Shown in pieces: positions 1 to 64,000 of a stretch of DNA of 64,000 nt (the first letter of the stretch is position 1; the number at the start of each line of letters is the position of its first letter). Source of the DNA: Bryocella elongata. GTDB taxonomy: Bacteria; Acidobacteriota; Terriglobia; Terriglobales; Acidobacteriaceae. Where the stretch lies: NCBI RefSeq assembly GCF_900108185.1, contig NZ_FNVA01000007.1:186001-250000 (forward strand), in the 5' to 3' direction. The notes below the pieces were generated by a model. That model saw only the letters and a program-made list of their open reading frames with translations, had not been told where the DNA came from and ran no database searches. A program made the position numbers and the translations under genes.

Positions 1-1
1 C

Positions 2-583
2 GACCCCACGATGAAGACCTTCGAAGGCAAGACCCTCGTCGGCAGCTATGAGGTCGATGACGAAGGCCAGCCTGTCGCTCCCGTGGACGTCGTCGAGCAT
101 GGCAAGCTCATCAACTACCTCGTCGGCCGCGAGCCGGTGAAGGACTTCCCGGTCTCCAACGGTCACGGCCGCGCAGCGCTGGGACAGGGGGCCCACTCCA
201 AGGCCGGCATCATCGTCGTGAAGAGCGCGCAGCCGCTCACCGCGGAGCAGATGCACGCGAAGCTGCTCGCACTCGCGAAGGACCAGCAGCGTGATGTGTA
301 CGAGGTCGAGACGCTGGTGGGCGACCTGGTCCCCCGGTTGCTCTATCGTGTCTCTCCCAGCGGCAAACGCACGCTGGTGCGCGGGGCAGTCTTTGACGAG
401 CTCGACCAGCGCGCCCTGCGCTCCGAGGTCATCGCCGCGGGCGGAAAGCCTTACGTCGCGCAGACCGCAACCCCCGTGCCGGAGACGACAATCGTGCCCG
501 AGCTGCTCTTCGCAGATATCGCGGTAAAGCGCGCCACGCAGGAGCAGGCGAAGCTGCCGTATTATGCTCCGCCGGGGAATTGA
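2..583 (+). CDS. TldD/PmbA family metallopeptidase-related protein, C-terminal part (5' end outside window)
   Basis: The reading frame is already open at the left edge: the codons before the ATG at 11 read DPT in frame, so this is the C-terminal ~193 residues of a longer protein. The fragment has the look of the TldD/PmbA C-terminal half: a GSYEVDDEG stretch, a VVEHGKLINYLVGREPVKD segment and then SNGHGRA. In known members this region contributes to the protease core that processes small peptides. It ends in a TGA at 581-583. Whether it is TldD-like or PmbA-like cannot be decided without the N-terminal half. Confidence 0.8.
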   Translation, partial: DPTMKTFEGKTLVGSYEVDDEGQPVAPVDVVEHGKLINYLVGREPVKDFPVSNGHGRAALGQGAHSKAGIIVVKSAQPLTAEQMHAKLLALAKDQQRDVYEVETLVGDLVPRLLYRVSPSGKRTLVRGAVFDELDQRALRSEVIAAGGKPYVAQTATPVPETTIVPELLFADIAVKRATQEQAKLPYYAPPGN

Positions 584-592
584 GTGAGTGTT

Positions 593-655
593 GTTCTACG
601 TTGTGAGTGGTACGTTCTACGTGTTCGTACAACGTAGAACGCACAACATACAACG
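593..655. repeat. Intergenic low-complexity inverted repeat (GTTCTACGTTGT type)
   Basis: A 12-base word at 593-604 (GTTCTACGTTGT) is perfectly complemented at 629-640, and a near copy of the same word lies between them at 614-625. Further CAACATACAAC-like pieces follow to about 655. It sits between the convergent 3' ends of the TldD/PmbA-like gene and rlpA. It has the same design as the repeats at 4148-4321, 13374-13459, 15006-15055 and 53775-53859, but a different sequence word. Confidence 0.8.
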
Positions 656-691
656 GAGCCTTCCACATCGAACTCGCCTGCCGGCCGGTTC

Positions 692-1471
692 CTAGTCCGT
701 CCGCACCAGGTACGCTTGCGAGAACTTGTCGGGCGAGCCGATCCAGCGTTCCATCGCCATCGCCGTCTGCTTGTCCCGGTGGATCGGGTCGATGCGCACC
801 CAGAACCCATCGGGCCCGGCGAACTCGATCACCTGCGACCCCGGGTAGCGCTTCTGCAGCGCGGCCTTCAGATCGATGGCGTCTCCGCGATCCTTGAACA
901 CGCCGGTCTGCACGCACCAGTGTCCCTCGATGTCGGCGGTGTGGTGGGCGTAGGCCTCAATGCGGACGTTGGTCACCCCGGCGCGATAGAGCCCGATCGC
1001 CTTGGCGGCGCCTTCGGAAAGATCCACGACGCGGCCCTGCACAAACGGTCCGCGATCCGTGATGCGCACCAGCACCTGCTGGCCGGTGCTCAGGTTGGTC
1101 ACACGCGCGGTTGAGCCTAGGGGAAGCGTGCGGTGGGCTGCCGTCATCGCGCCCTGCGTGCCCATCGTGCCGTCAGCCATCGCCCGGCCGCGATAGTTGG
1201 TCACATACCAGCTCGCGATGCCTTCCTCGCTGGAGATGGGGCCGGCGGAGATGTCGTCGAAGTACCCCGGAGGGGCGCTTGCAATCTCGGAGTCGATGCT
1301 GTGCGCGTCGAACTCGGCTGGCTGCGTGGGGCGAGGCTCAGCCGGAGGATGACCCTTGTGGGCGGGCGGGGGAGGCGGCTGGTAGGCGACCTTCTGCTTG
1401 TGGTGGCAGCCCGTGGCCAGGAGGCAAAGCACCGTGGAACTCAGGGCCAGGGCCCGTTTCAGACTTCGCAT
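692..1471 (-). CDS. rlpA: RlpA-like septal ring lytic transglycosylase lipoprotein with SPOR domain
   Basis: A 259-residue lipoprotein. The signal peptide ends in a lipobox (LLATGC), followed by a Pro-rich linker. A double-psi beta-barrel domain (GIASWY start, then TAAHRTLPLG and RITDRGP motifs) fills the middle, and a SPOR domain (WCVQTGVFKDRGDA through the C-terminus) binds denuded septal glycan. RlpA proteins cleave naked glycan strands at the division septum. I chose the ATG at 1471 because a GGAG lies just upstream and the signal peptide starts there; the frame is open further upstream, but without signal-peptide character. It converges on the TldD/PmbA-like gene. Confidence 0.9.
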   Translation of the reverse strand: MRSLKRALALSSTVLCLLATGCHHKQKVAYQPPPPPAHKGHPPAEPRPTQPAEFDAHSIDSEIASAPPGYFDDISAGPISSEEGIASWYVTNYRGRAMADGTMGTQGAMTAAHRTLPLGSTARVTNLSTGQQVLVRITDRGPFVQGRVVDLSEGAAKAIGLYRAGVTNVRIEAYAHHTADIEGHWCVQTGVFKDRGDAIDLKAALQKRYPGSQVIEFAGPDGFWVRIDPIHRDKQTAMAMERWIGSPDKFSQAYLVRTD

Positions 1472-1550
1472 GCACTCCAATGAAAAAAGCGCACGCACCG
1501 GCATTGGCTGCCGGCGCGTGGCGTGGTGCTGGGGCCCTGCGGCCGCCATG

Positions 1551-1787
1551 TTACTTCTGGCCCTTGTCGGCGTCCGCACTGGCTTTATCGTCCAGGTGCT
1601 GCGCGAGTTGAGCGAGTCTTTCTGCTGCGGCACGCAGCGCTGCCGAACTGGAACGCCGCACATCGGGGAGCACCTCGTCGTCGACATACTTCACGACACG
1701 GCTTACCTCTTCCTCAATGCGGCTGGTGGCCTCGTGAAGCTTCTCTTCCCATGGGCGGCGCGGAGGCTGGTTCGTATCGAAGGGCAT
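1551..1787 (-). CDS. Small charged protein, function unknown
   Basis: A 78-residue soluble protein upstream of rlpA and in the same direction. It is rich in Glu, Arg and Ala, with a long predicted amphipathic helix (WEEKLHEATSRIEEEVSRVV) followed by a second Ala-rich helix (LRAAAERLAQLAQHLDDKA). There are no Cys residues and no signal peptide. I recognise no domain. The helical pattern suggests a small coiled-coil or DNA- or membrane-associated accessory protein, but that is inference. The gap to rlpA is 79 bases, so co-transcription is plausible. Confidence 0.5.
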   Translation of the reverse strand: MPFDTNQPPRRPWEEKLHEATSRIEEEVSRVVKYVDDEVLPDVRRSSSAALRAAAERLAQLAQHLDDKASADADKGQK

Positions 1788-2087
1788 AGGGTCTGTTCCC
1801 GTCCTGTTGCCGCATGGCGTCGCCCTGTGGGCGAAACACGCGGCACTTCATCATGATCCGCAGCGAGGCATTGCTCCGTCAATGCAACCCAGGTCGCAGA
1901 CCCGGGGCTGTGCCAAGCTGGTTATGTGTGCCCGGGTGCCCCTCGCAAAATAGTCCCGAAGCCGGGGCAACCCTTTGAAAGGACAACTCCGGGTGTTTGT
2001 TGCGCGTCCGTTGCAAAAGAGTTCCCTCCGCCGCACGCGCCTCGGGCGCTGTCGCGAACTGCGACGGGGAGGACGAAAGGCCCCGGA

Positions 2088-2951
2088 ATGACCTCGCTGT
2101 TCTTGCAACGCTTCCTCAAATCCTCTTCTTTGCTCTTGATCGCTACCCCAGTGCTGCTCGTGTCCGCCTCCACAGCATCGGCCCAGGACTCCGCCTCCCG
2201 GAGCTTCGCTCCGCAGACATCGTCAACGTTCCAGGCACGTTCCACCTCGATGCAGGAGCTGGCGTTGGCGACATCCCCCTTCGCTGCCTCGGTCCGGAAC
2301 GACGCACCTGAAGCAGAGGCGCTCCCCGATGCGCCAGAGCCGGCTGGATATCGTTCGGAAACACGCAGCTCTGCGCACATCGCCCCGCTCTACACCAAGG
2401 ACATCTGGGCGGGCTGGCAGGCCCAGCCGCTGCGTCCGCGGGACAAGGTCGTCCTCGGCCTCCGCGACCTCTACAGCCTGGGCAACTTTGGTGCGATGTT
2501 CGCCTCTTCGGGCTTCTCGCACCTCACCAATGGCCAGCCGAACTTTGGCACCGATCGCGGCGCCTACGGCCAGCGTCTGGGTGCTGCAGCGCTGCGAGAA
2601 ACCTCCCAGGGACTCTTGACGGATTCGGTCTTTGCGCCGATCCTGCATCAGGATCCCCGTTATTACGTGCTCGGCCCGCAGTATGGCATCGTTCACCGCA
2701 CCTTGTACGCGATCACGCGACCGCTGGTCACGCGATCCGACAGCGGTCGCCAGACTGTCAACGGCTCGCTGCTGCTGGGCTATGGCGCAGCTGCCGTGCT
2801 GACGAACGCGTACTACCCGGCGATCAATCGCAATGCCCGTGATACCGCCATCACCTTCGGTGATTCGCTTGGCGGCTCCGCACTGGGAGCGGTCGTCAGC
2901 GAGTTCGCCGAGCAGGTTCTCGTTGCTGTGCATCTTCGCCGCCCGGAATAA
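2088..2951 (+). CDS. Secreted protein, acidobacterial family with H-x-DPRYY motif (paralogue 1)
   Basis: A 287-residue protein with a signal peptide (hydrophobic LLLIATPVLLVSA, cleavage near ASTASAQ) and an LPDAP motif at residues 79-83. The mature part carries a GNFGAMFASSG stretch, the motif HQDPRYY, and Gly/Ala-rich segments (LLLGYGAAAVLTNAYYP, GGSALGAVVSEF) that could be membrane-associated or barrel-forming. I do not recognise a named domain. The next gene downstream encodes a diverged paralogue with the corresponding HEDPRYH motif. The start was set at the ATG at 2088, ahead of the signal peptide; the frame extends further upstream without signal character. Confidence 0.7.
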   Translation: MTSLFLQRFLKSSSLLLIATPVLLVSASTASAQDSASRSFAPQTSSTFQARSTSMQELALATSPFAASVRNDAPEAEALPDAPEPAGYRSETRSSAHIAPLYTKDIWAGWQAQPLRPRDKVVLGLRDLYSLGNFGAMFASSGFSHLTNGQPNFGTDRGAYGQRLGAAALRETSQGLLTDSVFAPILHQDPRYYVLGPQYGIVHRTLYAITRPLVTRSDSGRQTVNGSLLLGYGAAAVLTNAYYPAINRNARDTAITFGDSLGGSALGAVVSEFAEQVLVAVHLRRPE

Positions 2952-3108
2952 AACCTTCCGGGAGACGAAACCTCAGCAATTGAAAACAGCGTCAGAATGG
3001 CATCACCGGCTTTGCCGTTATAGGTTGGGTGGCGAGAAAGTTCGCCGATATTCGGTTCTTGTAAGGCTGCGCGAGCGTCGCGCGGTCAGGGAGCGGGTCA
3101 ACAGGGAG

Positions 3109-4134
3109 ATGGCGCGGATCCGCTGGCAGTCGTCAGAGACCGTTGGGCTGAAGGTGTGCGTGGTCACGTGCGCCTCCGTCAGCCTGCTCTTCTGCTGCAG
3201 CCGGGGCCACGCCCAGGCGCTTCCTGACGCTCCGGGCTTCCTCCTGGCCCGCTATGACAGCGCACCTTCCGTGGCAGTTCCGCCTCGCGTGGAGGTCCTC
3301 CCGGACTCGACGTCCGCTTCTTCCGATCGCGACGCCGATTTTGACCCCCTCGCCGTCGTTCGCGCGGCCGGCCAGAATGGCGAGACCCAGCTCCATGGCA
3401 TGGAACAGAAGGCCCCGGCGTTGCCACCGCCCACGGGCTGCGTCAGCTTCCGCACCACCGCTCCCCAGGCGCCTGGGGTCGATCCGGAGAACCAGGGCGA
3501 CCTGCTGGCGCTGCCCCACTGCGAGAACCCGATCCAGTACATCGTCACCGAGCGATCTCGGCCGCTCAGCTCCCGTGAAAAGGGCGACCTCGCGATCAAG
3601 GACTTCATCGACCCGTTCAATATCCTCGTCTTGACCGCTGGCGCGGGCTTCTCCATCGCGGCCAACTCCCACTCCGCCTACGGCCCGGGGTTCAGTGGCT
3701 GGGGCAAGCTCACCGGATACAGCTTCGTGGAGGATGCGCAGGGCGAGTTCATCGGCACCTACATGATCTCGTCGCTGGCGCATGAGGACCCGCGCTACCA
3801 CCGCATGCCTGAGGCTTCCGTTCGCCACCGCATCGGCCACGCGCTCATCCACACCCTGTGGACCCAGCATGACGATGGCCGCCCGATGCTGAACTTCGAA
3901 ACCCTGCTCACCTACCCGGCCAGCGCCGAGCTCTCGAACCTCTACGTCCCCGGCGTGCAGACCGATGCGAAGTCGACCGCCCGCCGCGTCGGGATCGGGC
4001 TGGCCACAGATCCGGTCAGCAACCTCATCGCAGAGTTCCTGCCCGACTTCGCCAAACGCATTCACGTCCGCGTGGTCTTCATGCAGCAGATCCTGAACCA
4101 GGTAGCGAACGGCGCACCCGCGGTGATGCAGTAG
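3109..4134 (+). CDS. Secreted protein, acidobacterial family with H-x-DPRYH motif (paralogue 2)
   Basis: A 341-residue protein with a signal peptide (VCVVTCASVSLLFCC, likely cleavage after SRGHAQA) immediately followed by LPDAP. The C-terminal two thirds aligns by eye with the previous gene: DPFNILVLTAGAGFSIA, SLAHEDPRYHRMP, LLTYPASAELSNLYVP and a closing VSNLIAEFLPDFAKR. No catalytic motif is evident. The ATG at 3109 has AGGGAG directly abutting it, which is too close for a normal ribosome site, so the true start may lie upstream; the frame remains open to 2833, where it would overlap the previous gene. The gene ends just before the octamer repeat and terminator at 4148-4321. Confidence 0.65.
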   Translation: MARIRWQSSETVGLKVCVVTCASVSLLFCCSRGHAQALPDAPGFLLARYDSAPSVAVPPRVEVLPDSTSASSDRDADFDPLAVVRAAGQNGETQLHGMEQKAPALPPPTGCVSFRTTAPQAPGVDPENQGDLLALPHCENPIQYIVTERSRPLSSREKGDLAIKDFIDPFNILVLTAGAGFSIAANSHSAYGPGFSGWGKLTGYSFVEDAQGEFIGTYMISSLAHEDPRYHRMPEASVRHRIGHALIHTLWTQHDDGRPMLNFETLLTYPASAELSNLYVPGVQTDAKSTARRVGIGLATDPVSNLIAEFLPDFAKRIHVRVVFMQQILNQVANGAPAVMQ

Positions 4135-4147
4135 CGCTGCCGCGGAG

Positions 4148-4211
4148 CGGAACAGCAGAACAGCGGAACAGCGGAACAGCGGAACAGCGGAACAGCGGAA
4201 CAGCAGAACAG
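4148..4211. repeat. Eight tandem octamers (CGGAACAG/CAGAACAG), left arm of a composite inverted repeat
   Basis: Exactly eight consecutive 8-base units: CGGAACAG, CAGAACAG, five CGGAACAG, then CAGAACAG. The complementary words CTGTTCTG (twice) and CTGTTCCG occur at 4290-4321, on the far side of the terminator hairpin at 4251-4290. The whole block lies between the convergent stops at 4134 (+) and 4328 (-). Confidence 0.9.
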
Positions 4212-4250
4212 TAAAACCGTTTGATCACCGGCGTCTGCGGGTTGCGTGCA

Positions 4251-4290
4251 AAGCAAAACGGACCAGCTCTCGCTGGTCCGTTGCTTTTTC
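4251..4290. terminator. Bidirectional rho-independent terminator
   Basis: Hairpin with arms AAGCAA.ACGGACCAGC (4251-4267) and GCTGGTCCGTTGCTT (4272-4286), loop TCTC, followed by a T-run on the + strand. It serves the convergent pair ending at 4134 (+) and 4328 (bamA, -). Confidence 0.85.
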
Positions 4291-4321
4291 TGTTCTGCTG
4301 TTCTGCTTCTCTGCTGTTCCG
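4290..4321. repeat. Right arm of composite inverted repeat (CTGTTCTG/CTGTTCCG octamers)
   Basis: Octamers CTGTTCTG, CTGTTCTG, CTTCTCTG and CTGTTCCG in direct succession. They are complementary to the units at 4148-4211, so the transcript could form an outer stem around the terminator hairpin. The arm ends 6 bases before the bamA stop codon. Confidence 0.85.
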
Positions 4322-4327
4322 CTGTAC

Positions 4328-7300
4328 TTAGAACGTTGTCGCCACCGTGAACCGGAAGGTCTTTCGGGGTTCGCGGAGGATGTAATCCGCGCCGTACAGC
4401 TGGATGACCTGCTGGTAGCTGTACAGACCGGCGCCGGTGTTCGGGAAGAAGTTCTGCATGCAGAGCGTCTGTCCGGCGGCGCAGGTGTTGGGCACTGCCA
4501 GCTCCTGCGGCAGGTCCTTGTACAGGCGGAGCGGGTTGTAGGCGTAGAAGATGCGGAACGGAGCGTTGACGATCGGCAGGATGACCTGCAGTTCGGCGCC
4601 GTTCGACATACGCGGTACGAAGTTCGTTCCCGGCACCGTCTTCAGGTACAGCGGGAAGGTTACCTTCTGGCCGCCGAAGCAGTCGCCGTTCACGATCTGG
4701 GGGCAGCCATACAGCGGGCTGTTGATCGTCGAAAGGCCAAGCTCGGACTGGCGAAGCTGACCGGTCTGCGAGTTGAAGGTGAGACCGAAGTCGGTGAAGA
4801 AGGCGAAGGTCACCTGGCTCACGATCGGAATGCGGTACTCCACGTTCGAGGTGAACGAGGTATCGCCGCCGATGGAAGCGAGACGATAGACCGGGATCGG
4901 GATCGAGACGTTGCCCAGCTGCGGATTGGAAGGATCGCGCGGGGTCAGTGAACCGTCCGGATTGGTGAGGTTGAAGCTCACCTTGGTCGGGATGAACGTG
5001 TAAGGCGACGACGAGCGAATGTCGAAGCCACGAACGTCGTTCTCGCCACCGCCGTAGATACGCGCCATTGGCGGCGCCACTTCGCCGCCGAAGCCACCAA
5101 CGGTGGAGAACAGCACGCGGTAGCCGAGAACGTTGTGTCCCTCGCGGTTGACCTTGAGGCCCTTCATTGGGAAGAACTGACGCCAGGCCACCGTGGGAGC
5201 GTAGTACTTGGTGTTTCCGCCCACGCCTGCCAGCTGGAAGGCGATGTTCAAGTCCTTGCCGCTGTGCGGTCCTACGCCGCGATCCAGCGTCGAGAAGCTG
5301 AAGCTGGGCGTGACGATCGAGCTGATGATGCCCGAGAGCTGGCTCGTGCCGGCGATGCCGGAGCGGAAGGCCAGGGTCTCGAAGACGTCACGCGTGTTGG
5401 AGTTGAATGTCGTGATGCCCGACCGCGACAGCGAGTAGCTGAGACCGATACGAGCCACACCCGAGCGCCGGAACAGGCCACGCAGCGCCGACGAGGTGGA
5501 GATCGTCAGGCCAGTCGAAGACTGGTTGTAGTTCGTCAGCAGAGACTGCTGCGCGTTGGTCAGGTTCGCACTCTGGCCGTTCGCGATGGCGTAGCTCTTG
5601 GCCGGGTTGTAGTCGAACTTGGTGGCAAACAGCTGCACGCCCAGCGAAATCGGCTTGTTCTTCAGGTACGGCTCGTTGAAGCCGATGCTGACGCGGCGGG
5701 AAAGATCGCCGAGGTTGCCGTTCACCGAAAGCGTTTCGCCCAGGCCGAGGAAGTTGTTCGTCTCGTACTGCACGCCGAGGAACGAACCCGACTGGCCCGA
5801 GATGCCGCCGTTCAGACCGATGGAGTTCTTGCCCTTCTCGCGAAGCTTTACGAGGAGGTCCACCGTCCCGAGGTCGACGTTCTGGTGCGTCTCCACGTCC
5901 TGGTCGCTCTTCAGCGTCTCGAAGTAGCTCAGCTGGTTCAAGCGCAGCAGCGAGAGATCGAGCAGACGGGAGTTGTATACCTGGCCTTCTTCGATCAGCA
6001 TCTCGCGGCGGATGACCTTGTCGCGGGTGATCGTATTGCCGGTGAACTCGATGCGCGAGACATAGAACTGCTTGCCTTCGTCGATATCGATGTTCAGGTA
6101 GATCAGCTTCTTGGCTTCGTCGAACGTGGGCGCCGGGGTCCCGATGAACTGGATGTAGCCGTACTCGCCGTAGGACTTGCGCAGCTGATCGAGGCCCTTG
6201 GAGAAGATGGTGGCGTTGAAGATCTCGCCATCCTTGTTCGCAAACTGAGCACGCAGGGCCTTGTTGTTGTTCAGGGCCTTGTTGCCAGAGAAGGTGATGC
6301 CGCCGAGCTTGTAGCGCTCACCCTCTTCGATCGGGATCAGGATGTCGACGCGCTTGCCGGTGGAGGGCCGCAGGGTGAAGGGGTTCACGCCGCCGGCGTT
6401 GCGGACGTTGGTCTGCGGCTCGCCGGTGGTGGCCTTGAAGTAGCCACGCTCGCGGTACGCCTGGCGTACGCGCTCGGCATCTTCGTCCAGCTTGGAGGCG
6501 TCGAAGGTGCGCGGGAAGATGCTCTCGAGGATCAGCGAGTGCGGAATGCCGATCGGCTTGAGGTTCTTCATCGATTCGATCAGAACGCGCGGGCTGACAT
6601 CCTGATTGCCCTGGAACTGGATCTTGCCAACCTTGACCGTCGGACCTTCCTTCACATTGAAGGTCAGCGCCACGGCGGCGGGAGGAATCGTCTTGATCTC
6701 GGTACGGATCGTCGCGAACTGGTGGCCGTGCTCACCGAGCATCTGCTGCAGCACCACCTCGGCGCGCTTCACCTTGGTCGGGTCGTACTGGCTTTCGACG
6801 GTGAGGCCGACCTTCTCCTTCTTGAAGCGGTCGAGCACGTCGGAGACGGAGACGGCGTTCAGGCCCTTGTAGTTGATCTCGCGGATCGTGGGCTTTTCGC
6901 GGACGTACACCTCGAGCTGGATACAGGAAGGCGTATCCACGCGCTCGATGCGCACATCATCGAAGTAGCCGGTGTTCCAGAGCGAGTTGAAGTCACGCTC
7001 AAGGATCGTCGAATCAAAAGGATCGCCCTGGCGTGAATACAGACGCGCGAGGATCGATTCCTTCGGAATCCGGCGATTGCCGATCACCTGGGTTGCACAG
7101 AGAATCTGCGGGGTCGCCGAGGCGGCCGAAAACTGGGGGGTCGCCGCAACCTGCGCATGCAGGACGGGCAACAGCGTAAACGCGCCGGCCGAAATCGCAA
7201 AGGCACGCAGGAATGTTCCCGAAAGGACGCTGCTGCGGGGGGCGATTCGGCTCGAGCGCGGGCGCACAGCCTGGGTCGTAGAGTTCACGGAGCTTACGCT

Positions 7301-7429
7301 CACTCGCGTTCCGGTAAAAATAACCACACCCTCACTGCTTCTTGGATCTGCTGCCCTGTGTGAAAACGAAGGCGGAGCTTTGATTATAGGCGACGGGCGC
7401 AACCGCGGGCGACCGATCCGGTTGGTCAT
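4328..7429 (-). CDS. bamA: Outer membrane protein assembly factor BamA
   Basis: A 1033-residue Omp85-family protein that inserts beta-barrel proteins into the outer membrane. A signal sequence (FAISAGAFTLLPVLHAQ) precedes five POTRA-like units: QVIGNRRIPKESI, then EINYKGLNAVS, KIQFQGNQDVS, GITFSGNKALN and RIEFTGNTITR. The C-terminal barrel has the diagnostic L6 motif VRGF within GGGENDVRGFD and ends in Phe. The ATG at 7429 leaves about 75 residues ahead of the signal core; GTG codons at 7303 or 7288 would give a more usual signal peptide and are plausible true starts. It lies 164 bases downstream of the exosortase gene in the same direction. Confidence 0.95.
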   Translation of the reverse strand: MTNRIGRPRLRPSPIIKAPPSFSHRAADPRSSEGVVIFTGTRVSVSSVNSTTQAVRPRSSRIAPRSSVLSGTFLRAFAISAGAFTLLPVLHAQVAATPQFSAASATPQILCATQVIGNRRIPKESILARLYSRQGDPFDSTILERDFNSLWNTGYFDDVRIERVDTPSCIQLEVYVREKPTIREINYKGLNAVSVSDVLDRFKKEKVGLTVESQYDPTKVKRAEVVLQQMLGEHGHQFATIRTEIKTIPPAAVALTFNVKEGPTVKVGKIQFQGNQDVSPRVLIESMKNLKPIGIPHSLILESIFPRTFDASKLDEDAERVRQAYRERGYFKATTGEPQTNVRNAGGVNPFTLRPSTGKRVDILIPIEEGERYKLGGITFSGNKALNNNKALRAQFANKDGEIFNATIFSKGLDQLRKSYGEYGYIQFIGTPAPTFDEAKKLIYLNIDIDEGKQFYVSRIEFTGNTITRDKVIRREMLIEEGQVYNSRLLDLSLLRLNQLSYFETLKSDQDVETHQNVDLGTVDLLVKLREKGKNSIGLNGGISGQSGSFLGVQYETNNFLGLGETLSVNGNLGDLSRRVSIGFNEPYLKNKPISLGVQLFATKFDYNPAKSYAIANGQSANLTNAQQSLLTNYNQSSTGLTISTSSALRGLFRRSGVARIGLSYSLSRSGITTFNSNTRDVFETLAFRSGIAGTSQLSGIISSIVTPSFSFSTLDRGVGPHSGKDLNIAFQLAGVGGNTKYYAPTVAWRQFFPMKGLKVNREGHNVLGYRVLFSTVGGFGGEVAPPMARIYGGGENDVRGFDIRSSSPYTFIPTKVSFNLTNPDGSLTPRDPSNPQLGNVSIPIPVYRLASIGGDTSFTSNVEYRIPIVSQVTFAFFTDFGLTFNSQTGQLRQSELGLSTINSPLYGCPQIVNGDCFGGQKVTFPLYLKTVPGTNFVPRMSNGAELQVILPIVNAPFRIFYAYNPLRLYKDLPQELAVPNTCAAGQTLCMQNFFPNTGAGLYSYQQVIQLYGADYILREPRKTFRFTVATTF

Positions 7430-7593
7430 CCGGGTGCCTCAGATTGCGTTCGGCCCGAGTATGGCTCGGGTCCGGCTCACATCCTGCCCCAATACCGCCT
7501 GGGGCGCGGACCAATCGCCTGTTGGTTGGACAATTACCTTGAGGATCGACGTGTGGCCGAGGCAGAAGAAAGCCGCAAACCCGCCAAACCCTC

Positions 7594-9249
7594 TCAGCGG
7601 TGGCTGTAGGGCTTGCTCAGCTCCACGAGGTTTGCCTGGCGAAGGAAGTCGCGCAGGACTACGGACAGCGTTGCCGCCGTCTCCGATGGCTCAGAGCTGG
7701 TGTCGCCTGTGTCGATGCGAAGAAGAACCGGTACCGGTCGCGACGCATCTGCCTCGAGCGGAAGCCCCCGGTGTGGGCGGGCATAGACCATGGTGACGTG
7801 ATTGGACGACGTGTTGAACTCGCTGCAGGTGCCTCCGTCGCAGACGGAAGAGGCCTCGAGCCACTGCATCGTGCCGCTCATGTAGGTGAATCCGGAAAAT
7901 TGTGTCTTCCCGCCGGGGGTGTCGGCGTCGATCTGGCCATGCCACGCAGGATCCTGCCCGCGGGTCATGTGGCAGACTTCAACGTCGTGAACGTCCAGCA
8001 CGGGCGAAAACCCAAGCTTGATGTGCGGAGAGCCTGACTCCGGCCCGGCGTATTCGCCCCACGTGTACACCACGACGCCGTCCAGCAGGGAATCGTCATA
8101 GCGGTCCACGAGGCGGTAGTTGCCAATGTGATCGGGCAGCCGCGGGATCACCCGCGCCGTCACCGGCTCCTCCGCGTGAAGATGCGTGTACTCCGCGGCG
8201 AACAGGACGCCGAGGACGATCAACGCGGCGCCACGGATCAGGAACGGCCGCAGCGGTGTCGTGTCCGGAGCAGAAGGCTCCGCAGCAGGCCGCAGGTCCG
8301 AAGGCTTCTCCCTTAGGTAGTTCACCACCGTGAAGAAGATGCCCAGCGCAATCATGAACAGCGTGCCGCCGATCAGGTAGTCGGCCATCTCGCCCTTGGT
8401 TTGCAGCCACGGATAGGGCAGCGCGATCTTGTAGTAGACGACCAGCAGGCAGAGCCGCAGCAGGTTGAACAGGTAGCCCAGCATCACGGAGCCCAGCACT
8501 ACCGGCGCATAGACGAACCAGCGGAACCGGTAGACGTAGCTGACCACGATCGCGGCCAAGCCCAGCGTGATCGATCCGCGAATGCCGTTGCAGCCCGGCG
8601 CGATGAACATGCCGAAGTTGGGCGTGAACATCAGCCGCAGGCGGTCGGCGGTCAGCGGAGTGCGAAGCAGGTGGGCAAACGAACGCGCCACCTGGGCGGA
8701 GATGTACTGCAGGGGAAGGTCGACGCGGCGGCTGAAGGTCTGCGGCACCGGAATCACAGCCCACATCAGCAGCACAGGAAACCAGCAGCGGCGGAGCAGA
8801 TCACGGCCACCCAGCGCGAGCACCAGGCCAAGCGCATACATCACCGCTACAAGGGGCAGCGGTGGAATCTGCAGAAGCCATCCCTTGTTCACGGTGATGA
8901 CCAGCAGTGTCTGATCGCGAACAAAGACAACCATCGCCCAGAACACCAGCAGAGCAATGCCCCACCAGGTTCCGCGCGTGTTCCAGCCCGCACTTCGCCA
9001 AGCGCGAAGGATCAGGGCAAAGCAGACCAGGGGAATTAGAGCCCCCATGGACTTCAGGTCGTCTGTAAGCCAGAAGTTCGCGAGACGTATCGCCGAAGGC
9101 CATACGAGGAAGCCGGCGGCAATCCAGGAGAGCCCTGCGGTTCCCAGGATGAGAGAAAGACGAAGAGACGAGGGTAGGGATTCAGCGCGGCCGGAGGGCT
9201 CTGGCTGACGCGCCGCCGCCCAATCCATCGCGCTGTGGGATTCTGACAC
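7594..9249 (-). CDS. Exosortase (XrtJ-like) fused to an EpsI-type C-terminal domain
   Basis: A 551-residue polytopic membrane protein. Residues 30-310 contain about eight hydrophobic segments with the exosortase catalytic Cys motif APGCNGIRG (Cys220) and the downstream Arg (LLRLC, Arg265). Residues 330-551 form a periplasmic EpsI-like domain (IPRLPDHIGNYRLVDRY, then EVCHMTRG). Exosortases cleave short C-terminal motif-TM-basic sorting signals and transfer the protein to the envelope or an exopolysaccharide. The usual third catalytic residue, His, is not obvious; ADYLIGG occupies that region. The small gene directly upstream encodes the likely substrate. The XrtJ assignment is from family knowledge and the partner, not from a search. 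Confidence 0.85.
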   Translation of the reverse strand: MSESHSAMDWAAARQPEPSGRAESLPSSLRLSLILGTAGLSWIAAGFLVWPSAIRLANFWLTDDLKSMGALIPLVCFALILRAWRSAGWNTRGTWWGIALLVFWAMVVFVRDQTLLVITVNKGWLLQIPPLPLVAVMYALGLVLALGGRDLLRRCWFPVLLMWAVIPVPQTFSRRVDLPLQYISAQVARSFAHLLRTPLTADRLRLMFTPNFGMFIAPGCNGIRGSITLGLAAIVVSYVYRFRWFVYAPVVLGSVMLGYLFNLLRLCLLVVYYKIALPYPWLQTKGEMADYLIGGTLFMIALGIFFTVVNYLREKPSDLRPAAEPSAPDTTPLRPFLIRGAALIVLGVLFAAEYTHLHAEEPVTARVIPRLPDHIGNYRLVDRYDDSLLDGVVVYTWGEYAGPESGSPHIKLGFSPVLDVHDVEVCHMTRGQDPAWHGQIDADTPGGKTQFSGFTYMSGTMQWLEASSVCDGGTCSEFNTSSNHVTMVYARPHRGLPLEADASRPVPVLLRIDTGDTSSEPSETAATLSVVLRDFLRQANLVELSKPYSHR

Positions 9250-9315
9250 GGGACACCTGCAGGTAGCAGGGCCTAACCAGCAGGCATTGAAGCCTGCGAG
9301 CTAAGCCCAGTCGGT

Positions 9316-9528
9316 TTACTTCGTGCGCGGCTGACGCCGTGCGCGGAAGCGACGACGCAGCTCAGACAGGCCGTAAGCTCCGCTCGCCATTCCCGCAAGA
9401 ATCACGGTTGGGTTTTCCGGAGAGCTGTCCGCGCATCCTCCCACGCTGTGCTGTGCCAGAGCGGGATGGGCAAGTACACACATGGTGAGAAGTACAGCAG
9501 CGACTGCAAAAAGCTTTTTCGACGACAT
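9316..9528 (-). CDS. Small TM-motif-TM protein, candidate exosortase substrate
   Basis: A 70-residue protein with an N-terminal signal peptide (VAAVLLTMCVLAHPALAQ), a short mature stretch with CADSSPENPTVILAG, a second hydrophobic run (MASGAYGL) and a basic tail (RRRFRARR). This order (signal, motif, TM, Arg-rich end) is that of exosortase sorting signals, and it fits the tiny XrtJ-associated TM-motif-TM family known from acidobacteria. GAGGAA lies 8 bases upstream of the ATG. The gene is 66 bases upstream of the exosortase gene and shares its promoter at 9655-9684, so enzyme and substrate are probably co-expressed. Confidence 0.8.
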   Translation of the reverse strand: MSSKKLFAVAAVLLTMCVLAHPALAQHSVGGCADSSPENPTVILAGMASGAYGLSELRRRFRARRQPRTK

Positions 9529-9654
9529 CGGACGGTTCCTCGGGTGGGGAGCTTGTGACGGCCCCCGTGGTCGGAGTCATCTCTAGCCACAAAAGAGTCG
9601 TGCCCCCTTCGGTATCAGGTGGCGGCGGATCTTCGGGAGCCAAGAAGTGTCTCC

Positions 9655-9684
9655 ATACTAGGGAGCCCCCGAAATCAAAGTCAA
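9655..9684 (-). promoter_or_regulatory. Sigma70-type promoter of the exosortase/small-substrate operon
   Basis: On the minus strand TTGACT (9684-9679), an 18-base spacer and TAGTAT (9660-9655). A start near 9648 would leave a ~120-base leader before the ATG at 9528. The leader can pair TTGTG with CACAA shortly before the start, but I recognise no known riboswitch. Confidence 0.55.
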
Positions 9685-9803
9685 GAAAAGTCATAGGGTA
9701 GTCATCTCTTTCTTCTCAAAGGGCCTCTCTTTGTGAGGCGCCCTCCTCGGAAGTGAGCGGGAAAGGTACAATCGTCGGTGGAACAGAGGAGGAATTCGCC
9801 CCC

Positions 9804-10388
9804 ATGGCATCGGTAATGGCAAGCATCGAGGCGCTGAAGGGAATCAACGACCAGCTGCGCAAGCGGATGGAGAAGACCGTTGACGACTATGGCGCCCACC
9901 TGGTGAGCGTCCGCACCGGCCGAGCCTCCGTCCACATGCTGGACGGGATCAAGGTCGACTACTACGGTTCGGAGGTGCCCATCTCGCAGGTGGCGCAGAT
10001 CATGACTCCGGAAGCCCAGCTCATCGAGGTCAAGCCCTGGGAGCAGCCCATGGTCGCCGCCATCGAGAAGGCAATCCGGACCTCGGGCAAGGGCTTCAAC
10101 CCCATGCACGATGGCAAGCTGATCCGCGTGCCCGTGCCGCCCATGAACGAAGAGCGCCGCCGCGACGCCGTCAAGCAGCTCGCCGGCGTCCTGGAAGACC
10201 ACAAGACCTCCATTCGCAACATCCGTCGCGATGGCAACGACGCCGTCAAGAAGGCTGCCAAGGATAAGCAGATCTCCGCCGACGACGAAAAGCGCGCCAA
10301 CGAAGAGATCCAGCAGCTCACCGATCAGGAGATCAAGCGGATCGAGGAGATGTTCAAGAACAAGGAAAAGGAAGTCATGACGATCTGA
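9804..10388 (+). CDS. frr: Ribosome recycling factor
   Basis: A 194-residue protein, close to the usual ~185. RRF hallmarks are present: RTGRASVHMLDGIKVDYYGSE, MTPEAQLIEVKPWE, an IRVPVPPMNEERRRD segment and the C-terminal helix (EIQQLTDQEIKRIEEMF). RRF works with EF-G to split post-termination ribosomes in the cytoplasm. I set the start at the ATG at 9804, 11 bases after AGAGGAGG; another ATG follows 12 bases later. A TACAAT at about 9765 could be the -10 of its promoter. It converges on folP across a shared hairpin. Confidence 0.95.
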   Translation: MASVMASIEALKGINDQLRKRMEKTVDDYGAHLVSVRTGRASVHMLDGIKVDYYGSEVPISQVAQIMTPEAQLIEVKPWEQPMVAAIEKAIRTSGKGFNPMHDGKLIRVPVPPMNEERRRDAVKQLAGVLEDHKTSIRNIRRDGNDAVKKAAKDKQISADDEKRANEEIQQLTDQEIKRIEEMFKNKEKEVMTI

Positions 10389-10407
10389 CGTCGTGCGCCT
10401 CCAGACA

Positions 10408-10439
10408 GACAAAGGCCCGCCATCTGGCGTGCCTTTGTC
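10408..10439. terminator. Terminator-like hairpin between frr and folP
   Basis: Arms GACAAAGGC (10408-10416) and GCCTTTGTC (10431-10439) with a 14-base loop, between the convergent stops at 10388 and 10449. The T-run is short. Confidence 0.6.
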
Positions 10440-10448
10440 GTCCGGTAC

Positions 10449-11396
10449 CTACTCTTCTTCGAACATCAGCGTCTGCCCGGCCATGAGCAACGCATCGGCG
10501 ACCGCGCAGGCCTCGCGGGCCGGCTGGACTTCGTGCACCCTGAGGATGTGCGTTCCGGCCAGCACTGCGGCGACGTGGCCGGCGGTGGTGGCAGTGCGGC
10601 GCGCGTCGGCCAGGCTCAGCTCTTCGCCCCGCGGCAGCACCTCGCGCACGGCATCGCCCAGGAAGCCCTTTCGCGAAAGCCCCAGCAGCAGTGGGCGACC
10701 CAGCTCATGCAGCCTGCCCAGCCCCGCCAGCAGGGTAAAGTTCTCCGCGCCGCGCTTGCCGAATCCGAAGCCCGGATCCACCATCATCCGCCGTGGTTCC
10801 ACGCCCATCGCTTCAGCCAGCGCCATGCGCTCCATCAGCCCGGCGAAGACCAGCGGCAGCACCTCGGAGGCCGGTAACGGAGGCTGCGATCTCCAGTCGC
10901 CGGGACGTCCCCGGGTATGCATCAGGATCAGCCCTGCGCCTGTGGTGGACACCACCTCGGCCATCTCATCGTCCCAGGTCAGTCCGCTTACGTCGTTGAT
11001 GACCTCGGCGCCCGCAGCCAGAGCGGCCCGAGCCGTCGCAGCGTGGTACGTATCCACCGAGATGATCGCGTCAGGCCGCACCTTCAGCACCGCTTCGAGC
11101 ACCGGGAGCAGCCGTCGCTGCTCTTCTGCCGTGGAGACCGGGTGGGCGCCGGGCCGGGTCGACTCCGCGCCCAGGTCGAGCAGGTCTGCCCCTGCGTCCA
11201 GCGCGGCCAGTGCGGTCGCGGCCGCCAGCTTCGCTCCGGCGCCATTCCCGCTGCCGGGCAGGCCATCGCCGGAAAAGCTGTCCGGCGTCAGGTTGACGAT
11301 CGCCATCAGCAGCGTCCGGTCTCCCACCAGGAGGGACCGGGTGCGCAGCCGCCATTCAAACAGGGGCCGGGCGGTAGATAGGGTGAGGTTGGACAT
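10449..11396 (-). CDS. folP: Dihydropteroate synthase
   Basis: A 315-residue TIM-barrel enzyme that condenses p-aminobenzoate with dihydropterin pyrophosphate in folate synthesis. The signature loops are present: NLTPDSFSGDG, DLGAESTRPGAHPVS, ISVDTYHA, VINDVSGL, DPGFGFGKR and LLGLSRKGFLG, with a closing RVHEV. The ATG at 11396 was chosen; the frame stays open for 25 codons upstream, but a short N-terminus fits the family better. No other folate gene adjoins it here; folD lies at about 50.2 kb. Confidence 0.95.
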   Translation of the reverse strand: MSNLTLSTARPLFEWRLRTRSLLVGDRTLLMAIVNLTPDSFSGDGLPGSGNGAGAKLAAATALAALDAGADLLDLGAESTRPGAHPVSTAEEQRRLLPVLEAVLKVRPDAIISVDTYHAATARAALAAGAEVINDVSGLTWDDEMAEVVSTTGAGLILMHTRGRPGDWRSQPPLPASEVLPLVFAGLMERMALAEAMGVEPRRMMVDPGFGFGKRGAENFTLLAGLGRLHELGRPLLLGLSRKGFLGDAVREVLPRGEELSLADARRTATTAGHVAAVLAGTHILRVHEVQPAREACAVADALLMAGQTLMFEEE

Positions 11397-11582
11397 AATC
11401 CGCGCGCTCAGTAGGGGTGGTTGAGGATCAAACGCCAAGGCTCCGTCGGGCGTACCGGATCCGATTCGCATTCGCGGAGAACATTTGTTCTCCTCGTCCC
11501 CGGAAAGTTACCGGAGGACAAGTCTTCATGCCAGACCAGCCGGGTGGCAGATGTTGCGGCAGACCGTTGTAGACTCGCTCCC

Positions 11583-13340
11583 ATGCGGAAACGGATAGCG
11601 ATACATGGGGCGCGGCGGTCGGCCGTTGCGGGGTGTCTTTTCGGCGTGTGCTTGGGAACAACTAGCCAGGTACTCGGTCAGATGCCGCATGCTACTCCGC
11701 GGACGCAGAGCGCGCCAACAAAACTTTCGCCTTCCCTCAGCTTCCCCACAGGATCTTCCACCGCAATGGGAACACAGGTTGCCAGCCTCGTCGCGCAGCC
11801 CGAGGTCAGCCGCGCCCACTGGGGTGTCGCAGTCATGGCGCTCGACGGCACGCCGCTCTACGGCTATGAAGAGGGCCAGTACTTCCGCCCCGCCTCCAAC
11901 GCCAAGCTCTTCACCTCGGTAGCGGCAACGCAGATGCTGGGCCTCGATAAGCGATTTACGACTACTGTGGTTGGACGTGGCGACATCGCCAACGGCGTAC
12001 TCCAGGGCGACCTCATCCTCAAGGGTGGTGGCGATGCCAACTTCGCCTCCGGCTACGTCCTGCCGTACACCCCCAAGGCGCAGCGGTCCGCCGATGCAAA
12101 GCCTGCAGGCCTCGCCGACTTCGATGACCTCGCAGCGCAGATCGCCGCGAAGGGCATCCGTGAGGTCGATGGCGACGTCGTCGGCGACGATACCCGATTC
12201 GAGTACGCGCCCTATCCGGCCGGCTGGTCCGAGGAGGACATGATGTGGGGCTACGGTGCTCCCGTCAGCGCGCTCACCGTGCACGACAGCCAGCTCGACC
12301 TCACCATCACTCCCGCGCCTGCGGGCACAAAGGCCTCGCCAACGATCGTCTTCGATCCCGCCGTCCCGTTCTACACGGTGAACGCAACGCCCATGGACGG
12401 CCACGTCTGGTCTGTCGGTACTCAGGATCTCAAACGAAACCAGGTCCTCGAGGACCGCGAGCCCTACGCGCGCGACTTCCACTTCTTCGGCTACGTGGAT
12501 GCCAGGCATGGCGCCTATACCGACGAGCTCGCGGTCGATCGCCCGGCGGAGTTCGCAGCCGCCGCGCTGAAGCAGGCGCTCGAGCAGCACGGCATCACGG
12601 TGAAGGGAAGCATCCGCGCCCAGCACTATCACTCCCAGTTCCTCGGCTCGGACTTCGAGGCCTCGCACGCTCTGCCCGCAGCAGCGCAGGTTCCGGGGCT
12701 GAACCCTTTTGCCGAAGCCGCTGACAGCCACTGCGACGCGCAGAGCGCAGCTGCGGTCGGCCAGCCCTCAGACCAAGAGCATCTCCTTGCTGAAAAGCAG
12801 TCCGTACCCTTTGCCGTCGACCTCAAGCTCACCATGAAGGAGTCGCAGAACCTGCACGCCGAGCTGATGCTTCGCAATATGGGCGTCAACCGCGATTGCA
12901 TGACAGGCCTCTATCTGCACACCGCTCTGGCGTGGGAACGTGCCTTCCTCACGCGCGAGGTGGGCCTCGACGGCGACGACTTCCAGCTCTTTGATGGCTC
13001 CGGCCTCAGCACGAAGGACCTCGTCACTCCCCGCGCCACCGCGCAGCTCCTGCTCTACGCTTCGAAGCAGCCATGGTTCGCGACGTGGAAGGACGCTCTG
13101 CCTGTCGCCGGCGTCGACGGCACCCTGCGCGCACGCTTCCCCGATGCTCCCTACAAGGGACACATCTTCGCCAAGACCGGCACGCTGGGCGAAAGCCGCG
13201 CTCTCTCGGGCTACCTTGAAACCGCCAGCGGCCGCACGGTCATCTTCTCGGTCATGGTCGACACGCACGCTCCCAGCGACGGCGGCTCGGACACGAAGGT
13301 GATGGACGCCATCGTGAAGGCGATCGCGGGGGCGTTTTAG
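11583..13340 (+). CDS. dacB: D-alanyl-D-alanine carboxypeptidase/endopeptidase, PBP4 (S13) family
   Basis: A 585-residue periplasmic penicillin-binding protein with an N-terminal signal peptide. The active-site motifs are SxxK (SNAK, Ser105 to Lys108 in PASNAKLF), SxN (SQN in KESQNLHAE) and KTG (FAKTGTLGE). These enzymes trim pentapeptides or cleave cross-links in peptidoglycan. The region before the SxN motif is long, as in S13 proteins, and includes an Ala/Gln-rich stretch around residue 385 (HALPAAAQVPG). No strong ribosome site precedes the ATG at 11583, so an upstream start cannot be excluded. Confidence 0.9.
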   Translation: MRKRIAIHGARRSAVAGCLFGVCLGTTSQVLGQMPHATPRTQSAPTKLSPSLSFPTGSSTAMGTQVASLVAQPEVSRAHWGVAVMALDGTPLYGYEEGQYFRPASNAKLFTSVAATQMLGLDKRFTTTVVGRGDIANGVLQGDLILKGGGDANFASGYVLPYTPKAQRSADAKPAGLADFDDLAAQIAAKGIREVDGDVVGDDTRFEYAPYPAGWSEEDMMWGYGAPVSALTVHDSQLDLTITPAPAGTKASPTIVFDPAVPFYTVNATPMDGHVWSVGTQDLKRNQVLEDREPYARDFHFFGYVDARHGAYTDELAVDRPAEFAAAALKQALEQHGITVKGSIRAQHYHSQFLGSDFEASHALPAAAQVPGLNPFAEAADSHCDAQSAAAVGQPSDQEHLLAEKQSVPFAVDLKLTMKESQNLHAELMLRNMGVNRDCMTGLYLHTALAWERAFLTREVGLDGDDFQLFDGSGLSTKDLVTPRATAQLLLYASKQPWFATWKDALPVAGVDGTLRARFPDAPYKGHIFAKTGTLGESRALSGYLETASGRTVIFSVMVDTHAPSDGGSDTKVMDAIVKAIAGAF

Positions 13341-13373
13341 CTGCCGTGGCTCGGCGGTTGTTTCAGGATGTTG

Positions 13374-13459
13374 GTTGTTCGGTGTTGGATGTCGGGTCCG
13401 GGTCGGCGACGCGGCAGGAACGAACCACACCCAACATCGAATACCCAACACCCAACAAC
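13374..13459. repeat. Intergenic inverted repeat (GTTGTTSGGTGTTGG arms)
   Basis: Left arm at 13374-13388 and right arm at 13445-13459 are complementary at 14 of 15 positions, and extra GTTGG/CCAAC words surround both. The element fills the gap between the convergent dacB-type gene and the small gene at 13468. It has the same design as the arms at 4148-4321 and 53775-53859. Confidence 0.75.
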
Positions 13460-13467
13460 GGACTTTC

Positions 13468-13719
13468 TCAGCGCACCGTATGCTTCTTGATGTATTCGCG
13501 CAGCTGCAGATTGAGCTCCAGGGACTTCTGCACCCCGGAGTCCAGCATGCGCAGCCAGTCGGCGGCAGGCTCTTTGAGGTCCGCCATGGAGAGCAGGTAG
13601 CTGGTCTGGACGATGATCTCGAGCGCATTGGAAAGATCATGCGCGAGGCGGCGGATCTCCAATGCGAGGTCCTCGGGAATGGCCTGCTGTTCGGGATTGT
13701 TCCCGGTGGGTGTCGTCAT
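13468..13719 (-). CDS. Small protein resembling a histidine-kinase DHp (HisKA-like) helix pair
   Basis: An 83-residue soluble protein. Residues 20-80 read as two amphipathic helices, the first containing LAHDLSNALEIIVQTSYLL, which resembles an H-box with a candidate phospho-accepting His followed by Asp. No ATPase (N, G1, G2) motifs follow, so it could be only the dimerisation/phosphotransfer half. It may act as a stand-alone phosphotransfer or dimerisation protein; that is inference. No response regulator adjoins it. Confidence 0.6.
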   Translation of the reverse strand: MTTPTGNNPEQQAIPEDLALEIRRLAHDLSNALEIIVQTSYLLSMADLKEPAADWLRMLDSGVQKSLELNLQLREYIKKHTVR

Positions 13720-13851
13720 GGTGCGGCGAGCGGCTCCAGTGGTTAGGATGTCTGCGGTTGAACGAGGCCCGGGCGCGCCGTAACGGCCGTCCCGGCACTC
13801 CTCACATGAGTCGTCGCGTATCGAGGGAAAGTGTACTCCAGCCCGTTTCGA

Positions 13852-13880
13852 TTGACAGCCCGCGCCGCGTTTGGGACACT
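13852..13880 (+). promoter_or_regulatory. Promoter of tRNA-Leu
   Basis: Perfect -35 TTGACA (13852-13857), 17-base spacer and GACACT (13875-13880) as -10. A start near 13887 would give a 40-base 5' leader before the mature tRNA at 13927. Confidence 0.6.
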
Positions 13881-13926
13881 AAGAGAGCACTCGTAGTGGA
13901 GCGCCTTTTGCGCCAGCAGTGAGTGA

Positions 13927-14013
13927 GCCGAAGTGGCGGAATTGGCAGACGCGCATGGTTCAGGTCCATGTACTCGCAAGGGTGTGAAGGTTCGAGTCCT
14001 TTCTTCGGCACCA
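13927..14013 (+). tRNA. tRNA-Leu (anticodon CAG)
   Basis: The acceptor arms GCCGAAG (13927-13933) and CTTCGGC (14003-14009) pair perfectly, with discriminator A and an encoded CCA (14011-14013). The D-arm has GTGGCGGAATTGG. The anticodon stem CATGG/CCATG encloses TTCAGGT, giving CAG. A long variable arm and the T-arm (GGTTCGAGTCC) follow. The 87-base class II shape fits tRNA-Leu, which reads CUG, a frequent codon in this high-GC genome. Confidence 0.95.
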
Positions 14014-14048
14014 ACGATTTCCCAGACATCTTGATTCCTGAAGTCAAG

Positions 14049-14097
14049 CAGACCGCAGGTGGCCGTTCCAATCGGGAACAGTGCCATCTGCGGTCTG
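14049..14097 (+). terminator. Large hairpin downstream of tRNA-Leu, probable terminator
   Basis: Outer arms CAGACCGCAG (14049-14058) and CTGCGGTCTG (14088-14097) enclose TGGC/GCCA and an inner GTTCC/GGAAC stem. A mixed pyrimidine stretch (AGTCTTTCCTC) follows, so termination is likely but not a classic U-tract. Confidence 0.55.
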
Positions 14098-14303
14098 AGT
14101 CTTTCCTCGCGACAACCTGAAGCACTTGCTTCAGCTGGCCGATGAAGTGTCTGCCGAAGACGCGGCGATGCCATACCGGCACAGCAGCGGCTCTTCCGGT
14201 GCAACCTTCGTTCGCGAGCCGTCCCCGTTCGGGGATGGTGCGACAGGATGCCCCGGAGACAACCTGTTCATGGACAGTTTGTTCGACAAAGGGGGCCAGT
14301 CTG

Positions 14304-14420
14304 ATGCATGACCTATTGGTTGCCGGTGCGTTCCTTCTGATGGTCTTTTCGCCCTGCCTCGTGGCAATGCGGACAGGAATCGGAAGCGCGAACCACATCG
14401 AAGAAAAGATTTACGAGTAG
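14304..14420 (+). CDS. 38-residue single-pass membrane miniprotein
   Basis: ATG at 14304 is preceded by AAAGGGGG (14288-14295) with an 8-base spacer, a good ribosome-binding site. The 38-residue product has one hydrophobic helix (LLVAGAFLLMVFSPCLVAM) and a charged tail ending in HIEEKIYE. There is no cleavable signal motif. Function is unknown; such peptides often modulate membrane complexes, but nothing here points to a partner. It stands alone, and a strong terminator follows at 14494. The evidence is the ribosome site, the clean TM and the terminator. Confidence 0.45.
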   Translation: MHDLLVAGAFLLMVFSPCLVAMRTGIGSANHIEEKIYE

Positions 14421-14493
14421 CTCAGGGAAAAAACAGTCCCAACGCTCTTACGAGATCGACGTTGCCAGCCTCGGCCAGAGGCACAAAGCAAGC

Positions 14494-14525
14494 AGGGCAG
14501 CCTAACCGGCTGCCCTCTTTCTTTT
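14494..14525 (+). terminator. Rho-independent terminator
   Basis: Arms GGGCAGCC (14494-14502) and GGCTGCCC (14508-14515) followed by TCTTTCTTTT. It lies after the miniprotein at 14304 and before the convergent DUF2251 gene. Confidence 0.8.
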
Positions 14526-14563
14526 GGCCGCAGCTGCTGCCCCGCAAGCGTCGCTCGGCGCAG

Positions 14564-14983
14564 CTATTCGTACAGCGCAGCTTCGAAGCGGGAGAGAGTC
14601 GCATCCTCCCACGCATGGCTGCTGGCCCGCCATCCCCCCGGACGGCCCGAATCATCGAGGAAGTTCGGAAAGTTGTTGCGGCAGAAGCTCGTCCGCGCGG
14701 CGAAGTTCATGTACGCCTGCGCTGAGCCTTCCACGTACAGCACGCACTCCTGCCCGTCGCGCGACCATTGCACGCTGGCAAGGTACTCGCGCGCGGGATC
14801 GGTGGTCTCGCCGTTGTTGTAGACCAGCATCGCGTCGAGGATCGCGCTCTCGTCGGCACGCGTGCGGTCGTAGGCATAGACATAGCCGGTCGGGCCTTCG
14901 TCCTCAAAGACAAGCGCCCACGGCGGACTCGGAGAATCGGAAGAGAACCACGCCTTGCCCCGGCGGAAGGTAAAAGAATCCAT
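14564..14983 (-). CDS. DUF2251 family protein
   Basis: A 139-residue soluble protein without signal peptide. The features FVFRRG-like start, ALVFEDEGPTGYVYAYD and ILDAMLVYNNGE match my recollection of the DUF2251 family, whose biochemical role is unknown. The C-terminal half is rich in aromatics (YMNFAARTSFCRNNFP). It is transcribed alone and starts next to the inverted repeat at 15006-15055. Confidence 0.7.
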   Translation of the reverse strand: MDSFTFRRGKAWFSSDSPSPPWALVFEDEGPTGYVYAYDRTRADESAILDAMLVYNNGETTDPAREYLASVQWSRDGQECVLYVEGSAQAYMNFAARTSFCRNNFPNFLDDSGRPGGWRASSHAWEDATLSRFEAALYE

Positions 14984-15005
14984 AGGAACAAGTTAACAGC
15001 AGAGG

Positions 15006-15055
15006 AGCAGAACAGCAGAACAGCTGTTCGGATCGGACTGTTCTGCTGTTCTGCT
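15006..15055. repeat. 18-bp perfect inverted repeat made of CAGAACAG octamers
   Basis: Arms AGCAGAACAGCAGAACAG (15006-15023) and its exact complement (15038-15055), loop 14 bases. The words are the same octamers as at 4148-4211 and 4290-4321, 10 kb away. Here the element lies between divergent starts (14983 on - and 15097 on +), so it is not tied to 3' ends only. Confidence 0.9.
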
Positions 15056-15096
15056 AACCGCTGTCCTGCTGCAAGCAGGTATCCTCAAAGTCAGTC

Positions 15097-16296
15097 ATGC
15101 GATGGAAGGGTTTCTACATTGGTCGGGCGCAGCGAGTAGCAGCGCTACTGTTGTTCGTTCTGTTTGCCGAATGCTGCTGGACGATTGCGCATAGCCCGCT
15201 CACCGCGGACGACTATCGCTATGTCCGCTGTGGCCGTGAGATGTGGGAGCGCCCGGGTGCCATCCAGGGTTACTTCACCTCCTGCGGGAACATGAACGGC
15301 GACGGCACCTTCGCGTATCGCGTGGCTTCACTCCCGTTGATGGTGCAGCGCGACATCCTGCTGGCCGCCGACCATCTCCGCAAGCCGGAGAACCGCGTCT
15401 ACCAGGGCGGTTCGCTCAATGGCACCTTGTGGGAGGCACGCAGCGAGCTGAACCTCGCCCCGTGGCTGCTGCGGCTGCCGTTTGTGCTCTTCGCCATCTG
15501 GCTCGGCGGCGGCCTCTGGTGGGTCTCCAAGCGTCTCTTCGGCCCTATCGGCGGAGCCCTCGCGCTCGGACTGTACATCTTTTGTCCTGCCGTCATTCAC
15601 TACGCCGTGCACCCCAACAACGAAGTGCTCGCGATGTGGGGCATCTATGGCCTGGTCTACACACTGATCGGCGTGGCCCACGCGTTGCAGGGACCGCGCC
15701 GCAAGTGGCGCTTCCGGATCGTCCTGCTCACGGTAGCCCTGGGCTTCACAGCGGCGGCGCACCTGCTGGCAGCAGGCCTGGGGCTCATCGCCGGGACGAT
15801 CTTCTGCCTCTACCTGTGTGAGCGCAATCGCGGTTACGTCATGCAGATCGTGCTCTTCTCCGCGGTCGGCGCGATGGTGATGCTGCTGTTCAGCTTCAGC
15901 CTGCGCCTCTCGGCGTTTCAGTACATCTTCTCCGGCGGTGCGGCGCGCTTCTGGTTCACGAACGGCGCGGTGCGGCTCTTCGCGACGACGCCCGGCAACG
16001 CAGGCATCGTCATCGCGGCGCTCACCGCGCTGGTCCTCTACGTGACGACGAAGCGCAGCCGCTACTTCGGCAACACCGCACCGCTTCTGATGGTGCTGGC
16101 CCTCGGCTGGCTCTACACGACGCAGGTCGTCACCGCGCCCTGGTTCTGGGCGCTGCCGTTCCTCTTTACTTTCATCGGCGGAGTCTTCGCGGACGCGCTC
16201 GAGAGCCGGGCGAGGAAGCTGTTCCTGGCCCTCACCGCGACCTTGATCGCCGCACAGGCGGGCCTGTGCTGGGCGACCATGGCCGGCCGCCTGTAA
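15097..16296 (+). CDS. Polytopic membrane protein, possibly glycosyltransferase-like (GT-C type)
   Basis: A 399-residue protein with about nine to ten hydrophobic segments. A first luminal/periplasmic loop after TM1 has TADDYRYVRCGREMW, which places acidic residues where GT-C enzymes carry their catalytic Asp. A second loop contains HYAVHPNNEVLAMWG. These features suggest a PMT/ArnT-like transferase that uses lipid-linked sugar, but no family-defining motif is certain. No glycan genes flank it. The start is the ATG at 15097. Confidence 0.6.
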   Translation: MRWKGFYIGRAQRVAALLLFVLFAECCWTIAHSPLTADDYRYVRCGREMWERPGAIQGYFTSCGNMNGDGTFAYRVASLPLMVQRDILLAADHLRKPENRVYQGGSLNGTLWEARSELNLAPWLLRLPFVLFAIWLGGGLWWVSKRLFGPIGGALALGLYIFCPAVIHYAVHPNNEVLAMWGIYGLVYTLIGVAHALQGPRRKWRFRIVLLTVALGFTAAAHLLAAGLGLIAGTIFCLYLCERNRGYVMQIVLFSAVGAMVMLLFSFSLRLSAFQYIFSGGAARFWFTNGAVRLFATTPGNAGIVIAALTALVLYVTTKRSRYFGNTAPLLMVLALGWLYTTQVVTAPWFWALPFLFTFIGGVFADALESRARKLFLALTATLIAAQAGLCWATMAGRL

Positions 16297-16437
16297 GCGG
16301 GCGTCTGTGGCCGGCCGTTTGTAGATCGTCGCGAAAATCCATCTGCGCTAGGATGTCAGCAACCGGAGCCGCTGCATCCAAGCTGCATACCCATGCGACA
16401 GCTCGACCCCGTTTTCGATCCTTTAGAGGCCCAACCT

Positions 16438-18264
16438 GTGACCCACCCTCGCCCTTCAGCGACTCGCTCGTCTGCAACTCTGCGCCGCTTTGCTGCTGCC
16501 GCCCTGCTCGCCGTTCTGCTGCTGCCCGTCTCCGGTTGCAAGAGCACCGTGCGCTCCGTGCGCAACCTCTTTCACCATCGCAAGTCGAAGTCCAAGCCCA
16601 ACACGACGGACTTTGCCGACAACGTGCAGACGGCGGTGAGCACGCCTCGCCTCGCCAGCCTCAAGTGGGCCGACTACTCCGACTACCAGCCCGAGGTGCA
16701 GCAGTTCTACGACGATCGCGAGTACGAGCTCGCCTGGACCCGCGACGGCAAGCCCACCGCGGCGGCCACGCAGTTCATTCAGCTCTTCACCGACGCCGCG
16801 AAGAAGGGCCTCAACGCCGAGGACTATGACGCGTCGCGCTGGACCGAGCGCACCGCCCAGCTCGCGCAGATCCTCAAGAAGCACGACACCTCCGACACGG
16901 CGCAGGACACCGTCGCGCAGTTCGATGTCGCGATGACGATCTCTGTGATGCGCTACATCTCCGACCTGCATGTGGGCCGCATCAATCCGCAGGCACTCAA
17001 CTTCGATATCGACGTGCCCAAGAAGCGTGCGGAGCTGGACCTGCCCACGCTGGTCGGCGACCAGCTCGTGGATGCCGATGACGTCAACAGCATCGTCTCC
17101 ACGGTCGAGCCGAAGAACCCCATGTACACCGCCACGGAGCAAGCGTTGCCGCGCTACCTCGAGCTTGCGCAGCAGGACCAGCAGACTCCGCTGGAGCCAC
17201 TGCCGGCGGCAGGGAAGGGCATTGCGGTGGGAGGAAGCTATCCCGGCATCGCCGGGCTCATCGTGCGGCTACAGCGCGAAGGCGACGGGACCATGGCCGC
17301 GCAGGGAAACACTTACACCTCCGACGTCGCCGACGCCGTCAAGCACTACCAGCAGCGCCACGGGATCACCGCCGATGGCAAGCTCAACGATGCCACGGTC
17401 GCTGCGCTCAACGTGCCCATGACCGAGCGCGTGAAGCAGATCAACGATTCACTCGAGCGCTGGCGCTGGCTGCCCGAGAACTATCAGCAGCCTCGCATCC
17501 TCGTAAACCTGCCCGAGTTCCTGCTGCGTGCCTACGGCGAGGACCACACCCTCGCCTTCACCATGCGCGTCGTCGATGGCGAAGCCAAGGGCAATCACGA
17601 TACACCCACCTTCGTGCGCCTCATGCGCTACGTGGTCTTCCGTCCCTACTGGAATCTGCCCGGCTCTATCGTGAAGAAGGAGATCGTGGGCCATCTCCAG
17701 AAGAGCGGCATGGGCTACCTCGCGTCGCACGACTACGAGCTGACCACCGCGAACGGAACGGTCGTCACCAATGCCACGGTGGCGGACGTGGAGCACATGC
17801 GCTACGCCGTGCGCCAGAAGCCTGGGCCGAAGAACTCGCTGGGTCTCGTGAAGTTCCTCTTCCCCAACGAGTACGACGTGTACATGCACTCCACGCCGGA
17901 GCTGAACCTCTTCAACCTCACTCGCCGCGACCGCTCGCATGGCTGCGTTCGCCTTCAGCATGCCGATCAGATGGCGCAGTGGGTGCTCTCCACGGACAAG
18001 CCCGACGGTGACTGGGACGCCGACAAGGTCGCCGACATGATGAAGAACGAAGCGAACAACAACAAGACCTACAACCTGAAGACGCCGCTCCCCGTCGCCA
18101 TCATGTACCTCACCGCCAACGTGGGTGAAGACGGCAGCGTGAACTTCTTCGACGACATCTATGGCTACGATCGCGAGCTCGAAGCTGCCCTCGCCAAGGG
18201 CCGTCCCTATCCCCGGGCCGAAGCCAAGATCAATCCCAAGCTCACGCCGGGAGAGACGGAGTAG
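16438..18264 (+). CDS. YcbB-type L,D-transpeptidase lipoprotein
   Basis: A ~608-residue murein L,D-transpeptidase. The signal ends in the lipobox LPVSGC. A YcbB N-terminal scaffold follows (VQQFYDDREYELAWTRDGKP). A peptidoglycan-binding domain comes next (ADAVKHYQQRHGITADGKLND), then the catalytic YkuD domain ending in HSTPELNLFN...SHGCVRL, where Cys is the nucleophile (about residue 503 from this start). Such enzymes make 3-3 cross-links in peptidoglycan. The GTG at 16438 has AGAGG nine bases upstream; the ATG at 16393 is an in-frame alternative. It ends before the palindrome at 18302-18348. Confidence 0.93.
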   Translation: MTHPRPSATRSSATLRRFAAAALLAVLLLPVSGCKSTVRSVRNLFHHRKSKSKPNTTDFADNVQTAVSTPRLASLKWADYSDYQPEVQQFYDDREYELAWTRDGKPTAAATQFIQLFTDAAKKGLNAEDYDASRWTERTAQLAQILKKHDTSDTAQDTVAQFDVAMTISVMRYISDLHVGRINPQALNFDIDVPKKRAELDLPTLVGDQLVDADDVNSIVSTVEPKNPMYTATEQALPRYLELAQQDQQTPLEPLPAAGKGIAVGGSYPGIAGLIVRLQREGDGTMAAQGNTYTSDVADAVKHYQQRHGITADGKLNDATVAALNVPMTERVKQINDSLERWRWLPENYQQPRILVNLPEFLLRAYGEDHTLAFTMRVVDGEAKGNHDTPTFVRLMRYVVFRPYWNLPGSIVKKEIVGHLQKSGMGYLASHDYELTTANGTVVTNATVADVEHMRYAVRQKPGPKNSLGLVKFLFPNEYDVYMHSTPELNLFNLTRRDRSHGCVRLQHADQMAQWVLSTDKPDGDWDADKVADMMKNEANNNKTYNLKTPLPVAIMYLTANVGEDGSVNFFDDIYGYDRELEAALAKGRPYPRAEAKINPKLTPGETE

Positions 18265-18301
18265 CCGCCGCGCGGCAGCCCTCACAGCTCACCGCTGAAG
18301 A

Positions 18302-18348
18302 CCTCATGGCTCTACAGAGCAACAAGGAAAGTCTGTAGAGCCATGAGG
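18302..18348. repeat. 17-bp perfect palindromic repeat (CTGTAGAG family), probable terminator
   Basis: Arms CCTCATGGCTCTACAGA (18302-18318) and the exact complement (18332-18348), 13-base loop. Read outward on either strand, the arms continue into GTCTTCAG or CATTCAGG. The same block, CTGTAGAGnnAyGAGGTCTTCAG, recurs at 51846, so this looks like a dispersed repeat that also closes the transpeptidase transcript. Confidence 0.75.
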
Positions 18349-18413
18349 CATTCAGGATTGAGCGACGAGGATTTTCCGGGCAGCGTCTGTGAGGGCGTTA
18401 GGATACTTCTCAC

Positions 18414-19676
18414 ATGGAACCGGTAACCCACATCCTCACCGGAGCTTGCCTTGCCCGTACAGGGCTCAATCGCAAGGCCGCCTACGCGACCTTGACGATG
18501 GCCATCGCCGCGCAGTTTCCGGACATCGACACGCTGTGGAGCCTGCGCGGACCGGTCGCCGGCTTCGCGCACCATCGCGGCATCACGCACACGTTCGTGG
18601 GCATCCCGTTTGAAGCGGCGTTCATCGTGGGCGGCGTGTGGCTGCTGCATCGCTGGCGAGCCGCACGCTATGAGCAAAGGCTCACCGACGCTCCCCCCGA
18701 CTCCGAGCCCGAGTTCCATCACGGCGACGGCCGCTACACCGACGAACGCAACGTGCGCCCGCTCACGGCGGCTCCGGTGCGCTGGGGGCTGCTCTATGGC
18801 TTTGCGCTGCTGGCGCTGCTCAGCCACCTGCTGCTGGACTTCACCAACAACTACGGTCTGCGGCCGTTCTTTCCCTTCGATCGCCACTGGTATGCCGGCT
18901 CGATCGTCTTCATCTTCGATCCGCTGATCTTTCTTCTCCTGCTCGCGGCACTCATCCTGCCGTGGCTCTTCGGGCTCATCGGCAGTGAGGTAGGCGCGCG
19001 CCGCCAGCCTTTCCGGTCCCGCGGCTGGGCCATCGTTGCCCTGCTTGGCATTGTGTCTTACTGGGGCCTTCGGACCTTCGAGCATGCCCACGCCGTCGAG
19101 ATGGTGATGCAGCAGGCCGTGGCAGTGCCCGTTTCCGCCAGTCCGGCCCAGACCGACGCGACCGACACTGCGACCGACGCTCTGAATTCCACGCCTGCCC
19201 CCGCGCCACCTGCCCCGGCTCCCACGTTTGCAGCCGCACGACGCGTCCTGGCCAGTCCCGACCCGCTCAGTCCCTTCCGCTGGTACACCACCGGAGACTA
19301 CGGCTCCTTCTACGAACTCGACACAGCGGACACGTTGCATGGCAACCTCTCCGGCAACGGCGTGGCCCGAGCCAAGGCACAGTCCACACCGCAGATCCGG
19401 GCGGCGCTCGCCAGCCCGCTGGGCCGCGTGTACATCGACTGGTCCTCGGCTCCGCTGCTGGAGCAGGAGCAGCCCGACGAGGCTGGTCGGATCGCCGTCA
19501 CGCTCACCGATCTGCGCTTTGTCGGCGATATCCCCTTCATGAATCGCGAAGGCCACAGCCCGCTCAGCGGCGAGATCGTCCTGGACCGTCAGAACCGGGT
19601 GATCGACCAATCGCTCGACGGCCGCAGTGCCGGTGGCGTCCTCGGCGACCCCCTCACCGGTGGCCTTCCCCGCTGA
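18414..19676 (+). CDS. YdjM/DUF457-type membrane-bound metal-dependent hydrolase
   Basis: A 420-residue protein starting MEPVTHILTG, with the conserved His/Asp set of the family: THILTG, AQFPDIDTL, and HHRGITHTF. These residues are thought to bind metal in YdjM-like hydrolases. Four or five TM helices follow (LLYGFALLALLSHLLLDF and later ones). The last 170 residues are an extra soluble domain starting after a Thr/Ala/Pro linker (APAPPAPAPTF), of unknown role. The substrate of the family is not established. The frame and start are unambiguous. Confidence 0.85.
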   Translation: MEPVTHILTGACLARTGLNRKAAYATLTMAIAAQFPDIDTLWSLRGPVAGFAHHRGITHTFVGIPFEAAFIVGGVWLLHRWRAARYEQRLTDAPPDSEPEFHHGDGRYTDERNVRPLTAAPVRWGLLYGFALLALLSHLLLDFTNNYGLRPFFPFDRHWYAGSIVFIFDPLIFLLLLAALILPWLFGLIGSEVGARRQPFRSRGWAIVALLGIVSYWGLRTFEHAHAVEMVMQQAVAVPVSASPAQTDATDTATDALNSTPAPAPPAPAPTFAAARRVLASPDPLSPFRWYTTGDYGSFYELDTADTLHGNLSGNGVARAKAQSTPQIRAALASPLGRVYIDWSSAPLLEQEQPDEAGRIAVTLTDLRFVGDIPFMNREGHSPLSGEIVLDRQNRVIDQSLDGRSAGGVLGDPLTGGLPR

Positions 19677-19745
19677 AAGCGGTACAGGCCGAAAGGGTAC
19701 AATTGGGGTCTAGCCTTGAACTCCTTTGAGGAGATCCGGACACCT

Positions 19746-20291
19746 ATGACAGCTTTCCTCGTACTCTTCGCAGCGGCTCTGAGCCGCCTTCTGCCGCACC
19801 ATTACTTCCACGCCGTGGGCATCAACTTCACGGCCGTCGGCGCTGGCCTGCTCTTCTTCGGCTCGCGCAGCCCCCGCTGGCAGGCGCTCCTCGCCGTCGT
19901 GACCATGGCGCTCACCGACGTCTACCTGACCACGAAGGTCTATGGCATGGCCTTCCACGTCGAAGGTTATCTGATCACCTGGGCCTGGTACGGTTTGCTC
20001 TGCCTGCTGGCCAGCGGACTGCTGCAGAAGGTCAGCTTCCTCCGCGTCGCCGCGGGCGTGCTCACCTCCAGCATCGGCTTCTATGTCTTTGCCGACATCA
20101 TGCCCTTCCTCAGGATGTATCCGCACACGCTTGGCGGTCTCAAGGCCTGCTACGTGGCGGCGCTGCCGTTCCTCTGGAACGACATGGCCTCGACGGCGTT
20201 CTTTGCGGCGGTGCTCTTCGGCGCGCCGGTGCTGGCGGCGAAGCTCACGGAAGCGATGGACTCGCAGAGCCTCGGCAATCGCCTGGCATAA
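19746..20291 (+). CDS. DUF6580-like membrane protein
   Basis: A 181-residue protein with five or six TM helices (AFLVLFAAALSRLLP first). Features such as HYFHAVGINFTAVGAGLLFFGSR, followed by MALTDVYLTT, and FVFADIMPFLRMYPHT resemble the DUF6580 family, sometimes linked to vitamin or cofactor uptake in annotation, but without experimental support I can cite. GGAGAT lies upstream of the ATG at 19746; a TTG at 19716 is an in-frame alternative. Convergent with yqeY across a 17-bp hairpin. Confidence 0.65.
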   Translation: MTAFLVLFAAALSRLLPHHYFHAVGINFTAVGAGLLFFGSRSPRWQALLAVVTMALTDVYLTTKVYGMAFHVEGYLITWAWYGLLCLLASGLLQKVSFLRVAAGVLTSSIGFYVFADIMPFLRMYPHTLGGLKACYVAALPFLWNDMASTAFFAAVLFGAPVLAAKLTEAMDSQSLGNRLA

Positions 20292-20309
20292 CGCATCTCG
20301 TCTTCGGAC

Positions 20310-20348
20310 AACACAAAGGCCGCGCTTCGAGCGCGGCCTTTGTGTTGC
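20310..20348. terminator. Bidirectional 17-bp hairpin terminator
   Basis: Arms CAACACAAAGGCCGCGC (20310-20326) and its exact complement (20332-20348), loop TTCGA, between convergent stops at 20291 and 20361. Confidence 0.85.
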
Positions 20349-20360
20349 CGCAGAGCTTGA

Positions 20361-20834
20361 CTACGCCAGCGCCGCCTTGATCATCTCGCTCAGCTTGCCG
20401 CCATCCACACGCAGCCCATCGGCCAGCGAGCGGGCACGCGCGACCTTCATCACCGCTCCCATATCCTTCGCTCCTGGCTTGGTGCCACCGTTGTCGGCCG
20501 TGATCTGTGCGACAGCTCCCTCGACGATCGAGCGGATCTCGTCATCGCCCGCGGCCTTGGGCATATAGGCATCGATCAGCGCGATCTCCCTCTGCTCTTT
20601 CTCCGCCAGCTCCGCGCGTCCACCCTTGGTGAACTGCTCGTAGGAGTCCTTGCGCTGCTTGATCATCGTGGTCAGGATGGCCTGCTCCTCCGCGTCGGTC
20701 AGCGCCTTGCGGGTGTCGATCTCCTTCGACTTCAGCGCGCTCTTCACCATCCGCAGCGTCGTCAGCGTGAACTCGTCACGCGCCTTCATCGCGGTGATAA
20801 TGTCCGCCTGCAGGCGGTCTCCAATCTGTGCCAT
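20361..20834 (-). CDS. yqeY: GatB/YqeY domain-containing protein
   Basis: A 157-residue YqeY-like protein. The N-terminal helical domain has LQADIITAMKARDEFTLTTLRM, followed by LTDAEEQAILTTMIKQRKDS, and the C-terminal domain contains KPGAKDMGAVMKVARA. YqeY resembles the tRNA-binding tail of GatB; its cellular role is not settled. The ATG at 20834 has GGAGA seven bases upstream. Alone in its transcription unit. Confidence 0.9.
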   Translation of the reverse strand: MAQIGDRLQADIITAMKARDEFTLTTLRMVKSALKSKEIDTRKALTDAEEQAILTTMIKQRKDSYEQFTKGGRAELAEKEQREIALIDAYMPKAAGDDEIRSIVEGAVAQITADNGGTKPGAKDMGAVMKVARARSLADGLRVDGGKLSEMIKAALA

Positions 20835-20949
20835 GTTGCGTCTCCTTCTCAAACTCTCAACTTCCAGTATGACGCGTAGGCGCAGCCGTTGGAACAGCCA
20901 ACGCGAAGCGCTAACCCCAAGGGCTCAACGAGCTTCAGCTCGCTGCTTC

Positions 20950-21549
20950 CTAGTAGATCCCCGGGATCAGCCGCTTCGTCTCCGCGCTGTAGGCCACATA
21001 CTCTTCCCCAAACGCCGTTCGCAGCGCAGCTTCCTCCACCGAGATCCGGTACAGCAGCGCCGCCGTCGTCGGCGCCACGATGATTGCCAGCCCGATCCAG
21101 TTTCCGCTGCGCACTCCCAGCGCGGCGATACAGAGCAGCAGCCCGGTATACGACGGGTGGCGCATGTAACCAAACAGCCCCGCGCGCATCACCCGCTGTC
21201 CATCTCGGATCGCCACGTTGACGCTGAACGCCCGGCCCAGCGTATAGATGGCGACCCAGCGAAGCGTCAGCCCGAACGCCAGCATGGCGAGCGCGACGCC
21301 CCGCACCGCGTGCGGCCCGCCGGGCATCAGCCCGAACGCACCCTCGGCCTCGTGCGTCGCAGAAAACCACGTGCCCAGGCTGATCGACGCAAAGATCACC
21401 ACCCACAGCAGCCGCATGCTGCCCTGGTCCTTTACCTCGCCTCCACTGCGGCGCGTGTACGTCATCAACACGAGCAGAATTTCGGAGGCGATCCAGGCCC
21501 AATACAGCGTGCGCCACGCCAGGCGAAACCAGTCAAAGGAGGAAGTCAT
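20950..21549 (-). CDS. Isoprenylcysteine carboxyl methyltransferase (ICMT) family membrane protein
   Basis: A 199-residue protein with five TM helices. The C-terminal half has the SAM-binding ICMT signature: GLFGYMRHPSYTGLLL, then EEAALRTAFGEEYVAY. Bacterial members methylate unknown small or lipid substrates rather than prenylated proteins. The ATG at 21549 begins with MTSSFDWFRLAW. It is divergent from the aminotransferase gene, with only 39 bases between the starts, so the two promoters must overlap. Confidence 0.8.
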   Translation of the reverse strand: MTSSFDWFRLAWRTLYWAWIASEILLVLMTYTRRSGGEVKDQGSMRLLWVVIFASISLGTWFSATHEAEGAFGLMPGGPHAVRGVALAMLAFGLTLRWVAIYTLGRAFSVNVAIRDGQRVMRAGLFGYMRHPSYTGLLLCIAALGVRSGNWIGLAIIVAPTTAALLYRISVEEAALRTAFGEEYVAYSAETKRLIPGIY

Positions 21550-21588
21550 GCGATGAGTCTCTCTCAAAGTCGATAAAATGGACATACG

Positions 21589-22779
21589 ATGATCCGCAAA
21601 ACACGCCTGTTTACGCCCGGTCCCACCCCCCTCCTTCCCGCCGCGCAGTTCGCCATGGCCGCCGCGGATATTCATCACCGCACCCCGGAATTCCGCGCCC
21701 TGTACACGCGCGTCCTCGCCCAGCTCAAGGAGTTCGTCGGTACCTCCAACGACGTCATCCTGCTGTCCTCCTCAGGCTCCGGCGCGATGGAAGCTTCCGT
21801 CTCTAACCTGACTTCGCCGGGTGATCGCGTCCTGGTCCTCTCGGCCGGTAAGTTCGGCGAGCGCTGGACCGGCATTGCCAAGAGCTTCGGTTGCGAGATC
21901 GACCTCGTCAGCGAGCCCTACGGCCAGACCTTCGACATGGAGAAGGTCAAAGCCGCGCTCAAGCCCGACACCCGCGTCGTCTACATGCAGGCCAACGAGA
22001 CCTCCACCGGCACGCAGCATGACGTGAAGGCCGTCGCCCAGCTCCTCAAGGACACGAACTCCGAAGCTCTGCTCGTCGTCGATGGCATCACCGGCCTCGG
22101 CACCTCCACGCTGGACATGGACGACTGGGGCATCGACGTCCTCATCGGTGGCTCGCAGAAGGCCGTCATGATTCCTCCCGGCCTCAGCTACCTCGCCATC
22201 AGCGAGCGCGCCTGGGCTCGCATGGAGTCCACCAAGAACCCGCGCTACTACTTCGACCTCCGCAAGGAGCGCAAGAACGCCGTCAAGGGTGAGAGTGCCT
22301 ACACGCCCGCCGTCGCGCTCATCGCCGCGCTGGGTGCGGCGTTCGACTGGATCGCCGCGCAGGCCGCGACCACCGACAACCCCGCCGGCAACCTCGTCGA
22401 AGGCCGGAAGAAGCTCGTGCACAACGCCGAGGTCATCTCCGAGATGACTCGCGCCGCGATGGTCGCGCTCGGCTTCAAGCTCTTTACCGAGTCGCCCGGT
22501 TCGGCTGCGACCGCAGTCTATGCTCCCGAAGGCGTTGACTCCGGCCTCGTCGTCAAGGAGCTCAAGAGCCGCTTCGCCGCGATCATCACCAACGGCCAGG
22601 GTGAGATGAAGGGTCAGATCTTCCGCATCGCCCACCTGGGCTACTTCGACTACATGGACATGATCGCGCTCATCGGCGCCATTGAGCAGGTCGTCGTCAA
22701 GTCAATCCCCCAGCTCAAGGCGAGCTTCGGCGATGGCCTTATCGCCGCGCAGAAGGTCTACGCCGAGCGCACCGCCTAA
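21589..22779 (+). CDS. Class V aminotransferase (alanine-glyoxylate / serine-pyruvate type)
   Basis: A 396-residue PLP enzyme. The start, LFTPGPTPLLP, and IHHRTPEF are typical of the AGT/SPT group; the PLP-binding Lys is in GGSQKAVMIPPGL and the acid residue in VVDGITGLGT. These enzymes transfer amino groups from serine or alanine to glyoxylate or pyruvate, and the group also includes phosphoserine aminotransferase-like members. No pathway partner adjoins it. A strong terminator follows at 22794. Confidence 0.88.
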   Translation: MIRKTRLFTPGPTPLLPAAQFAMAAADIHHRTPEFRALYTRVLAQLKEFVGTSNDVILLSSSGSGAMEASVSNLTSPGDRVLVLSAGKFGERWTGIAKSFGCEIDLVSEPYGQTFDMEKVKAALKPDTRVVYMQANETSTGTQHDVKAVAQLLKDTNSEALLVVDGITGLGTSTLDMDDWGIDVLIGGSQKAVMIPPGLSYLAISERAWARMESTKNPRYYFDLRKERKNAVKGESAYTPAVALIAALGAAFDWIAAQAATTDNPAGNLVEGRKKLVHNAEVISEMTRAAMVALGFKLFTESPGSAATAVYAPEGVDSGLVVKELKSRFAAIITNGQGEMKGQIFRIAHLGYFDYMDMIALIGAIEQVVVKSIPQLKASFGDGLIAAQKVYAERTA

Positions 22780-22793
22780 CCTCTTCGGACAAC

Positions 22794-22840
22794 GGCGGCG
22801 CAGACCTGATCCGGATGATCTGGTTTGCGCCGCCTTTTTC
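22794..22840 (+). terminator. Rho-independent terminator of the aminotransferase gene
   Basis: Arms GGCGGCGCA (22794-22802) and TGCGCCGCC (22826-22834), with an ACC/GGT extension, followed by TTTTT. Confidence 0.85.
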
Positions 22841-23290
22841 GTGTCCGCCGATCGAGCTTGACGTCCGATTCCCCCGGCCAAGACTTTTCATCGGATAGAC
22901 ACGGAAGCGAAGACCGCCGTCGTTGCGGGTCCAACGGGACACTAAGCCCGGAAACCCCACACTTAAAAGCTCTTGCTAATTGCAAACGGCAATTCTTTCC
23001 GATAACTTTGGTACCCAAAGAAGAATCGTCGAGTTCCCTTCAGCCTGAGTATTGGGACCAGTCAAGACACAGGACGTAGGGATTGACGCTGCGATGCAAG
23101 CTTCAGCGGTTTGCTCCGCTGCCGGGGTCTCACGATTGAGAGACGGCATCCCGGATCGTCAGGCGATCGTCGGTTCGGCTATGGCACAGTGGGCGCCCCT
23201 GCCCAAAAACTCCGTAACTCTGCGCGGCGTTCCTGCAGCGCGAAGAACCTTTTCCCGATCTACCAGGCTACGTCTCCTCCGAGGTGCTTC
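22841..23290. other. 450-base intergenic region without a supported gene
   Basis: Short frames here lack ribosome sites and codon character. A perfect small palindrome AATTGC(aaacg)GCAATT lies at 22978-22994 and could be an operator. No known riboswitch or RNA was recognised. The right-hand part is the leader of the lipoprotein gene at 23291. Confidence 0.5.
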
Positions 23291-25387
23291 ATGAAGCCAT
23301 CACTCCGTCTCGCGACTCTACCCCTGGCCGGCGCAGCGCTGGCTTCGCTGTTGAGTCTTGTTCTTACCGGCTGTGGACTTGGCTCCACGCAGGCAGTCAC
23401 AAGTACGGTTGCCACGGTCAAGATGAGCGGTACCGCACACGGCGGTCCGAATCCCATCACCAACGCCAACGTCACTCTTTGGGAGACGTGGACGACCGGC
23501 ATCGCAGGCACCGCGACCGGCCGCACCGCCGCAACCGCCAGCACCTATGGCTCCGCGGCATTCCAGATCGGCAGCACCACCACCGATGCTTCGGGCATGT
23601 GGAACATCGCCAGCTTCAACTGCGATAACGGCGAGTACATCTACGTGACGATCACCGGTGGCAAGACGGCCTCCAACAGCCCGAACTCCAACTCGGTCCT
23701 GGCATCGCCGGTGGGCGCGTGCACCACCCTCCCGAGCTCCGTCTCGGTGAATGTCACCGAACTCAGCACCATCGCCATGGCGTACTCCCTCGGAGCCTTC
23801 ACCAGCGAAAACCCGACCTATCTCGGCACGGGCTCACAGCAGATCTGGATCGGAGCACCGGCGGCGAATAATGTGGCTGCGGGCTCCTGCTCCGGGACCG
23901 GAAGCACCCTCGCCTGCACCGCTTCTGGCCTCGGCCAGGCCTTCACGACCGCGATGGACATCGTGAGCTCCGTGGGCTACGGCAGCACGCCGAGCGGCAA
24001 CGCCAACACGACGCTGACCGACCCCAGCGGCGCCACGCCGAACACGTCCTCGTCCGTTCCGCGCGCCTTCATCAACACCCTGGGCAATATCCTGCAGAGC
24101 TGCGTGAACACCAGCGGCGGCACGGCTGGCGACTCCTCGGCTTGCGGCAAGCTCTTCTCCGACACTGCCTCCGGCTCGCTGACCCCGACCGATACCCTCC
24201 AGGCCGCGATGAATATCGCTGCCTATCCCACGGTCAACGTTGGACCGATCTATGCCCTTGGCGCTCCCGTTAGCGCGTTCGGGCCGGCGTTGACTGCGCA
24301 GCCGAATGATTTCTCGCTGGCCATCACTTACACCGGACCCAACAGCAGCACGAGCTTCGACGCTCCCAAGTTTGTGGCGATTCGCCCGACTGAGGACGTC
24401 GTCGTGCTGACCACGAACACCGCTGGAACCACCGACACGCTCATCGATCTCGCGACCACCGGCGCCGTGACCACCAGCGTTGCGCAGACCGCCACCCCCG
24501 GTGAGCGTCAGCTCGCAGTCGACCTCTCCGGGAATGTCTTCGCCAATCAGCCTCTGACCAGCGGCGCTGTCACCGAGTACGACGCGCTCACCTTCGCGGC
24601 CTCGCACTCCTACCCGGTGAACACCCCGGGCGGCATGGCGGTGGACCGCAACAATACCGTCTACTTCACGCAGGACAGCTCCTCGGCGGCGTCGATCTAC
24701 TACCTCACCTCCGGATCTTTTGTCCCGGCACAGATCACCTTGTCCTCGTCTCCGGCCCCCAGCGTTGCGACCTCCAGCAGCGTTCCGGGAGCACTCAACT
24801 TCGATACCAACCAGAACCTCTGGATGAACATGCTGGGCTCCAGCAACCAGCAGGTCAACTACGTATATGAAAAGTACGTATCGCCCAACACCTGCACGCC
24901 GCCCGACTTCTGCGGGCTCAATGGAGCGAACCTGGGACTCACCGTGGGTGACTCCTACAGCACCGTCTTCGATGCCTCCGGTTTTGCCTACTCCAACGCC
25001 GGTGCCCGCATTCTGCAGTTCGATCAGAACGAGAACAACGTCGGCTTTTACACCCCGGCTTCGGGTCACACGCTCAAGTACGCTTCGGTCGATGGAGACG
25101 GTGTCATCTTCTATCCCGATGCCACCGGTGGCGCGTTGATTCCATTCGACACCAAGTCGGATGGCTTCTCCTCGCTGAAGCCTTGCTCGCTGCGCATCAC
25201 GAACTCCACGTCGCAGACCACCTCCTGCGCTAACGCACTTGGTTCTCCCGCCAGCACGCAGGTCGATGCCGCAGGAGCAGTCTGGATCGCCGATCCGGGC
25301 GCCAGCGTCGTCGTGAAGCTGCTGGGAGTGGCATCGCCCGCATGGCCGGCACTCGCGCTCGCCAAGGCTTCCACGGAACCGCAGTAA
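23291..25387 (+). CDS. Large Ser/Thr/Ala-rich secreted lipoprotein, possible beta-propeller
   Basis: A 698-residue protein with a signal peptide ending in the lipobox LVLTGC. The mature protein begins with a carboxypeptidase-regulatory-like segment (VKMSGTAHGGPNPITNANVTLWE). The second half has repeating blades of the NHL/SMP kind: VAIRPTEDVVVLTTN, LAVDLSGNVFANQ, GGMAVDRNNTVYFTQD, LNFDTNQNLWMNM and VDAAGAVWIADPG. It is probably an outer-membrane or surface beta-propeller; the ligand is unknown. Low charge and many Ser/Thr fit a secreted protein. GAGGTG precedes the ATG at 23291. Confidence 0.75.
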   Translation: MKPSLRLATLPLAGAALASLLSLVLTGCGLGSTQAVTSTVATVKMSGTAHGGPNPITNANVTLWETWTTGIAGTATGRTAATASTYGSAAFQIGSTTTDASGMWNIASFNCDNGEYIYVTITGGKTASNSPNSNSVLASPVGACTTLPSSVSVNVTELSTIAMAYSLGAFTSENPTYLGTGSQQIWIGAPAANNVAAGSCSGTGSTLACTASGLGQAFTTAMDIVSSVGYGSTPSGNANTTLTDPSGATPNTSSSVPRAFINTLGNILQSCVNTSGGTAGDSSACGKLFSDTASGSLTPTDTLQAAMNIAAYPTVNVGPIYALGAPVSAFGPALTAQPNDFSLAITYTGPNSSTSFDAPKFVAIRPTEDVVVLTTNTAGTTDTLIDLATTGAVTTSVAQTATPGERQLAVDLSGNVFANQPLTSGAVTEYDALTFAASHSYPVNTPGGMAVDRNNTVYFTQDSSSAASIYYLTSGSFVPAQITLSSSPAPSVATSSSVPGALNFDTNQNLWMNMLGSSNQQVNYVYEKYVSPNTCTPPDFCGLNGANLGLTVGDSYSTVFDASGFAYSNAGARILQFDQNENNVGFYTPASGHTLKYASVDGDGVIFYPDATGGALIPFDTKSDGFSSLKPCSLRITNSTSQTTSCANALGSPASTQVDAAGAVWIADPGASVVVKLLGVASPAWPALALAKASTEPQ

Positions 25388-25410
25388 GCTGGTTCATCGC
25401 TCCACCCCCA

Positions 25411-25440
25411 AACGGCGGCTTTCGGGCCGCCGTTTTCCTT
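25411..25440 (+). terminator. Rho-independent terminator
   Basis: Arms AACGGCGGC (25411-25419) and GCCGCCGTT (25426-25434), followed by TTCCTTTT. Confidence 0.8.
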
Positions 25441-25520
25441 TTGCGCACAATGCCGTACGAGCTTTCCGAAATTCCCACACAAGAGGTCCGCGCGCCCGCG
25501 CTTCTACACTGAAGAGAGAC

Positions 25521-26909
25521 ATGGCTTCCTTCAGCTCCTCCGCCGGTATCGGCGAAACTCTTCCCGCCTCCATTCAGACCGAGATCACGGTCCTCGGGGC
25601 GATGATGCTCGACGGCGTCGCCATCACCGACGCCACGGCGAAGCTGCGCGCCGACGACTTCGCGCTCGACTCCCACCAGCGCATCTACCGCGCCATCCTC
25701 GAACTCGTCGAGCAGGGGCAGGCCGTCGACTTCATCACCCTCATCAACGCGCTCTCCAGGACCAAGGAGCTCGACGCCGTCGGCGGGCAGTCCTACCTCG
25801 CGTTCCTCACCGAGGGCATTCCGCGCAATCCCAACATCGAGAGCTACGTCCAGATCATCAAGGACAAGTCGCTGCTGCGGCAGCTGCTCTCGATCTTCTC
25901 CGAAGGCATGGCCGCCGCCGCCGACCAGAGCGAGGAAGCCACCAAGGTCCTCAACGACGTCGAGGTCCAGCTCGCTGCCGTGGCCGACTCCGCCATCCAG
26001 CGCGGCTTCTCCGGCATCCCGGCCATCGTCGCCAGCTCCTTCGGCACCATCGACGCACTCTACGAGCAGGGCCGCGAGGTCACCGGCCTCGCCACGCACT
26101 ACATCGAGTTCGACAAGATGACCTCGGGCCTGCAGCCTTCCGACCTCATCATCATCGCGGCGCGCCCATCCATGGGCAAGACCGCATGGGCCATCAACAT
26201 CGGCCAGAACTGCGCCGTGCGCGATGGCAAGGTCGTCGCTGTCTTCTCGCTCGAAATGTCGAAGGAAGCTCTGCTGCGACGCATGCTCGCGTCGGAGGCC
26301 ATGGTCGGCTCGCGTAAGCTGCAGACCGGCTTCATCCCGCGCGAAGACAAAGGCAAGCTCATCGCCGCGCTGGATCGCCTCATGGGCTCCAAGCTCTTCA
26401 TCGACGACACCCCCGGCATCACGCTCGCCGAGATGCGCGCCAAGGTCCGCCGCCTCAAGCAGCAGGAGAACGGCCTCGACCTCATCATCATCGATTACCT
26501 CCAGCTGATGACCGGCTCCAACAAGGGTGGCAAGGGCTTCGACAACCGCACCCAGGAAGTCGCGTCCATCTCGCGTGGCCTCAAGGGCCTCGCGAAGGAG
26601 CTCGGCGTGCCCGTCATCGCGCTCTCGCAGCTCTCGCGTGGCAGTGAGCAGCGCACCGGCGACAAGAAGCCGCTGCTCTCCGATCTCCGCGAATCAGGCT
26701 CGATCGAGCAGGACGCCGATCTCGTCGCCTTCATCCATCGCGAGGAGTACTACGACCGCGAAAACGAAGACGTGAAGGGCAAGGCCGAGATCATCATCGC
26801 CAAGCAGCGTAACGGCCCCACCGGCTCCGTGCAGATGGCCTACCTCTCCGACTTCACTCGCTTCGAAAACCTCGACACCATGCATGATGGCGGCGGCGAC
26901 GCGTACTAG
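25521..26909 (+). CDS. dnaB: Replicative DNA helicase DnaB
   Basis: A 462-residue hexameric helicase that unwinds DNA ahead of the replisome. The N-terminal domain (QTEITVLGAMMLD, then FALDSHQRIYRAILELVEQG) is followed by the RecA-like domain: Walker A ARPSMGKTAWA, ALLRRMLASEA, Walker B LDLIIIDYLQLM and SQLSRGSEQR. The length is typical and no intein is present. Its own ATG at 25521 begins a monocistronic unit. The gene ends 113 bases before the VOC gene. Confidence 0.97.
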   Translation: MASFSSSAGIGETLPASIQTEITVLGAMMLDGVAITDATAKLRADDFALDSHQRIYRAILELVEQGQAVDFITLINALSRTKELDAVGGQSYLAFLTEGIPRNPNIESYVQIIKDKSLLRQLLSIFSEGMAAAADQSEEATKVLNDVEVQLAAVADSAIQRGFSGIPAIVASSFGTIDALYEQGREVTGLATHYIEFDKMTSGLQPSDLIIIAARPSMGKTAWAINIGQNCAVRDGKVVAVFSLEMSKEALLRRMLASEAMVGSRKLQTGFIPREDKGKLIAALDRLMGSKLFIDDTPGITLAEMRAKVRRLKQQENGLDLIIIDYLQLMTGSNKGGKGFDNRTQEVASISRGLKGLAKELGVPVIALSQLSRGSEQRTGDKKPLLSDLRESGSIEQDADLVAFIHREEYYDRENEDVKGKAEIIIAKQRNGPTGSVQMAYLSDFTRFENLDTMHDGGGDAY

Positions 26910-26930
26910 CGCGCCAGGAATTTTGTGCAC

Positions 26931-26965
26931 TCCTGACACGCTCCTGACACTATGCTGTCAGCAGG
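26931..26965. promoter_or_regulatory. Direct and inverted TCCTGACAC repeats upstream of the VOC-WYL operon
   Basis: TCCTGACAC occurs at 26931-26939 and 26942-26950, 11 bases apart (one helical turn). The second copy forms an inverted pair CTGACA/TGTCAG (26944-26949 and 26956-26961). The placement suggests an operator for the regulator encoded at 27433. Confidence 0.45.
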
Positions 26966-27022
26966 CATCTCCTACTCTCACTCTCGTAGTTCACTTCCGC
27001 ACGAGAGATGAAGGAGAGCGCC

Positions 27023-27403
27023 ATGAACAAGTTCGAAACCAATGCCATCACATGGTTTGAGATTCCGACCACCGACTTCGCACGCGCCACCGCGTTCTAC
27101 GAGACCGTGCTCGATGACAAGCTGCAGGCCTTTCCCGGGCCCGAGCCCTGCAACATGTTCCCATCGCAGCCCGGTGGCGTCGGCGGTTGCATCGTTCATC
27201 GCGAGCACGCTAAGCCCAACAGCAACGGCACCGTCGTCTACCTCAACGCCGATGGCAAGCTCGACGCTTCCGTCAAGCGCGCCGAGAAGCTCGGCGCGAA
27301 GGTGCTCGTGCCGCGCACGGCCATCCCCGGTGGCTTTGGCTACTTCGCGTGCATCGAGGACTCCGAAGGAAACCATGTTGGCCTGCACTCCCGCGAGTTC
27401 TAG
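27023..27403 (+). CDS. VOC family (glyoxalase/bleomycin-resistance-like) protein
   Basis: A 126-residue VOC protein with paired beta-alpha-beta units: WFEIPTTDFARATAFYETVL at the start and FACIEDSEGNHVGLHS at the end. The final Glu/His region fits a metal site, but the substrate is unknown. AAGGAGAG lies seven bases before the ATG at 27023. It is followed after 29 bases by a YafY-type regulator in the same direction, and the pair probably forms one operon. Confidence 0.9.
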   Translation: MNKFETNAITWFEIPTTDFARATAFYETVLDDKLQAFPGPEPCNMFPSQPGGVGGCIVHREHAKPNSNGTVVYLNADGKLDASVKRAEKLGAKVLVPRTAIPGGFGYFACIEDSEGNHVGLHSREF

Positions 27404-27432
27404 GGCTTGCTTTCCCCCGAAGGGCGGTCTCG

Positions 27433-28158
27433 ATGCGTCGCGCTGACCGCCTCTTCCGCATCGTGCAGATGCTTCGCTCCGGCCGCCTGAAGACCGCACG
27501 CGCCCTGGCCGAACGGCTCCAGGTCTCCGAGCGCACCATCTACCGCGACGTCCGCGACCTCCAACTCGCCGGCCAGCCCATCGAGGGCGAAGCCGGCGTC
27601 GGCTATACCCTCCGCCGCGACTTCGATCTCCCGCCCCTCATGTTCACTCCCGACGAACTCACGGCTCTGGTCCTTGGCGCACGCCTCGTGGAGGCCTGGG
27701 GTGGCGCGGAGTCCGTGATCGCCGCCAAGTCGGCCCTGGCCCGCATCGAGGCTGTCCTGCCGCCCGAGCTCTCCGCTCCGCTCGAAGCGATCCGCTTCTA
27801 TGCTCCGGGTTACAAGATGCAGCAGGCCCACCGCCGTCTGCTCGACAAGCTCCACGCTGCCTGCCTCAGCCGGGACGTTGTCTCGTTTCGCTACACTCGG
27901 CTGGGCGAAGACGAGTCCCGCTCCGAGGCCCGGCTCGTCTGGCCGCTTGCGCTGGCGTTCTGGTCCGGCGTCTGGACGCTCGCCGCCTGGTGCGAAACCC
28001 GCGAGGACTTTCGCACCTTCCGGCTGGATCGCATCGAGCAGTTCAGCCTTGCCACGCGCACCTTCACGCCAAAGCGAGGCCAGCGGCTGGAAGACTACAT
28101 GCGCCGCGTGCGGGCCGACGCGGTGAGCCGCCAGATCCCGCAGGAACCTGGTTCCTGA
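27433..28158 (+). CDS. YafY-type HTH/WYL transcriptional regulator
   Basis: A 241-residue regulator. The N-terminal DeoR-like helix-turn-helix is clear (KTARALAERLQVSERTIYRD), followed by a linker (GVGYTLRRDFDLPPL) and a WYL-type ligand-sensing domain (VSFRYTRLGE, then WPLALAFWSGVWTLAAWCE and FRTFRLDRIEQF). It likely controls its own operon with the VOC gene, possibly through the CTGACA repeats at 26931-26965. The ATG at 27433 was chosen at the start of the HTH. Confidence 0.9.
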   Translation: MRRADRLFRIVQMLRSGRLKTARALAERLQVSERTIYRDVRDLQLAGQPIEGEAGVGYTLRRDFDLPPLMFTPDELTALVLGARLVEAWGGAESVIAAKSALARIEAVLPPELSAPLEAIRFYAPGYKMQQAHRRLLDKLHAACLSRDVVSFRYTRLGEDESRSEARLVWPLALAFWSGVWTLAAWCETREDFRTFRLDRIEQFSLATRTFTPKRGQRLEDYMRRVRADAVSRQIPQEPGS

Positions 28159-28180
28159 TCCGGCTGAAGAGCCAATGCGA

Positions 28181-28208
28181 AACGGGCCCAGCGTTTGCCG
28201 GACCCGTT
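28181..28208. terminator. Terminator-like hairpin between convergent genes
   Basis: Arms AACGGGCCC-like (28181-28189) and GGACCCGTT (28200-28208) with one bulge, between the WYL regulator and the membrane protein at 28229. Confidence 0.6.
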
Positions 28209-28228
28209 CTGCAAGAACTCATAGCGCG

Positions 28229-29179
28229 TTACTGGGCGACCGAGTGGAGCTCGTTCATGTGAGCAAGCGCGTCGGCCGAGTTCTGCGTGTCTCGCGCCCG
28301 CGCCGCCTTGCTCATCGCCGTCAGCACGGTGAGCTCGCCGGGGGCCAGCATGTCCGGCGTAAAGCCCGCAACCGCTACATGGCCAGGATCATCACCCAGC
28401 GCCTCCGAAACCTTGTTCCAGAAGAAGAACGGCGAAGTCGTCGGGAGCAGAATCATGCGGCGCTCCGGCTCCGGCAGGGCAAAATAGGTGCCCCAGACGA
28501 TTAGCGAGATCACACTTCCGCCGATGGTGATGAAGTACACCGGGGAGTAAAGATTGTGGGCCGAGTTGCTGGTGTACCAGGCGGCCTGCACCAGATTTGT
28601 CGCCGCGATGATGCCCAGCCCGAGACTTACACCGAAGATGCGGCTGCGAGGAGTCAACCCCAGCGGATGAGCCGCGAAGCACACAAACAAGAGAAGGCAG
28701 AGGGTAAGGATGCAAGTGCCTTCGTGGACCTGGCTGGCGATCGTCGTAATCGCCTCCATCATGGAGCGATTTGCCCAAGAGACCAGATTACCGGCCACCA
28801 CCACAACGGAAAGCACAATCGAAACCGCAACAATCCAACGGAAGATGATCTTGCCTAGCTGTTGCAGTCCTTCCAGCGGCTTCATCGCGATGCTGAAGAC
28901 ACTCCGAATGATAAAGACGAGCAATACGGCTTGGACGGCATAGCAGAACCAGTAGGTCCAGAAGTAGATGTCGTATGCGATGACCTTGTTGAGGTGCATC
29001 TCCTTGCGGAAGAAAATCAGAGCGGTTGAAGTCGCTACATTGAAAGTCTGAACGCCGAGGTAGACACCAAGAACAGGGAAGTTGCGGAGAACGCGCCGCC
29101 GCCACATCACGAGCATCACCACGATGCTCAGGAAAACCTCAGCGATGTTGGCGTATTCGAGCAGTACTTTCGTCTGCAT
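28229..29179 (-). CDS. Seven-TM-like acidobacterial membrane protein, function unknown
   Basis: A 316-residue protein with about seven TM helices between residues 8 and 235 (the first is IAEVFLSIVVMLVMW), then a soluble C-terminal tail of ~80 residues (TSPFFFWNKVSEALGDD onward). I recognise no domain. Its ribosome site GAGGGG lies 8 bases upstream of the ATG, but inside the 3' arm of a 19-bp perfect hairpin (29184-29225), so translation is likely conditional. A 52-residue secreted-peptide gene lies directly upstream in the same direction. Confidence 0.75.
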   Translation of the reverse strand: MQTKVLLEYANIAEVFLSIVVMLVMWRRRVLRNFPVLGVYLGVQTFNVATSTALIFFRKEMHLNKVIAYDIYFWTYWFCYAVQAVLLVFIIRSVFSIAMKPLEGLQQLGKIIFRWIVAVSIVLSVVVVAGNLVSWANRSMMEAITTIASQVHEGTCILTLCLLLFVCFAAHPLGLTPRSRIFGVSLGLGIIAATNLVQAAWYTSNSAHNLYSPVYFITIGGSVISLIVWGTYFALPEPERRMILLPTTSPFFFWNKVSEALGDDPGHVAVAGFTPDMLAPGELTVLTAMSKAARARDTQNSADALAHMNELHSVAQ

Positions 29180-29183
29180 ACAC

Positions 29184-29225
29184 GAAACCCCTCACTCCCA
29201 AAGCTATTTGGGAGTGAGGGGTTTC
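29184..29225 (-). promoter_or_regulatory. 19-bp perfect hairpin that buries the ribosome site of the downstream gene
   Basis: On the minus strand the arms at 29225-29207 and 29202-29184 are exact complements with a 4-base loop. The 3' arm holds GAGGGG, the only good ribosome site for the ATG at 29179. No U-tract follows, so a plain terminator is less likely than a translational or coupled control element. Confidence 0.75.
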
Positions 29226-29283
29226 GACAAGAACTAAAGTGTACAACTTTCGGTTCACGCCCTATCGAAATAGGGCTTGACCG

Positions 29284-29442
29284 TTAGTCGATGCCGCAGC
29301 CGTTCGGATCGCCCGGGGGGCAGAGCGGCACGGGAACTGCGCTGGTCGCCGGCTTTACGGTGGTCTTTGCAGAAACGGTGGTGGCGCTGAAGCCCGCCAG
29401 GGCGAGCGCAACTACGAGGGCACGCACGAGTGTGATCTTCAT
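29284..29442 (-). CDS. 52-residue secreted Cys/Pro-rich peptide
   Basis: ATG at 29442 with AGGAG ten bases upstream. The 52-residue product has a signal peptide (LVRALVVALALAGFSATTVSA) and a short mature part of about 27 residues ending in LCPPGDPNGCGID. Two Cys residues nine apart could form a disulphide. I know no family for it. The downstream gene is the seven-TM-like protein, separated by the 19-bp hairpin, so the two may be one transcription unit with the peptide translated preferentially. Confidence 0.6.
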   Translation of the reverse strand: MKITLVRALVVALALAGFSATTVSAKTTVKPATSAVPVPLCPPGDPNGCGID

Positions 29443-29849
29443 TTTTTGTTATCTCCTAGTTCCAATTCCGAAATGGTGCAATGTGGTGCTCGGCTCCAAC
29501 ATCCCGGCGGCGAGATCCACAACCGTCCCACGCAGGTGGTAGTCACCTACTCCTTCCGTGGTAGACATCTACAACATAAGGCGCAGGAGGCGGCAAATCT
29601 ATGCTGCTCAGCTACTTAACGGAATATGCAATGGACAAGGGTTACTAAGGTAACATGACGTTCGAAGGGGGTCAGAGTCAAGCCTCAAGCACCCCGCGAT
29701 CCCATTTCAGGACAGTCCCGGAGGAGGCGTAAGCCCCTCCGTGTCAGCCAAATTGGGAACCATGTCCCGGAAGAGGACGCATCTGGATCGACTCGCTTCT
29801 GCCTGCGGAAGTGCCCCGCAAACCCGCCCGAAGGGTATGCTCAAGGCAC
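29443..29849. other. 407-base intergenic region between divergent genes
   Basis: It must hold the promoters for the secreted peptide (-) and RNase R (+). A pair of GTGGTAG words at 29532-29538 and 29559-29565 and an inverted GGTAGTCACCTAC stretch (29534-29546) are seen. A possible 15-codon frame at 29601-29648 has a perfect AGGAGG 10 bases upstream. Nothing else was recognised. Confidence 0.4.
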
Positions 29850-32654
29850 ATGGCGCGTAGTCCTTACCCCCGCAGCGACCGCGATTTGATCTCCCGGATC
29901 GGCCGTTCCGCCGGCGGCAGGGCGGGCTACAAGCAGCTCATCCGCGAACTTGGCCTCGGCGGCGGGCGCGAACGCCGTCTCCTCTTGGAGCAGCTCACCC
30001 GCATGGTCGCCCGCGGCGAGCTCCTTCGCGTCGACCAGGAGATGTGGGCAGTCCCGCGGCCAGACCCGGACGGCACCACCCCCGCCCGGCCCACCGGCGA
30101 GGCCTATCCCGGCCGCAAGGTACGCACGTCCCGGAGCGGGCCAGGCATGTGGGCCGGCTTCGAGGAGACGCAGCGGTCCGGCCGGGATCGCCTCGTCAGC
30201 GGACGCCTTGATCTGCACCGCGACGGCTTCGGCTTTGTGCGCGCCGAGAAGGACAGCGGCGCATCCGGCGCCACCGGCGACATCTTTATTCCTCCCAATG
30301 AGATCAACGGCGCCATGCAGGGCGACCAGGTCCTGGTGGACGAAGCTCCTCCGGCGCGCGATGGCCGCCGGTCGGGCCGCATCGCCCGCGTCCTCACGCG
30401 CCGCAACCCGACCATCGTGGGTATCTTCCGCTACGCGCGCGCTGGCGGCCGCCGCGGCAACTGGGACACCCCGGGAATCCACGAGAACGTCGTTCACCCC
30501 ATCGATGAGCGCCTCGGCGGCCCTATCGTCATCCCGGCGGGCGCGGAAGTCGTTACCCACGCCGAAGACTCTCCGCACCGCACCCTCGGCGACGAAGCCA
30601 GGGCCGCAGGGTGGGAGACCGACTCGCGCTGGCCTCTTGAAGGCCTGGCGGTTGACGTTGAAGTCACTGCCTTCCCGTCAGCTGGCAAGCCCGCCCGCGG
30701 TCGCGTCATCGAGGTCCTGGGGCCGCCCGATGCCTTTGGCGTCGACGTTGAGATCGTCATCCGCAAGCACCACATCCCGCACACCTTCCCGGCCCACGTC
30801 TTAGCAGAGGCCCGCGAGCGTGCCGAGTACGGCCCTGGCACCCTCGACCCGGAAGAGCAGGAGCTGCGTGAAGATTTCCGTGGCCTGCCCATCGTTACCA
30901 TCGACGGCGAGACCGCGCGCGACTTCGACGATGCGGTCCTTGTGCGTCCGCTCGCCAACGGGCACACCGAACTGCAGGTGCACATCGCTGATGTCAGCGA
31001 CTACGTCCTCGTCGGCTCTCTGCTCGACACGGAAGCCCGCATGCGCGGCACCAGCGTCTACTTCCCGGACCGCGCCGTGCCCATGCTGCCGCATGAGCTC
31101 TCCAGCGGCATGTGCTCGCTGCTGCCCAACGAAGATCGACTCGTCCTCAGCTGCATTATGGAGATCGATGCCCGCGGCGATATCGTCGCCTATCGCCTCG
31201 CGGAAGGCATCATCCGCAGCGTGCGCCGTTGCACCTATACGACGGTGCAGCACTGCCTCAACGCAGGCGAGCTACGTGGCTCGCATGAGCATGCGCAGCG
31301 AGTGATTCCTGAACCCAGTGCCGAAGACCTCGCCGAACGGGAGCGCATCGGGCTCGAGCACCCCTACCTTCCCGCAGCCTTCGACGCCATGCTTGAACTT
31401 GCCCTGCGCCTCAATGCCAAACGCGTGCGCCGTGGTTCCATCGACTTCGATCTGCCTGAGCCCATCGTGCAGTTCGACCCGGACGGCAACATGAAGGCCA
31501 TCGTCCGTTCCGAGCGCGGCTGGTCTCATCGCCTCATCGAAGAGTTCATGCTCAGCGCCAACGAGTGCGTCGCGCATTGGCTCGAAGCGCAGGGCATCCC
31601 GTCGATCTACCGCATCCATGAGACGCCGGACCCCAAGCGCGTCGTCGAGTTCGAGGAGACCGCCTCGCAGTTCGGCCAGTCACTCGGTATCGGCAACCTT
31701 CCCGTGAAGAAGTTCACGATGAAGTCCGATCGTCGCGAGTCGCGCAGTAACTCCGCACGGGGAAGAGATACCCGCGCACCACAGCAGCACGAGGTTCCCG
31801 AAGCCATCCCCGTCACGCCGCAGATGTACCAGAAGCTCGTGCGCAGGATCAGCGGCCACGCGGAGGAGCGCATCCTCGCGTACCTCATGCTGCGCTCGCT
31901 CAAGCAGGCGCGCTATGCAGAGAAGAACGAGGGCCACTTCGCGCTGGCGTCGCCCGCGTACACGCACTTCACCTCGCCCATCCGCCGCTATCCGGACCTC
32001 ATCGTGCATCGTCTGCTGCGGGCCATGCTGCGCAGCGATGCGGACCCTGAAGGTGCGCCGATCCTTGGCAGTGAACCGCAGCCCTGGGGAGGGAAATCGT
32101 TCGAGAAGCCCCGCATCGAAGACAACGGCCCCATGTCCGTGCAGGAGCTCGAAGACATCGCCTCCGAGAGCTCGCAGTCCGAGCGCCGCGCCGCCGACGC
32201 CGAGCGCGAGCTCATCGAGTGGAAGAAGATGAAGTTCATGGCCGACAAGATCGGCGACGACTTTCAGGCCGTCATTCTCTCCGTCACCAAGTACGGCTTC
32301 TTCGTCGAGCTGCATGAGATGTTCATCGAAGGTCTCGTGCCCATCACATCGCTCGTTGGGGATCACTACACCTTCCGCGACACGGATCGCACCATCGTTG
32401 GCGCGCGCACTGGACACGTCTTCGATCTCGGCCAGCGCGTTGAGGTTGTGCTTGATCGCATCGATCGCCAGCAGCGCAGACTGCAGTTCGCGTTGCTGCC
32501 CGGCACGGAGCCCATCGCTAACACCGGCGCACCCGCACCCGGCATGCGCCGCGGCAAGTCCGAAGCGAAGAAGGCGAAGTCCGCTTCAGGCGGCAAGAGC
32601 CGCAAGACCAAAGACCGCACCGCAAAGAAAAAGGGCAGCCGCAAGAAACGCTAG
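29850..32654 (+). CDS. rnr: Ribonuclease R
   Basis: A 934-residue 3'-5' exoribonuclease. A winged-helix start (YKQLIRELGLGGGRERRLLLEQL) is followed by cold-shock domains (GRLDLHRDGFGFVRAEK). The catalytic RNB domain contains DGETARDFDDAVLV with the metal-binding Asp residues, and the S1 domain reads AVILSVTKYGFFVELHEMFIEGLVP. The tail is Lys/Arg rich, as in other RNase R proteins. A Ser/Arg-rich insertion of ~45 residues interrupts the RNB domain (around SDRRESRSNSARGRDTRAPQ). RNase R degrades structured RNA. The ATG at 29850 follows AAGG closely. Confidence 0.95.
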   Translation: MARSPYPRSDRDLISRIGRSAGGRAGYKQLIRELGLGGGRERRLLLEQLTRMVARGELLRVDQEMWAVPRPDPDGTTPARPTGEAYPGRKVRTSRSGPGMWAGFEETQRSGRDRLVSGRLDLHRDGFGFVRAEKDSGASGATGDIFIPPNEINGAMQGDQVLVDEAPPARDGRRSGRIARVLTRRNPTIVGIFRYARAGGRRGNWDTPGIHENVVHPIDERLGGPIVIPAGAEVVTHAEDSPHRTLGDEARAAGWETDSRWPLEGLAVDVEVTAFPSAGKPARGRVIEVLGPPDAFGVDVEIVIRKHHIPHTFPAHVLAEARERAEYGPGTLDPEEQELREDFRGLPIVTIDGETARDFDDAVLVRPLANGHTELQVHIADVSDYVLVGSLLDTEARMRGTSVYFPDRAVPMLPHELSSGMCSLLPNEDRLVLSCIMEIDARGDIVAYRLAEGIIRSVRRCTYTTVQHCLNAGELRGSHEHAQRVIPEPSAEDLAERERIGLEHPYLPAAFDAMLELALRLNAKRVRRGSIDFDLPEPIVQFDPDGNMKAIVRSERGWSHRLIEEFMLSANECVAHWLEAQGIPSIYRIHETPDPKRVVEFEETASQFGQSLGIGNLPVKKFTMKSDRRESRSNSARGRDTRAPQQHEVPEAIPVTPQMYQKLVRRISGHAEERILAYLMLRSLKQARYAEKNEGHFALASPAYTHFTSPIRRYPDLIVHRLLRAMLRSDADPEGAPILGSEPQPWGGKSFEKPRIEDNGPMSVQELEDIASESSQSERRAADAERELIEWKKMKFMADKIGDDFQAVILSVTKYGFFVELHEMFIEGLVPITSLVGDHYTFRDTDRTIVGARTGHVFDLGQRVEVVLDRIDRQQRRLQFALLPGTEPIANTGAPAPGMRRGKSEAKKAKSASGGKSRKTKDRTAKKKGSRKKR

Positions 32655-32666
32655 CGGCTGCCCTTC
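32633..32666. terminator. Terminator overlapping the RNase R stop codon
   Basis: Arms GGGCAGCCGC (32633-32642) and GCGGCTGCCC (32654-32663). The RNase R stop codon is at 32652-32654 and the convergent blaR1-like gene ends at 32693. Confidence 0.7.
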
Positions 32667-32692
32667 ACCTGCTCGATGTTGCGATGCACCAG

Positions 32693-34051
32693 TTACTTTG
32701 CCAGCGAATAGTTGATCGTGATCTTCGTCTCCACCTCAGTGGGATTCCCGTTGAGCAGATACGGCTTGTAGACCCACTGCTTCACCGCGTCCATCGCGGA
32801 GTGCTGCAACTCATCCGGCCCCGAAATCACCTTGAGATCGCGAATGGTTCCATCTTTCGCGATGACCGCGTCGAGGACCACGGAGCCCTGGATCTTCGCC
32901 ACCTTCGCGTCAGGCGGATAGATTGGTGCAACCTTCGTCAGGATCTGCCCGGCCATGACGCCGCCTTTTACGCTGATGGGAGCATCCGGCCCTGAAGCTT
33001 GATGAGGCGCTGCGGCTGCGCCTACTCCAAGATGTAGCGCCATCGCAGCAGCGCAGGAAGCTGTAAGCAAGGTTGCGGCACCAACACGAAGCAGCAGGCT
33101 CGAGCGGCGGGAAAGAGTGGAAGTACGTTCAGTGAGAAGCATGATTCTCCTTTCGAGCGGCCCGCTCTCGAAGAGTCCGAGCGCGTGCGGGTTAGGGGTT
33201 GGGTTGCGTTCGCCGATCCATGCAGCCAGCTTCAGCAGCGAGCGCGCATAAGCCTGCGATCCTTGAAGCGCATCAGCCGCGATTGCATCGCAGGCAGCCT
33301 CGCGCGACTGTTCAATCCTTGCGAGCAGCAGCCAGAGCAGCGGATGCCAGCGCAGTGGGAGCGCCGCAATCTGCATCACGAGGTGAAGTGCAAAGTCTCT
33401 CCGCCGCACATGCGCCAGCTCATGCGCCATCGCAGCGGTGAACTCGTCGGCTGAAAGCTCAGACAGCAGTTCCGGCGGTAGAAGCAGCATGGGTCGCATC
33501 ACACCCAGCACAACCGGCCCACTGAGAGTGGCGCTTGTCGCGATCTGTGGAGGCCTCACGCGAAGTGAGATACACAGCTGCTTCCAGCGCGCCGCAGCAT
33601 CGGCGGACAATACGAGTGCCTTGGCCTCTCTGGCCAATCGGCGCGTCTGCACCATCGACCAAAGCAGCCGCAGGGCAAAGCATGCGGTAACGAAGAGGAG
33701 TCCAGCGCTGACAGCATGTGCGAGCGGCCCCGTGAACGACAGCGAGCCATGCGTCCAGGCAGGCCCGGTATGGATCGTAACGGCGCCGTTCTTCGCCGCG
33801 GCAGGATGCCTTTGAAGACTGGTGAGGAAAGTCGCGAGCTCCGCCAGCGAAGGCCACGCCGCAGAGGCCGCGGGCGCAATCGCCGCAACGAATAATGCCG
33901 CACCCCATATGCGCTGCTCCATCGCCTGCCCCTCGCGACGAAGCATTCTCGTTGCGGCCCACGCCGCACAGAACAGCACCGGAAGCTGCCACGCGGCATT
34001 CAGCGCATAGTTGAGGACGACCGTATCTACGAAGGTTTGTGTCGCGCGCAT
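32693..34051 (-). CDS. BlaR1/M56-type membrane metallopeptidase with TonB C-terminal domain
   Basis: A 452-residue protein. Four TM helices surround an M56 zinc-protease site HELAH (His210, Glu211, His214). After the last TM comes a TonB_C domain (GQILTKVAPIYPPDAKVAKI to the end). BlaR1-type proteins sense an envelope signal and cleave the BlaI repressor. Here the usual beta-lactam-binding domain is replaced by the TonB_C module, so the signal is unlikely to be a beta-lactam. The start overlaps the blaI stop by one base (TGATG). Confidence 0.9.
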   Translation of the reverse strand: MRATQTFVDTVVLNYALNAAWQLPVLFCAAWAATRMLRREGQAMEQRIWGAALFVAAIAPAASAAWPSLAELATFLTSLQRHPAAAKNGAVTIHTGPAWTHGSLSFTGPLAHAVSAGLLFVTACFALRLLWSMVQTRRLAREAKALVLSADAAARWKQLCISLRVRPPQIATSATLSGPVVLGVMRPMLLLPPELLSELSADEFTAAMAHELAHVRRRDFALHLVMQIAALPLRWHPLLWLLLARIEQSREAACDAIAADALQGSQAYARSLLKLAAWIGERNPTPNPHALGLFESGPLERRIMLLTERTSTLSRRSSLLLRVGAATLLTASCAAAMALHLGVGAAAAPHQASGPDAPISVKGGVMAGQILTKVAPIYPPDAKVAKIQGSVVLDAVIAKDGTIRDLKVISGPDELQHSAMDAVKQWVYKPYLLNGNPTEVETKITINYSLAK

Positions 34052-34422
34052 CAGTCCTCCTCGAGCTTGCGCATCAGCTTCGCCAGCCGCTTGGGATTGA
34101 TCTGCCGCGTCTTCACCAGGCTCATCACCAGTTCTTCGCTCGACCCGCCAAACATGCGGTCGATCAGATCCCGCAGGGCATTGCCCGTCGCGCGCTGCTC
34201 GCTCACCGCAGCGCTGTAGACAAAAGCGCGACCGCGCAGCTCGCGTTGCAGCTTCTTCTTGCGCTCCAGGATGTTCAGCATGGTTTGCACGGTGGTGTAA
34301 GCCAGCTCCTGTTCAAGCTCTTCCTGAACCTCTGCAACCGTGCTGGCTCCGCGCCGCCAGATCACCTGCATCAGCTCCAGCTCCAGCTTCGTGAAACCGC
34401 TCTTGTCGTCTCCGGGTACCAT
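34051..34422 (-). CDS. BlaI/MecI/CopY family transcriptional repressor
   Basis: A 123-residue winged-helix repressor: FTKLELELMQVIWRRG and STVAEVQEELEQELAYTTVQ match the BlaI DNA-binding region, and the C-terminal helices (LIDRMFGGSSEELVMSLV) give dimerisation. It is translationally coupled to the M56 sensor by a one-base overlap. The upstream region has two palindromes with CTAA/TTAG arms (34430-34443 and 34473-34484), probable operators; the first overlaps the AGGAGA ribosome site. Confidence 0.93.
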   Translation of the reverse strand: MVPGDDKSGFTKLELELMQVIWRRGASTVAEVQEELEQELAYTTVQTMLNILERKKKLQRELRGRAFVYSAAVSEQRATGNALRDLIDRMFGGSSEELVMSLVKTRQINPKRLAKLMRKLEED

Positions 34423-34429
34423 TGCGTCT

Positions 34430-34484
34430 CCTAATAACTTAGGACATTAGGCGCGCAGTTCGCTTCTGTCAACTAAAAGTTTAG
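34430..34484 (-). promoter_or_regulatory. Two palindromic candidate BlaI operators
   Basis: CCTAATAACTTAGG (34430-34443; arms CCTAA/TTAGG) and CTAAAAGTTTAG (34473-34484; arms CTAAA/TTTAG) lie 29 bases apart, about three helical turns. The first covers the ribosome site of the repressor gene, which suggests autoregulation. Confidence 0.6.
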
Positions 34485-34592
34485 GAGTTGTAGGAAAATC
34501 CACGCCCGCATTCCACTTCCTCGGACTGCAGCGACAACGCTGGTGGCCGCTCAGCCATCCAAGCTTCAGGTCTGCCCTTTGGAGGTATCGCA

Positions 34593-34805
34593 ATGAGGAA
34601 TCCCCGTACTCTCGTACAGCCCGACGAAGACGCTTCTCTCGGCGCAGTGGAGAACGATCCGATCGGCTCGGGGCAGGAGGCCTCGCAGGTTTCGATGGCC
34701 GGCCAGCTTGGGCATCGCGATCAGGATCCCGAGCTCAAGGACGCCGACTCGGATTTTCCAGAGCGTGACGCTTCCGGGGAACACTCTGGCGAGCGAACGG
34801 CATAG
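34593..34805 (+). CDS. Small acidic, disordered protein
   Basis: A 70-residue protein with TTTGGAGG eight bases before the ATG at 34593. It is acidic and lacks hydrophobic segments (long DSDFPERDASGEHSGERT tail), which suggests a disordered or stress-related protein. I recognise no family. It is transcribed alone, between the divergent blaI gene and the convergent gene at 34832, which ends 26 bases away. Confidence 0.55.
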   Translation: MRNPRTLVQPDEDASLGAVENDPIGSGQEASQVSMAGQLGHRDQDPELKDADSDFPERDASGEHSGERTA

Positions 34806-34831
34806 GCCGCGCTGGCCTTACAACCGTTGCA

Positions 34832-35179
34832 TCAGTCTTTCTTGCCGCCCCTGCGAAAGGCCACCATGCCAACGCCCCCACAACCGGCCAGCGCGTAGAT
34901 CCAGAGCAGCCCTTCGTTCGGTCCGGACGAGAACGGGGGCGTATCGTTTGCGCCCGGCGCCGGACGAACTTCACCACGCGGGCCGTCTTCCATCGATGTC
35001 ATCTCGTCGTCGCGTATGGCCGCCCTCGGCCGCACCAGGTCACGACCGCTGAGCTCCTTTGCCTGGGGTTTTGTCTCGCCGGCGTGCACCTCCGGCGCCG
35101 GAATCGGCGTTGCGTGAGCCAGCATTGTGGGGCTCAGGATCAGGCAGGCGGCAAGACGTAGCAGCGGCAGTCGCGACAT
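34832..35179 (-). CDS. Small secreted protein with C-terminal TM and basic tail (sorting-signal-like)
   Basis: A 115-residue protein: signal peptide (LLRLAACLILSPTMLAHA), a Pro/Glu-rich middle, and a C-terminal hydrophobic helix (LLWIYALAGCGGVGMVAF) followed by RRGGKKD. The order motif, TM, basic end resembles exosortase or similar sorting signals. Whether it is a substrate of the exosortase at 7594 cannot be told, because the motif before the TM (SSGPNEG) differs from the SPENPT of the adjacent small gene. Otherwise it is an ordinary tail-anchored secreted protein. Confidence 0.6.
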   Translation of the reverse strand: MSRLPLLRLAACLILSPTMLAHATPIPAPEVHAGETKPQAKELSGRDLVRPRAAIRDDEMTSMEDGPRGEVRPAPGANDTPPFSSGPNEGLLWIYALAGCGGVGMVAFRRGGKKD

Positions 35180-35293
35180 GCCATTGCCTATCGGCGTCGT
35201 CGTGCCGGCCGTCAGCTTTGTCCTCTGCGGTTCAGCCGCAGCTGGCCCGCTTCGGGAATGCCTGAAAGATCGTCAGCACGTTCTCGAAGCGCG

Positions 35294-36748
35294 TTACAAC
35301 TTGCCGGTCACGAGCAGCTGTTCGATCGCGCCATCCGGCTGGAGGTAGAGAGTGACCCTTACCGGAGGCCCATGCTCAAAGCTCACGGCGTAAGCGGCAA
35401 AGGTCATTCCGCCACGCTGCGCGCTTCCCGTCAGAATCGCATTTGTCACCGGACCGTAAGGCGTCAGCGTCCCCGAGAAATCCTTCAAGGCATCCGCGCT
35501 GAAGTACGCATTGCAGTCGAAGGTGAAGAGCTTGCGGTCGATCTTCCGCTTCTCCAGCTCATCCAGGATCGTGGCAAGCTTTGCTCCAAAGCCCTTCAGC
35601 ACGCCGGTCTCCGGCACGGCCTCAAACCTGCGCGGGGAATCGCCTCGGTTGCCCGACTCTTTCTTCGCGGGGCTGACTGCCGGGATCATCGCGCCGGTCA
35701 CACCGTTCGCGATCTTTGCCGCGGCTGATGCTGCCACTTCGTTGGTCAGCACGGCCACCGCAAAGTGGTCCTCGGGGTACATCACGTTGTCGGAGACAAA
35801 TCCTCCCACCTCGCCCGAATGCGAAATCATCCGGTGCCCATTCACCATCCGCACGTTGATTCCAAGGCCATAGCCCGAGTCTCTGCCGTCCTTCAACACA
35901 AACGGAGTCTCCAGCTCCTTGTAGCTCTCCGGCTTCAGCAGTGTCTGATTCATGATCGAGAGGTCCCACTTCAGCAGCGTCGCAACAGGCATCGCGAGAT
36001 CGCCATCTCCCTGGCACCAGCCTGTACCTTCCAGCGCCTGCTCCCGCACCGGGGCCATCGCGTAGGAGACGTAGCCTGTCACCTCCAGCTTCTCTCGCTC
36101 CGTATAGGTGTTCACGATGCCTTCCAGCTTCAACGGAGTGAAGATCCGCTCGCGCAGAAACTTCATGAGCGGCTGCCCGGTTACCTTCTCGACGATGAGC
36201 CCCGCCACCACGTAGTTCGTATTCGAATACTGCCAGTCGGTGCCCGGCTCAAAGTCCAGCGGCTTCTCCGCCCATTGGCGAACCAGCGTCAGTGGATCCA
36301 CGGGCTTCAGCCACGAAGGGATGATGTAATCCTGCGGCGCATTGTCCTCGTAGCCACTCGTCATCGTCAACAGGTTGCGGATCGTGATGTCGTTCGACCG
36401 CGTGAGCTCCGGAAAATACTTGCCCACCTTGTCGTCGAGGGAAAGCTTGCCCTCCTGTTGCAACAGCAACAGGGCTGCCGAGGTGAACTGCTTCGAGATC
36501 GATCCGATCGGGTACGCCATCGCGGCGGATGCCTTTACGTCCGGGCTCACGTGCGCCAGCCCAAAGGCCTGCGTGAAACTCACCTCGCCCTCACTCACGA
36601 TCCCCACCGAGGCAGAAGGAACGCCGCTTGTGCGAAGCGTCTCCGTTGCGAGAGTCTCCACCTTCGCGCGCGAATCCGCAGGCAGCTGGGCGTGGGTAAA
36701 TCCGTTGACGAAGAAGACGAAGAGAAGGCCGCAGGCGATAGCGCGCAT
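35294..36748 (-). CDS. Serine beta-lactamase-like hydrolase (class C / PBP4* type)
   Basis: A 484-residue secreted protein. The signal peptide (CGLLFVFFVNGFTHA) is followed by a serine hydrolase domain with the SxxK motif SISK (Ser83 to Lys86), YSN (in WQYSNTNYV) and HSGEVGG as the third motif. A C-terminal domain of ~120 residues after ~365 (GVLKGFGAKLATILDELEK onward) is of unknown role. Substrates may be peptides or cell wall rather than beta-lactams. I set the start at the ATG at 36748 at the signal peptide. Confidence 0.85.
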   Translation of the reverse strand: MRAIACGLLFVFFVNGFTHAQLPADSRAKVETLATETLRTSGVPSASVGIVSEGEVSFTQAFGLAHVSPDVKASAAMAYPIGSISKQFTSAALLLLQQEGKLSLDDKVGKYFPELTRSNDITIRNLLTMTSGYEDNAPQDYIIPSWLKPVDPLTLVRQWAEKPLDFEPGTDWQYSNTNYVVAGLIVEKVTGQPLMKFLRERIFTPLKLEGIVNTYTEREKLEVTGYVSYAMAPVREQALEGTGWCQGDGDLAMPVATLLKWDLSIMNQTLLKPESYKELETPFVLKDGRDSGYGLGINVRMVNGHRMISHSGEVGGFVSDNVMYPEDHFAVAVLTNEVAASAAAKIANGVTGAMIPAVSPAKKESGNRGDSPRRFEAVPETGVLKGFGAKLATILDELEKRKIDRKLFTFDCNAYFSADALKDFSGTLTPYGPVTNAILTGSAQRGGMTFAAYAVSFEHGPPVRVTLYLQPDGAIEQLLVTGKL

Positions 36749-36959
36749 GTGAAGCAGCCTAGCATCCTTCCGATTGGCTGAGTTTGGGACACTGACCGCG
36801 CTGATATCTAGTGTGAGCCGAAAATCCGTTCCATCGCGGGAAATCCCCACTCCTCAAGTGTCTCAGCTGGAAGGTTAAGCCTAACCCCAACCAACTGGAC
36901 GCCGATAGCCGTTGGACATTCGGCGTTACCGGGCGCTGCGACTTCGACGAAGAGAGCTT

Positions 36960-38471
36960 ATGACGTTTAAGACACAGCTAACCACGATTTCTATCGCGGC
37001 GGTACTCGTGAGTACCGCTATCGGCCTGCTGGTCGAGCGCAGCATCATGCGTCAACAGGGCATCGAAATGATGCGAGACACCATGGCGACCGCCGTCTCC
37101 GGCGCCGAGAACACCCGCGAAGCCGTCGCCCAGATGCGGCGCTTGCACATGTTTGACGAAGCAGCCCTCAGGTCCGAGGCCGCTGGCGTCTCGGACTACC
37201 GCTCCACCAGCCTCTATCGCACGGTGCCCGTCGTCGCTGCGTGGGAGACACTCCGCAAGATGGCGGACAAAGAGGGATATACCTTTCGCATTCCCACACG
37301 CCATCCGCGCAACCAGGCCAACCAGCCCAACGCCGATGAAGACCGCATCCTGCAGGTGATGGAGCGCAATAACCTCCCTGACTACTTCGAGGTCAACGAA
37401 AAGACCAACGAGGTCGTCTACGTTCGTCCCGTCGTTCTTTCGCAGGACTGCATGCTGTGCCACGGTGATCCTGCCACCAGCCCCACCCACAACGGCAAGG
37501 ACATGGTCGGCTTCACGATGGAGAACTGGAAGCCCGGCGACCGTCACGGCGCGTTCCTGCTGCGCGGCAAGCTGGATAAGGTCGACTCCGAGGTGAGTCA
37601 TGGCATGCTGATGGCGCTGCTTTGGGTGCTTCCCATCGCCATGGCCATCGGCGCCGGCATCTACTTCCTGCTCTCACGCATGTGCGGCAAACTTCTGGAG
37701 TTGGTGCACACCCTCTCTGACAGCGCCGATCAGGTGCGCAGCGCAACCAACGAGATCGCGCAGTCCAACCAGACGCTCGCCAGCGGAGCTTCGCAACAGG
37801 CCTCGTCGCTCTCCCAGGCTGCAGGAATCAGCGAAGTGGTCGCCGAGAAGACCCAGAGCAACGCAGCGGATGCTCGCGACGCCGCCAGCGAGATGGAGCG
37901 TGTCGACGAGCAGGTACGTCGCTCCAGCACTGCGCTGATCGAGATGAATCGCTCCATGGCGGACATCCAGGAGGCCAGCCGCAAGATCGGCGCCTTCAAC
38001 AAGGTCATCGACGAGATCGCCTTCCAGACCAACATCCTCGCGCTGAACGCGACGGTAGAAGCAGCACGCGCCGGCGACGCCGGTGTGGGCTTCGCGGTGG
38101 TGGCCGACGAGGTGCGCAACCTCGCACAGCGTTCGGCCGAAGCCGCACACAACGCGGCTCCGCTCGTCGCCGACTCCATCGCGAAGGCCAACGCCGGGAG
38201 CCTTAAGCTCGACACCATCTCCCGCCTCGTGGAATCCATCACCGAGAACACCGCCAAGGCCAGGGCCATGGTCGACCGTGTCAGCAACGGCAGCGACGAG
38301 CAGACCCGCGGCATCGGAACGATCAATCAATCGATCCACGAGATGCAGCGCGTGACGCAGAATAACGCAGCCAGCTCCGAACAGACGGCTGCGGCCAGCG
38401 AGGAGCTCTCGGCGCAGGCCGAACTCCTCGGAGGCGTGGCCACGGACCTTCGCACGATCGTGGAAGGCTGA
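36960..38471 (+). CDS. Methyl-accepting chemotaxis protein with heme-c sensor domain (DUF3365-like)
   Basis: A 503-residue chemoreceptor. TM1 ([20 protein letters not shown]), then a periplasmic DUF3365/Tll0287-like domain with a CxxCH heme-c site (Cys164, Cys167, His168 in CMLCHGDP), TM2 ([20 protein letters not shown]), and a cytoplasmic signalling domain with the MCP tip hairpin ([25 protein letters not shown]). The heme suggests redox or gas (O2, NO, CO) sensing. No HAMP is obvious. No che genes are in this window, so it must feed a kinase encoded elsewhere. The ATG at 36960 follows GAGAG closely. Confidence 0.9.
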
Positions 38472-38508
38472 TCTCGCCTCGCAATCTCTTTCCCTCCCAC
38501 TTCCTCCC

Positions 38509-38540
38509 GAGCGCCCCCCACAAAGCGGCGCTCATTTTTT
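38509..38540 (+). terminator. Rho-independent terminator of the chemoreceptor gene
   Basis: Arms GAGCGCC (38509-38515) and GGCGCTC (38527-38533), followed by ATTTTTT. Confidence 0.75.
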
Positions 38541-38611
38541 GCGCTGGCTACCCATTGCCATCGCTGAAGCCGCTGTGACAGCATCAAGCTGTTCCGCTCG
38601 CACCATCCCCC

Positions 38612-38663
38612 TAAGCACGAACCCTGAGCACGCACCCTGAGCACGCACCCGTAGCACGCATCT
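38612..38663. repeat. Four tandem 13-base direct repeats (TGAGCACGCACCC)
   Basis: Units at 38612-38624, 38625-38637, 38638-38650 and 38651-38663; the two middle ones are identical and the outer two diverge at 2-3 positions. They lie 35 bases ahead of the ATG at 38698 and could be binding sites or simple tandem slippage. Confidence 0.85.
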
Positions 38664-38697
38664 GTCGCAGACCATCTCCGTTGTGGAAGGGCTCCTC

Positions 38698-40119
38698 ATG
38701 AGTGCAGCAGCTGCAAGGCAGCGGTCACTGCCGCTGGCATGGCCTCTCGGTGTCAGTGGTGTCGCAACGGCCCTGGTCGCGGGCTTCGTCTGCTCACCTC
38801 CGTCGCACAAGCTTCACTCCTGGGGACAGATCGTCTCCCTCGCCACGGCGTATGTCCTCCTGGCGGCGGCGGTGCATGCCATCGCGGTCTGGAGCGTCTG
38901 CCGCGTCCGCGAAGAGACCGAGACGGCCCACTGGCCACTCATCCTCTCGCTCATCTGGGCTGCATGGATCGTCGTCGTCTGGCTGCCGTTGCTGGCTCTT
39001 CTGACGGCCGAGCGTTCGCCGTGGGTGTCGCTGATCATTCCCGTGACTGCGATCTTCGCGGCACTCCTGTTGCGCTGGCGCAGCGAGCGCGCGTTGCCAG
39101 AGCTTGAACTCCCGCCACATAAGCCGGAGGCCCTCAGCTTTGCCCTCGTGATGGAGGACGGCAGGGAGCTCTGGCGCGCACTTCTTCCCGCCGCGGGGGC
39201 CGTCGTAGCGTTTGAGCTGGGTATCGTCGCCCTCGTCGCAGACCACGCCTGGACCTCCGGCTGCCTCTTCGGGATCGCAGCCCTGTATCCGCTGCACAAG
39301 CTGCAAAGCCGCAGGCCGAATCAAGGCGACCCACGGAATCACGCCAGGACCTCCAACCGCGCCGCGACCGCAAACTCCGTGGTCGTCTGGCTTCTGCTGG
39401 TGCTCGCGCTCACACCCTTCATGGCCACCTACGCTGAAGGCGTCATCGCCGGCATGATGCACATCGATACGCATGGACGGCCGATCGGCGCACCGCACCT
39501 TGGCCACGGCAACTCGAGCGGCTACGTAGGCCTGATTCTCGTGCCTCCACCGGTGCCGCATCCCATCGTCGCGCCCACGGTCGCCGGCGCCAGCGAGCTC
39601 CCCGGAAAGACCCAGGTGATCCCCTTCGACGGCGCCTACTGGTACTTCAAGGCTCCCGACGCCGACCCTGGCCCCGCGCCGCACCTCATGCACGGAGACC
39701 CGGTCAAGAACCGCGTCCTCTCCACCGACCGCCTGCCGCTCGTCATGGAAGCGCACCAGAAGCTCGGCCGCCCCGTCGCCATGTCCTGCTGCAGCTCGCT
39801 GCGCATCGACGTCACCAACGCCGATACCGTCGCCGGGCCGATATCGATCGAGGTGATCCTGCACGAGACCGCAGTTCCTGGGACCGGAGGCAGGGCAAAA
39901 CCGTCGAAGGCAGCGCTCGGCCAGCTGTACCTCAAGACCAGCCTCGTCTCGCCGATGCCGCTGAAGCGTCCGCCGGTTGAGGATAGCGTCAGCTTCACGC
40001 TGCCGTCTTACCTCCGCGGCCGCAGCGTGGACGAGATCACGGTGCGCATCCTCCCCGCCCGGGCACGCTCCCTTGCCGGCCCGCAGGTGGCGATCAAGGA
40101 CTTCGCCCTCCAGCGCTAG
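38698..40119 (+). CDS. Membrane protein with large C-terminal extracytoplasmic domain, function unknown
   Basis: A 473-residue protein with about six TM helices in the first 250 residues (for example GVSGVATALVAGFVC and LSLIWAAWIVVVWLPLLALL). After the last TM (VVWLLLVLALTPFMATYAEG) comes a ~225-residue soluble domain with conserved-looking FDGAYWYFKAPDADPGP and beta-strand-rich segments such as DSVSFTLPSYLRGRSVDE. I recognise no family. GGAAGGG lies eight bases before the ATG at 38698. It is convergent with rpsA across a strong hairpin. Confidence 0.6.
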   Translation: MSAAAARQRSLPLAWPLGVSGVATALVAGFVCSPPSHKLHSWGQIVSLATAYVLLAAAVHAIAVWSVCRVREETETAHWPLILSLIWAAWIVVVWLPLLALLTAERSPWVSLIIPVTAIFAALLLRWRSERALPELELPPHKPEALSFALVMEDGRELWRALLPAAGAVVAFELGIVALVADHAWTSGCLFGIAALYPLHKLQSRRPNQGDPRNHARTSNRAATANSVVVWLLLVLALTPFMATYAEGVIAGMMHIDTHGRPIGAPHLGHGNSSGYVGLILVPPPVPHPIVAPTVAGASELPGKTQVIPFDGAYWYFKAPDADPGPAPHLMHGDPVKNRVLSTDRLPLVMEAHQKLGRPVAMSCCSSLRIDVTNADTVAGPISIEVILHETAVPGTGGRAKPSKAALGQLYLKTSLVSPMPLKRPPVEDSVSFTLPSYLRGRSVDEITVRILPARARSLAGPQVAIKDFALQR

Positions 40120-40221
40120 TGCGTTTCCCAGTCCGCGCAACCCCGCCCGGGTTCGCTCTTTGGCTCTTGAGGGCCAAAGGCCCGACATCGATGCCCGGAC
40201 ACGAACAACGCCCTCAACGCA

Positions 40222-40249
40222 GAAAGGCCACCCGTGAGGGTGGCCTTTC
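40222..40249. terminator. Bidirectional 12-bp hairpin terminator
   Basis: Arms GAAAGGCCACCC (40222-40233) and the exact complement (40238-40249), loop GTGA, between the stops at 40119 and 40275 (rpsA). Confidence 0.8.
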
Positions 40250-40274
40250 CAATTGCTTGCGAAGTGAAGCGGGC

Positions 40275-42224
40275 TTAGCGGCCCTCTTCCTCTTCGGCGC
40301 GCTTCCAGTTGAGCAGATCGCCCAGGGTCGTCGTCGAGCTCGAACCCGAGCCCTTCGCCGAGCCCTTGGAGCCGCTACCCTTCAGCGTCTCCTTGTAGCT
40401 CTCGACCTCAGCGCGGCTGGCTTCCTCGCCGACAGCGCGGATGCTCAGACCGACCTTCTTCTCTTCCTGGTTCATCTTCACGATCTTGAACTCGTGCTCG
40501 CCGCCGACTTCCAGCGTGATCTGCTTGCCGGTCTCGTCAACTGCCTCGGAGACGTGGCACAGACCTTCAACACCCTCAGCGATCTCAACGAAGGCTCCGA
40601 ACTGCGCCGTGCGCAGAACCTTGCCCTTGATGACGTCGCCAACGCGGTGCTGATCGAAGAATGTATCCCAGACATCCGGCTGCAGCTGCTTGATGCCCAG
40701 CGACAGGCGGCGGTTCTCCGGCTCTACGCCGAGCACAACAGCCTTGACCTTCTCGCCCTTCTTCAGGACCTCCGACGGGTGCTTGATGCGCTTGGTCCAG
40801 CTCAGGTTCGAGACGTGTACCAGGCCATCGATGCCGTCTTCGATCTCGATGAAAGCGCCGAAGTCGGTCAGGTTGCGTACGCGACCCTCGACCAGAGCAC
40901 CCGTGGGGTACTTGTTCTCGAGCTGCTCCCAGGGATTGTCCTGGAGCTGCTTCATGCCCAGCGAGATGCGGCGGTCGTTCGGGTTCACCGCGAGGATGAT
41001 CGTGTCGACCTCATCGCCCGGCTTCACCATCTTCGACGGGTGCTTCATCCGCTTGGACCAGGTCATTTCGCTGACGTGGACCAGGCCTTCGATGCCCTGC
41101 TCGAGCTCAACGAACGCACCGTAGTCGGTCACCGACAGGATGCGGCCACGAACCTGCGCGCCGATCGGGTAACGCTCCGAGGCATCGAGCCACGGATCGG
41201 GCGTCAGCTGCTTGAAGCCGAGGGAGACGCGCTGCTTCTCCTTGTCGAACTTCAGCACCTTCACCTGGATCTCGTCACCAACGTTCACCAGGTCGCGCGG
41301 ATGCGTCAGGCGGCCCCAGCTCATGTCGGTGATGTGCAGCAGGCCGTCGAGGCCACCCATGTCAACGAACGCACCGTAATCGGTGAGGTTCTTGACGACA
41401 CCGGTGAACACCGAGCCCTCTTCCAGCGACGAAAGCGTTACGTCCTTCTTCGCGTTCTGCTCTTCCTCGAGAATCTCCTTGCGGGAGATCACGACGTTGC
41501 CACGCTTCTTGTTCAGCTTGATGACGCGGACTTCGAGCTCCTGGCCGATGTACGCATCCAGGTTGCGAACCGGACGGATCTCGACCTGCGAACCCGGCAG
41601 GAACGCCTTGATGCCGATGTCGACGGTCAGGCCGCCCTTGACGCGGGCCAGAACCATGCCCTTGACCGGGGTCTTGGTGTTCGACGCCTCTTCGAGCTTG
41701 TCCCAAACCTTGTGGCGCAGGGCCTTCTCGTAGCTGACGATGTAGCCGCCGCTATCGTTGTCCTCGCGCTCGACGACGACCTCAATCGAGTCGCCCACAT
41801 TCACCTTGGGCGCACCCGTGTGGTCCACGATCTGGTCCAGGGGAATCAGACCTTCACTCTTGAGTCCGATGTCGACCACCACGTGCTTGTCGGTGATCTT
41901 GACGACGGTTCCGGTGACGACTGCTTCATCGGTGGTGAGTGCCTGGGCCGCTGCGGTCTCTGCAGCCTGCTCACGGTCAAAGCTCTCCAGCGCCTTGGCA
42001 AAGTCATCGGCGTCGTACTCGGGCTCAACATCTGCTGCTACTTCGGCGGATGCTGTGACCTGGGGGACGGTTGTGGGCTGCTCGGCGGCAACGGACTGCT
42101 GCTCGCCTGCGGTCGGGGTGGGGGCCGTCGTGTCGGCGGTCGTCTCAGGAGATTCGGGCGTGGTTTCGAGTGTGGTGTTCAGGGCTATACTCTCGTGGTT
42201 GGATATCTGGTCGGTCTCGGCCAT
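40275..42224 (-). CDS. rpsA: 30S ribosomal protein S1 (acidic N-terminal extension)
   Basis: A 649-residue protein with six S1 (OB-fold) repeats, recognisable by recurring VGRILSVTDYGAFVELE-like segments (GVVKNLTDYGAFVDMG, VRNLTDFGAFIEIE and others). S1 binds mRNA leaders and helps translation initiation. Before the first repeat lie ~75 residues rich in Thr, Glu, Pro and Ala (TTLETTPESPETTADTT), longer than in Escherichia coli S1. The ATG at 42224 was chosen as the natural start. The promoter at 42410-42438 leaves a ~180-base leader, where autoregulation of S1 often acts. Confidence 0.95.
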   Translation of the reverse strand: MAETDQISNHESIALNTTLETTPESPETTADTTAPTPTAGEQQSVAAEQPTTVPQVTASAEVAADVEPEYDADDFAKALESFDREQAAETAAAQALTTDEAVVTGTVVKITDKHVVVDIGLKSEGLIPLDQIVDHTGAPKVNVGDSIEVVVEREDNDSGGYIVSYEKALRHKVWDKLEEASNTKTPVKGMVLARVKGGLTVDIGIKAFLPGSQVEIRPVRNLDAYIGQELEVRVIKLNKKRGNVVISRKEILEEEQNAKKDVTLSSLEEGSVFTGVVKNLTDYGAFVDMGGLDGLLHITDMSWGRLTHPRDLVNVGDEIQVKVLKFDKEKQRVSLGFKQLTPDPWLDASERYPIGAQVRGRILSVTDYGAFVELEQGIEGLVHVSEMTWSKRMKHPSKMVKPGDEVDTIILAVNPNDRRISLGMKQLQDNPWEQLENKYPTGALVEGRVRNLTDFGAFIEIEDGIDGLVHVSNLSWTKRIKHPSEVLKKGEKVKAVVLGVEPENRRLSLGIKQLQPDVWDTFFDQHRVGDVIKGKVLRTAQFGAFVEIAEGVEGLCHVSEAVDETGKQITLEVGGEHEFKIVKMNQEEKKVGLSIRAVGEEASRAEVESYKETLKGSGSKGSAKGSGSSSTTTLGDLLNWKRAEEEEGR

Positions 42225-42634
42225 CGGTCTAGCGACTCCGGACCCAGTGGCTCCGGCTCTCCGCTGTAAAAACTGGGCATTTTCGGCGGCACAACATCTC
42301 GCCTTCAAAGGGAAGGCTAGCTGTCAGGTCGAAGATGTCAGCGGGAGCGAGAATTGAAGCCTTGGAAGAACCGCCTGCGACTGGGTCCCGCACACAGGGG
42401 TTCAAATGAAGTGTAGCAGCCGCCACAAGCCCGGTCAATGAAGCTTGTAAAACGGGATCAACAACAGCGAGGCCTACTCGCTAATAGACGCGGCACCTGG
42501 CCTGCCGGCTTCGCAGATCGTGCGAAAACCGGCTACCCGTGCGCGAAAAGTTCCAGCGTCTGCCGTCGACCTCTCTCCATCACTCCATCGGCACATTCCT
42601 GCCAGAGTTCAGCCTGCTCCTATATCGTTGCCGT
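42225..42634. other. 410-base divergent intergenic region (rpsA / HIT)
   Basis: It holds the rpsA leader (42225-42403) and promoter (42410-42438) on the minus strand, and the upstream region of the HIT gene on the plus strand. No small gene is supported. Confidence 0.6.
42410..42438 (-). promoter_or_regulatory. Sigma70-type promoter of rpsA
   Basis: On the minus strand TTGACC (42438-42433), a 17-base spacer and TACACT (42415-42410). Near-consensus elements with optimal spacing, as expected for a ribosomal protein gene. Confidence 0.65.
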
Positions 42635-43216
42635 ATGGAGCACCTCTGGACCCCCTGGCGCTATCACTACGTCGTTGGCGGCGAGAAGACCGACCCCCGC
42701 CGCGGCGTCCCGCCACAACTCCACGGCTGGCCCGGCGACAGGCAGTGTGTCTTCTGCAACATGCTCGGCGCCGTCGAGTGGGCGGTCCAGCAGGGAATGG
42801 ACCCCGCCGAGGCCGACAAGACTGCCAACATCGTCGAACGCGGCCGCACCGGCTACCTCGTGCTCAACGCCTATCCCTACAACAGCGGCCACATCATGGC
42901 GGTGCCCTACGTCCACCAGCACTCGCTGTCCGCGCTCGATCTCGCCACCGCAGATGAGCTGACGCGTCTCCTGCGCCGCGCCGAAACTGCTCTCCGTATG
43001 GCCTATAAACCCCACGGCCTCAACATGGGCCTCAACCTCGGGGAAGCTGCCGGCGCCGGGGTCGTCGACCATCTCCACTGGCACGTCGTTCCTCGCTGGA
43101 ACGGCGACGGCAACTACATGAGCGTGCTCGCCGAGACCCGCGTCCTCCCCGAGATGCTCGATCAGGCCTGGACGCGCATCCGCGAAGCTCTCGCTGCCAT
43201 CCCTTTCGAGGCTTAG
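42635..43216 (+). CDS. HIT-domain nucleotide hydrolase/transferase (Ap4A phosphorylase-like)
   Basis: A 193-residue HIT protein. The start LWTPWRYHYV, then CVFCNML, LNAYPYNSGHIMAVP and the catalytic HxHxH motif HLHWHVVPRW are all typical of the Ap4A phosphorylase-like bacterial branch. The enzyme cleaves dinucleoside polyphosphates or nucleoside phosphoramidates. The CxxC in CVFC may bind zinc. The ATG at 42635 was chosen; an upstream in-frame start would add residues that do not fit the family. Confidence 0.92.
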   Translation: MEHLWTPWRYHYVVGGEKTDPRRGVPPQLHGWPGDRQCVFCNMLGAVEWAVQQGMDPAEADKTANIVERGRTGYLVLNAYPYNSGHIMAVPYVHQHSLSALDLATADELTRLLRRAETALRMAYKPHGLNMGLNLGEAAGAGVVDHLHWHVVPRWNGDGNYMSVLAETRVLPEMLDQAWTRIREALAAIPFEA

Positions 43217-43564
43217 GCACAGCGCGAAATCTGCCGTCAGCCCGCGATGCGGTCGTGCTGAAGCTCCGTCAAGCGTTTTACCGTGGCCCATTTTGGTTCG
43301 ACGGCCTGAAATTCACTCGTCCTTTAAAAAAAAGTGGGCAACTAGGAGCACACTCGCGTCATCGTATTCGTGTGCGGCGTGCTTCGCGCACCTCGACGCA
43401 CATCGAGACGATTGGCAATTTACGGCCCCATTTGTGTGAGCCGCTCCCAGAAGCAGTCGAACAAGCCCTGGCTTCAGATCCTTCTTGAACTTCCTTTCGC
43501 GCCCCTTCGGGCGTGCACACCCGCGGTGTCTCATCCAGAGCTTCTTCGTCAGGAGACATGGAAA
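43217..43564. other. 348-base intergenic region
   Basis: It holds an A8 run at 43326-43333 and a small hairpin GCGCCCCTTCGGGCG near 43500. No gene, promoter or known RNA could be supported. Confidence 0.4.
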
Positions 43565-43936
43565 ATGCAGGGAACAATGCCTATCTTTCGCAGTAATCCT
43601 TCGAACGGCCGTGAGTCAACGGCTGAGTCGATGAGCTGGCGCCGCTCTGGACACGGCTCCAGCGCACGCCCCCAGAGGCCCGAAGAGATGCGCTTCCGTC
43701 AGCCCCAGGATGGCGCCATGGATGATCCCGCCTCCCGCGTCGCTTCATTGCGCAGCTCGGTTCCTGGTCTCACCGGCGAGCCTGAAGATGCTCGCCTCAC
43801 CGGTGGCACCCGCTCGCTGATGCGCCGCGTCCTCGGCCTCAATGTGATTGCTCCCGCCATCGCCGCAGCCTCCGCGCTGCCAGTGGTGCGCCGTGCGCCA
43901 CGCGGCCTCAAGACGCAGCAGCCGCAGGTCGCGTAA
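43565..43936 (+). CDS. Small basic hypothetical protein
   Basis: A 123-residue protein with AGGAGA about nine bases before the ATG at 43565. The first 80 residues are polar and disordered (SMSWRRSGHGSSARPQRPEE). The last 50 hold an amphipathic/hydrophobic stretch (LMRRVLGLNVIAPAIAAASALPVV) and a basic end. I recognise no family. A short hydrophobic stretch might anchor it to a membrane. A terminator follows. Confidence 0.55.
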   Translation: MQGTMPIFRSNPSNGRESTAESMSWRRSGHGSSARPQRPEEMRFRQPQDGAMDDPASRVASLRSSVPGLTGEPEDARLTGGTRSLMRRVLGLNVIAPAIAAASALPVVRRAPRGLKTQQPQVA

Positions 43937-43973
43937 CGCAGGTTCTTCAGAGTCTGTTCCAGTCCAACGTAAC

Positions 43974-43996
43974 AAAGGCGGCCATCAGGGCCGCCT
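43974..43996. terminator. Hairpin terminator between convergent genes
   Basis: Arms AAGGCGGCC (43974-43982) and GGCCGCCTT (43988-43996) between stops at 43936 (+) and 44024 (-). Confidence 0.75.
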
Positions 43997-44023
43997 TCGT
44001 CGTTTCCGCAGATACTTTCCGCG

Positions 44024-44959
44024 CTACTCTTCCGCCTGCTCCGCAAACACCGCAGCGCCCACGATCCGTGTCTCCTGGTCTTCCGCGACGATCTCCATCG
44101 AGTAGCTCTGCAGCGAGCTCATCTTCACCATCTGGTGCAGATAGTCGCGCAGCATCGGGAGATCGACAAAGCGCACGTTGTACCCCGAGAGATAAAATTT
44201 GCCCGCTCCCGCGAAGTGGATCGAGCTTGCGGTCGCCGCGGCCAGCGCCTTGTGCCACAGCTGCTTGAACTCCACGCAACGCGCGTCGGAGCGCTTGTTG
44301 GCGGCCTCAAACACCTCCTCCGGCTCCATGTCGAGGAAGCGCAGCCGCATCGCACGATGGCCCATGATGCCTTCCAGGTGCCCACGTCCGCCGCAGCCGC
44401 AGTAGTTCTCTTTGTCGTCGAGCGAAACCACGCTGTGGCCGCCCTCCATCACCTCACCGGTGAACGGGTACATCCCAAAGCCGATGCCTGTGCCCAGCGT
44501 CCAGACACGAATCGTGCTGTCCAGCTTGCCGCGCTGCGAGGCAAGCCCCGCTGCGATGGCGTCCGCGTCGTTTGAAGGCACCACCGGCACTTCCATCCCT
44601 CGCGCTGCCAGCCCGGCCATCACCATCTCGCGGAAGCGCGCGCCCTTCAACTGCGGCAGGTTCGGCGCCTCTTCCACGACGCCGTTCTTCACGTAGCCGG
44701 GCAGCGAGATGCCTACCGCCTTCAGCTCTTTCTCGCGGCCCTTCATCACCCGCGCGACCAGGTCGCTGATCGCGTTCGCCAGGTCATCGGCTGGGAGCTC
44801 GATCAGCGGATTGTCGTCTTCACCGTCTGTGGAACGTGGCTCGGGGAAAGCCAGAATCGGGCCGTCGACCACATGGCCGGTCACCATGCCGGCCAGCAGG
44901 CGCTCGGAGATCGTGACACCTACGATCGTCGTCGCAGCGCTCGATGTGGCTTCGCTCAT
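44024..44959 (-). CDS. ROK family protein with degenerate phosphate-binding motif
   Basis: A 311-residue ROK (repressor/ORF/kinase) protein. The catalytic region has NDADAIAAGL with the base Asp, the sugar/phosphate loop LGTGIGFGMYP, and EGGHSVV followed by the zinc ligands in YCGCGGRGHLEG. The N-terminal phosphate-1 motif, normally DxGGT, reads VGVTISERLLAG and lacks the Gly-Gly-Thr, so ATP binding may be impaired. It could be a sugar-binding sensor rather than a kinase. GAGAGGA lies six bases before the ATG at 44959. Confidence 0.85.
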   Translation of the reverse strand: MSEATSSAATTIVGVTISERLLAGMVTGHVVDGPILAFPEPRSTDGEDDNPLIELPADDLANAISDLVARVMKGREKELKAVGISLPGYVKNGVVEEAPNLPQLKGARFREMVMAGLAARGMEVPVVPSNDADAIAAGLASQRGKLDSTIRVWTLGTGIGFGMYPFTGEVMEGGHSVVSLDDKENYCGCGGRGHLEGIMGHRAMRLRFLDMEPEEVFEAANKRSDARCVEFKQLWHKALAAATASSIHFAGAGKFYLSGYNVRFVDLPMLRDYLHQMVKMSSLQSYSMEIVAEDQETRIVGAAVFAEQAEE

Positions 44960-45055
44960 CGTCAAATCCTCTCGTACAACTCGGATGCGCCATGGGCGGC
45001 GCGGGCTAGGAGACGGTAGCTGCTGGGTTGTTGAGTCGTCAATCCGACCCCGAAA

Positions 45056-46453
45056 TTAGTACAGCCTCGCGACGCGGTTCAGGCCGTTGAATGCCGCCAC
45101 CTTGTAGCACTCTGCCAGCGTCGGGTAGTTGAAGACGGTATCCACGAAGTATTCCAGCTTGCCGCCCAGCGCCATCACAGCCTGGCCAATGTGCAGCAGC
45201 TCGCTCGCGCCTTCGCCGATGATGTGCACTCCGAGCAGCGAGTGCGTCTCGCGATGGAAGATGATCTTCAGCCGGCCCGTTGTATCGCCGCGAATCTGAC
45301 CACGGGCGATCTCGCGGTAGTACGCGAGGCCAACCTCGTAGGGCACATCCTCTTCCGTCAGCTGCTCTTCGGTCTTGCCGATGAAGCTGATCTCCGGGAT
45401 CGTGTAGATGCCGTACGGATAGAAGCTCGGGTTCGACACAATCTGCACATCGCCAAAGGACCGCGCCGCCGCAATGCGGCCCTGCTCCATCGACACCGAT
45501 GCCAGCGAGGGAAATCCGATCACGTCGCCCGCAGCAAAGATGTTGGGACACTTCGTGCGGAAGTCCTTGTCCACCGGGATACGCCCGCGCGAGTCGGCCT
45601 CGATGCCCACTGCGGGCAGATTCAGCTCATCCACATTGCCTTGGCGTCCGACGGCATACAGCAGCACATCGCCGGAAAGCTTCTTCTTTGACTCGAGGTT
45701 CGCGACGACCGCGCACTCGGCGCTCTCTTCCACCGACTCCAGGCCCTCGTTCAGCCGCATGGTCACGCGAGCGTCGCGGAGGTGGTAGCTCAGCGCCTCC
45801 ACGATCTCCTGGTCTGCAAACTCCAGTAGCCGCGGCCGGCGCTCGATCAGCGTCACGCGCACTCCCAGCGCCGCGAACATGCAGCAGTACTCCACGCCGA
45901 TGACGCCGCCGCCCACCACGATCAACGTGCGCGGCAGCTCCTTCAGGTTCAACACCTGGTCGCTGTTCACGATCGTCGTGCCGTTGATGGGAACCTTCGG
46001 CGAGGTCGCAGGCTTGGTGCCTGTGGCTATGAGGACGTTGACGGCCTCATAGACGGTCGACCCGCGCGAGTTCGTCACCTTCACATGCGTGGCGTCTTCA
46101 AAGCTCGCAATACCCACCAGCATCTCGATGTTGTTGCGCGAGAGCTGCGCTTCGGTGACGTCCACCTCGGTCTTGATCACGTGCTGCGTGCGGAAGGCAA
46201 GATCCGCCATCGTGATTCGTTCCTTCACGCGGTAGTTCATGCCATAGATCGACTTGTAGTTGTAGCCCGAGAGGTGCAGCACCGCCTCGCGCATGGTCTT
46301 CGAGGGGATCGTGCCGGTGTTGATGCAGGCGCCGCCCACCACCTCGCGCGACTCCACCAGGGCGACGCGCTTGCCCATCTTGGCGGCATAGATGGCCGCA
46401 CGCTGTCCGGCAGGGCCGGATCCAATCACGATGAGGTCGTAGGCGCCTGGCAT
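45056..46453 (-). CDS. sthA: Si-specific NAD(P)+ transhydrogenase
   Basis: A 465-residue flavoprotein of the dihydrolipoamide dehydrogenase fold. FAD-binding VIGSGPAGQRAA; the active-site region is GGACINTGTIPSKT with a single Cys, as in soluble transhydrogenase rather than in disulphide reductases, which have CxxxxC. NAD-binding VVGGGVIGVEY and the C-terminal FNYPTLAECYKVAAFNG follow. It rebalances NADPH and NADH in the cytoplasm. AGGAG lies 16 bases from the ATG, a long spacing. Confidence 0.93.
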   Translation of the reverse strand: MPGAYDLIVIGSGPAGQRAAIYAAKMGKRVALVESREVVGGACINTGTIPSKTMREAVLHLSGYNYKSIYGMNYRVKERITMADLAFRTQHVIKTEVDVTEAQLSRNNIEMLVGIASFEDATHVKVTNSRGSTVYEAVNVLIATGTKPATSPKVPINGTTIVNSDQVLNLKELPRTLIVVGGGVIGVEYCCMFAALGVRVTLIERRPRLLEFADQEIVEALSYHLRDARVTMRLNEGLESVEESAECAVVANLESKKKLSGDVLLYAVGRQGNVDELNLPAVGIEADSRGRIPVDKDFRTKCPNIFAAGDVIGFPSLASVSMEQGRIAAARSFGDVQIVSNPSFYPYGIYTIPEISFIGKTEEQLTEEDVPYEVGLAYYREIARGQIRGDTTGRLKIIFHRETHSLLGVHIIGEGASELLHIGQAVMALGGKLEYFVDTVFNYPTLAECYKVAAFNGLNRVARLY

Positions 46454-46616
46454 ACGTTCGGGTGGGTATCTCCTCGATAAATTTTGAAAGCACGTCGGGC
46501 CGGGGTCCGGTTCCCCTCGGCCACAAGTACCTTCAAGACGAAGGATTGGGGCCGCCTAGGCTTGTTCCGTCCTCATCATAGCCCTTCAAAGCTTCGGTAC
46601 CATGACAGGAGCGAGT

Positions 46617-47258
46617 ATGGCTGTTATCGGCATCACACCCGGGACTGTTTCGGCATCGCCGCAAACTCTTCTGCGCTGTGCCATTACCCCGGGAACGGTC
46701 GCTCGCCCCGCAGAGCTGGCCGCGCTGGCCAGGGACTGGGCCGCATCCGCCATCGACTTCGTGCAGCTGCGTGAGCCCTCCCTGCCTGCAGGCGAGCTCT
46801 ACCACGCTGCCCGGGCCATGCTCGAAGCCATCGCATCCGTGGGCGCCGCAACCCGGCTCCTCGTCAACAGCCGCGCAGACGTGGCCGTCGCCTCCCGCGC
46901 CCACGGCGTCCATCTCACCTCCCGCGCCGGCGAGCTCACCGCGCAGCAGGTCCGGGAGCTGTACGCCGTCGCGGGACTTCCGCGGCCCATCGTCGGCATC
47001 TCCTGCCACGCCGTCGAGGACGTCCGCCGTGCCGTAGGGCAGGAAGCGGACTTCGCCGTCTTCGGCCCCGTCTTTGAGAAGCGAGTGCAGGGTGAACTGG
47101 TGAGAGGGGGGAGTGGCCTCGATCTTCTTCGCGAGGCCTGCGCCGCGGCTGGCGAGACGCCGGTCCTCGCCCTCGGCGGCGTGACCACGGAAAACGCCGC
47201 GAGCTGCCTCGCCGCCGGAGCCGCCGGCATCGCGGGAATCAGGCTCTTCGGCGGCTAG
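46617..47258 (+). CDS. thiE: Thiamine phosphate synthase-like protein
   Basis: A 213-residue TIM-barrel protein. ThiE features are visible: FVQLREP, LLVNSRADVAV, GVHLTS, VGISCHAVED, ADFAVFGPVF, VLALGGVTTENA and GIAGIRLF. Thiamine phosphate synthase joins the pyrimidine and thiazole phosphates. The ATG at 46617 is preceded by AGGAG at five bases; an ATG 15 bases earlier is an alternative. No other thiamine gene is nearby, so a TenI-like relative cannot be excluded. Confidence 0.85.
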   Translation: MAVIGITPGTVSASPQTLLRCAITPGTVARPAELAALARDWAASAIDFVQLREPSLPAGELYHAARAMLEAIASVGAATRLLVNSRADVAVASRAHGVHLTSRAGELTAQQVRELYAVAGLPRPIVGISCHAVEDVRRAVGQEADFAVFGPVFEKRVQGELVRGGSGLDLLREACAAAGETPVLALGGVTTENAASCLAAGAAGIAGIRLFGG

Positions 47259-47325
47259 GCCGGTCCCTGCGCTGCATCGTTCCCTCCTCCCCGCCGTCCA
47301 ATACGTGAGAAAATAAGGCAGGGCC

Positions 47326-47874
47326 ATGCTCATTGAACCGCAGCAACTCGTCGACGAACCGCTAGCGCTGGACGTCACCTTCGAACCGGGAGCCATAGAC
47401 TACTCGCCGGAGGTCCGGCAGATCACGCCCCTCAGGGTCGAAGGCCGCGCCGAGCTCATTGTCGAACATCGTGGGCCGAAGGAGTTCGTCGACGACATTC
47501 GCCTCCGTGCGAAGCTCGCCGGGGACTTTGAGGCTGCCTGCGCCCGCTGTCTCGACTCCGTCCCGCAGCATGTAGAGACGACCTTCGACCTGCTCTTCCG
47601 CCCCGCCGGTGCCGATGCCGAACCGGGCGAACATTCTATTACCGAAGACGAGACAGAAATCGGGTATTATGAAACGAGCGGCCTGTTGCTGGAGGACGCC
47701 GTACGGGAGCAGGTGCTACTTGCCCTGCCCGGACGGTTGCTCTGCCAAGAGGACTGCCAGGGTCTGTGTCCGCAGTGCGGCGCGAATCGTAACCGCACCA
47801 AGTGCGACTGCGTGCAGCCTGTGGTGGACAGCCGGTGGAAGGCGCTTGCCGACCTGACCGCGCCCAAAGCCTGA
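47326..47874 (+). CDS. yceD: YceD (DUF177) family protein
   Basis: A 182-residue DUF177 protein. The zinc-type Cys pairs are seen twice: CARC in the middle and the late CQEDCQGLCPQCG with a following CDC. YceD-family genes sit next to rpmF in many bacteria and may link ribosome and 23S rRNA synthesis; the mechanism is not settled. Here rpmF follows after 115 bases and then plsX, the conserved order. Confidence 0.92.
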   Translation: MLIEPQQLVDEPLALDVTFEPGAIDYSPEVRQITPLRVEGRAELIVEHRGPKEFVDDIRLRAKLAGDFEAACARCLDSVPQHVETTFDLLFRPAGADAEPGEHSITEDETEIGYYETSGLLLEDAVREQVLLALPGRLLCQEDCQGLCPQCGANRNRTKCDCVQPVVDSRWKALADLTAPKA

Positions 47875-47989
47875 CCCCCGAAATATCCCTGCTGCGAGCC
47901 CAGAAGGTTCGCAAGAATTTTGATTCTGAGTCTTAGGATGGTGTGGCCCGACGTTTCAGGTCCTCCGCCATAGCTCAAAAGGAACTGAC

Positions 47990-48175
47990 ATGCCTAATCC
48001 GAAACGGCGCCACTCCAAGCAGCGCACCGCCAAGCGCCGCAGCCACGACTTCCTCACCGCCACCGGTCTCTCGGTTTGCCCCAACTGTGGCGAAAAGAAG
48101 CTGCCGCACCGCATCTGCAAGAAGTGCAAGGTATACGGCCGCAGCACCTACGGCGAGGCCAAGGTCGCGGCGTAA
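47990..48175 (+). CDS. rpmF: 50S ribosomal protein L32
   Basis: A 61-residue protein with MPNPKRRHSKQRTAKRRSHD at the start and a zinc ribbon of four Cys: CPNCG and CKKC. It is a late-assembly 50S protein. It follows yceD and precedes plsX. GGAACTGAC precedes the ATG without a strong purine run, so translation may rely on context. Confidence 0.98.
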   Translation: MPNPKRRHSKQRTAKRRSHDFLTATGLSVCPNCGEKKLPHRICKKCKVYGRSTYGEAKVAA

Positions 48176-48185
48176 GCCGTCGACC

Positions 48186-48209
48186 GCACCGTCGCTCTAC
48201 GGACGGTGC
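48186..48209 (+). terminator. Hairpin after rpmF, weak or partial terminator
   Basis: Arms GCACCGTC (48186-48193) and GACGGTGC (48202-48209). No clean T-run follows (AGCTTGCTTTC), so read-through to plsX is plausible. Confidence 0.45.
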
Positions 48210-48296
48210 AGCTTGCTTTCGCTTTCGGGGTCCTGCTGAAGTTCAGCCGGGCCCGGTTCCATTCCAGAGATACGAGACCAACTGCGCAGCGCATCC

Positions 48297-49310
48297 ATGC
48301 CGATCGACATCGTCCTTGATGCCATGGGGTCGGACAAAGCGCCCGATCCTGAGATTCGTGGCGCGATTCTTGCCGCTCGAACACTGGATGTCCGCGTCCA
48401 CCTCGTGGGACCGGAAGAGATCCTGCGTCCAAAATTGCGTGAGGCGCTGCGTGGCTATCGCCGCCAGGACCGCCCCCCCGTATTCCTCGTCCAGGCCAGC
48501 GAATGGATCACCATGGAGGACAAGGCCGCACAGGCCGTCCGCTCCAAGCGTGACTCGTCCATGCGCGTCGGCCTGAAGATGGTGCGTGAGGGACGAGCCG
48601 CTGGCTTCGTCACCGCCGGCAACACCGGCGCGGCCATGGCTACCGCCAAGATGGTCCTCGGCTCGCTCGCTGGCGTCGATCGCCCCGCACTGGCGACGGT
48701 CTTCCCGACCTCGACCGGTTCGCCCACGCTCGTACTCGACGTAGGCGCCAACTCCGATTGCGACCCCGAAAACCTGGTGCAGTTCGCCTACATGGGCGAC
48801 CGCTATGCGCGCGACGTGCTGCGCATCGCGAACCCGCGCCTCGGCCTGCTCTCCATCGGCGAAGAGGACTCCAAGGGCAACGCTCTCACCAAGGACACCC
48901 TCCCGCTGCTGCGCGAGACGAAGCTGAACTTCATCGGCAACGTCGAAGGCCGCGACCTCTTCAACGGTCGCGTGGACGTCGTGGTCTGCGATGGCTTTGT
49001 TGGCAATGTAGCTCTCAAGACCGCCGAAGGCCTGGCCAAGCTGGTCAACACCAGCCTGCGCGAGAGCCTCAAGTCCACCGTGACCTCGCAGGTAGGAGCT
49101 CTGCTGTCGCAAAAGGCCTTCGCCGCCTTCAAGAAGAGCCTCGACTACACCGAGTACGGTGGAGCTCCGCTGCTGGGCCTCCGCGGCGCGGCCATCGTGG
49201 GCCACGGATCCTCCAACGATCGTGCCATCATGAACGGTATCCGCGTCGCTGCCGAATTCGCCGGCGCGAACGTCGGCGCGAGCATCGAAGCCGCGCTCGC
49301 CAACCGCTAG
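48297..49310 (+). CDS. plsX: Phosphate acyltransferase PlsX
   Basis: A 337-residue enzyme that makes acyl-phosphate from acyl-ACP at the start of membrane lipid synthesis. Family signatures are clear: IVLDAMGSDKAPDPEI, AGFVTAGNTGAAMATAKM, VLDVGANSDCDPENLVQFA, NVEGRDLFNGRVDVVVCDGF and YGGAPLLGLRG. It lies in the conserved yceD-rpmF-plsX order. A small DUF5076 gene follows after 23 bases instead of a fab gene. Confidence 0.96.
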   Translation: MPIDIVLDAMGSDKAPDPEIRGAILAARTLDVRVHLVGPEEILRPKLREALRGYRRQDRPPVFLVQASEWITMEDKAAQAVRSKRDSSMRVGLKMVREGRAAGFVTAGNTGAAMATAKMVLGSLAGVDRPALATVFPTSTGSPTLVLDVGANSDCDPENLVQFAYMGDRYARDVLRIANPRLGLLSIGEEDSKGNALTKDTLPLLRETKLNFIGNVEGRDLFNGRVDVVVCDGFVGNVALKTAEGLAKLVNTSLRESLKSTVTSQVGALLSQKAFAAFKKSLDYTEYGGAPLLGLRGAAIVGHGSSNDRAIMNGIRVAAEFAGANVGASIEAALANR

Positions 49311-49333
49311 GGTTTTCCAGTCAGGAGGCAACG

Positions 49334-49630
49334 ATGGCCAGTCTGAAGTTTCTCGATCCGCCGCCGCCAGCCACACGCGACAAGGCTGCCTTTGAGCTCC
49401 TCCGCGTCTGGGTCGCCGAGCAGGGCCAGCACGTTAGCCTTCGCTCCGGCGTCTGGGAAGATCCTTTCGCCTGGGGCATCGTGCTGGCGGATCTTGCCCG
49501 CCACATCGTGAACGCCGAAGCGATCGCGAAGAAGGACCTCGACCGCGATGCCTACCTGGAGCGCCTCCTCGAAGGCTTCAACGCCGAGATCGAATCGCCC
49601 ACGGACGAACCCGAAGGCGAAATCCAGTAG
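49334..49630 (+). CDS. DUF5076 family protein
   Basis: A 98-residue protein with TCAGGAGG six bases before the ATG at 49334. ATRDKAAFELLRVWVAEQGQ, then WEDPFAWGIVLADLARHI, are the recognisable parts; the family is of unknown function. The gap to plsX is 23 bases, so it is part of the same transcript. The tail is acidic (ESPTDEPEGEIQ). Confidence 0.8.
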   Translation: MASLKFLDPPPPATRDKAAFELLRVWVAEQGQHVSLRSGVWEDPFAWGIVLADLARHIVNAEAIAKKDLDRDAYLERLLEGFNAEIESPTDEPEGEIQ

Positions 49631-49650
49631 CAACTCACCACGAACAACTC

Positions 49651-49932
49651 CTACATCACCCGCGCCACGCGCTCCAGCTCCGCCTGCATCGATTCCGGAG
49701 TAGCGCGCTGCATCTCGAGGCTGGTCGCAATCTTGCGAGCCTCCTGCGAGCAGACGCCGTAGCCCCGCCCCGAAAGAAAGTTCGACACAATCTCCGCCGC
49801 CTGGAACGAATCCACGCTGCTCTGCAGCAACTCGCTGCGCAGCGTCATCAGGTCGGCATGAGTGAATTTTTCAACGTGGGAGCGGTCTTCGCGCGCCGTT
49901 GCCTGGGAATCGTTCTGCATGGTTTGCTTCAC
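49651..49932 (-). CDS. Small helical protein, function unknown
   Basis: A 93-residue protein. I chose the GTG at 49932 because AGGAGGT lies seven bases upstream; the first ATG in frame is four codons further. The product is helical and charged (DLMTLRSELLQSSVDSFQAAEIVSNFL, then a short C-terminal helix). It has no Cys motif and no TM. It ends 21 bases from the DUF5076 gene, convergent. The closeness to the YceD/rpmF/plsX cluster gives no clear clue. Confidence 0.6.
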   Translation of the reverse strand: MKQTMQNDSQATAREDRSHVEKFTHADLMTLRSELLQSSVDSFQAAEIVSNFLSGRGYGVCSQEARKIATSLEMQRATPESMQAELERVARVM

Positions 49933-50227
49933 GGGACCACCTCCTGAATTTCTAGCTACCGCATCGTGTCTTGTTCGGTGCCGCCTGCTCTGTGTTCCGG
50001 AACACCTTTGGTGCGTGCTGCGTATGCCTCGCTCTTTCAGCGAATGGTCTCTGGTTAGAACCCAGACACCGCCTCGGGGTTGCAGCAAAATGCAAAGGAA
50101 GTGCTGCGAAACCCTGCGATTTTTGAACTCGGAGACCGCTTTGGGTTTCATTTTCCGTGTTGCGCAGCGTTCGTACACCGTCCACGGCCACCAAACGGCA
50201 TCTCAGCTCCCGCGATATCCTTGACCT

Positions 50228-51181
50228 ATGACGTCTGTTGTTGAGGGAGCGGTTTCAGTGAGCGCACGTATTCTGGATGGTGTGGCAATCGCAGGGGAGA
50301 TCAAGCAGGAGCTTGCCGGCAAGGTCTCCGCAGCGAAGGACAAGGGATATACCCCCGGCCTGGCAGTGGTTCTGGTCGGCGATGTCGCCGCTTCGCAGAT
50401 CTACGTGCGCAGCAAGATCAAGACCTGCGGCGAGCTCGGCATCTACTCCGAGCTGCATACTCCGCCCTCGACTGTGACCACCGAAGAGCTGCTCGACCTC
50501 GTCGCCCAGCTCAACCTTCGCGATGAGATCGACGGCATCCTCATCCAGCTTCCGCTACCCGACCACGTTGATACCTCGAAGCTCCTCGAAGCGGTCGATC
50601 CGCGCAAGGACGTCGATGGCTTCCACCCCATCAACGCAGGCCGCCTGCTCTCGGGCGCGCCAAAGTCCGAAGTGCTTGCGCCCTGCACGCCCGCCGGCAT
50701 CATGGAGGTTCTCGAGCGCAGCGGCATCCCCGTCGCAGGCCAGCGCGCCGTGGTCCTCGGCCGTTCCAACATCGTGGGTAAGCCCATCGCCGCCATGCTC
50801 ATCAACGCTTCGGCGACCGTCACCGTATGCCACTCGAAGACCAAAGGCATCGCCGACTACACGCGTGAGGCGGACATCCTCGTCGCTGCCATCGGCCGCT
50901 CCGGCTTCGTCACCGCAGACATGGTCCGCCCCGGTGCGACGATCATCGACGTCGGCATCAACCGCATCACGGGCGAAGCCGAGTTCGAAAAGTTCTTCTC
51001 TGCCGATCAGGCTCGCCGTGAAGGCTTCCTCAAGCGCGGCTCCACCATCATCGGAGACGTAGACCCCGCAGCCTTCGCAATCAGCTCCGCCTACACGCCG
51101 GTCCCGGGGGGCGTCGGCGCGCTCACCATCGCCATGCTGATGTCCAACACCGTAAAGGCCGCGGCCATGCGCCGCGCCTAG
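50228..51181 (+). CDS. folD: Methylenetetrahydrofolate dehydrogenase/cyclohydrolase
   Basis: A 317-residue bifunctional enzyme that interconverts 5,10-methylene- and 10-formyl-tetrahydrofolate. The motifs are YVRSKIKTCGELGI (with the catalytic Lys), DGILIQLPLPDHVD, KDVDGFHPINAGRL, the NADP-binding GRSNIVGKP and the closing YTPVPGGVGALTIAMLMSNT. coaE starts 7 bases after its stop, so the two form an operon. Confidence 0.97.
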   Translation: MTSVVEGAVSVSARILDGVAIAGEIKQELAGKVSAAKDKGYTPGLAVVLVGDVAASQIYVRSKIKTCGELGIYSELHTPPSTVTTEELLDLVAQLNLRDEIDGILIQLPLPDHVDTSKLLEAVDPRKDVDGFHPINAGRLLSGAPKSEVLAPCTPAGIMEVLERSGIPVAGQRAVVLGRSNIVGKPIAAMLINASATVTVCHSKTKGIADYTREADILVAAIGRSGFVTADMVRPGATIIDVGINRITGEAEFEKFFSADQARREGFLKRGSTIIGDVDPAAFAISSAYTPVPGGVGALTIAMLMSNTVKAAAMRRA

Positions 51182-51188
51182 GCAACGA

Positions 51189-51851
51189 ATGCTCCGCGTC
51201 GGCCTCACAGGCGAGATGGGCAGCGGCAAGTCCACCGTGGCGCGCCTGCTGGCGGAGCACGGCGCTGTCGTGCTCTCGTCCGACGAGATGGGCCGCACGA
51301 TGATGCAGCCCGGCCAGCCTGTCTATGCAGCCATCGTCGCCAGCTTCGGCCCCGGCGTCGTGCAACCCGATGGCTCGCTGGATCGTCGCGAGCTCGCCCG
51401 CCTGGCCTTCGATCCCGCCCACCCCCGCGTGGAAGAGCTCAACGCCATCGTGCACCCGGCCGTGATTGGAGAGCAGGCACGCCAGATCGAAGGGCTGCAG
51501 CGCACCAATCCGAACGCCCTCGTCGTGGTCGAGTCGGCGCTAATCTTTTCCGCCAGAGACGGCGCAACCCCCTGGCGGGATCGCTTCGATGCGATTGTGC
51601 TGGTGACCGCTCCCGAGGCCGTGAAGATTGCCCGCTTCGTCCGGCGCTCCTCCGCAGGCCGCGACCTCACGCCAGCGGAACGCGCCATGCTTGAAGCCGA
51701 CGCCCGCGCCCGCCTCGCGAAACAGGCCATCACTCCCGAACAGAGAGCACATTGCCTCGTCCTCGAGAACAGCGGCGCTCTCCCCTCACTGGAGGCGAGA
51801 GTCAATGAGCTCTGGCTGACGCTACAATCTCTGGGAAATCAGAAGCTGTAG
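51189..51851 (+). CDS. coaE: Dephospho-CoA kinase
   Basis: A 220-residue P-loop kinase for the last step of coenzyme A synthesis. Walker A is GEMGSGKSTVARLL; SSDEMGR and LAFDPAHPRVEELNAIVHP follow; the lid region has RFVRRSSAGRD. It begins 7 bases after folD. Its stop codon lies inside the left arm of the palindrome at 51844-51931. Confidence 0.96.
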   Translation: MLRVGLTGEMGSGKSTVARLLAEHGAVVLSSDEMGRTMMQPGQPVYAAIVASFGPGVVQPDGSLDRRELARLAFDPAHPRVEELNAIVHPAVIGEQARQIEGLQRTNPNALVVVESALIFSARDGATPWRDRFDAIVLVTAPEAVKIARFVRRSSAGRDLTPAERAMLEADARARLAKQAITPEQRAHCLVLENSGALPSLEARVNELWLTLQSLGNQKL

Positions 51852-51931
51852 AGGAACGAGGTCTTCAGGCTTTGAGGCACGAGAGTTCCTCCTCGCTCCT
51901 GATCCCCTGCAAACCTCGCGCCTCTACAGCT
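51844..51931. repeat. Long nested palindrome (CTGTAGAG family) between coaE and the next gene
   Basis: Left arm 51844-51862 (AGCTGTAGAGG..CGAGGT) and right arm 51913-51931 (ACCTCG..CCTCTACAGCT) pair over 11 and 6 bases with a two-base mismatch between. The loop holds GAGG/CCTC words. It shares CTGTAGAGnnAyGAGGTCTTCAG with 18290-18341, 33 kb away. Confidence 0.8.
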
Positions 51932-51957
51932 CATCTTGCTCGTACCACGGAGGAACC

Positions 51958-52311
51958 TTGCGAGATTTTCGTTCCCTTGATGTCTGGCGTAAATCCCATG
52001 CCTTGACACTGCAGATCCATCGTTTGACCGAAGCCTTCCCGAAGGCCGAATCGGCCGGTCTTGGCGGAACGATGCGTCGCTGGTCGGCGAACATGACCAT
52101 GAAGATTGCAGAAGCCTGTGGCCGGGACACACCCTTCGACTATGTCGCGTCCCTTCGCCAATCGCGTGGATTTGCAACGGAGCTCGAATACCAGCTCCTC
52201 CTCGCCCGAGACCTCACCTTCCTCGTCGAAGGATCTTACGACCCCATCCAAAATGACCTCGTGGAAGTGCGCAAGATGCTTACCGGGCTCATTCGCTCGC
52301 AGGCAGTTTGA
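51958..52311 (+). CDS. Four-helix bundle protein (S23/23S-rRNA intervening-sequence type)
   Basis: A 117-residue helical protein. It starts with [20 protein letters not shown], the usual beginning of this family, with [15 protein letters not shown] and [12 protein letters not shown] later. The start is a TTG at 51958 with GGAGG four bases upstream. These proteins are often encoded alone or in rRNA intervening sequences; their role is unknown. ahcY follows 26 bases later. Confidence 0.85.
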
Positions 52312-52337
52312 TATCCTCAACCTTGATTGGAGACACA

Positions 52338-53762
52338 ATGACGACTGGTGTTTTGCAGCAGCTGGACTACAAGGTCGCGGACATCTCGCTCGCGGAGTGG
52401 GGCCGCAAGGAACTGACGATTGCCGAGGCGGAGATGCCCGGCCTCATGGCGATTCGCGCCAAGTACGCCCCGCTGCAGCCTCTCAAGGGCGTTCGCATCA
52501 CGGGCTCGCTGCACATGACGATCCAGACCGGTGTGCTCATCGAGACGCTCGTCGCCCTCGGCGCCACCGTGCGCTGGGCCTCCTGCAACATCTTCTCCAC
52601 CCAGGATCACGCCGCCGCAGCCATCGCTGCCTCTGGCGTTCCCGTCTTCGCCTGGAAGGGCGAGACCCTGGAAGAGTACTGGTGGTGCACAGACCAGGCG
52701 CTCCGTCACGAAGGTGGCCTCGGGCCGCAGCTCGTCGTTGATGATGGCGGCGACGTCACCCTGCTCATCCACAAGGGCTACGAGCTCGAAGCCGGGCAGC
52801 GTGAGTGGGTCGACTCTGAAGCGCACTCCGGCGAAGAGGCCATCATCAAGGCCCTCCTCAAGAAGGTGCATGCGGAAGATCCGCAGCGCTGGCACAACGT
52901 CGCCAAGGAGTGGCGTGGCGTCTCCGAAGAGACCACCACCGGCGTTCACCGCCTCTACAAGATGATGGAGCAGGGTCTGCTGCTGGTGCCCGCCATCAAC
53001 GTCAACGACTCCGTCACCAAGTCGAAGTTCGACAACCTCTACGGCTGCCGTGAGTCCCTCGTCGATGGCATCAAGCGCGCCACCGACGTCATGATCGCTG
53101 GCAAGGTCGCCGTCGTCTGCGGCTATGGCGACGTAGGCAAGGGCTCGGCGAAGTCTCTGCGTGGCCTCGGCGCCCGCGTCATCGTCACGGAGATCGATCC
53201 CATCAACGCCCTCCAGGCCGCGATGGAAGGCTACGAAGTCACCACGATCGAGGACACCCTCGGCATCGGCGACATCTACGTCACGACCACCGGCAACGTC
53301 GACATCATCACGCTCGAGCACATGCGTCTGATGAAGGACCAGGCCATCGTCTGCAACATCGGCCACTTCGACAACGAGATCCAGATGGCCGAGCTCGAAG
53401 CCTCTGACGCCGTCCGCCTCAACATCAAGCCACAGGTCGATCAGTACACCTTCCCGAATGGACCGTCGATCTTCATCCTCGCCGAGGGACGTCTCGTGAA
53501 CCTCGGCTGCGCCACCGGCCATCCGAGCTTTGTGATGTCCAACAGCTTCTCCAACCAGACGCTCGCGCAGCTCGATCTCTGGGCCAACAAGGACACCTAC
53601 AAGGTCGGCGTCTACACGCTCTCCAAGAAGCTCGATGAAGAGGTCGCTCGCCTCCACCTCGAGAAGATCGGCGTGAAGCTCACGACGCTCTCGAAGAAGC
53701 AGGCTGACTATCTCGGCGTCTCGGTCGAAGGCCCCTACAAGCCCGACCACTATCGCTACTAA
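52338..53762 (+). CDS. ahcY: Adenosylhomocysteinase
   Basis: A 474-residue NAD-dependent enzyme that splits S-adenosylhomocysteine into adenosine and homocysteine. [27 protein letters not shown], the NAD-binding [15 protein letters not shown] and [12 protein letters not shown] are typical, and the C-terminus PYKPDHYRY is the family's usual end. The ATG at 52338 has GGAGA upstream. The gene ends 44 bases before the composite terminator at 53806-53835. Confidence 0.97.
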
Positions 53763-53774
53763 GTGAGTAGAGGT

Positions 53775-53859
53775 CAGTGAGTAGAGAGTAGATCTCAGGA
53801 AACTGGAAAGGCCGCCAAGCAATTGGCGGCCTTTCTCGTCCACTACTCACTACTCACTG
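53775..53859. repeat. Composite inverted repeat (GTGAGTAG words) around a terminator
   Basis: Left arm at 53775-53791 pairs with the right arm at 53843-53859 at 16 of 17 positions, and an extra GTGAGTAG lies at 53763-53770. The terminator hairpin at 53806-53835 is nested inside. It lies between the convergent ahcY (+) and the gene at 53862 (-), whose stop codon follows three bases after the right arm. Confidence 0.85.
53806..53835. terminator. Bidirectional 13-bp hairpin terminator
   Basis: Arms GAAAGGCCGCCAA (53806-53818) and the exact complement (53823-53835), loop GCAA, between ahcY and the gene at 53862. Confidence 0.85.
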
Positions 53860-53861
53860 CC

Positions 53862-54215
53862 TTACCGCGGCGGCACTCCCGGATCGGTCGCCGCATTGTG
53901 CTTATCGCGATAGATTCTTGCCGACTCCACATTCTGCTGGCGTGCCAGCGTGTGACGATCCTGCGCCGTCAGGTGGCCATTGTCCTGGGCACGCATGCCG
54001 CGCTCTTCGCGGTTGATGCCACGCTCCTGACGCTCCAGGTGAGCCGTCTCATGCGGTGTCAGCTGGCCGCTGCGATCGCCCTGCGCGATGCGGGACTGCT
54101 GATACCCCTTGCGTGCTGCAATGTGGTGTCGCTCGCCATAGGTGGTCTGCGCGAAAACGCTGGTCGCAGGGAACGCGACGAGCGATGCTGCAAGGAAGAT
54201 CGTCTTGATGTTCAT
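53862..54215 (-). CDS. Small secreted protein with repeated G-x-LT-x-x-E type helices
   Basis: A 117-residue protein: signal peptide (IFLAASLVAFPATSVFAQ) and a highly charged mature part. Two similar segments are visible: RIAQGDRSGQLTPHETAHLE and RAQDNGHLTAQDRHTLARQ, each with D/NG-x-LT followed by a helix, faintly like degenerate EF-hands. The tail is KHNAATDPG. Related proteins occur in several soil bacteria; I recall no established function. GAGAGGA lies upstream of the ATG at 54215. Confidence 0.7.
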   Translation of the reverse strand: MNIKTIFLAASLVAFPATSVFAQTTYGERHHIAARKGYQQSRIAQGDRSGQLTPHETAHLERQERGINREERGMRAQDNGHLTAQDRHTLARQQNVESARIYRDKHNAATDPGVPPR

Positions 54216-54441
54216 GGCCGGTGTCCTCTCTCAATCTCGCGCACTGGTTGGGTTCATGCTGCCAGCGCGTACGGATAGAAGGACACACTCTCAACGCTGC
54301 GAGTTGCGCCTTAGGACGGGACTATATTTTCGAGGTTTCAAGCAACATTTCGGCGTCGACCGTGTCCGCGCGCAACGCCCAAGAGCACTTCGATCCCATC
54401 GAATCGAACCTGTCTATTCGCTATTCGCTTGCAGCTATTCG

Positions 54442-55203
54442 CTATGAACCGGGCGAGTCGTAGTCCACAGCCACATACGCCGACACGCCGGGGCTGCTCG
54501 TTCCATTCGGGGCATCCATCACCACCACCGTCCGCACCGAACCGCCGTTGTAGCCCAGCTCCGGTCCCGTCAGGTAGGTCGTCGTCGTGGACGTCGGCAC
54601 GGTACCCGTCGGTACCACCACGATGGAGTACGTTCCCGAAGGCAGGTTCACGTAGCCCGAGTTCGTGCCAAAGGTCATCGCGGTGTAGTTCGAGATCAAC
54701 GCCGTGCTGGCCAGCTTGCCCGTCGACGACACCAGGTACACATCCACGCCGCTCACCTTGGTCGCTTCGTCGATCACGCGTACCGAGATGTTGCCGCTGG
54801 GCGCTGCCGTCGTCTGGTCCGTCAGGATCGTCTCCTGCAGCGTTGCCAGGCTGCCGCCGAGAATCACCGTGTACTGCTTGCCTGCTCCCATGCCCTGGCT
54901 CGCCGTCGCCAGCGCCGTCTTGCTGCCCGCGGTATCTGCCGTCACGGTGTAGGCCGCAGGATTCACCGGAACGTACGATGTGCCCTGGTCAAACCCCACG
55001 TTGTAGGCCAGCGCCGCCGAATTGGCGTAGAAGTCGATGCCCGGTGCGTTCTGCGAGGCCTGGATGAACCGCACCTGCGCATAGTTGCCGAAACCAACGT
55101 CCACGACCTGGCAACCGGACAGCGTCAGCATGACAGCCAGCCCCGCGCCGAGGCGCAGGAGTTGCTGCGGAGAGGCAAGTTGGCGGGTACTCTGGCGGCG
55201 CAT
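54442..55203 (-). CDS. DUF4397 domain-containing lipoprotein
   Basis: A 253-residue lipoprotein with lipobox LTLSGC. The mature protein matches DUF4397: QVRFIQASQNAPGIDFYAN, QGTSYVPVNPAAYTVTADTAG, and later VRVIDEATKVSGVDVYLVS and GYVNLPSGTYSIVVVPTGT, that is two immunoglobulin-like copies. Probably exported to the outer membrane or surface; no ligand is known. The ATG at 55203 starts the signal; an in-frame ATG at 55230 is an alternative. Confidence 0.85.
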   Translation of the reverse strand: MRRQSTRQLASPQQLLRLGAGLAVMLTLSGCQVVDVGFGNYAQVRFIQASQNAPGIDFYANSAALAYNVGFDQGTSYVPVNPAAYTVTADTAGSKTALATASQGMGAGKQYTVILGGSLATLQETILTDQTTAAPSGNISVRVIDEATKVSGVDVYLVSSTGKLASTALISNYTAMTFGTNSGYVNLPSGTYSIVVVPTGTVPTSTTTTYLTGPELGYNGGSVRTVVVMDAPNGTSSPGVSAYVAVDYDSPGS

Positions 55204-55360
55204 AAGGGTCACTGGCCCCGGTTCGTGCATTGGACGGGCTGGCTCCAATGTAACGCTACCCGACCCTGTGTGGAGGGCAAAATGGCACTCGCGGGGGAGT
55301 GCCGAGGCAATCACCCCCGCCCCCGGCGCGTCACGGTGACCCTTCGCGCCCCCGCGCGGC

Positions 55361-55412
55361 AAAAAATCAGCCCTGCAAGGAGCCTTCATTGAAGGCATCA
55401 ACTTGCAGGGCT
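55361..55412 (-). terminator. Rho-independent terminator of the helix-hairpin-helix gene
   Basis: On the minus strand arms AGCCCTGCAA (55412-55403) and TTGCAGGGCT (55378-55369) enclose an inner GCCTTC/GAAGGC stem, followed by a run of six T (55366-55361). Confidence 0.8.
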
Positions 55413-55541
55413 AGCTCTTGTTTGCTGCTGGTTTCACACTACTGCAGCGATCCCCTATCGAAAGGCCAGCAAATCCCTGAAACCCTGTATCTTTCGATGG
55501 AAAAGTGCCATACCGACGCAAACACAGGCATGGCGGCCGCC

Positions 55542-55946
55542 TCATCGCTGCGACGCTGGACCAGCGCCCTGGGTAGCCGTCGCCCGGTGCGCCACGATGC
55601 GGTCCCGGATCCGCTCGTAGGCCGCCGTCGGCAGAATTCCCCGGCGCACCAGCGAGTTCTTCGCGTGATACGGCCTTCCGGCGATGATCCGGCGGGCATA
55701 CTCGGCGCCCATTCCCGGCAGAGCTTTCAGCTGCTCAAACGTTGCCGTATTCAGGTCGAGCAGGCCGCCCGGGGCCACATGCCCGCCCGCCGGGCTCCTA
55801 GCCGCAGGCGGGGGAAGGTAGTATCCGGGAGGTCGCATCTCCTGCGTCCCGCCGCGCCCTGCAAATCCCACGAACAGCAGCGCCACAGCCGCCAGCCGCC
55901 ATCGCGACCTCGACGTTCCCGTTCCTCGGGCGTTCCTTCGCGGCAT
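55542..55946 (-). CDS. ComEA-like helix-hairpin-helix protein
   Basis: A 134-residue protein: a basic N-terminal signal/anchor (RWRLAAVALLFVGFAGRG), a short Pro-rich linker and one helix-hairpin-helix domain (DLNTATFEQLKALPGMGAEYARRI, then RRGILPTAAYERIRDRI). ComEA-type proteins bind DNA at the outer face of the membrane during uptake; single HhH copies also occur in unrelated small proteins. I set the start at 55946. Its neighbours give no competence context. A terminator follows at 55412-55361. Confidence 0.75.
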   Translation of the reverse strand: MPRRNARGTGTSRSRWRLAAVALLFVGFAGRGGTQEMRPPGYYLPPPAARSPAGGHVAPGGLLDLNTATFEQLKALPGMGAEYARRIIAGRPYHAKNSLVRRGILPTAAYERIRDRIVAHRATATQGAGPASQR

Positions 55947-56142
55947 AGCGTGGGGCTCCGTTGCAAGTGTGCCGATTTCAGGCCAGCATACTCCGCCGCC
56001 TCCCCCGCTCGAGCTATCCAGCGCAAGCTCGCGCTGCGCTACACTCCGCCTGAGCCGCCTGCGGCCTCTCTTCAGGGGCATGCATGCTTGCGGTAAAGAC
56101 AGGGGCAAAAGATTTGCGCCAAACGATCGTGAAGGAGCGTAC

Positions 56143-56910
56143 GTGACCCAGCACAAACGAGACCGGCCAGCAGGGGCGCGCGTGAAGCTCATCATGGCGG
56201 CCCTGACCTCTGCCATCCTGCTCCTCGCGGCCTCGCCCGCCCCTGCCCAGCAGTCCGGCCCCAATCAGGTCCTCTTTGGCGGCAAGCTCATCGATGGCAT
56301 CGGCTCCGACATCCAGCGCGTCACGCCCCTCGCCGCTGGCAGGCTCGCCGTAAGCCACCCTTCGCCCATCTTCCCACCGACAGCCAAACTCACCTCCGGC
56401 GCGCTCGTCAAGGTGCTCATCGAGGTCGACGAGAAGGGAACTGTCTCCAACATCCTCGGCGTCGACGGGCCCGCTGACCTCACCTCCAACGCCTCCTCCG
56501 CCGTCCAGACCTGGACCTTCCGCCCCTATATCCATGCCGGCAAAGCGACACCGATCGTCACGACGATTCCGCTGCTCTTCCAGCCTGCCCAGGGCAGCTC
56601 GCCGGCGCAGGTGCTCTACGTCCCCTCGACGATCCGCATCTCCGGCGGCGTCCTCGCCGGGCTGAACGAGCATAAGGTCATCCCGCAACGCATCACCGGA
56701 GCCGTCTCCGGCACTGTGGTGCTGCAGGTCCTGGTCGATCCCCACGGCTACGTCGCCGCCGCCACCGCAACCTCCGGCCCGCTCGCGCTCCACGCCGCCT
56801 GCGAGGACGCCGTGATGCAGTGGCGCTACCAGCCCTACCTGCTCAACGGCGAACCCACCTGGGTCGAATCCACCGTGGTCATCCGCTACAACGTCGGCAC
56901 GCCTCAGTAA
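56143..56910 (+). CDS. Periplasmic protein with two TonB C-terminal-like domains
   Basis: A 255-residue protein. I chose the GTG at 56143 because AAGGAG lies seven bases upstream and the basic n-region and signal (IMAALTSAILLLAASPAPA) follow. Two TonB_C-like modules cover residues ~45-140 (ending AVQTWTFRPYIHAGKAT) and ~165-250 (AVMQWRYQPYLLNGEPTW). There is no proline-rich spacer typical of TonB. Such proteins are common in acidobacteria; whether they touch TonB-dependent receptors is unknown. Confidence 0.8.
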   Translation: MTQHKRDRPAGARVKLIMAALTSAILLLAASPAPAQQSGPNQVLFGGKLIDGIGSDIQRVTPLAAGRLAVSHPSPIFPPTAKLTSGALVKVLIEVDEKGTVSNILGVDGPADLTSNASSAVQTWTFRPYIHAGKATPIVTTIPLLFQPAQGSSPAQVLYVPSTIRISGGVLAGLNEHKVIPQRITGAVSGTVVLQVLVDPHGYVAAATATSGPLALHAACEDAVMQWRYQPYLLNGEPTWVESTVVIRYNVGTPQ

Positions 56911-57014
56911 GATCCAGCACGACCTGCAGGGCGCTGCTTCAGTCGGGCCACATCGTTCGATCAAGAGGGGCTTCAGCCCCTGAGGTACGCTGGAGCACAC
57001 AACCCGGAGACCCC

Positions 57015-58433
57015 ATGCGCACGTTGAGCCGTCTCGCCGCATCCCTTCTGCTCGCCCCCTGTGTGGCCCTCTGCTCTAAGGCGCAGACCTCGCCCGCCCA
57101 GACCGGAACCCTTGGGCCGCATCTGGCATCTGGCCCCATGGCAGGAATGCTTCTTACGAAGGTCAACCCGATCTATCCCGAAGAAGCGCGTGCCAAACAC
57201 ATAACTGGAACGGTGAAACTCCGCGTCTCGGTCGGCGAGGACGGCAAGGTGAAAGACGAGAAGCCTGTCTCAGGACCTCCGATTTTGATTCCTGCCTCCG
57301 AGGAGGCGGTGCGCCAATGGCGATATGTCCCTTACCGCTTCGGCAGCGAGCCGGTTGCGATGGACATCACCGTAACGATGAACTTCCGCATAAACGGCGA
57401 TGAGCGACTGCCCGCACCTTCGCAGCCAGACCAGCCGACCCTGCTTCATGTCCCCAGTGGCGCGATGGCCGGGCGGATCGTGACGAAGGTGCAACCGGTC
57501 TTCCCGGAGACGGCTCGAAGGAAGCATATCAACGGCACCGTCGTCTTCCACGTCATCATCGGCAAGGACGGCCACGTGAAGGAGGTCACGCCGCTCTCCG
57601 GCCCCTCGCTCCTCATACCCAGCTACACCGAAGCCATCCGCCATTGGACCTACTCGCCCATTCAGGTCAACGGCCAGCCCGTTGAGGCGGAGACGCTCGT
57701 GACGATCAGCGTCGCGATGAATGGCGGCCCTGCGCCCGCGCCCCCCGGAGTTGATTGTGTTCTTCATAGCGTTCCCGCGTCATTCGTCACACCGAATGTT
57801 CCGCAAGACCTTCCTATATCGGGGACGATCGTGCTTCGGAACTCCCTCTCAAGGGTGGAACCCTCCTACCCGCAAGAGAGTCTGCCTCTCGCAGCTCAGT
57901 CCGTAGCGGTGCGCCTAGAGATATCCGCGAACGGTCACGTCGAGGGGGCCTGCGTGATTTGGGGGCCACAGGCGCTGAGGGATGCGGTCCTGGCGGCGGT
58001 TCGGCAATGGCGGTTCCGCCCTTATCTATTGAACGGAGAGCCGACTCGGGTAGAGACGGGCTTCGCACTCAGCTACCCGGGAGGCCCCGCCCACCTGGTG
58101 GTGCAGAATGCGACCCCGAGGGACTGGCCGATCGTCGCCCCCGAGGTAATGGAATCGAGGCTCGTTCACCGCACGGACCCAATACTTCCAGAGAGGCTCC
58201 GCTGCACGACAGAGCCCGCTTCCATGACGGGCACGGTGGTACTGCAGGTCGCCATTGATGCGAAGGGAAGGGTAAAAACTGCCAAGCCGCTGTCTGGGCC
58301 TGATGTTTTTCGAACCCCAGCACGACAAGCGGTGAGTCAGTGGACCTACAGACCTTACGAGGACCGAGGTTACCCGATAACCGTTACAACGCAGGTCGCG
58401 CTGCCGTTTCGCGCCTGCATTACCGGCCCCTAA
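57015..58433 (+). CDS. Periplasmic protein with four tandem TonB C-terminal-like domains
   Basis: A 472-residue protein with a signal peptide (LAASLLLAPCVALCSKAQ). Four TonB_C-like repeats follow at about residues 40-130, 145-235, 255-345 and 365-465. Each has an xPxYPE-type start, a V..D..G.V strand, SGP and an A..QWxYxPY signature. The first two open with AGMLLTKVNPIYP and AGRIVTKVQPVFP, nearly the BlaR1-TonB opening AGQILTKVAPIYP. The usual TM anchor and Pro-rich spacer of TonB are absent. GGAGA lies upstream of the ATG at 57015. Confidence 0.82.
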   Translation: MRTLSRLAASLLLAPCVALCSKAQTSPAQTGTLGPHLASGPMAGMLLTKVNPIYPEEARAKHITGTVKLRVSVGEDGKVKDEKPVSGPPILIPASEEAVRQWRYVPYRFGSEPVAMDITVTMNFRINGDERLPAPSQPDQPTLLHVPSGAMAGRIVTKVQPVFPETARRKHINGTVVFHVIIGKDGHVKEVTPLSGPSLLIPSYTEAIRHWTYSPIQVNGQPVEAETLVTISVAMNGGPAPAPPGVDCVLHSVPASFVTPNVPQDLPISGTIVLRNSLSRVEPSYPQESLPLAAQSVAVRLEISANGHVEGACVIWGPQALRDAVLAAVRQWRFRPYLLNGEPTRVETGFALSYPGGPAHLVVQNATPRDWPIVAPEVMESRLVHRTDPILPERLRCTTEPASMTGTVVLQVAIDAKGRVKTAKPLSGPDVFRTPARQAVSQWTYRPYEDRGYPITVTTQVALPFRACITGP

Positions 58434-58443
58434 AATCCTGGTT

Positions 58444-59157
58444 CTAGAGCAGCATCGTCTCCGGCAGCCGCCCCATCCCCTGCTCGATCCGCAGCACCCG
58501 CCCGTCGCGAATATGCAGAATCCGGTCCGCGATCTGCGCGGCTTCGGGGTTGTGCGTGATCATCAGCACGGTCTGGTTCAGCTCGCGGCTGGACTCCCGC
58601 AACATCGAGAGCACCGCATCGGAGTTCCGGGTATCGAGATTGCCCGTCGGCTCGTCGGCCAGCACGATCGCCGGCCGCGTGATCAGCGCACGTGCAATCG
58701 CAACACGCTGCTGCTCGCCGCCGGAAAGCTCGTTGGGTCGGTGCTGCAGGCGCCCGTCGATGCCCAGCATCTCCGAGAGCTTGCTCAGCAGCGCCTCGTC
58801 GAACGGGCGGCCGGTCTCGGCGATGTCATGCGCCAGCTCGATGTTGGCCCGCGCCGAGATCGTCGGCAGCAGGTTGAACCGCTGGAAGACGAACCCGATG
58901 TGTGCCCGGCGCAGCTTCGTTCGCTCGCCGTCCGACAGCCGCGAGAAGTCCTGCCCCTTGATGAGCAGCGATCCCGAGGTCGGCGACGTAAGCCCGCCCA
59001 GGATGTAGAACAGCGTCGACTTGCCCGACCCCGAAGGTCCGACGATCGACACAAACTCGCCCGCCTCCACATCGAAGGTCACATCGCGAAGAGCCGGAAC
59101 TTCCAGCTTGCCCGAACGGTAGGTCTTTCCAAGGTGCTGCGCAGAGATAATCGGCAC
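58444..59157 (-). CDS. ABC transporter ATP-binding protein (LolD/MacB type)
   Basis: A 237-residue ATPase of the lipoprotein/macrolide exporter branch. Walker A GPSGSGKSTLFYILGGL, the Q-loop FVFQRFNLLP, signature LSGGEQQRVAIARAL, Walker B VLADEPTGNLD and the switch His in ITHNPEAA are all intact. The GTG at 59157 matches the family's usual N-terminus (VPIISAQHLGKTYRSG). No permease gene adjoins, so its partner lies elsewhere. Ten bases separate it from the convergent gene ending at 58433. Confidence 0.92.
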   Translation of the reverse strand: MPIISAQHLGKTYRSGKLEVPALRDVTFDVEAGEFVSIVGPSGSGKSTLFYILGGLTSPTSGSLLIKGQDFSRLSDGERTKLRRAHIGFVFQRFNLLPTISARANIELAHDIAETGRPFDEALLSKLSEMLGIDGRLQHRPNELSGGEQQRVAIARALITRPAIVLADEPTGNLDTRNSDAVLSMLRESSRELNQTVLMITHNPEAAQIADRILHIRDGRVLRIEQGMGRLPETMLL

Positions 59158-59253
59158 GAGGCCTAGTGTATCGCGGGCGGCTGCTCGCCTCCCAAACGCG
59201 GTCGTCCTGCTTCCCGTCGATCTTCCCATCGACGACGGCACTGCCTCGAGTCC

Positions 59254-59301
59254 CGGTGTCCCATATCTCCAAATCCGGAAGAGATGTGGGTTTGCAGGAT
59301 G
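59254..59301. repeat. Dispersed palindromic repeat, copy 1 (CCCATATCTC...GAGATGTGGGTTT)
   Basis: CCCATATCTC (59260-59269) pairs with GAGATGTGGG (59281-59290; one G-T wobble) and is followed by TTTGCAGGATG. A close copy lies at 60711-60749. Between the ABC gene and the gene at 59394. Confidence 0.8.
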
Positions 59302-59393
59302 TCAGAGGACGATGCGAAGCCTCTTCAGCTCCGGCCGAATAGGACAACGTAACGCCACGCGAAACCTTCATCGTTTACCCTGTACCCACTTCC

Positions 59394-60044
59394 ATGGCCT
59401 CCGAATCTCTCCGCATGCTGATGCCGGGCCTCGCCCTTGTCCTTTCCCTCGCCTTCAACCCCGTTCCCGCCCGCGCCCAAGGCCAGTCCCCCGGTGTTCC
59501 CGACGCCCCGCTCCCTGCGGCTCCCTCCGCTCCGACGCCTGCCAAACCCAGCTTCGCCCTGCCCAAGCCCAGCTACGTGCCGCCCGGCCAGGACATACCC
59601 GTTCCGGCAAAGTCAACTGCTGCAGAGTTCTGCCACGCTCCTGCCGTTGGAGAGTTCGCAGGCTTCAATCAGCCGGTACTGGTGAACCTTCGCGGCGCGC
59701 TGGACAGCTATTTCCAGGATGTCAACAACCGGATTCACGGCCAATGGGTGCACAACATGTCCATCGGCCAGCGCAACGCCTGGGCCACGGCCAAGATCGC
59801 GACAGTGCGCTATGGCGTCCGGCCGGACGGCAGTCTCATCGGACCGGAGCTCACCGTGTCCTCGGGCCACGCCAATGATGATGAGCACGCGCTGGAGGCC
59901 GTCCGCTCGCTTCACTCGTTTCCGCCTCTGCCGGCCGGCATCGATCACCCGGTCTTCGTCTGCCTGCGACTCGGCTACAACACCGGCGAACCCCAGCCCG
60001 AGCTGCCAAACTCGATGTTCAAAGACACACAAAAGAAGCCGTAG
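59394..60044 (+). CDS. Secreted TonB-C-like domain protein with PDAP motif
   Basis: A 216-residue protein: signal peptide (LALVLSLAFNPVPARAQ), VPDAP at residues 35-39, a Pro/Ala/Lys-rich spacer to about residue 75, then a TonB/TolA C-terminal-like domain (VNNRIHGQWVHN, then ATVRYGVRPDGSLIGPELTVSSG and AVRSLHSFPPLPAG). The Pro/Lys-rich spacer makes it the most TonB-like of the four proteins here, though the N-terminus looks like a cleaved signal. Confidence 0.75.
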   Translation: MASESLRMLMPGLALVLSLAFNPVPARAQGQSPGVPDAPLPAAPSAPTPAKPSFALPKPSYVPPGQDIPVPAKSTAAEFCHAPAVGEFAGFNQPVLVNLRGALDSYFQDVNNRIHGQWVHNMSIGQRNAWATAKIATVRYGVRPDGSLIGPELTVSSGHANDDEHALEAVRSLHSFPPLPAGIDHPVFVCLRLGYNTGEPQPELPNSMFKDTQKKP

Positions 60045-60104
60045 CCAGCATCGTTGGTTCCCGGCGCATAAGCTGTTCCCATCGTTGCTTCGGAGGTCTT
60101 CGCA

Positions 60105-60704
60105 ATGGGCTTTGCAATGTCCTGGCTTGCAGTCAAAGGTGTCGCTCCCGATCTCGTCCTCGAGACACTGAAACTGGCCCGTAACGGCGAGATCGACGAC
60201 TTTCCGGCCGAATCGGCGGTCTCGGGTAAGCTCCTCTCGACGGGATGGTTCGTCCTCGCCGTGAACCGCGGCGATCACAAACTCGTCCGCCCCGGGACTC
60301 TGCAACAACTCTCAGCCCTGGGTGAGGTGGTCGCCTGCAACATCGAAGAGCACGTCATGATGAGTACCGCTGAGGCATGGCGCAACGGCGTCCAGGTCTG
60401 GTCTGTCATCCACGATGCGCAACGGGGAATCGCAAATCTGGAGACAGTGGGCGACCTTCCAGACAACTTCCACACGATCAAGCAGGAGTGCGCAGCCGAA
60501 CTCGAGAGAGCCGGAGGAGAGAAGTCCGATACGGATTTCCTCTTCGACATTCCGGTCAGGCTGGCGCAGGAACTCACCGGCTTCCGGTACGACGCTGCTG
60601 GCGACGACAATACAAATTTCGAAGTCCTTGTGCACGTTCGGGAGATACCCTCGGTCGCAGCGCAGACGCTCGCTAGCCCGAGACCCTGGTGGAAGTTCTG
60701 GTGA
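60105..60704 (+). CDS. Hypothetical protein with C-terminal PWWKFW motif
   Basis: A 199-residue soluble protein without signal peptide. GFAMSWLAVKGVAPDLVLETL at the start and SPRPWWKFW at the end are memorable features; the middle (WSVIHDAQRGIANLETVG) is alpha/beta. I recognise no catalytic motif. The combination of small size and WWKFW end recalls immunity- or effector-like cytosolic proteins, but this is not evidence. Flanked by dispersed-repeat copy 2 on its right. Confidence 0.6.
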   Translation: MGFAMSWLAVKGVAPDLVLETLKLARNGEIDDFPAESAVSGKLLSTGWFVLAVNRGDHKLVRPGTLQQLSALGEVVACNIEEHVMMSTAEAWRNGVQVWSVIHDAQRGIANLETVGDLPDNFHTIKQECAAELERAGGEKSDTDFLFDIPVRLAQELTGFRYDAAGDDNTNFEVLVHVREIPSVAAQTLASPRPWWKFW

Positions 60705-60710
60705 ACGGTA

Positions 60711-60749
60711 TGCCCCATATCTCGAAGAGATGTGAGTTTCCAGAATCCC
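60711..60749. repeat. Dispersed palindromic repeat, copy 2
   Basis: CCCATATCTC (60714-60723) and GAGATGTGAG (60727-60736) followed by TTTCCAGAATCCC. Compared with the copy at 59254-59301 it has a shorter loop and three or four substitutions. Confidence 0.8.
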
Positions 60750-60804
60750 CGATGGTCGGACCATAGTTCCGTGCCACGTGCTTTTTCAGCCACAAAGGGT
60801 GCCT

Positions 60805-61242
60805 TCACATACCGGTCATGGTGCCGTCGACGTTCCAGATCGTCTCCAGCTCGAACTCGCCTTCGAACTGCGATCGGACCGCCGTGGCGTGGATGCTGAA
60901 GATGTTGAACTCCGGCGCCAGGCAGAGTTCCATGCGGACACTCCCCCGAAAGTTGAGCGGGAGTCTGAACAGGCCCGACGCATTCGGAACCAGAGAATCC
61001 TTCTCGCCATCGAGCCACAGATCGCCATCGGAGGCGTTCTGATCCAGCTCGACCACCCGGCCCTCGATCCGCATTCCCTCAAACTGAAACCTGACATTCT
61101 GCCAACCGCTTTCGTAGGGAGGATCGAGCAGCCTGCGCTCAGACCGGTAAACGGAGGCGTGAAACACGGCATAGCCGTGCCCATCTTCACCACACACCAG
61201 CTCCTTTAGCCAGGAGTCATGAAACTCAAAGGCGTAATCCAT
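60805..61242 (-). CDS. Hypothetical soluble protein
   Basis: A 145-residue protein with GGGAGGG about nine bases before the ATG at 61242. It begins MDYAFEFHDSWLKELV and is rich in beta-type segments (VRFQFEGMRIEGRVVELD, ELCLAPEFNIFSIHATAV). No signal peptide and no recognised domain. It is divergent from purA with 117 bases between the starts. Confidence 0.6.
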   Translation of the reverse strand: MDYAFEFHDSWLKELVCGEDGHGYAVFHASVYRSERRLLDPPYESGWQNVRFQFEGMRIEGRVVELDQNASDGDLWLDGEKDSLVPNASGLFRLPLNFRGSVRMELCLAPEFNIFSIHATAVRSQFEGEFELETIWNVDGTMTGM

Positions 61243-61270
61243 CTCTGCGGCCCTCCCTGTGTCCCCGAAG

Positions 61271-61276
61271 TATAAT
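61271..61276 (+). promoter_or_regulatory. Perfect TATAAT -10 hexamer upstream of purA
   Basis: TATAAT at 61271-61276; the -35 region 17 bases upstream is poor. A start near 61283 would leave ~77 bases before the GTG at 61360, and would make the in-frame ATG at 61282 leaderless. Confidence 0.5.
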
Positions 61277-61359
61277 GACTCATGGGCGTGGCCCTCCCCT
61301 CGCGGAGTGGAAGCACGCACTTCCCCCCTTGCACCACCCTTTTCGGAGACAACCATCCC

Positions 61360-62685
61360 GTGAGTCAGTCCGCGCAGAAAAGCCGCCGTCCGTCCGCCGT
61401 CATTCTAGGAGCCCAATGGGGCGATGAGGGCAAGGGCAAGATCGTCGATGTCCTCAGCGAAAAATTCGACATCGTTGCACGTTATGCCGGCGGCCACAAC
61501 GCGGGCCACACCGTCATCATCCACGGCAAGAAGTTCGTCCTGCAGCTCATCCCGTGCGGCGTTCTGCGCCCCGGCTGCAAAGGCGTCATCGGCAACGGCG
61601 TTGTGTTTGACCCCGCCGCCTTTCTCAACGAGGTCAAGAAGCTCAAGGACGCCGGCCTGCCCGTCGATGGCCAGCTCTTCGTCAGCTCCCGCGCCCAGGT
61701 CATCCTGCCGTACCACCGCATGATCGAGCTCGCCGCCGAGACGGCTCCCGGCCGCCAGCCCATCGGGACCACCCGCCGCGGCATCGGCCCGGCGTATGAA
61801 GACAAGGTCCACCGCAACGGCCTCCGCGTCATCGATCTGCTGAACACGTCGCTCCTGCGCACGCACATCAACAATGCCTGCCACGAGAAGAACACCATCG
61901 CGCACGCCCTCTTCGGCACGGAGCCGCTCGACCCGCGCCAGATGTACGAGGATTACGCGCGCATGGCCGAGCAGGTGGCCCCCTTCGTCACCGACACCGC
62001 CTACCTGCTCAATGACGCGATGGACCAGGGCCAGAACGTGATGTTCGAGGGCGCCCAGGGCGCTCTGCTCGACATCGATCACGGCACCTACCCCTTCGTC
62101 ACCAGCTCGTCCTCCACGGCTGGCGGCGCGGTCACCGGCACCGGCGTCGGCCCCACGAAGATCGGCACCGTCATCGGCGTCACCAAGGCCTACGTCACCC
62201 GCGTCGGCGAAGGTCCGTTCCCCACCGAGGATTCCGGTGTCATGGGCGAGCTGCTCGCCCGCCGCGGCAACGAGTTCGGCGCCGTTACCGGCCGTCCCCG
62301 CCGCTGCGGCTGGCTCGATATCCCGCTCCTCCGCTACTCCAACATGATCAACTCCACCGAGTGGCTCGTGGTCACCAAGATGGACGTCATGGACGAGTGC
62401 CCCGAGATCCCGGTCTGCGTCGGCTACAAGATCGACGGCAAGCAGACCGACCAGGTTCCCGCCGACATGGTCGGCTTCCGCAAGATCGAGCCCATCTACA
62501 CCACCCTCCCCGGCTGGATGGAATCGACCGAAGGCATCACCGACTACGACCAGCTGCCCCAGAAGGCCAGGGAGTACATGGCCTTCATCGAGAAGGAGTC
62601 CGGAGCGAAGATCGGCATGATCTCCACCGGCCCCGATCGTGTGCAGACCATCAACCTGCCGGAGTTCGAGCAGCTGCTCGGGTAA
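61360..62685 (+). CDS. purA: Adenylosuccinate synthetase
   Basis: A 441-residue GTP-dependent enzyme joining IMP and aspartate in AMP synthesis. The GTP loop GAQWGDEGKGKI with the catalytic Asp and the NAGHTVI motif with the catalytic His, then IGTTRRGIGPAYEDK and the C-terminal RPRRCGWLDIPLLRYS, are textbook. I chose the GTG at 61360 (GGAGA ten bases upstream) because it fits the family N-terminus; an ATG at 61282 would add 26 residues. A very strong terminator follows. Confidence 0.96.
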   Translation: MSQSAQKSRRPSAVILGAQWGDEGKGKIVDVLSEKFDIVARYAGGHNAGHTVIIHGKKFVLQLIPCGVLRPGCKGVIGNGVVFDPAAFLNEVKKLKDAGLPVDGQLFVSSRAQVILPYHRMIELAAETAPGRQPIGTTRRGIGPAYEDKVHRNGLRVIDLLNTSLLRTHINNACHEKNTIAHALFGTEPLDPRQMYEDYARMAEQVAPFVTDTAYLLNDAMDQGQNVMFEGAQGALLDIDHGTYPFVTSSSSTAGGAVTGTGVGPTKIGTVIGVTKAYVTRVGEGPFPTEDSGVMGELLARRGNEFGAVTGRPRRCGWLDIPLLRYSNMINSTEWLVVTKMDVMDECPEIPVCVGYKIDGKQTDQVPADMVGFRKIEPIYTTLPGWMESTEGITDYDQLPQKAREYMAFIEKESGAKIGMISTGPDRVQTINLPEFEQLLG

Positions 62686-62708
62686 GTCAAGCCACTCAAA
62701 CCGGGTGC

Positions 62709-62741
62709 CCCGGGTCCCTTAAGGGACCCGGGTTTTTTTTT
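62709..62741 (+). terminator. Strong terminator after purA (24-base perfect palindrome)
   Basis: CCCGGGTCCC, TTAA, GGGACCCGGG (62709-62732) followed by nine T. The surrounding GGGTGCCC...GGGTTT resembles the frame of the dispersed repeat at 59254 and 60711. Confidence 0.92.
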
Positions 62742-62842
62742 GGGCACTCCGCATCTCGCAATAGAACGCGTTCACCGTAGATTCACAGCCACATCTGGAA
62801 ACCGTTCGCCTCGGGCATCCCGACTCTCGTATCTTGAAACCT

Positions 62843-63130
62843 ATGATTTCATTCACCGTTCGCATGAAGTTCCGGCAGGACGACGTTGCCGAGATCGCAG
62901 AGATCCTTCGCCAGCTCACCGCTGCCTCGCGCCTCGAGCCCGGCTGCGTCAGTTACGTCCCGCACTTCGTCGAGTCCGAGCCGGACACCGTCGTCATCTA
63001 CGAGCAGTACAAGGACGAGGCCGCCGTGGAGGCCCACCGTGGCACCCCACACTTCGCCAGGTACGCCGTCGGCGGGCTTTACCAGAAGATGCTCGAGCGC
63101 CACGTCGAAACCTTGATCGCCGTCGCTTAA
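62843..63130 (+). CDS. Antibiotic biosynthesis monooxygenase (ABM) family protein
   Basis: A 95-residue dimeric ferredoxin-like fold protein: ISFTVRMKFRQDDVAEIAEIL, then RLEPGCVSYVPHFVESEPDT, VIYEQYKDEAAVEAHRGTPHF. Relatives include quinol monooxygenases such as YgiN; the substrate here is unknown. The ATG at 62843 fits the family; a TTG nine bases upstream is possible. It is monocistronic. Confidence 0.88.
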   Translation: MISFTVRMKFRQDDVAEIAEILRQLTAASRLEPGCVSYVPHFVESEPDTVVIYEQYKDEAAVEAHRGTPHFARYAVGGLYQKMLERHVETLIAVA

Positions 63131-63429
63131 GCGGCACCTGGGCCGGGAAGCCAGAATGGAACTCTCAGCGTCTACCCTGTGGGGGGCCTGTGCGGCCCAT
63201 CACTGGCACGTCGACCGTCCGCGCGCAGGATGCGTGAAGGGACGAATTCGGCGCTCCATGTATCAGGATCGGACGCCAACAAGGGTTCCTGCATCAAAAC
63301 AGGTAGTGAAGCAGGGACTTTACCAAAAGATGTTTTGACGCTGCTTCGAAGATCGGTCTAGTATCCAGTACGCATTTGGCCCGCAAACCAGTCGGTCTCG
63401 GGGTTTCGCGGACAGATCGCGAGTCGCTT

Positions 63430-63939
63430 ATGTATCGCGTGTCTCCACTTCGTCGGGTCTCTGCTCTCCTGCTGGCCGGTCTTCTGGTCACGCAACCTCT
63501 TTTGGCGCAAAAGCACGGGAAACGCCTCGCTCGCGAAGAGGTCTCCACCCTGGACGAACAGTGGCGCTCGGCGATCCTCGCTGACGACATCGCTGCCATG
63601 GACAAGCTGCTCTCCGACGACTACCTGGGCATCACCGGTACCGGGCAGGCCGTCACCAAGCTGCAGCAGCTTGACCGCATGCGCAGCCGCTCCATCGCTC
63701 TCACCCGCTTCGATGTCTCCGATGTGAAGGTCAAGCTGGTCGGCGCCGTCGCCATCGTCACCTCCATCGCAAATATCGACGGCATGATGGACGCCAAGCC
63801 CACGCATGGCAGCTTCCGCTCCACGCGCGTCTACCAGAAGCTCGCCAACGGTGCCTGGAAGCTCACCAACTTCGAGGCGACCCGGGTCCACAATCCGCGT
63901 GGCCAGGCCGCTATCGAGGCCGCCTCCCAGGTTCGGTAG
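63430..63939 (+). CDS. Secreted SnoaL/DUF4440-like (NTF2 fold) protein
   Basis: A 169-residue protein with a signal peptide (VSALLLAGLLVTQPLLAQ). The mature part is an NTF2-like domain of the DUF4440 kind: EVSTLDEQWRSAILADDIAAMDKLLSDDYLG, VAIVTSIANIDG and STRVYQKLANGAWKLTNFEATRV. Such domains act as ligand-binding or isomerase scaffolds; no substrate is evident. The ATG at 63430 begins the signal peptide. The gene is complete and ends 61 bases before the window end, where nothing else is seen. Confidence 0.82.
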   Translation: MYRVSPLRRVSALLLAGLLVTQPLLAQKHGKRLAREEVSTLDEQWRSAILADDIAAMDKLLSDDYLGITGTGQAVTKLQQLDRMRSRSIALTRFDVSDVKVKLVGAVAIVTSIANIDGMMDAKPTHGSFRSTRVYQKLANGAWKLTNFEATRVHNPRGQAAIEAASQVR

Positions 63940-64000
63940 CAACCTTGCTGGAAGCTAACGGCTAGCATCTTCCGTTTACTTCTGGCACCTCGGGCAATAC

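Follow-up and report, generated by a model that had tools for sequence, protein, structure and literature searches.

The window analysed here, a stretch of 64,000 nucleotides from Bryocella elongata (contig NZ_FNVA01000007.1, positions 186,001 to 250,000), encodes an exosortase J (XrtJ) and, upstream of it, a small PExPT-CTERM protein (Table 1). We think it reasonably likely that this locus is a genuine sorting pair that serves surface lipoproteins and polysaccharide export through the mechanism proposed below. The exosortase J/PExPT-CTERM pair is already a known family, and a literature search turned up no publication that names exosortase J or PExPT-CTERM, and none on Granulicella with an exosortase. 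To our knowledge, there has been no experiment on any PExPT substrate, and we know of no XrtJ substrate for which processing has been shown. Comparison with relatives yields a testable picture: a tiny product with a conserved cysteine is predicted, and the enzyme has Asp for His in one motif as well as an invariant CX4C. The operon partners that are conserved, lipoprotein propellers and polysaccharide export, indicate where a role should be sought, and the neighbouring bamA is removed as a likely function of the pair.

Table 1. Features of the PExPT-xrtJ locus (positions within the window)
Feature	Position	Strand	Basis
xrtJ, exosortase J, 551 aa, GTG start	7594..9249	-	TIGR04199 and PF09721 matches
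PExPT-CTERM small protein, 70 aa, ATG start, putative cognate XrtJ substrate	9316..9528	-	TIGR04200 match
Sigma-70-type promoter TTGACT-18-TAGTAT of the PExPT-xrtJ unit	9655..9684	-	Consensus scan and conserved -35
bamA, longest ORF, neighbour at the probable insertion site (context)	4328..7429	-	TIGR03303, 423 bits
frr, ribosome recycling factor, other side of the probable insertion site (context)	9753..10388	+	TIGR00496, 204 bits

The exosortase and its small partner

An initial annotation of this DNA had described two minus-strand reading frames, the longer carrying Cys220 and the shorter a signal peptide, SPENPT, a hydrophobic stretch and an Arg tail, and had likened them to the acidobacterial XrtJ system. 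Both frames are as described and the likeness holds. The enzyme matches TIGR04199 with 616 bits over residues 46-548 (curated cutoff 200) and PF09721 with 120 bits (cutoff 25.7), and the small protein matches TIGR04200, the model named as the target of XrtJ, with 57.5 bits (cutoff 40). The longer gene is an exosortase J, with no difference that would bar it from this known family, and the PExPT-CTERM gene expected near it lies 66 nt upstream, measured between the two ORFs. The promoter that had been proposed for the unit is also real, being the only such site in positions 7300-9900 (0.4 expected in shuffled sequence by the same consensus scan), with a -35 element, TTGACTT, that is near-invariant upstream of 20 orthologous bamA-type PExPT genes despite the divergence of the sequence around it.

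XrtJ comprises a membrane exosortase core (residues about 44-312), an extra membrane helix (334-360) and a periplasmic C-terminal domain (about 364-546). C220xG222, N262xxR265, D290xxxG294, H421, C470 and C475 are invariant in 65 of 65 relatives, the last two forming a CX4C pair in the periplasmic domain. The motifs described for EpsH are Cys-x-Gly, Asn-x-x-Arg and His-x-x-x-Gly, the third of which was reported as invariant in that protein (PMC1569441). XrtJ has the first two of these exosortase superfamily motifs, whereas D290xxxG294 stands in place of the third in all 65 relatives; the whole profile still puts XrtJ in PF09721 and TIGR04199, and DxxxG is therefore characteristic of the XrtJ family. 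With the EpsH/XrtA exosortases of PEP-CTERM proteins XrtJ thus shares two catalytic motifs and a tripartite C-terminal substrate signal, but differs from them in the invariant DxxxG, the fused domain with its CX4C, the tiny substrates and, at this locus, the lack of adjoining polysaccharide genes.

The C-terminal domain had been called EpsI-like. XrtJ resembles XrtD, XrtW and XrtT, which have a fused EpsI domain, in joining an exosortase core and a periplasmic domain in one chain, but the likeness of its domain to EpsI shows only in profile comparison (HH E about 1e-4). Pfam and NCBIfam gave no EpsI match for it (TIGR02914/PF11984), and a PF11984 search over 14 genomes gave no convincing match to XrtJ. 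In HH alignments with EpsI (E 1.4e-4 to 3e-4, probability 39-53%) H421 falls on the HSPxxC region of EpsI, while the C470/C475 pair is absent from the EpsI set compared. A remote homology to EpsI is weakly supported by these alignments. The predicted structure of XrtJ has a pLDDT of 86 overall, with a stretch of low confidence at residues 210-220 beside the catalytic cysteine, and neither a sequence search of solved structures nor Foldseek against the PDB (E below 0.001) returned a match. VIA-align placed residues 364-546 against Mog1/PsbP-like proteins, namely DcrB (Z 8.6, rmsd 3.4, 106 residues), SciW (Z 8.3, rmsd 4.2, 122 residues) and the PsbP family (Z about 5-7), with no exosortase or EpsI structure listed; Z scores near 8 are common for models lacking clear matches, so that this likeness is a lead only. 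A second exosortase in the genome of the window (C7:45951-46703, locus L001) belongs to a conventional set, in which EpsI is separate and a gene of polysaccharide-export type lies close by.

Among 398 genomes of the window's bacterial family, TIGR04200 is found in 63 and TIGR04199 in 60; 59 have both, four PExPT only, one XrtJ only and 334 neither (Fisher p 2e-64, for genomes that are related and hence not independent). The small gene accompanies that of the enzyme, as had been supposed: both families occur in 59 of the 64 genomes that have either, and a same-strand PExPT gene lies 106-405 nt upstream in 58 of 73 XrtJ genes. One more pair, in G655, is split by a contig end: L109 has the PExPT gene, near frr/folP, and L163 has XrtJ-bamA. 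The association is not complete: nine of 65 XrtJ genes are without a recognised partner, some of them at contig ends, and three genomes have PExPT genes but no XrtJ that could be found (G648, G470 and G680). Two XrtJ copies without an adjacent PExPT gene lie beside an Oar-like outer-membrane barrel protein (L113 and L131, in G529 and G599). In a sample of the phylum, XrtJ exceeds the cutoff in 17 of 396 genomes, all within the Acidobacteriaceae, the family of the window. A scan of named genomes gave matches over the cutoff in Granulicella (G. mallensis and G. paludicola by title among them), Edaphobacter, Terracidiphilus and other Acidobacteriaceae, and in a few MAGs titled as other groups.

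The 70-residue protein consists of a signal peptide ending AHPALA|Q, the stretch HSVGGCADS, SPENPT, a hydrophobic membrane helix and an Arg-rich tail (RRRFRARRQPRTK). All 56 PExPT proteins compared share this plan, and the pattern GC-x-x-[ST]-P-E-x-P-T recurs in nearly all of them (PENPT 49, PEDPT 4, PEAPT 2, PELPT 1). In 55 of the 56 a cysteine lies four residues ahead of the motif, and a glycine precedes the cysteine in 52; the sole copy with the cysteine five residues before it is the window's own (GCADSSPENPT). The genes for this comparison and for the locus survey were found by motif patterns. These overlooked copies whose tails are atypical, PECPT among them, and such copies were read separately.

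The idea of a single substrate has to be abandoned. A second PExPT gene lies elsewhere in the same genome (C4:1550237-1550398, encoding MKNKRMLQ...AHAIGGCDESPELPTDVLFSFAVAAFGGVELLRRRSSRK); its product has a signal peptide, GCDESPELPT, a hydrophobic stretch and LLRRRSSRK, and scores 35-36.5 bits against TIGR04200, below the cutoff of 40. Relatives have up to seven copies in one genome, and our script's rule counted 48 copies among them that are not adjacent to XrtJ, at least one of which (G655) is a contig-end artefact.

Lipoprotein and polysaccharide-export partners

Clustering of the neighbours of XrtJ loci brought out a recurrent lipoprotein of ~640 residues with NHL repeats. At 33 of 65 loci it follows XrtJ on the downstream side and at four it lies upstream, deep branches of the tree included, at a distance of -47 to +93 nt from XrtJ to the start of the longest ORF; neighbouring genes were called by a simple longest-ORF rule, and starts and gaps are therefore approximate. 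In its structural model a strand-rich N-terminal part and a helical part accompany a propeller, and Foldseek clearly matches the protein to NHL propellers and to virginiamycin B lyase. A surface NHL beta-propeller lipoprotein is the usual genetic partner of the exosortase J pair, and polysaccharide-export genes are that of some substrate copies. The copy in the window belongs to a bamA-adjacent clade and lacks the lipoprotein next door. Several XrtJ loci also carry an Oar-like outer-membrane beta-barrel protein.

The N-terminal domain of the lipoprotein is present in 30 of 30 genomes with XrtJ, compared with seven of 32 with neither gene (p 2e-11), and in all three genomes that have PExPT but no XrtJ that could be found. 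It is absent from G543, the only complete XrtJ-free genome tested of the window's genus. In the other main genus, NHL lipoproteins persist in five of the seven genomes that are XrtJ-free (presence p 0.08, copy number p 0.0007 within that genus), and the association is thus partly one of shared ancestry. Genomes with XrtJ have 2-36 NHL lipoproteins, the genome of the window seven, and its second PExPT gene sits between two of the lipoprotein genes, starting about 10 nt after one. The run of NHL-propeller lipoprotein genes around it spans L090:4302-7797 (G000 C4), where an upstream gene has a similar tail. An alignment of 10 lipoprotein C-termini has a conserved GxAxPxxTP...P tail in which the last proline is invariant.

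That no polysaccharide genes adjoin the pair is correct for this locus but not for the family as a whole. A PECPT subfamily occurs in seven Granulicella-type genomes. In five of these its gene immediately precedes SLBB/Wza and Wzz genes in the same orientation, which links part of the PExPT family with polysaccharide export. A propeller protein linked to an exosortase also has a parallel in ScyF of the cyanobacterial CrtB/PEP-CTERM system (PMC12188702), to whose model NF035926 there is a weak match here; ScyF itself carries the PEP-CTERM signal, whereas in the present system a lipoprotein forms the propeller and the PExPT sequence sits on a tiny protein distinct from it.

These partners admit a reading in which the true clients of XrtJ are the NHL lipoproteins, perhaps through their C-terminal tail, and the small protein has an accessory or regulatory role towards the enzyme. 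The number of lipoprotein copies, their place in XrtJ operons, the invariant tail residues and the PExPT genes that lie beside lipoproteins with no XrtJ next to them would all fit. We regard it as unlikely, however, given that none of the 10 aligned lipoproteins has a PExPT-like motif, a C-terminal membrane helix or a basic tail, and that the full tripartite signal sits on the small protein.

Proposed processing of the PExPT protein

If the small protein is the substrate, as we favour, it would pass through Sec, lose its signal peptide to signal peptidase I near AHPALA|Q, and then stay anchored to the inner membrane through the helix and Arg tail at its C-terminus. XrtJ, acting through Cys220, Arg265 and Asp290 (the last replacing the usual His), would attack the PExPT motif and release the helix. 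Given the short layout of signal peptide, few residues, GCxxSPExPT, helix and Arg tail, the expected remainder is a peptide about 10-16 residues long that carries a single conserved cysteine. This peptide may be released, or may become attached to an acceptor by its new C-terminus. The periplasmic domain of XrtJ, with its CX4C pair and H421, may hold the substrate cysteine or exchange thiols with it. The system would serve surface lipoproteins and polysaccharide export, as indicated by the operon partnership with the NHL lipoprotein and by the PExPT genes that head Wza/Wzz operons; in the genome of the window, the XrtJ pair lies between frr and bamA, and the operon of lipoprotein genes that contains the second PExPT gene is elsewhere. 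Cleavage by XrtJ is putative. Against the proposed explanation count the lack of the HxxxG of EpsH (PMC1569441), the PExPT genes in genomes where no XrtJ was found, the partnerless XrtJ genes and the share of ancestry in the link with NHL lipoproteins.

One case may fit a link between the substrate cysteine and the C-terminal domain: in G403 (L278), a PENPT protein without the cysteine lies beside a short exosortase whose open frame of 312 residues is too short for that domain, and which XrtJ searches at E 1e-30 did not pick up. More tentatively, the short cysteine-bearing peptide could itself be the actual product of XrtJ, made at a Cys-Arg-Asp site with CX4C as a docking domain, and be a tag or anchor shared by NHL lipoproteins and Wza/Wzz export. 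If so, this would be an exosortase that makes a peptide rather than one that sorts a protein.

By analogy with a proposal for MYXO-CTERM proteins, the cysteine of GC-x-x-SPExPT might instead be lipidated and the product be a membrane-anchored lipopeptide. The two families share a conserved cysteine before a membrane helix and an Arg tail, the cysteine precedes the cleavage motif in nearly all PExPT proteins, and in MYXO-CTERM a conserved cysteine is needed for cleavage (PMC11980579). In MYXO-CTERM, though, the cysteine is next to the helix and there is no PExPT motif, whereas in PExPT proteins several residues intervene; the residues before the cysteine form no lipobox in most copies, and the myxosortase is an unrelated CPBP protease, which together make lipidation quite improbable. 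The myxosortase MrtX has the EExxxR and HxxxN motifs of CPBP-type proteases (PMC11980579). XrtJ itself matches exosortase models only, and an identity as a myxosortase was rejected.

The bamA neighbourhood

The initial annotation placed bamA directly after the exosortase gene and raised an outer-membrane link. The two genes are indeed consecutive on the same strand, but the join is loose, at 164 nt to the start of the longest bamA ORF (58-694 nt across relatives), compared with the tight spacing of the NHL partner. The true start of bamA is probably further in than that of the longest ORF; homology in close relatives begins at residue ~7-31. Each of 14 genomes searched has one full-length bamA, with one extra partial match in G084.

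In a tree of 65 XrtJ rows, the 17 that are bamA-adjacent and one truncated at a contig end form a single clade, which indicates that the arrangement arose about once. frr lies directly beside bamA in G543, which is XrtJ-free, and in G663 and G636, where XrtJ is elsewhere. Taken with the single clade, this gene order makes it most likely that the PExPT-xrtJ pair was inserted once into the frr-bamA gap, and the adjacency to bamA is probably incidental, marking the place of insertion. A functional operon of three genes, in which the processed peptide or XrtJ assists BamA in outer-membrane assembly, would account for the same-strand order kept in 17 loci across Granulicella-type genomes, but is highly improbable in view of the single origin, the loose gap, the intact frr-bamA neighbours and the other genomes that have bamA with no XrtJ beside it. 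Elsewhere in the window, a 433-residue ORF without a family match (2833-4134, plus strand) has relatives that recur beside bamA in other genomes.
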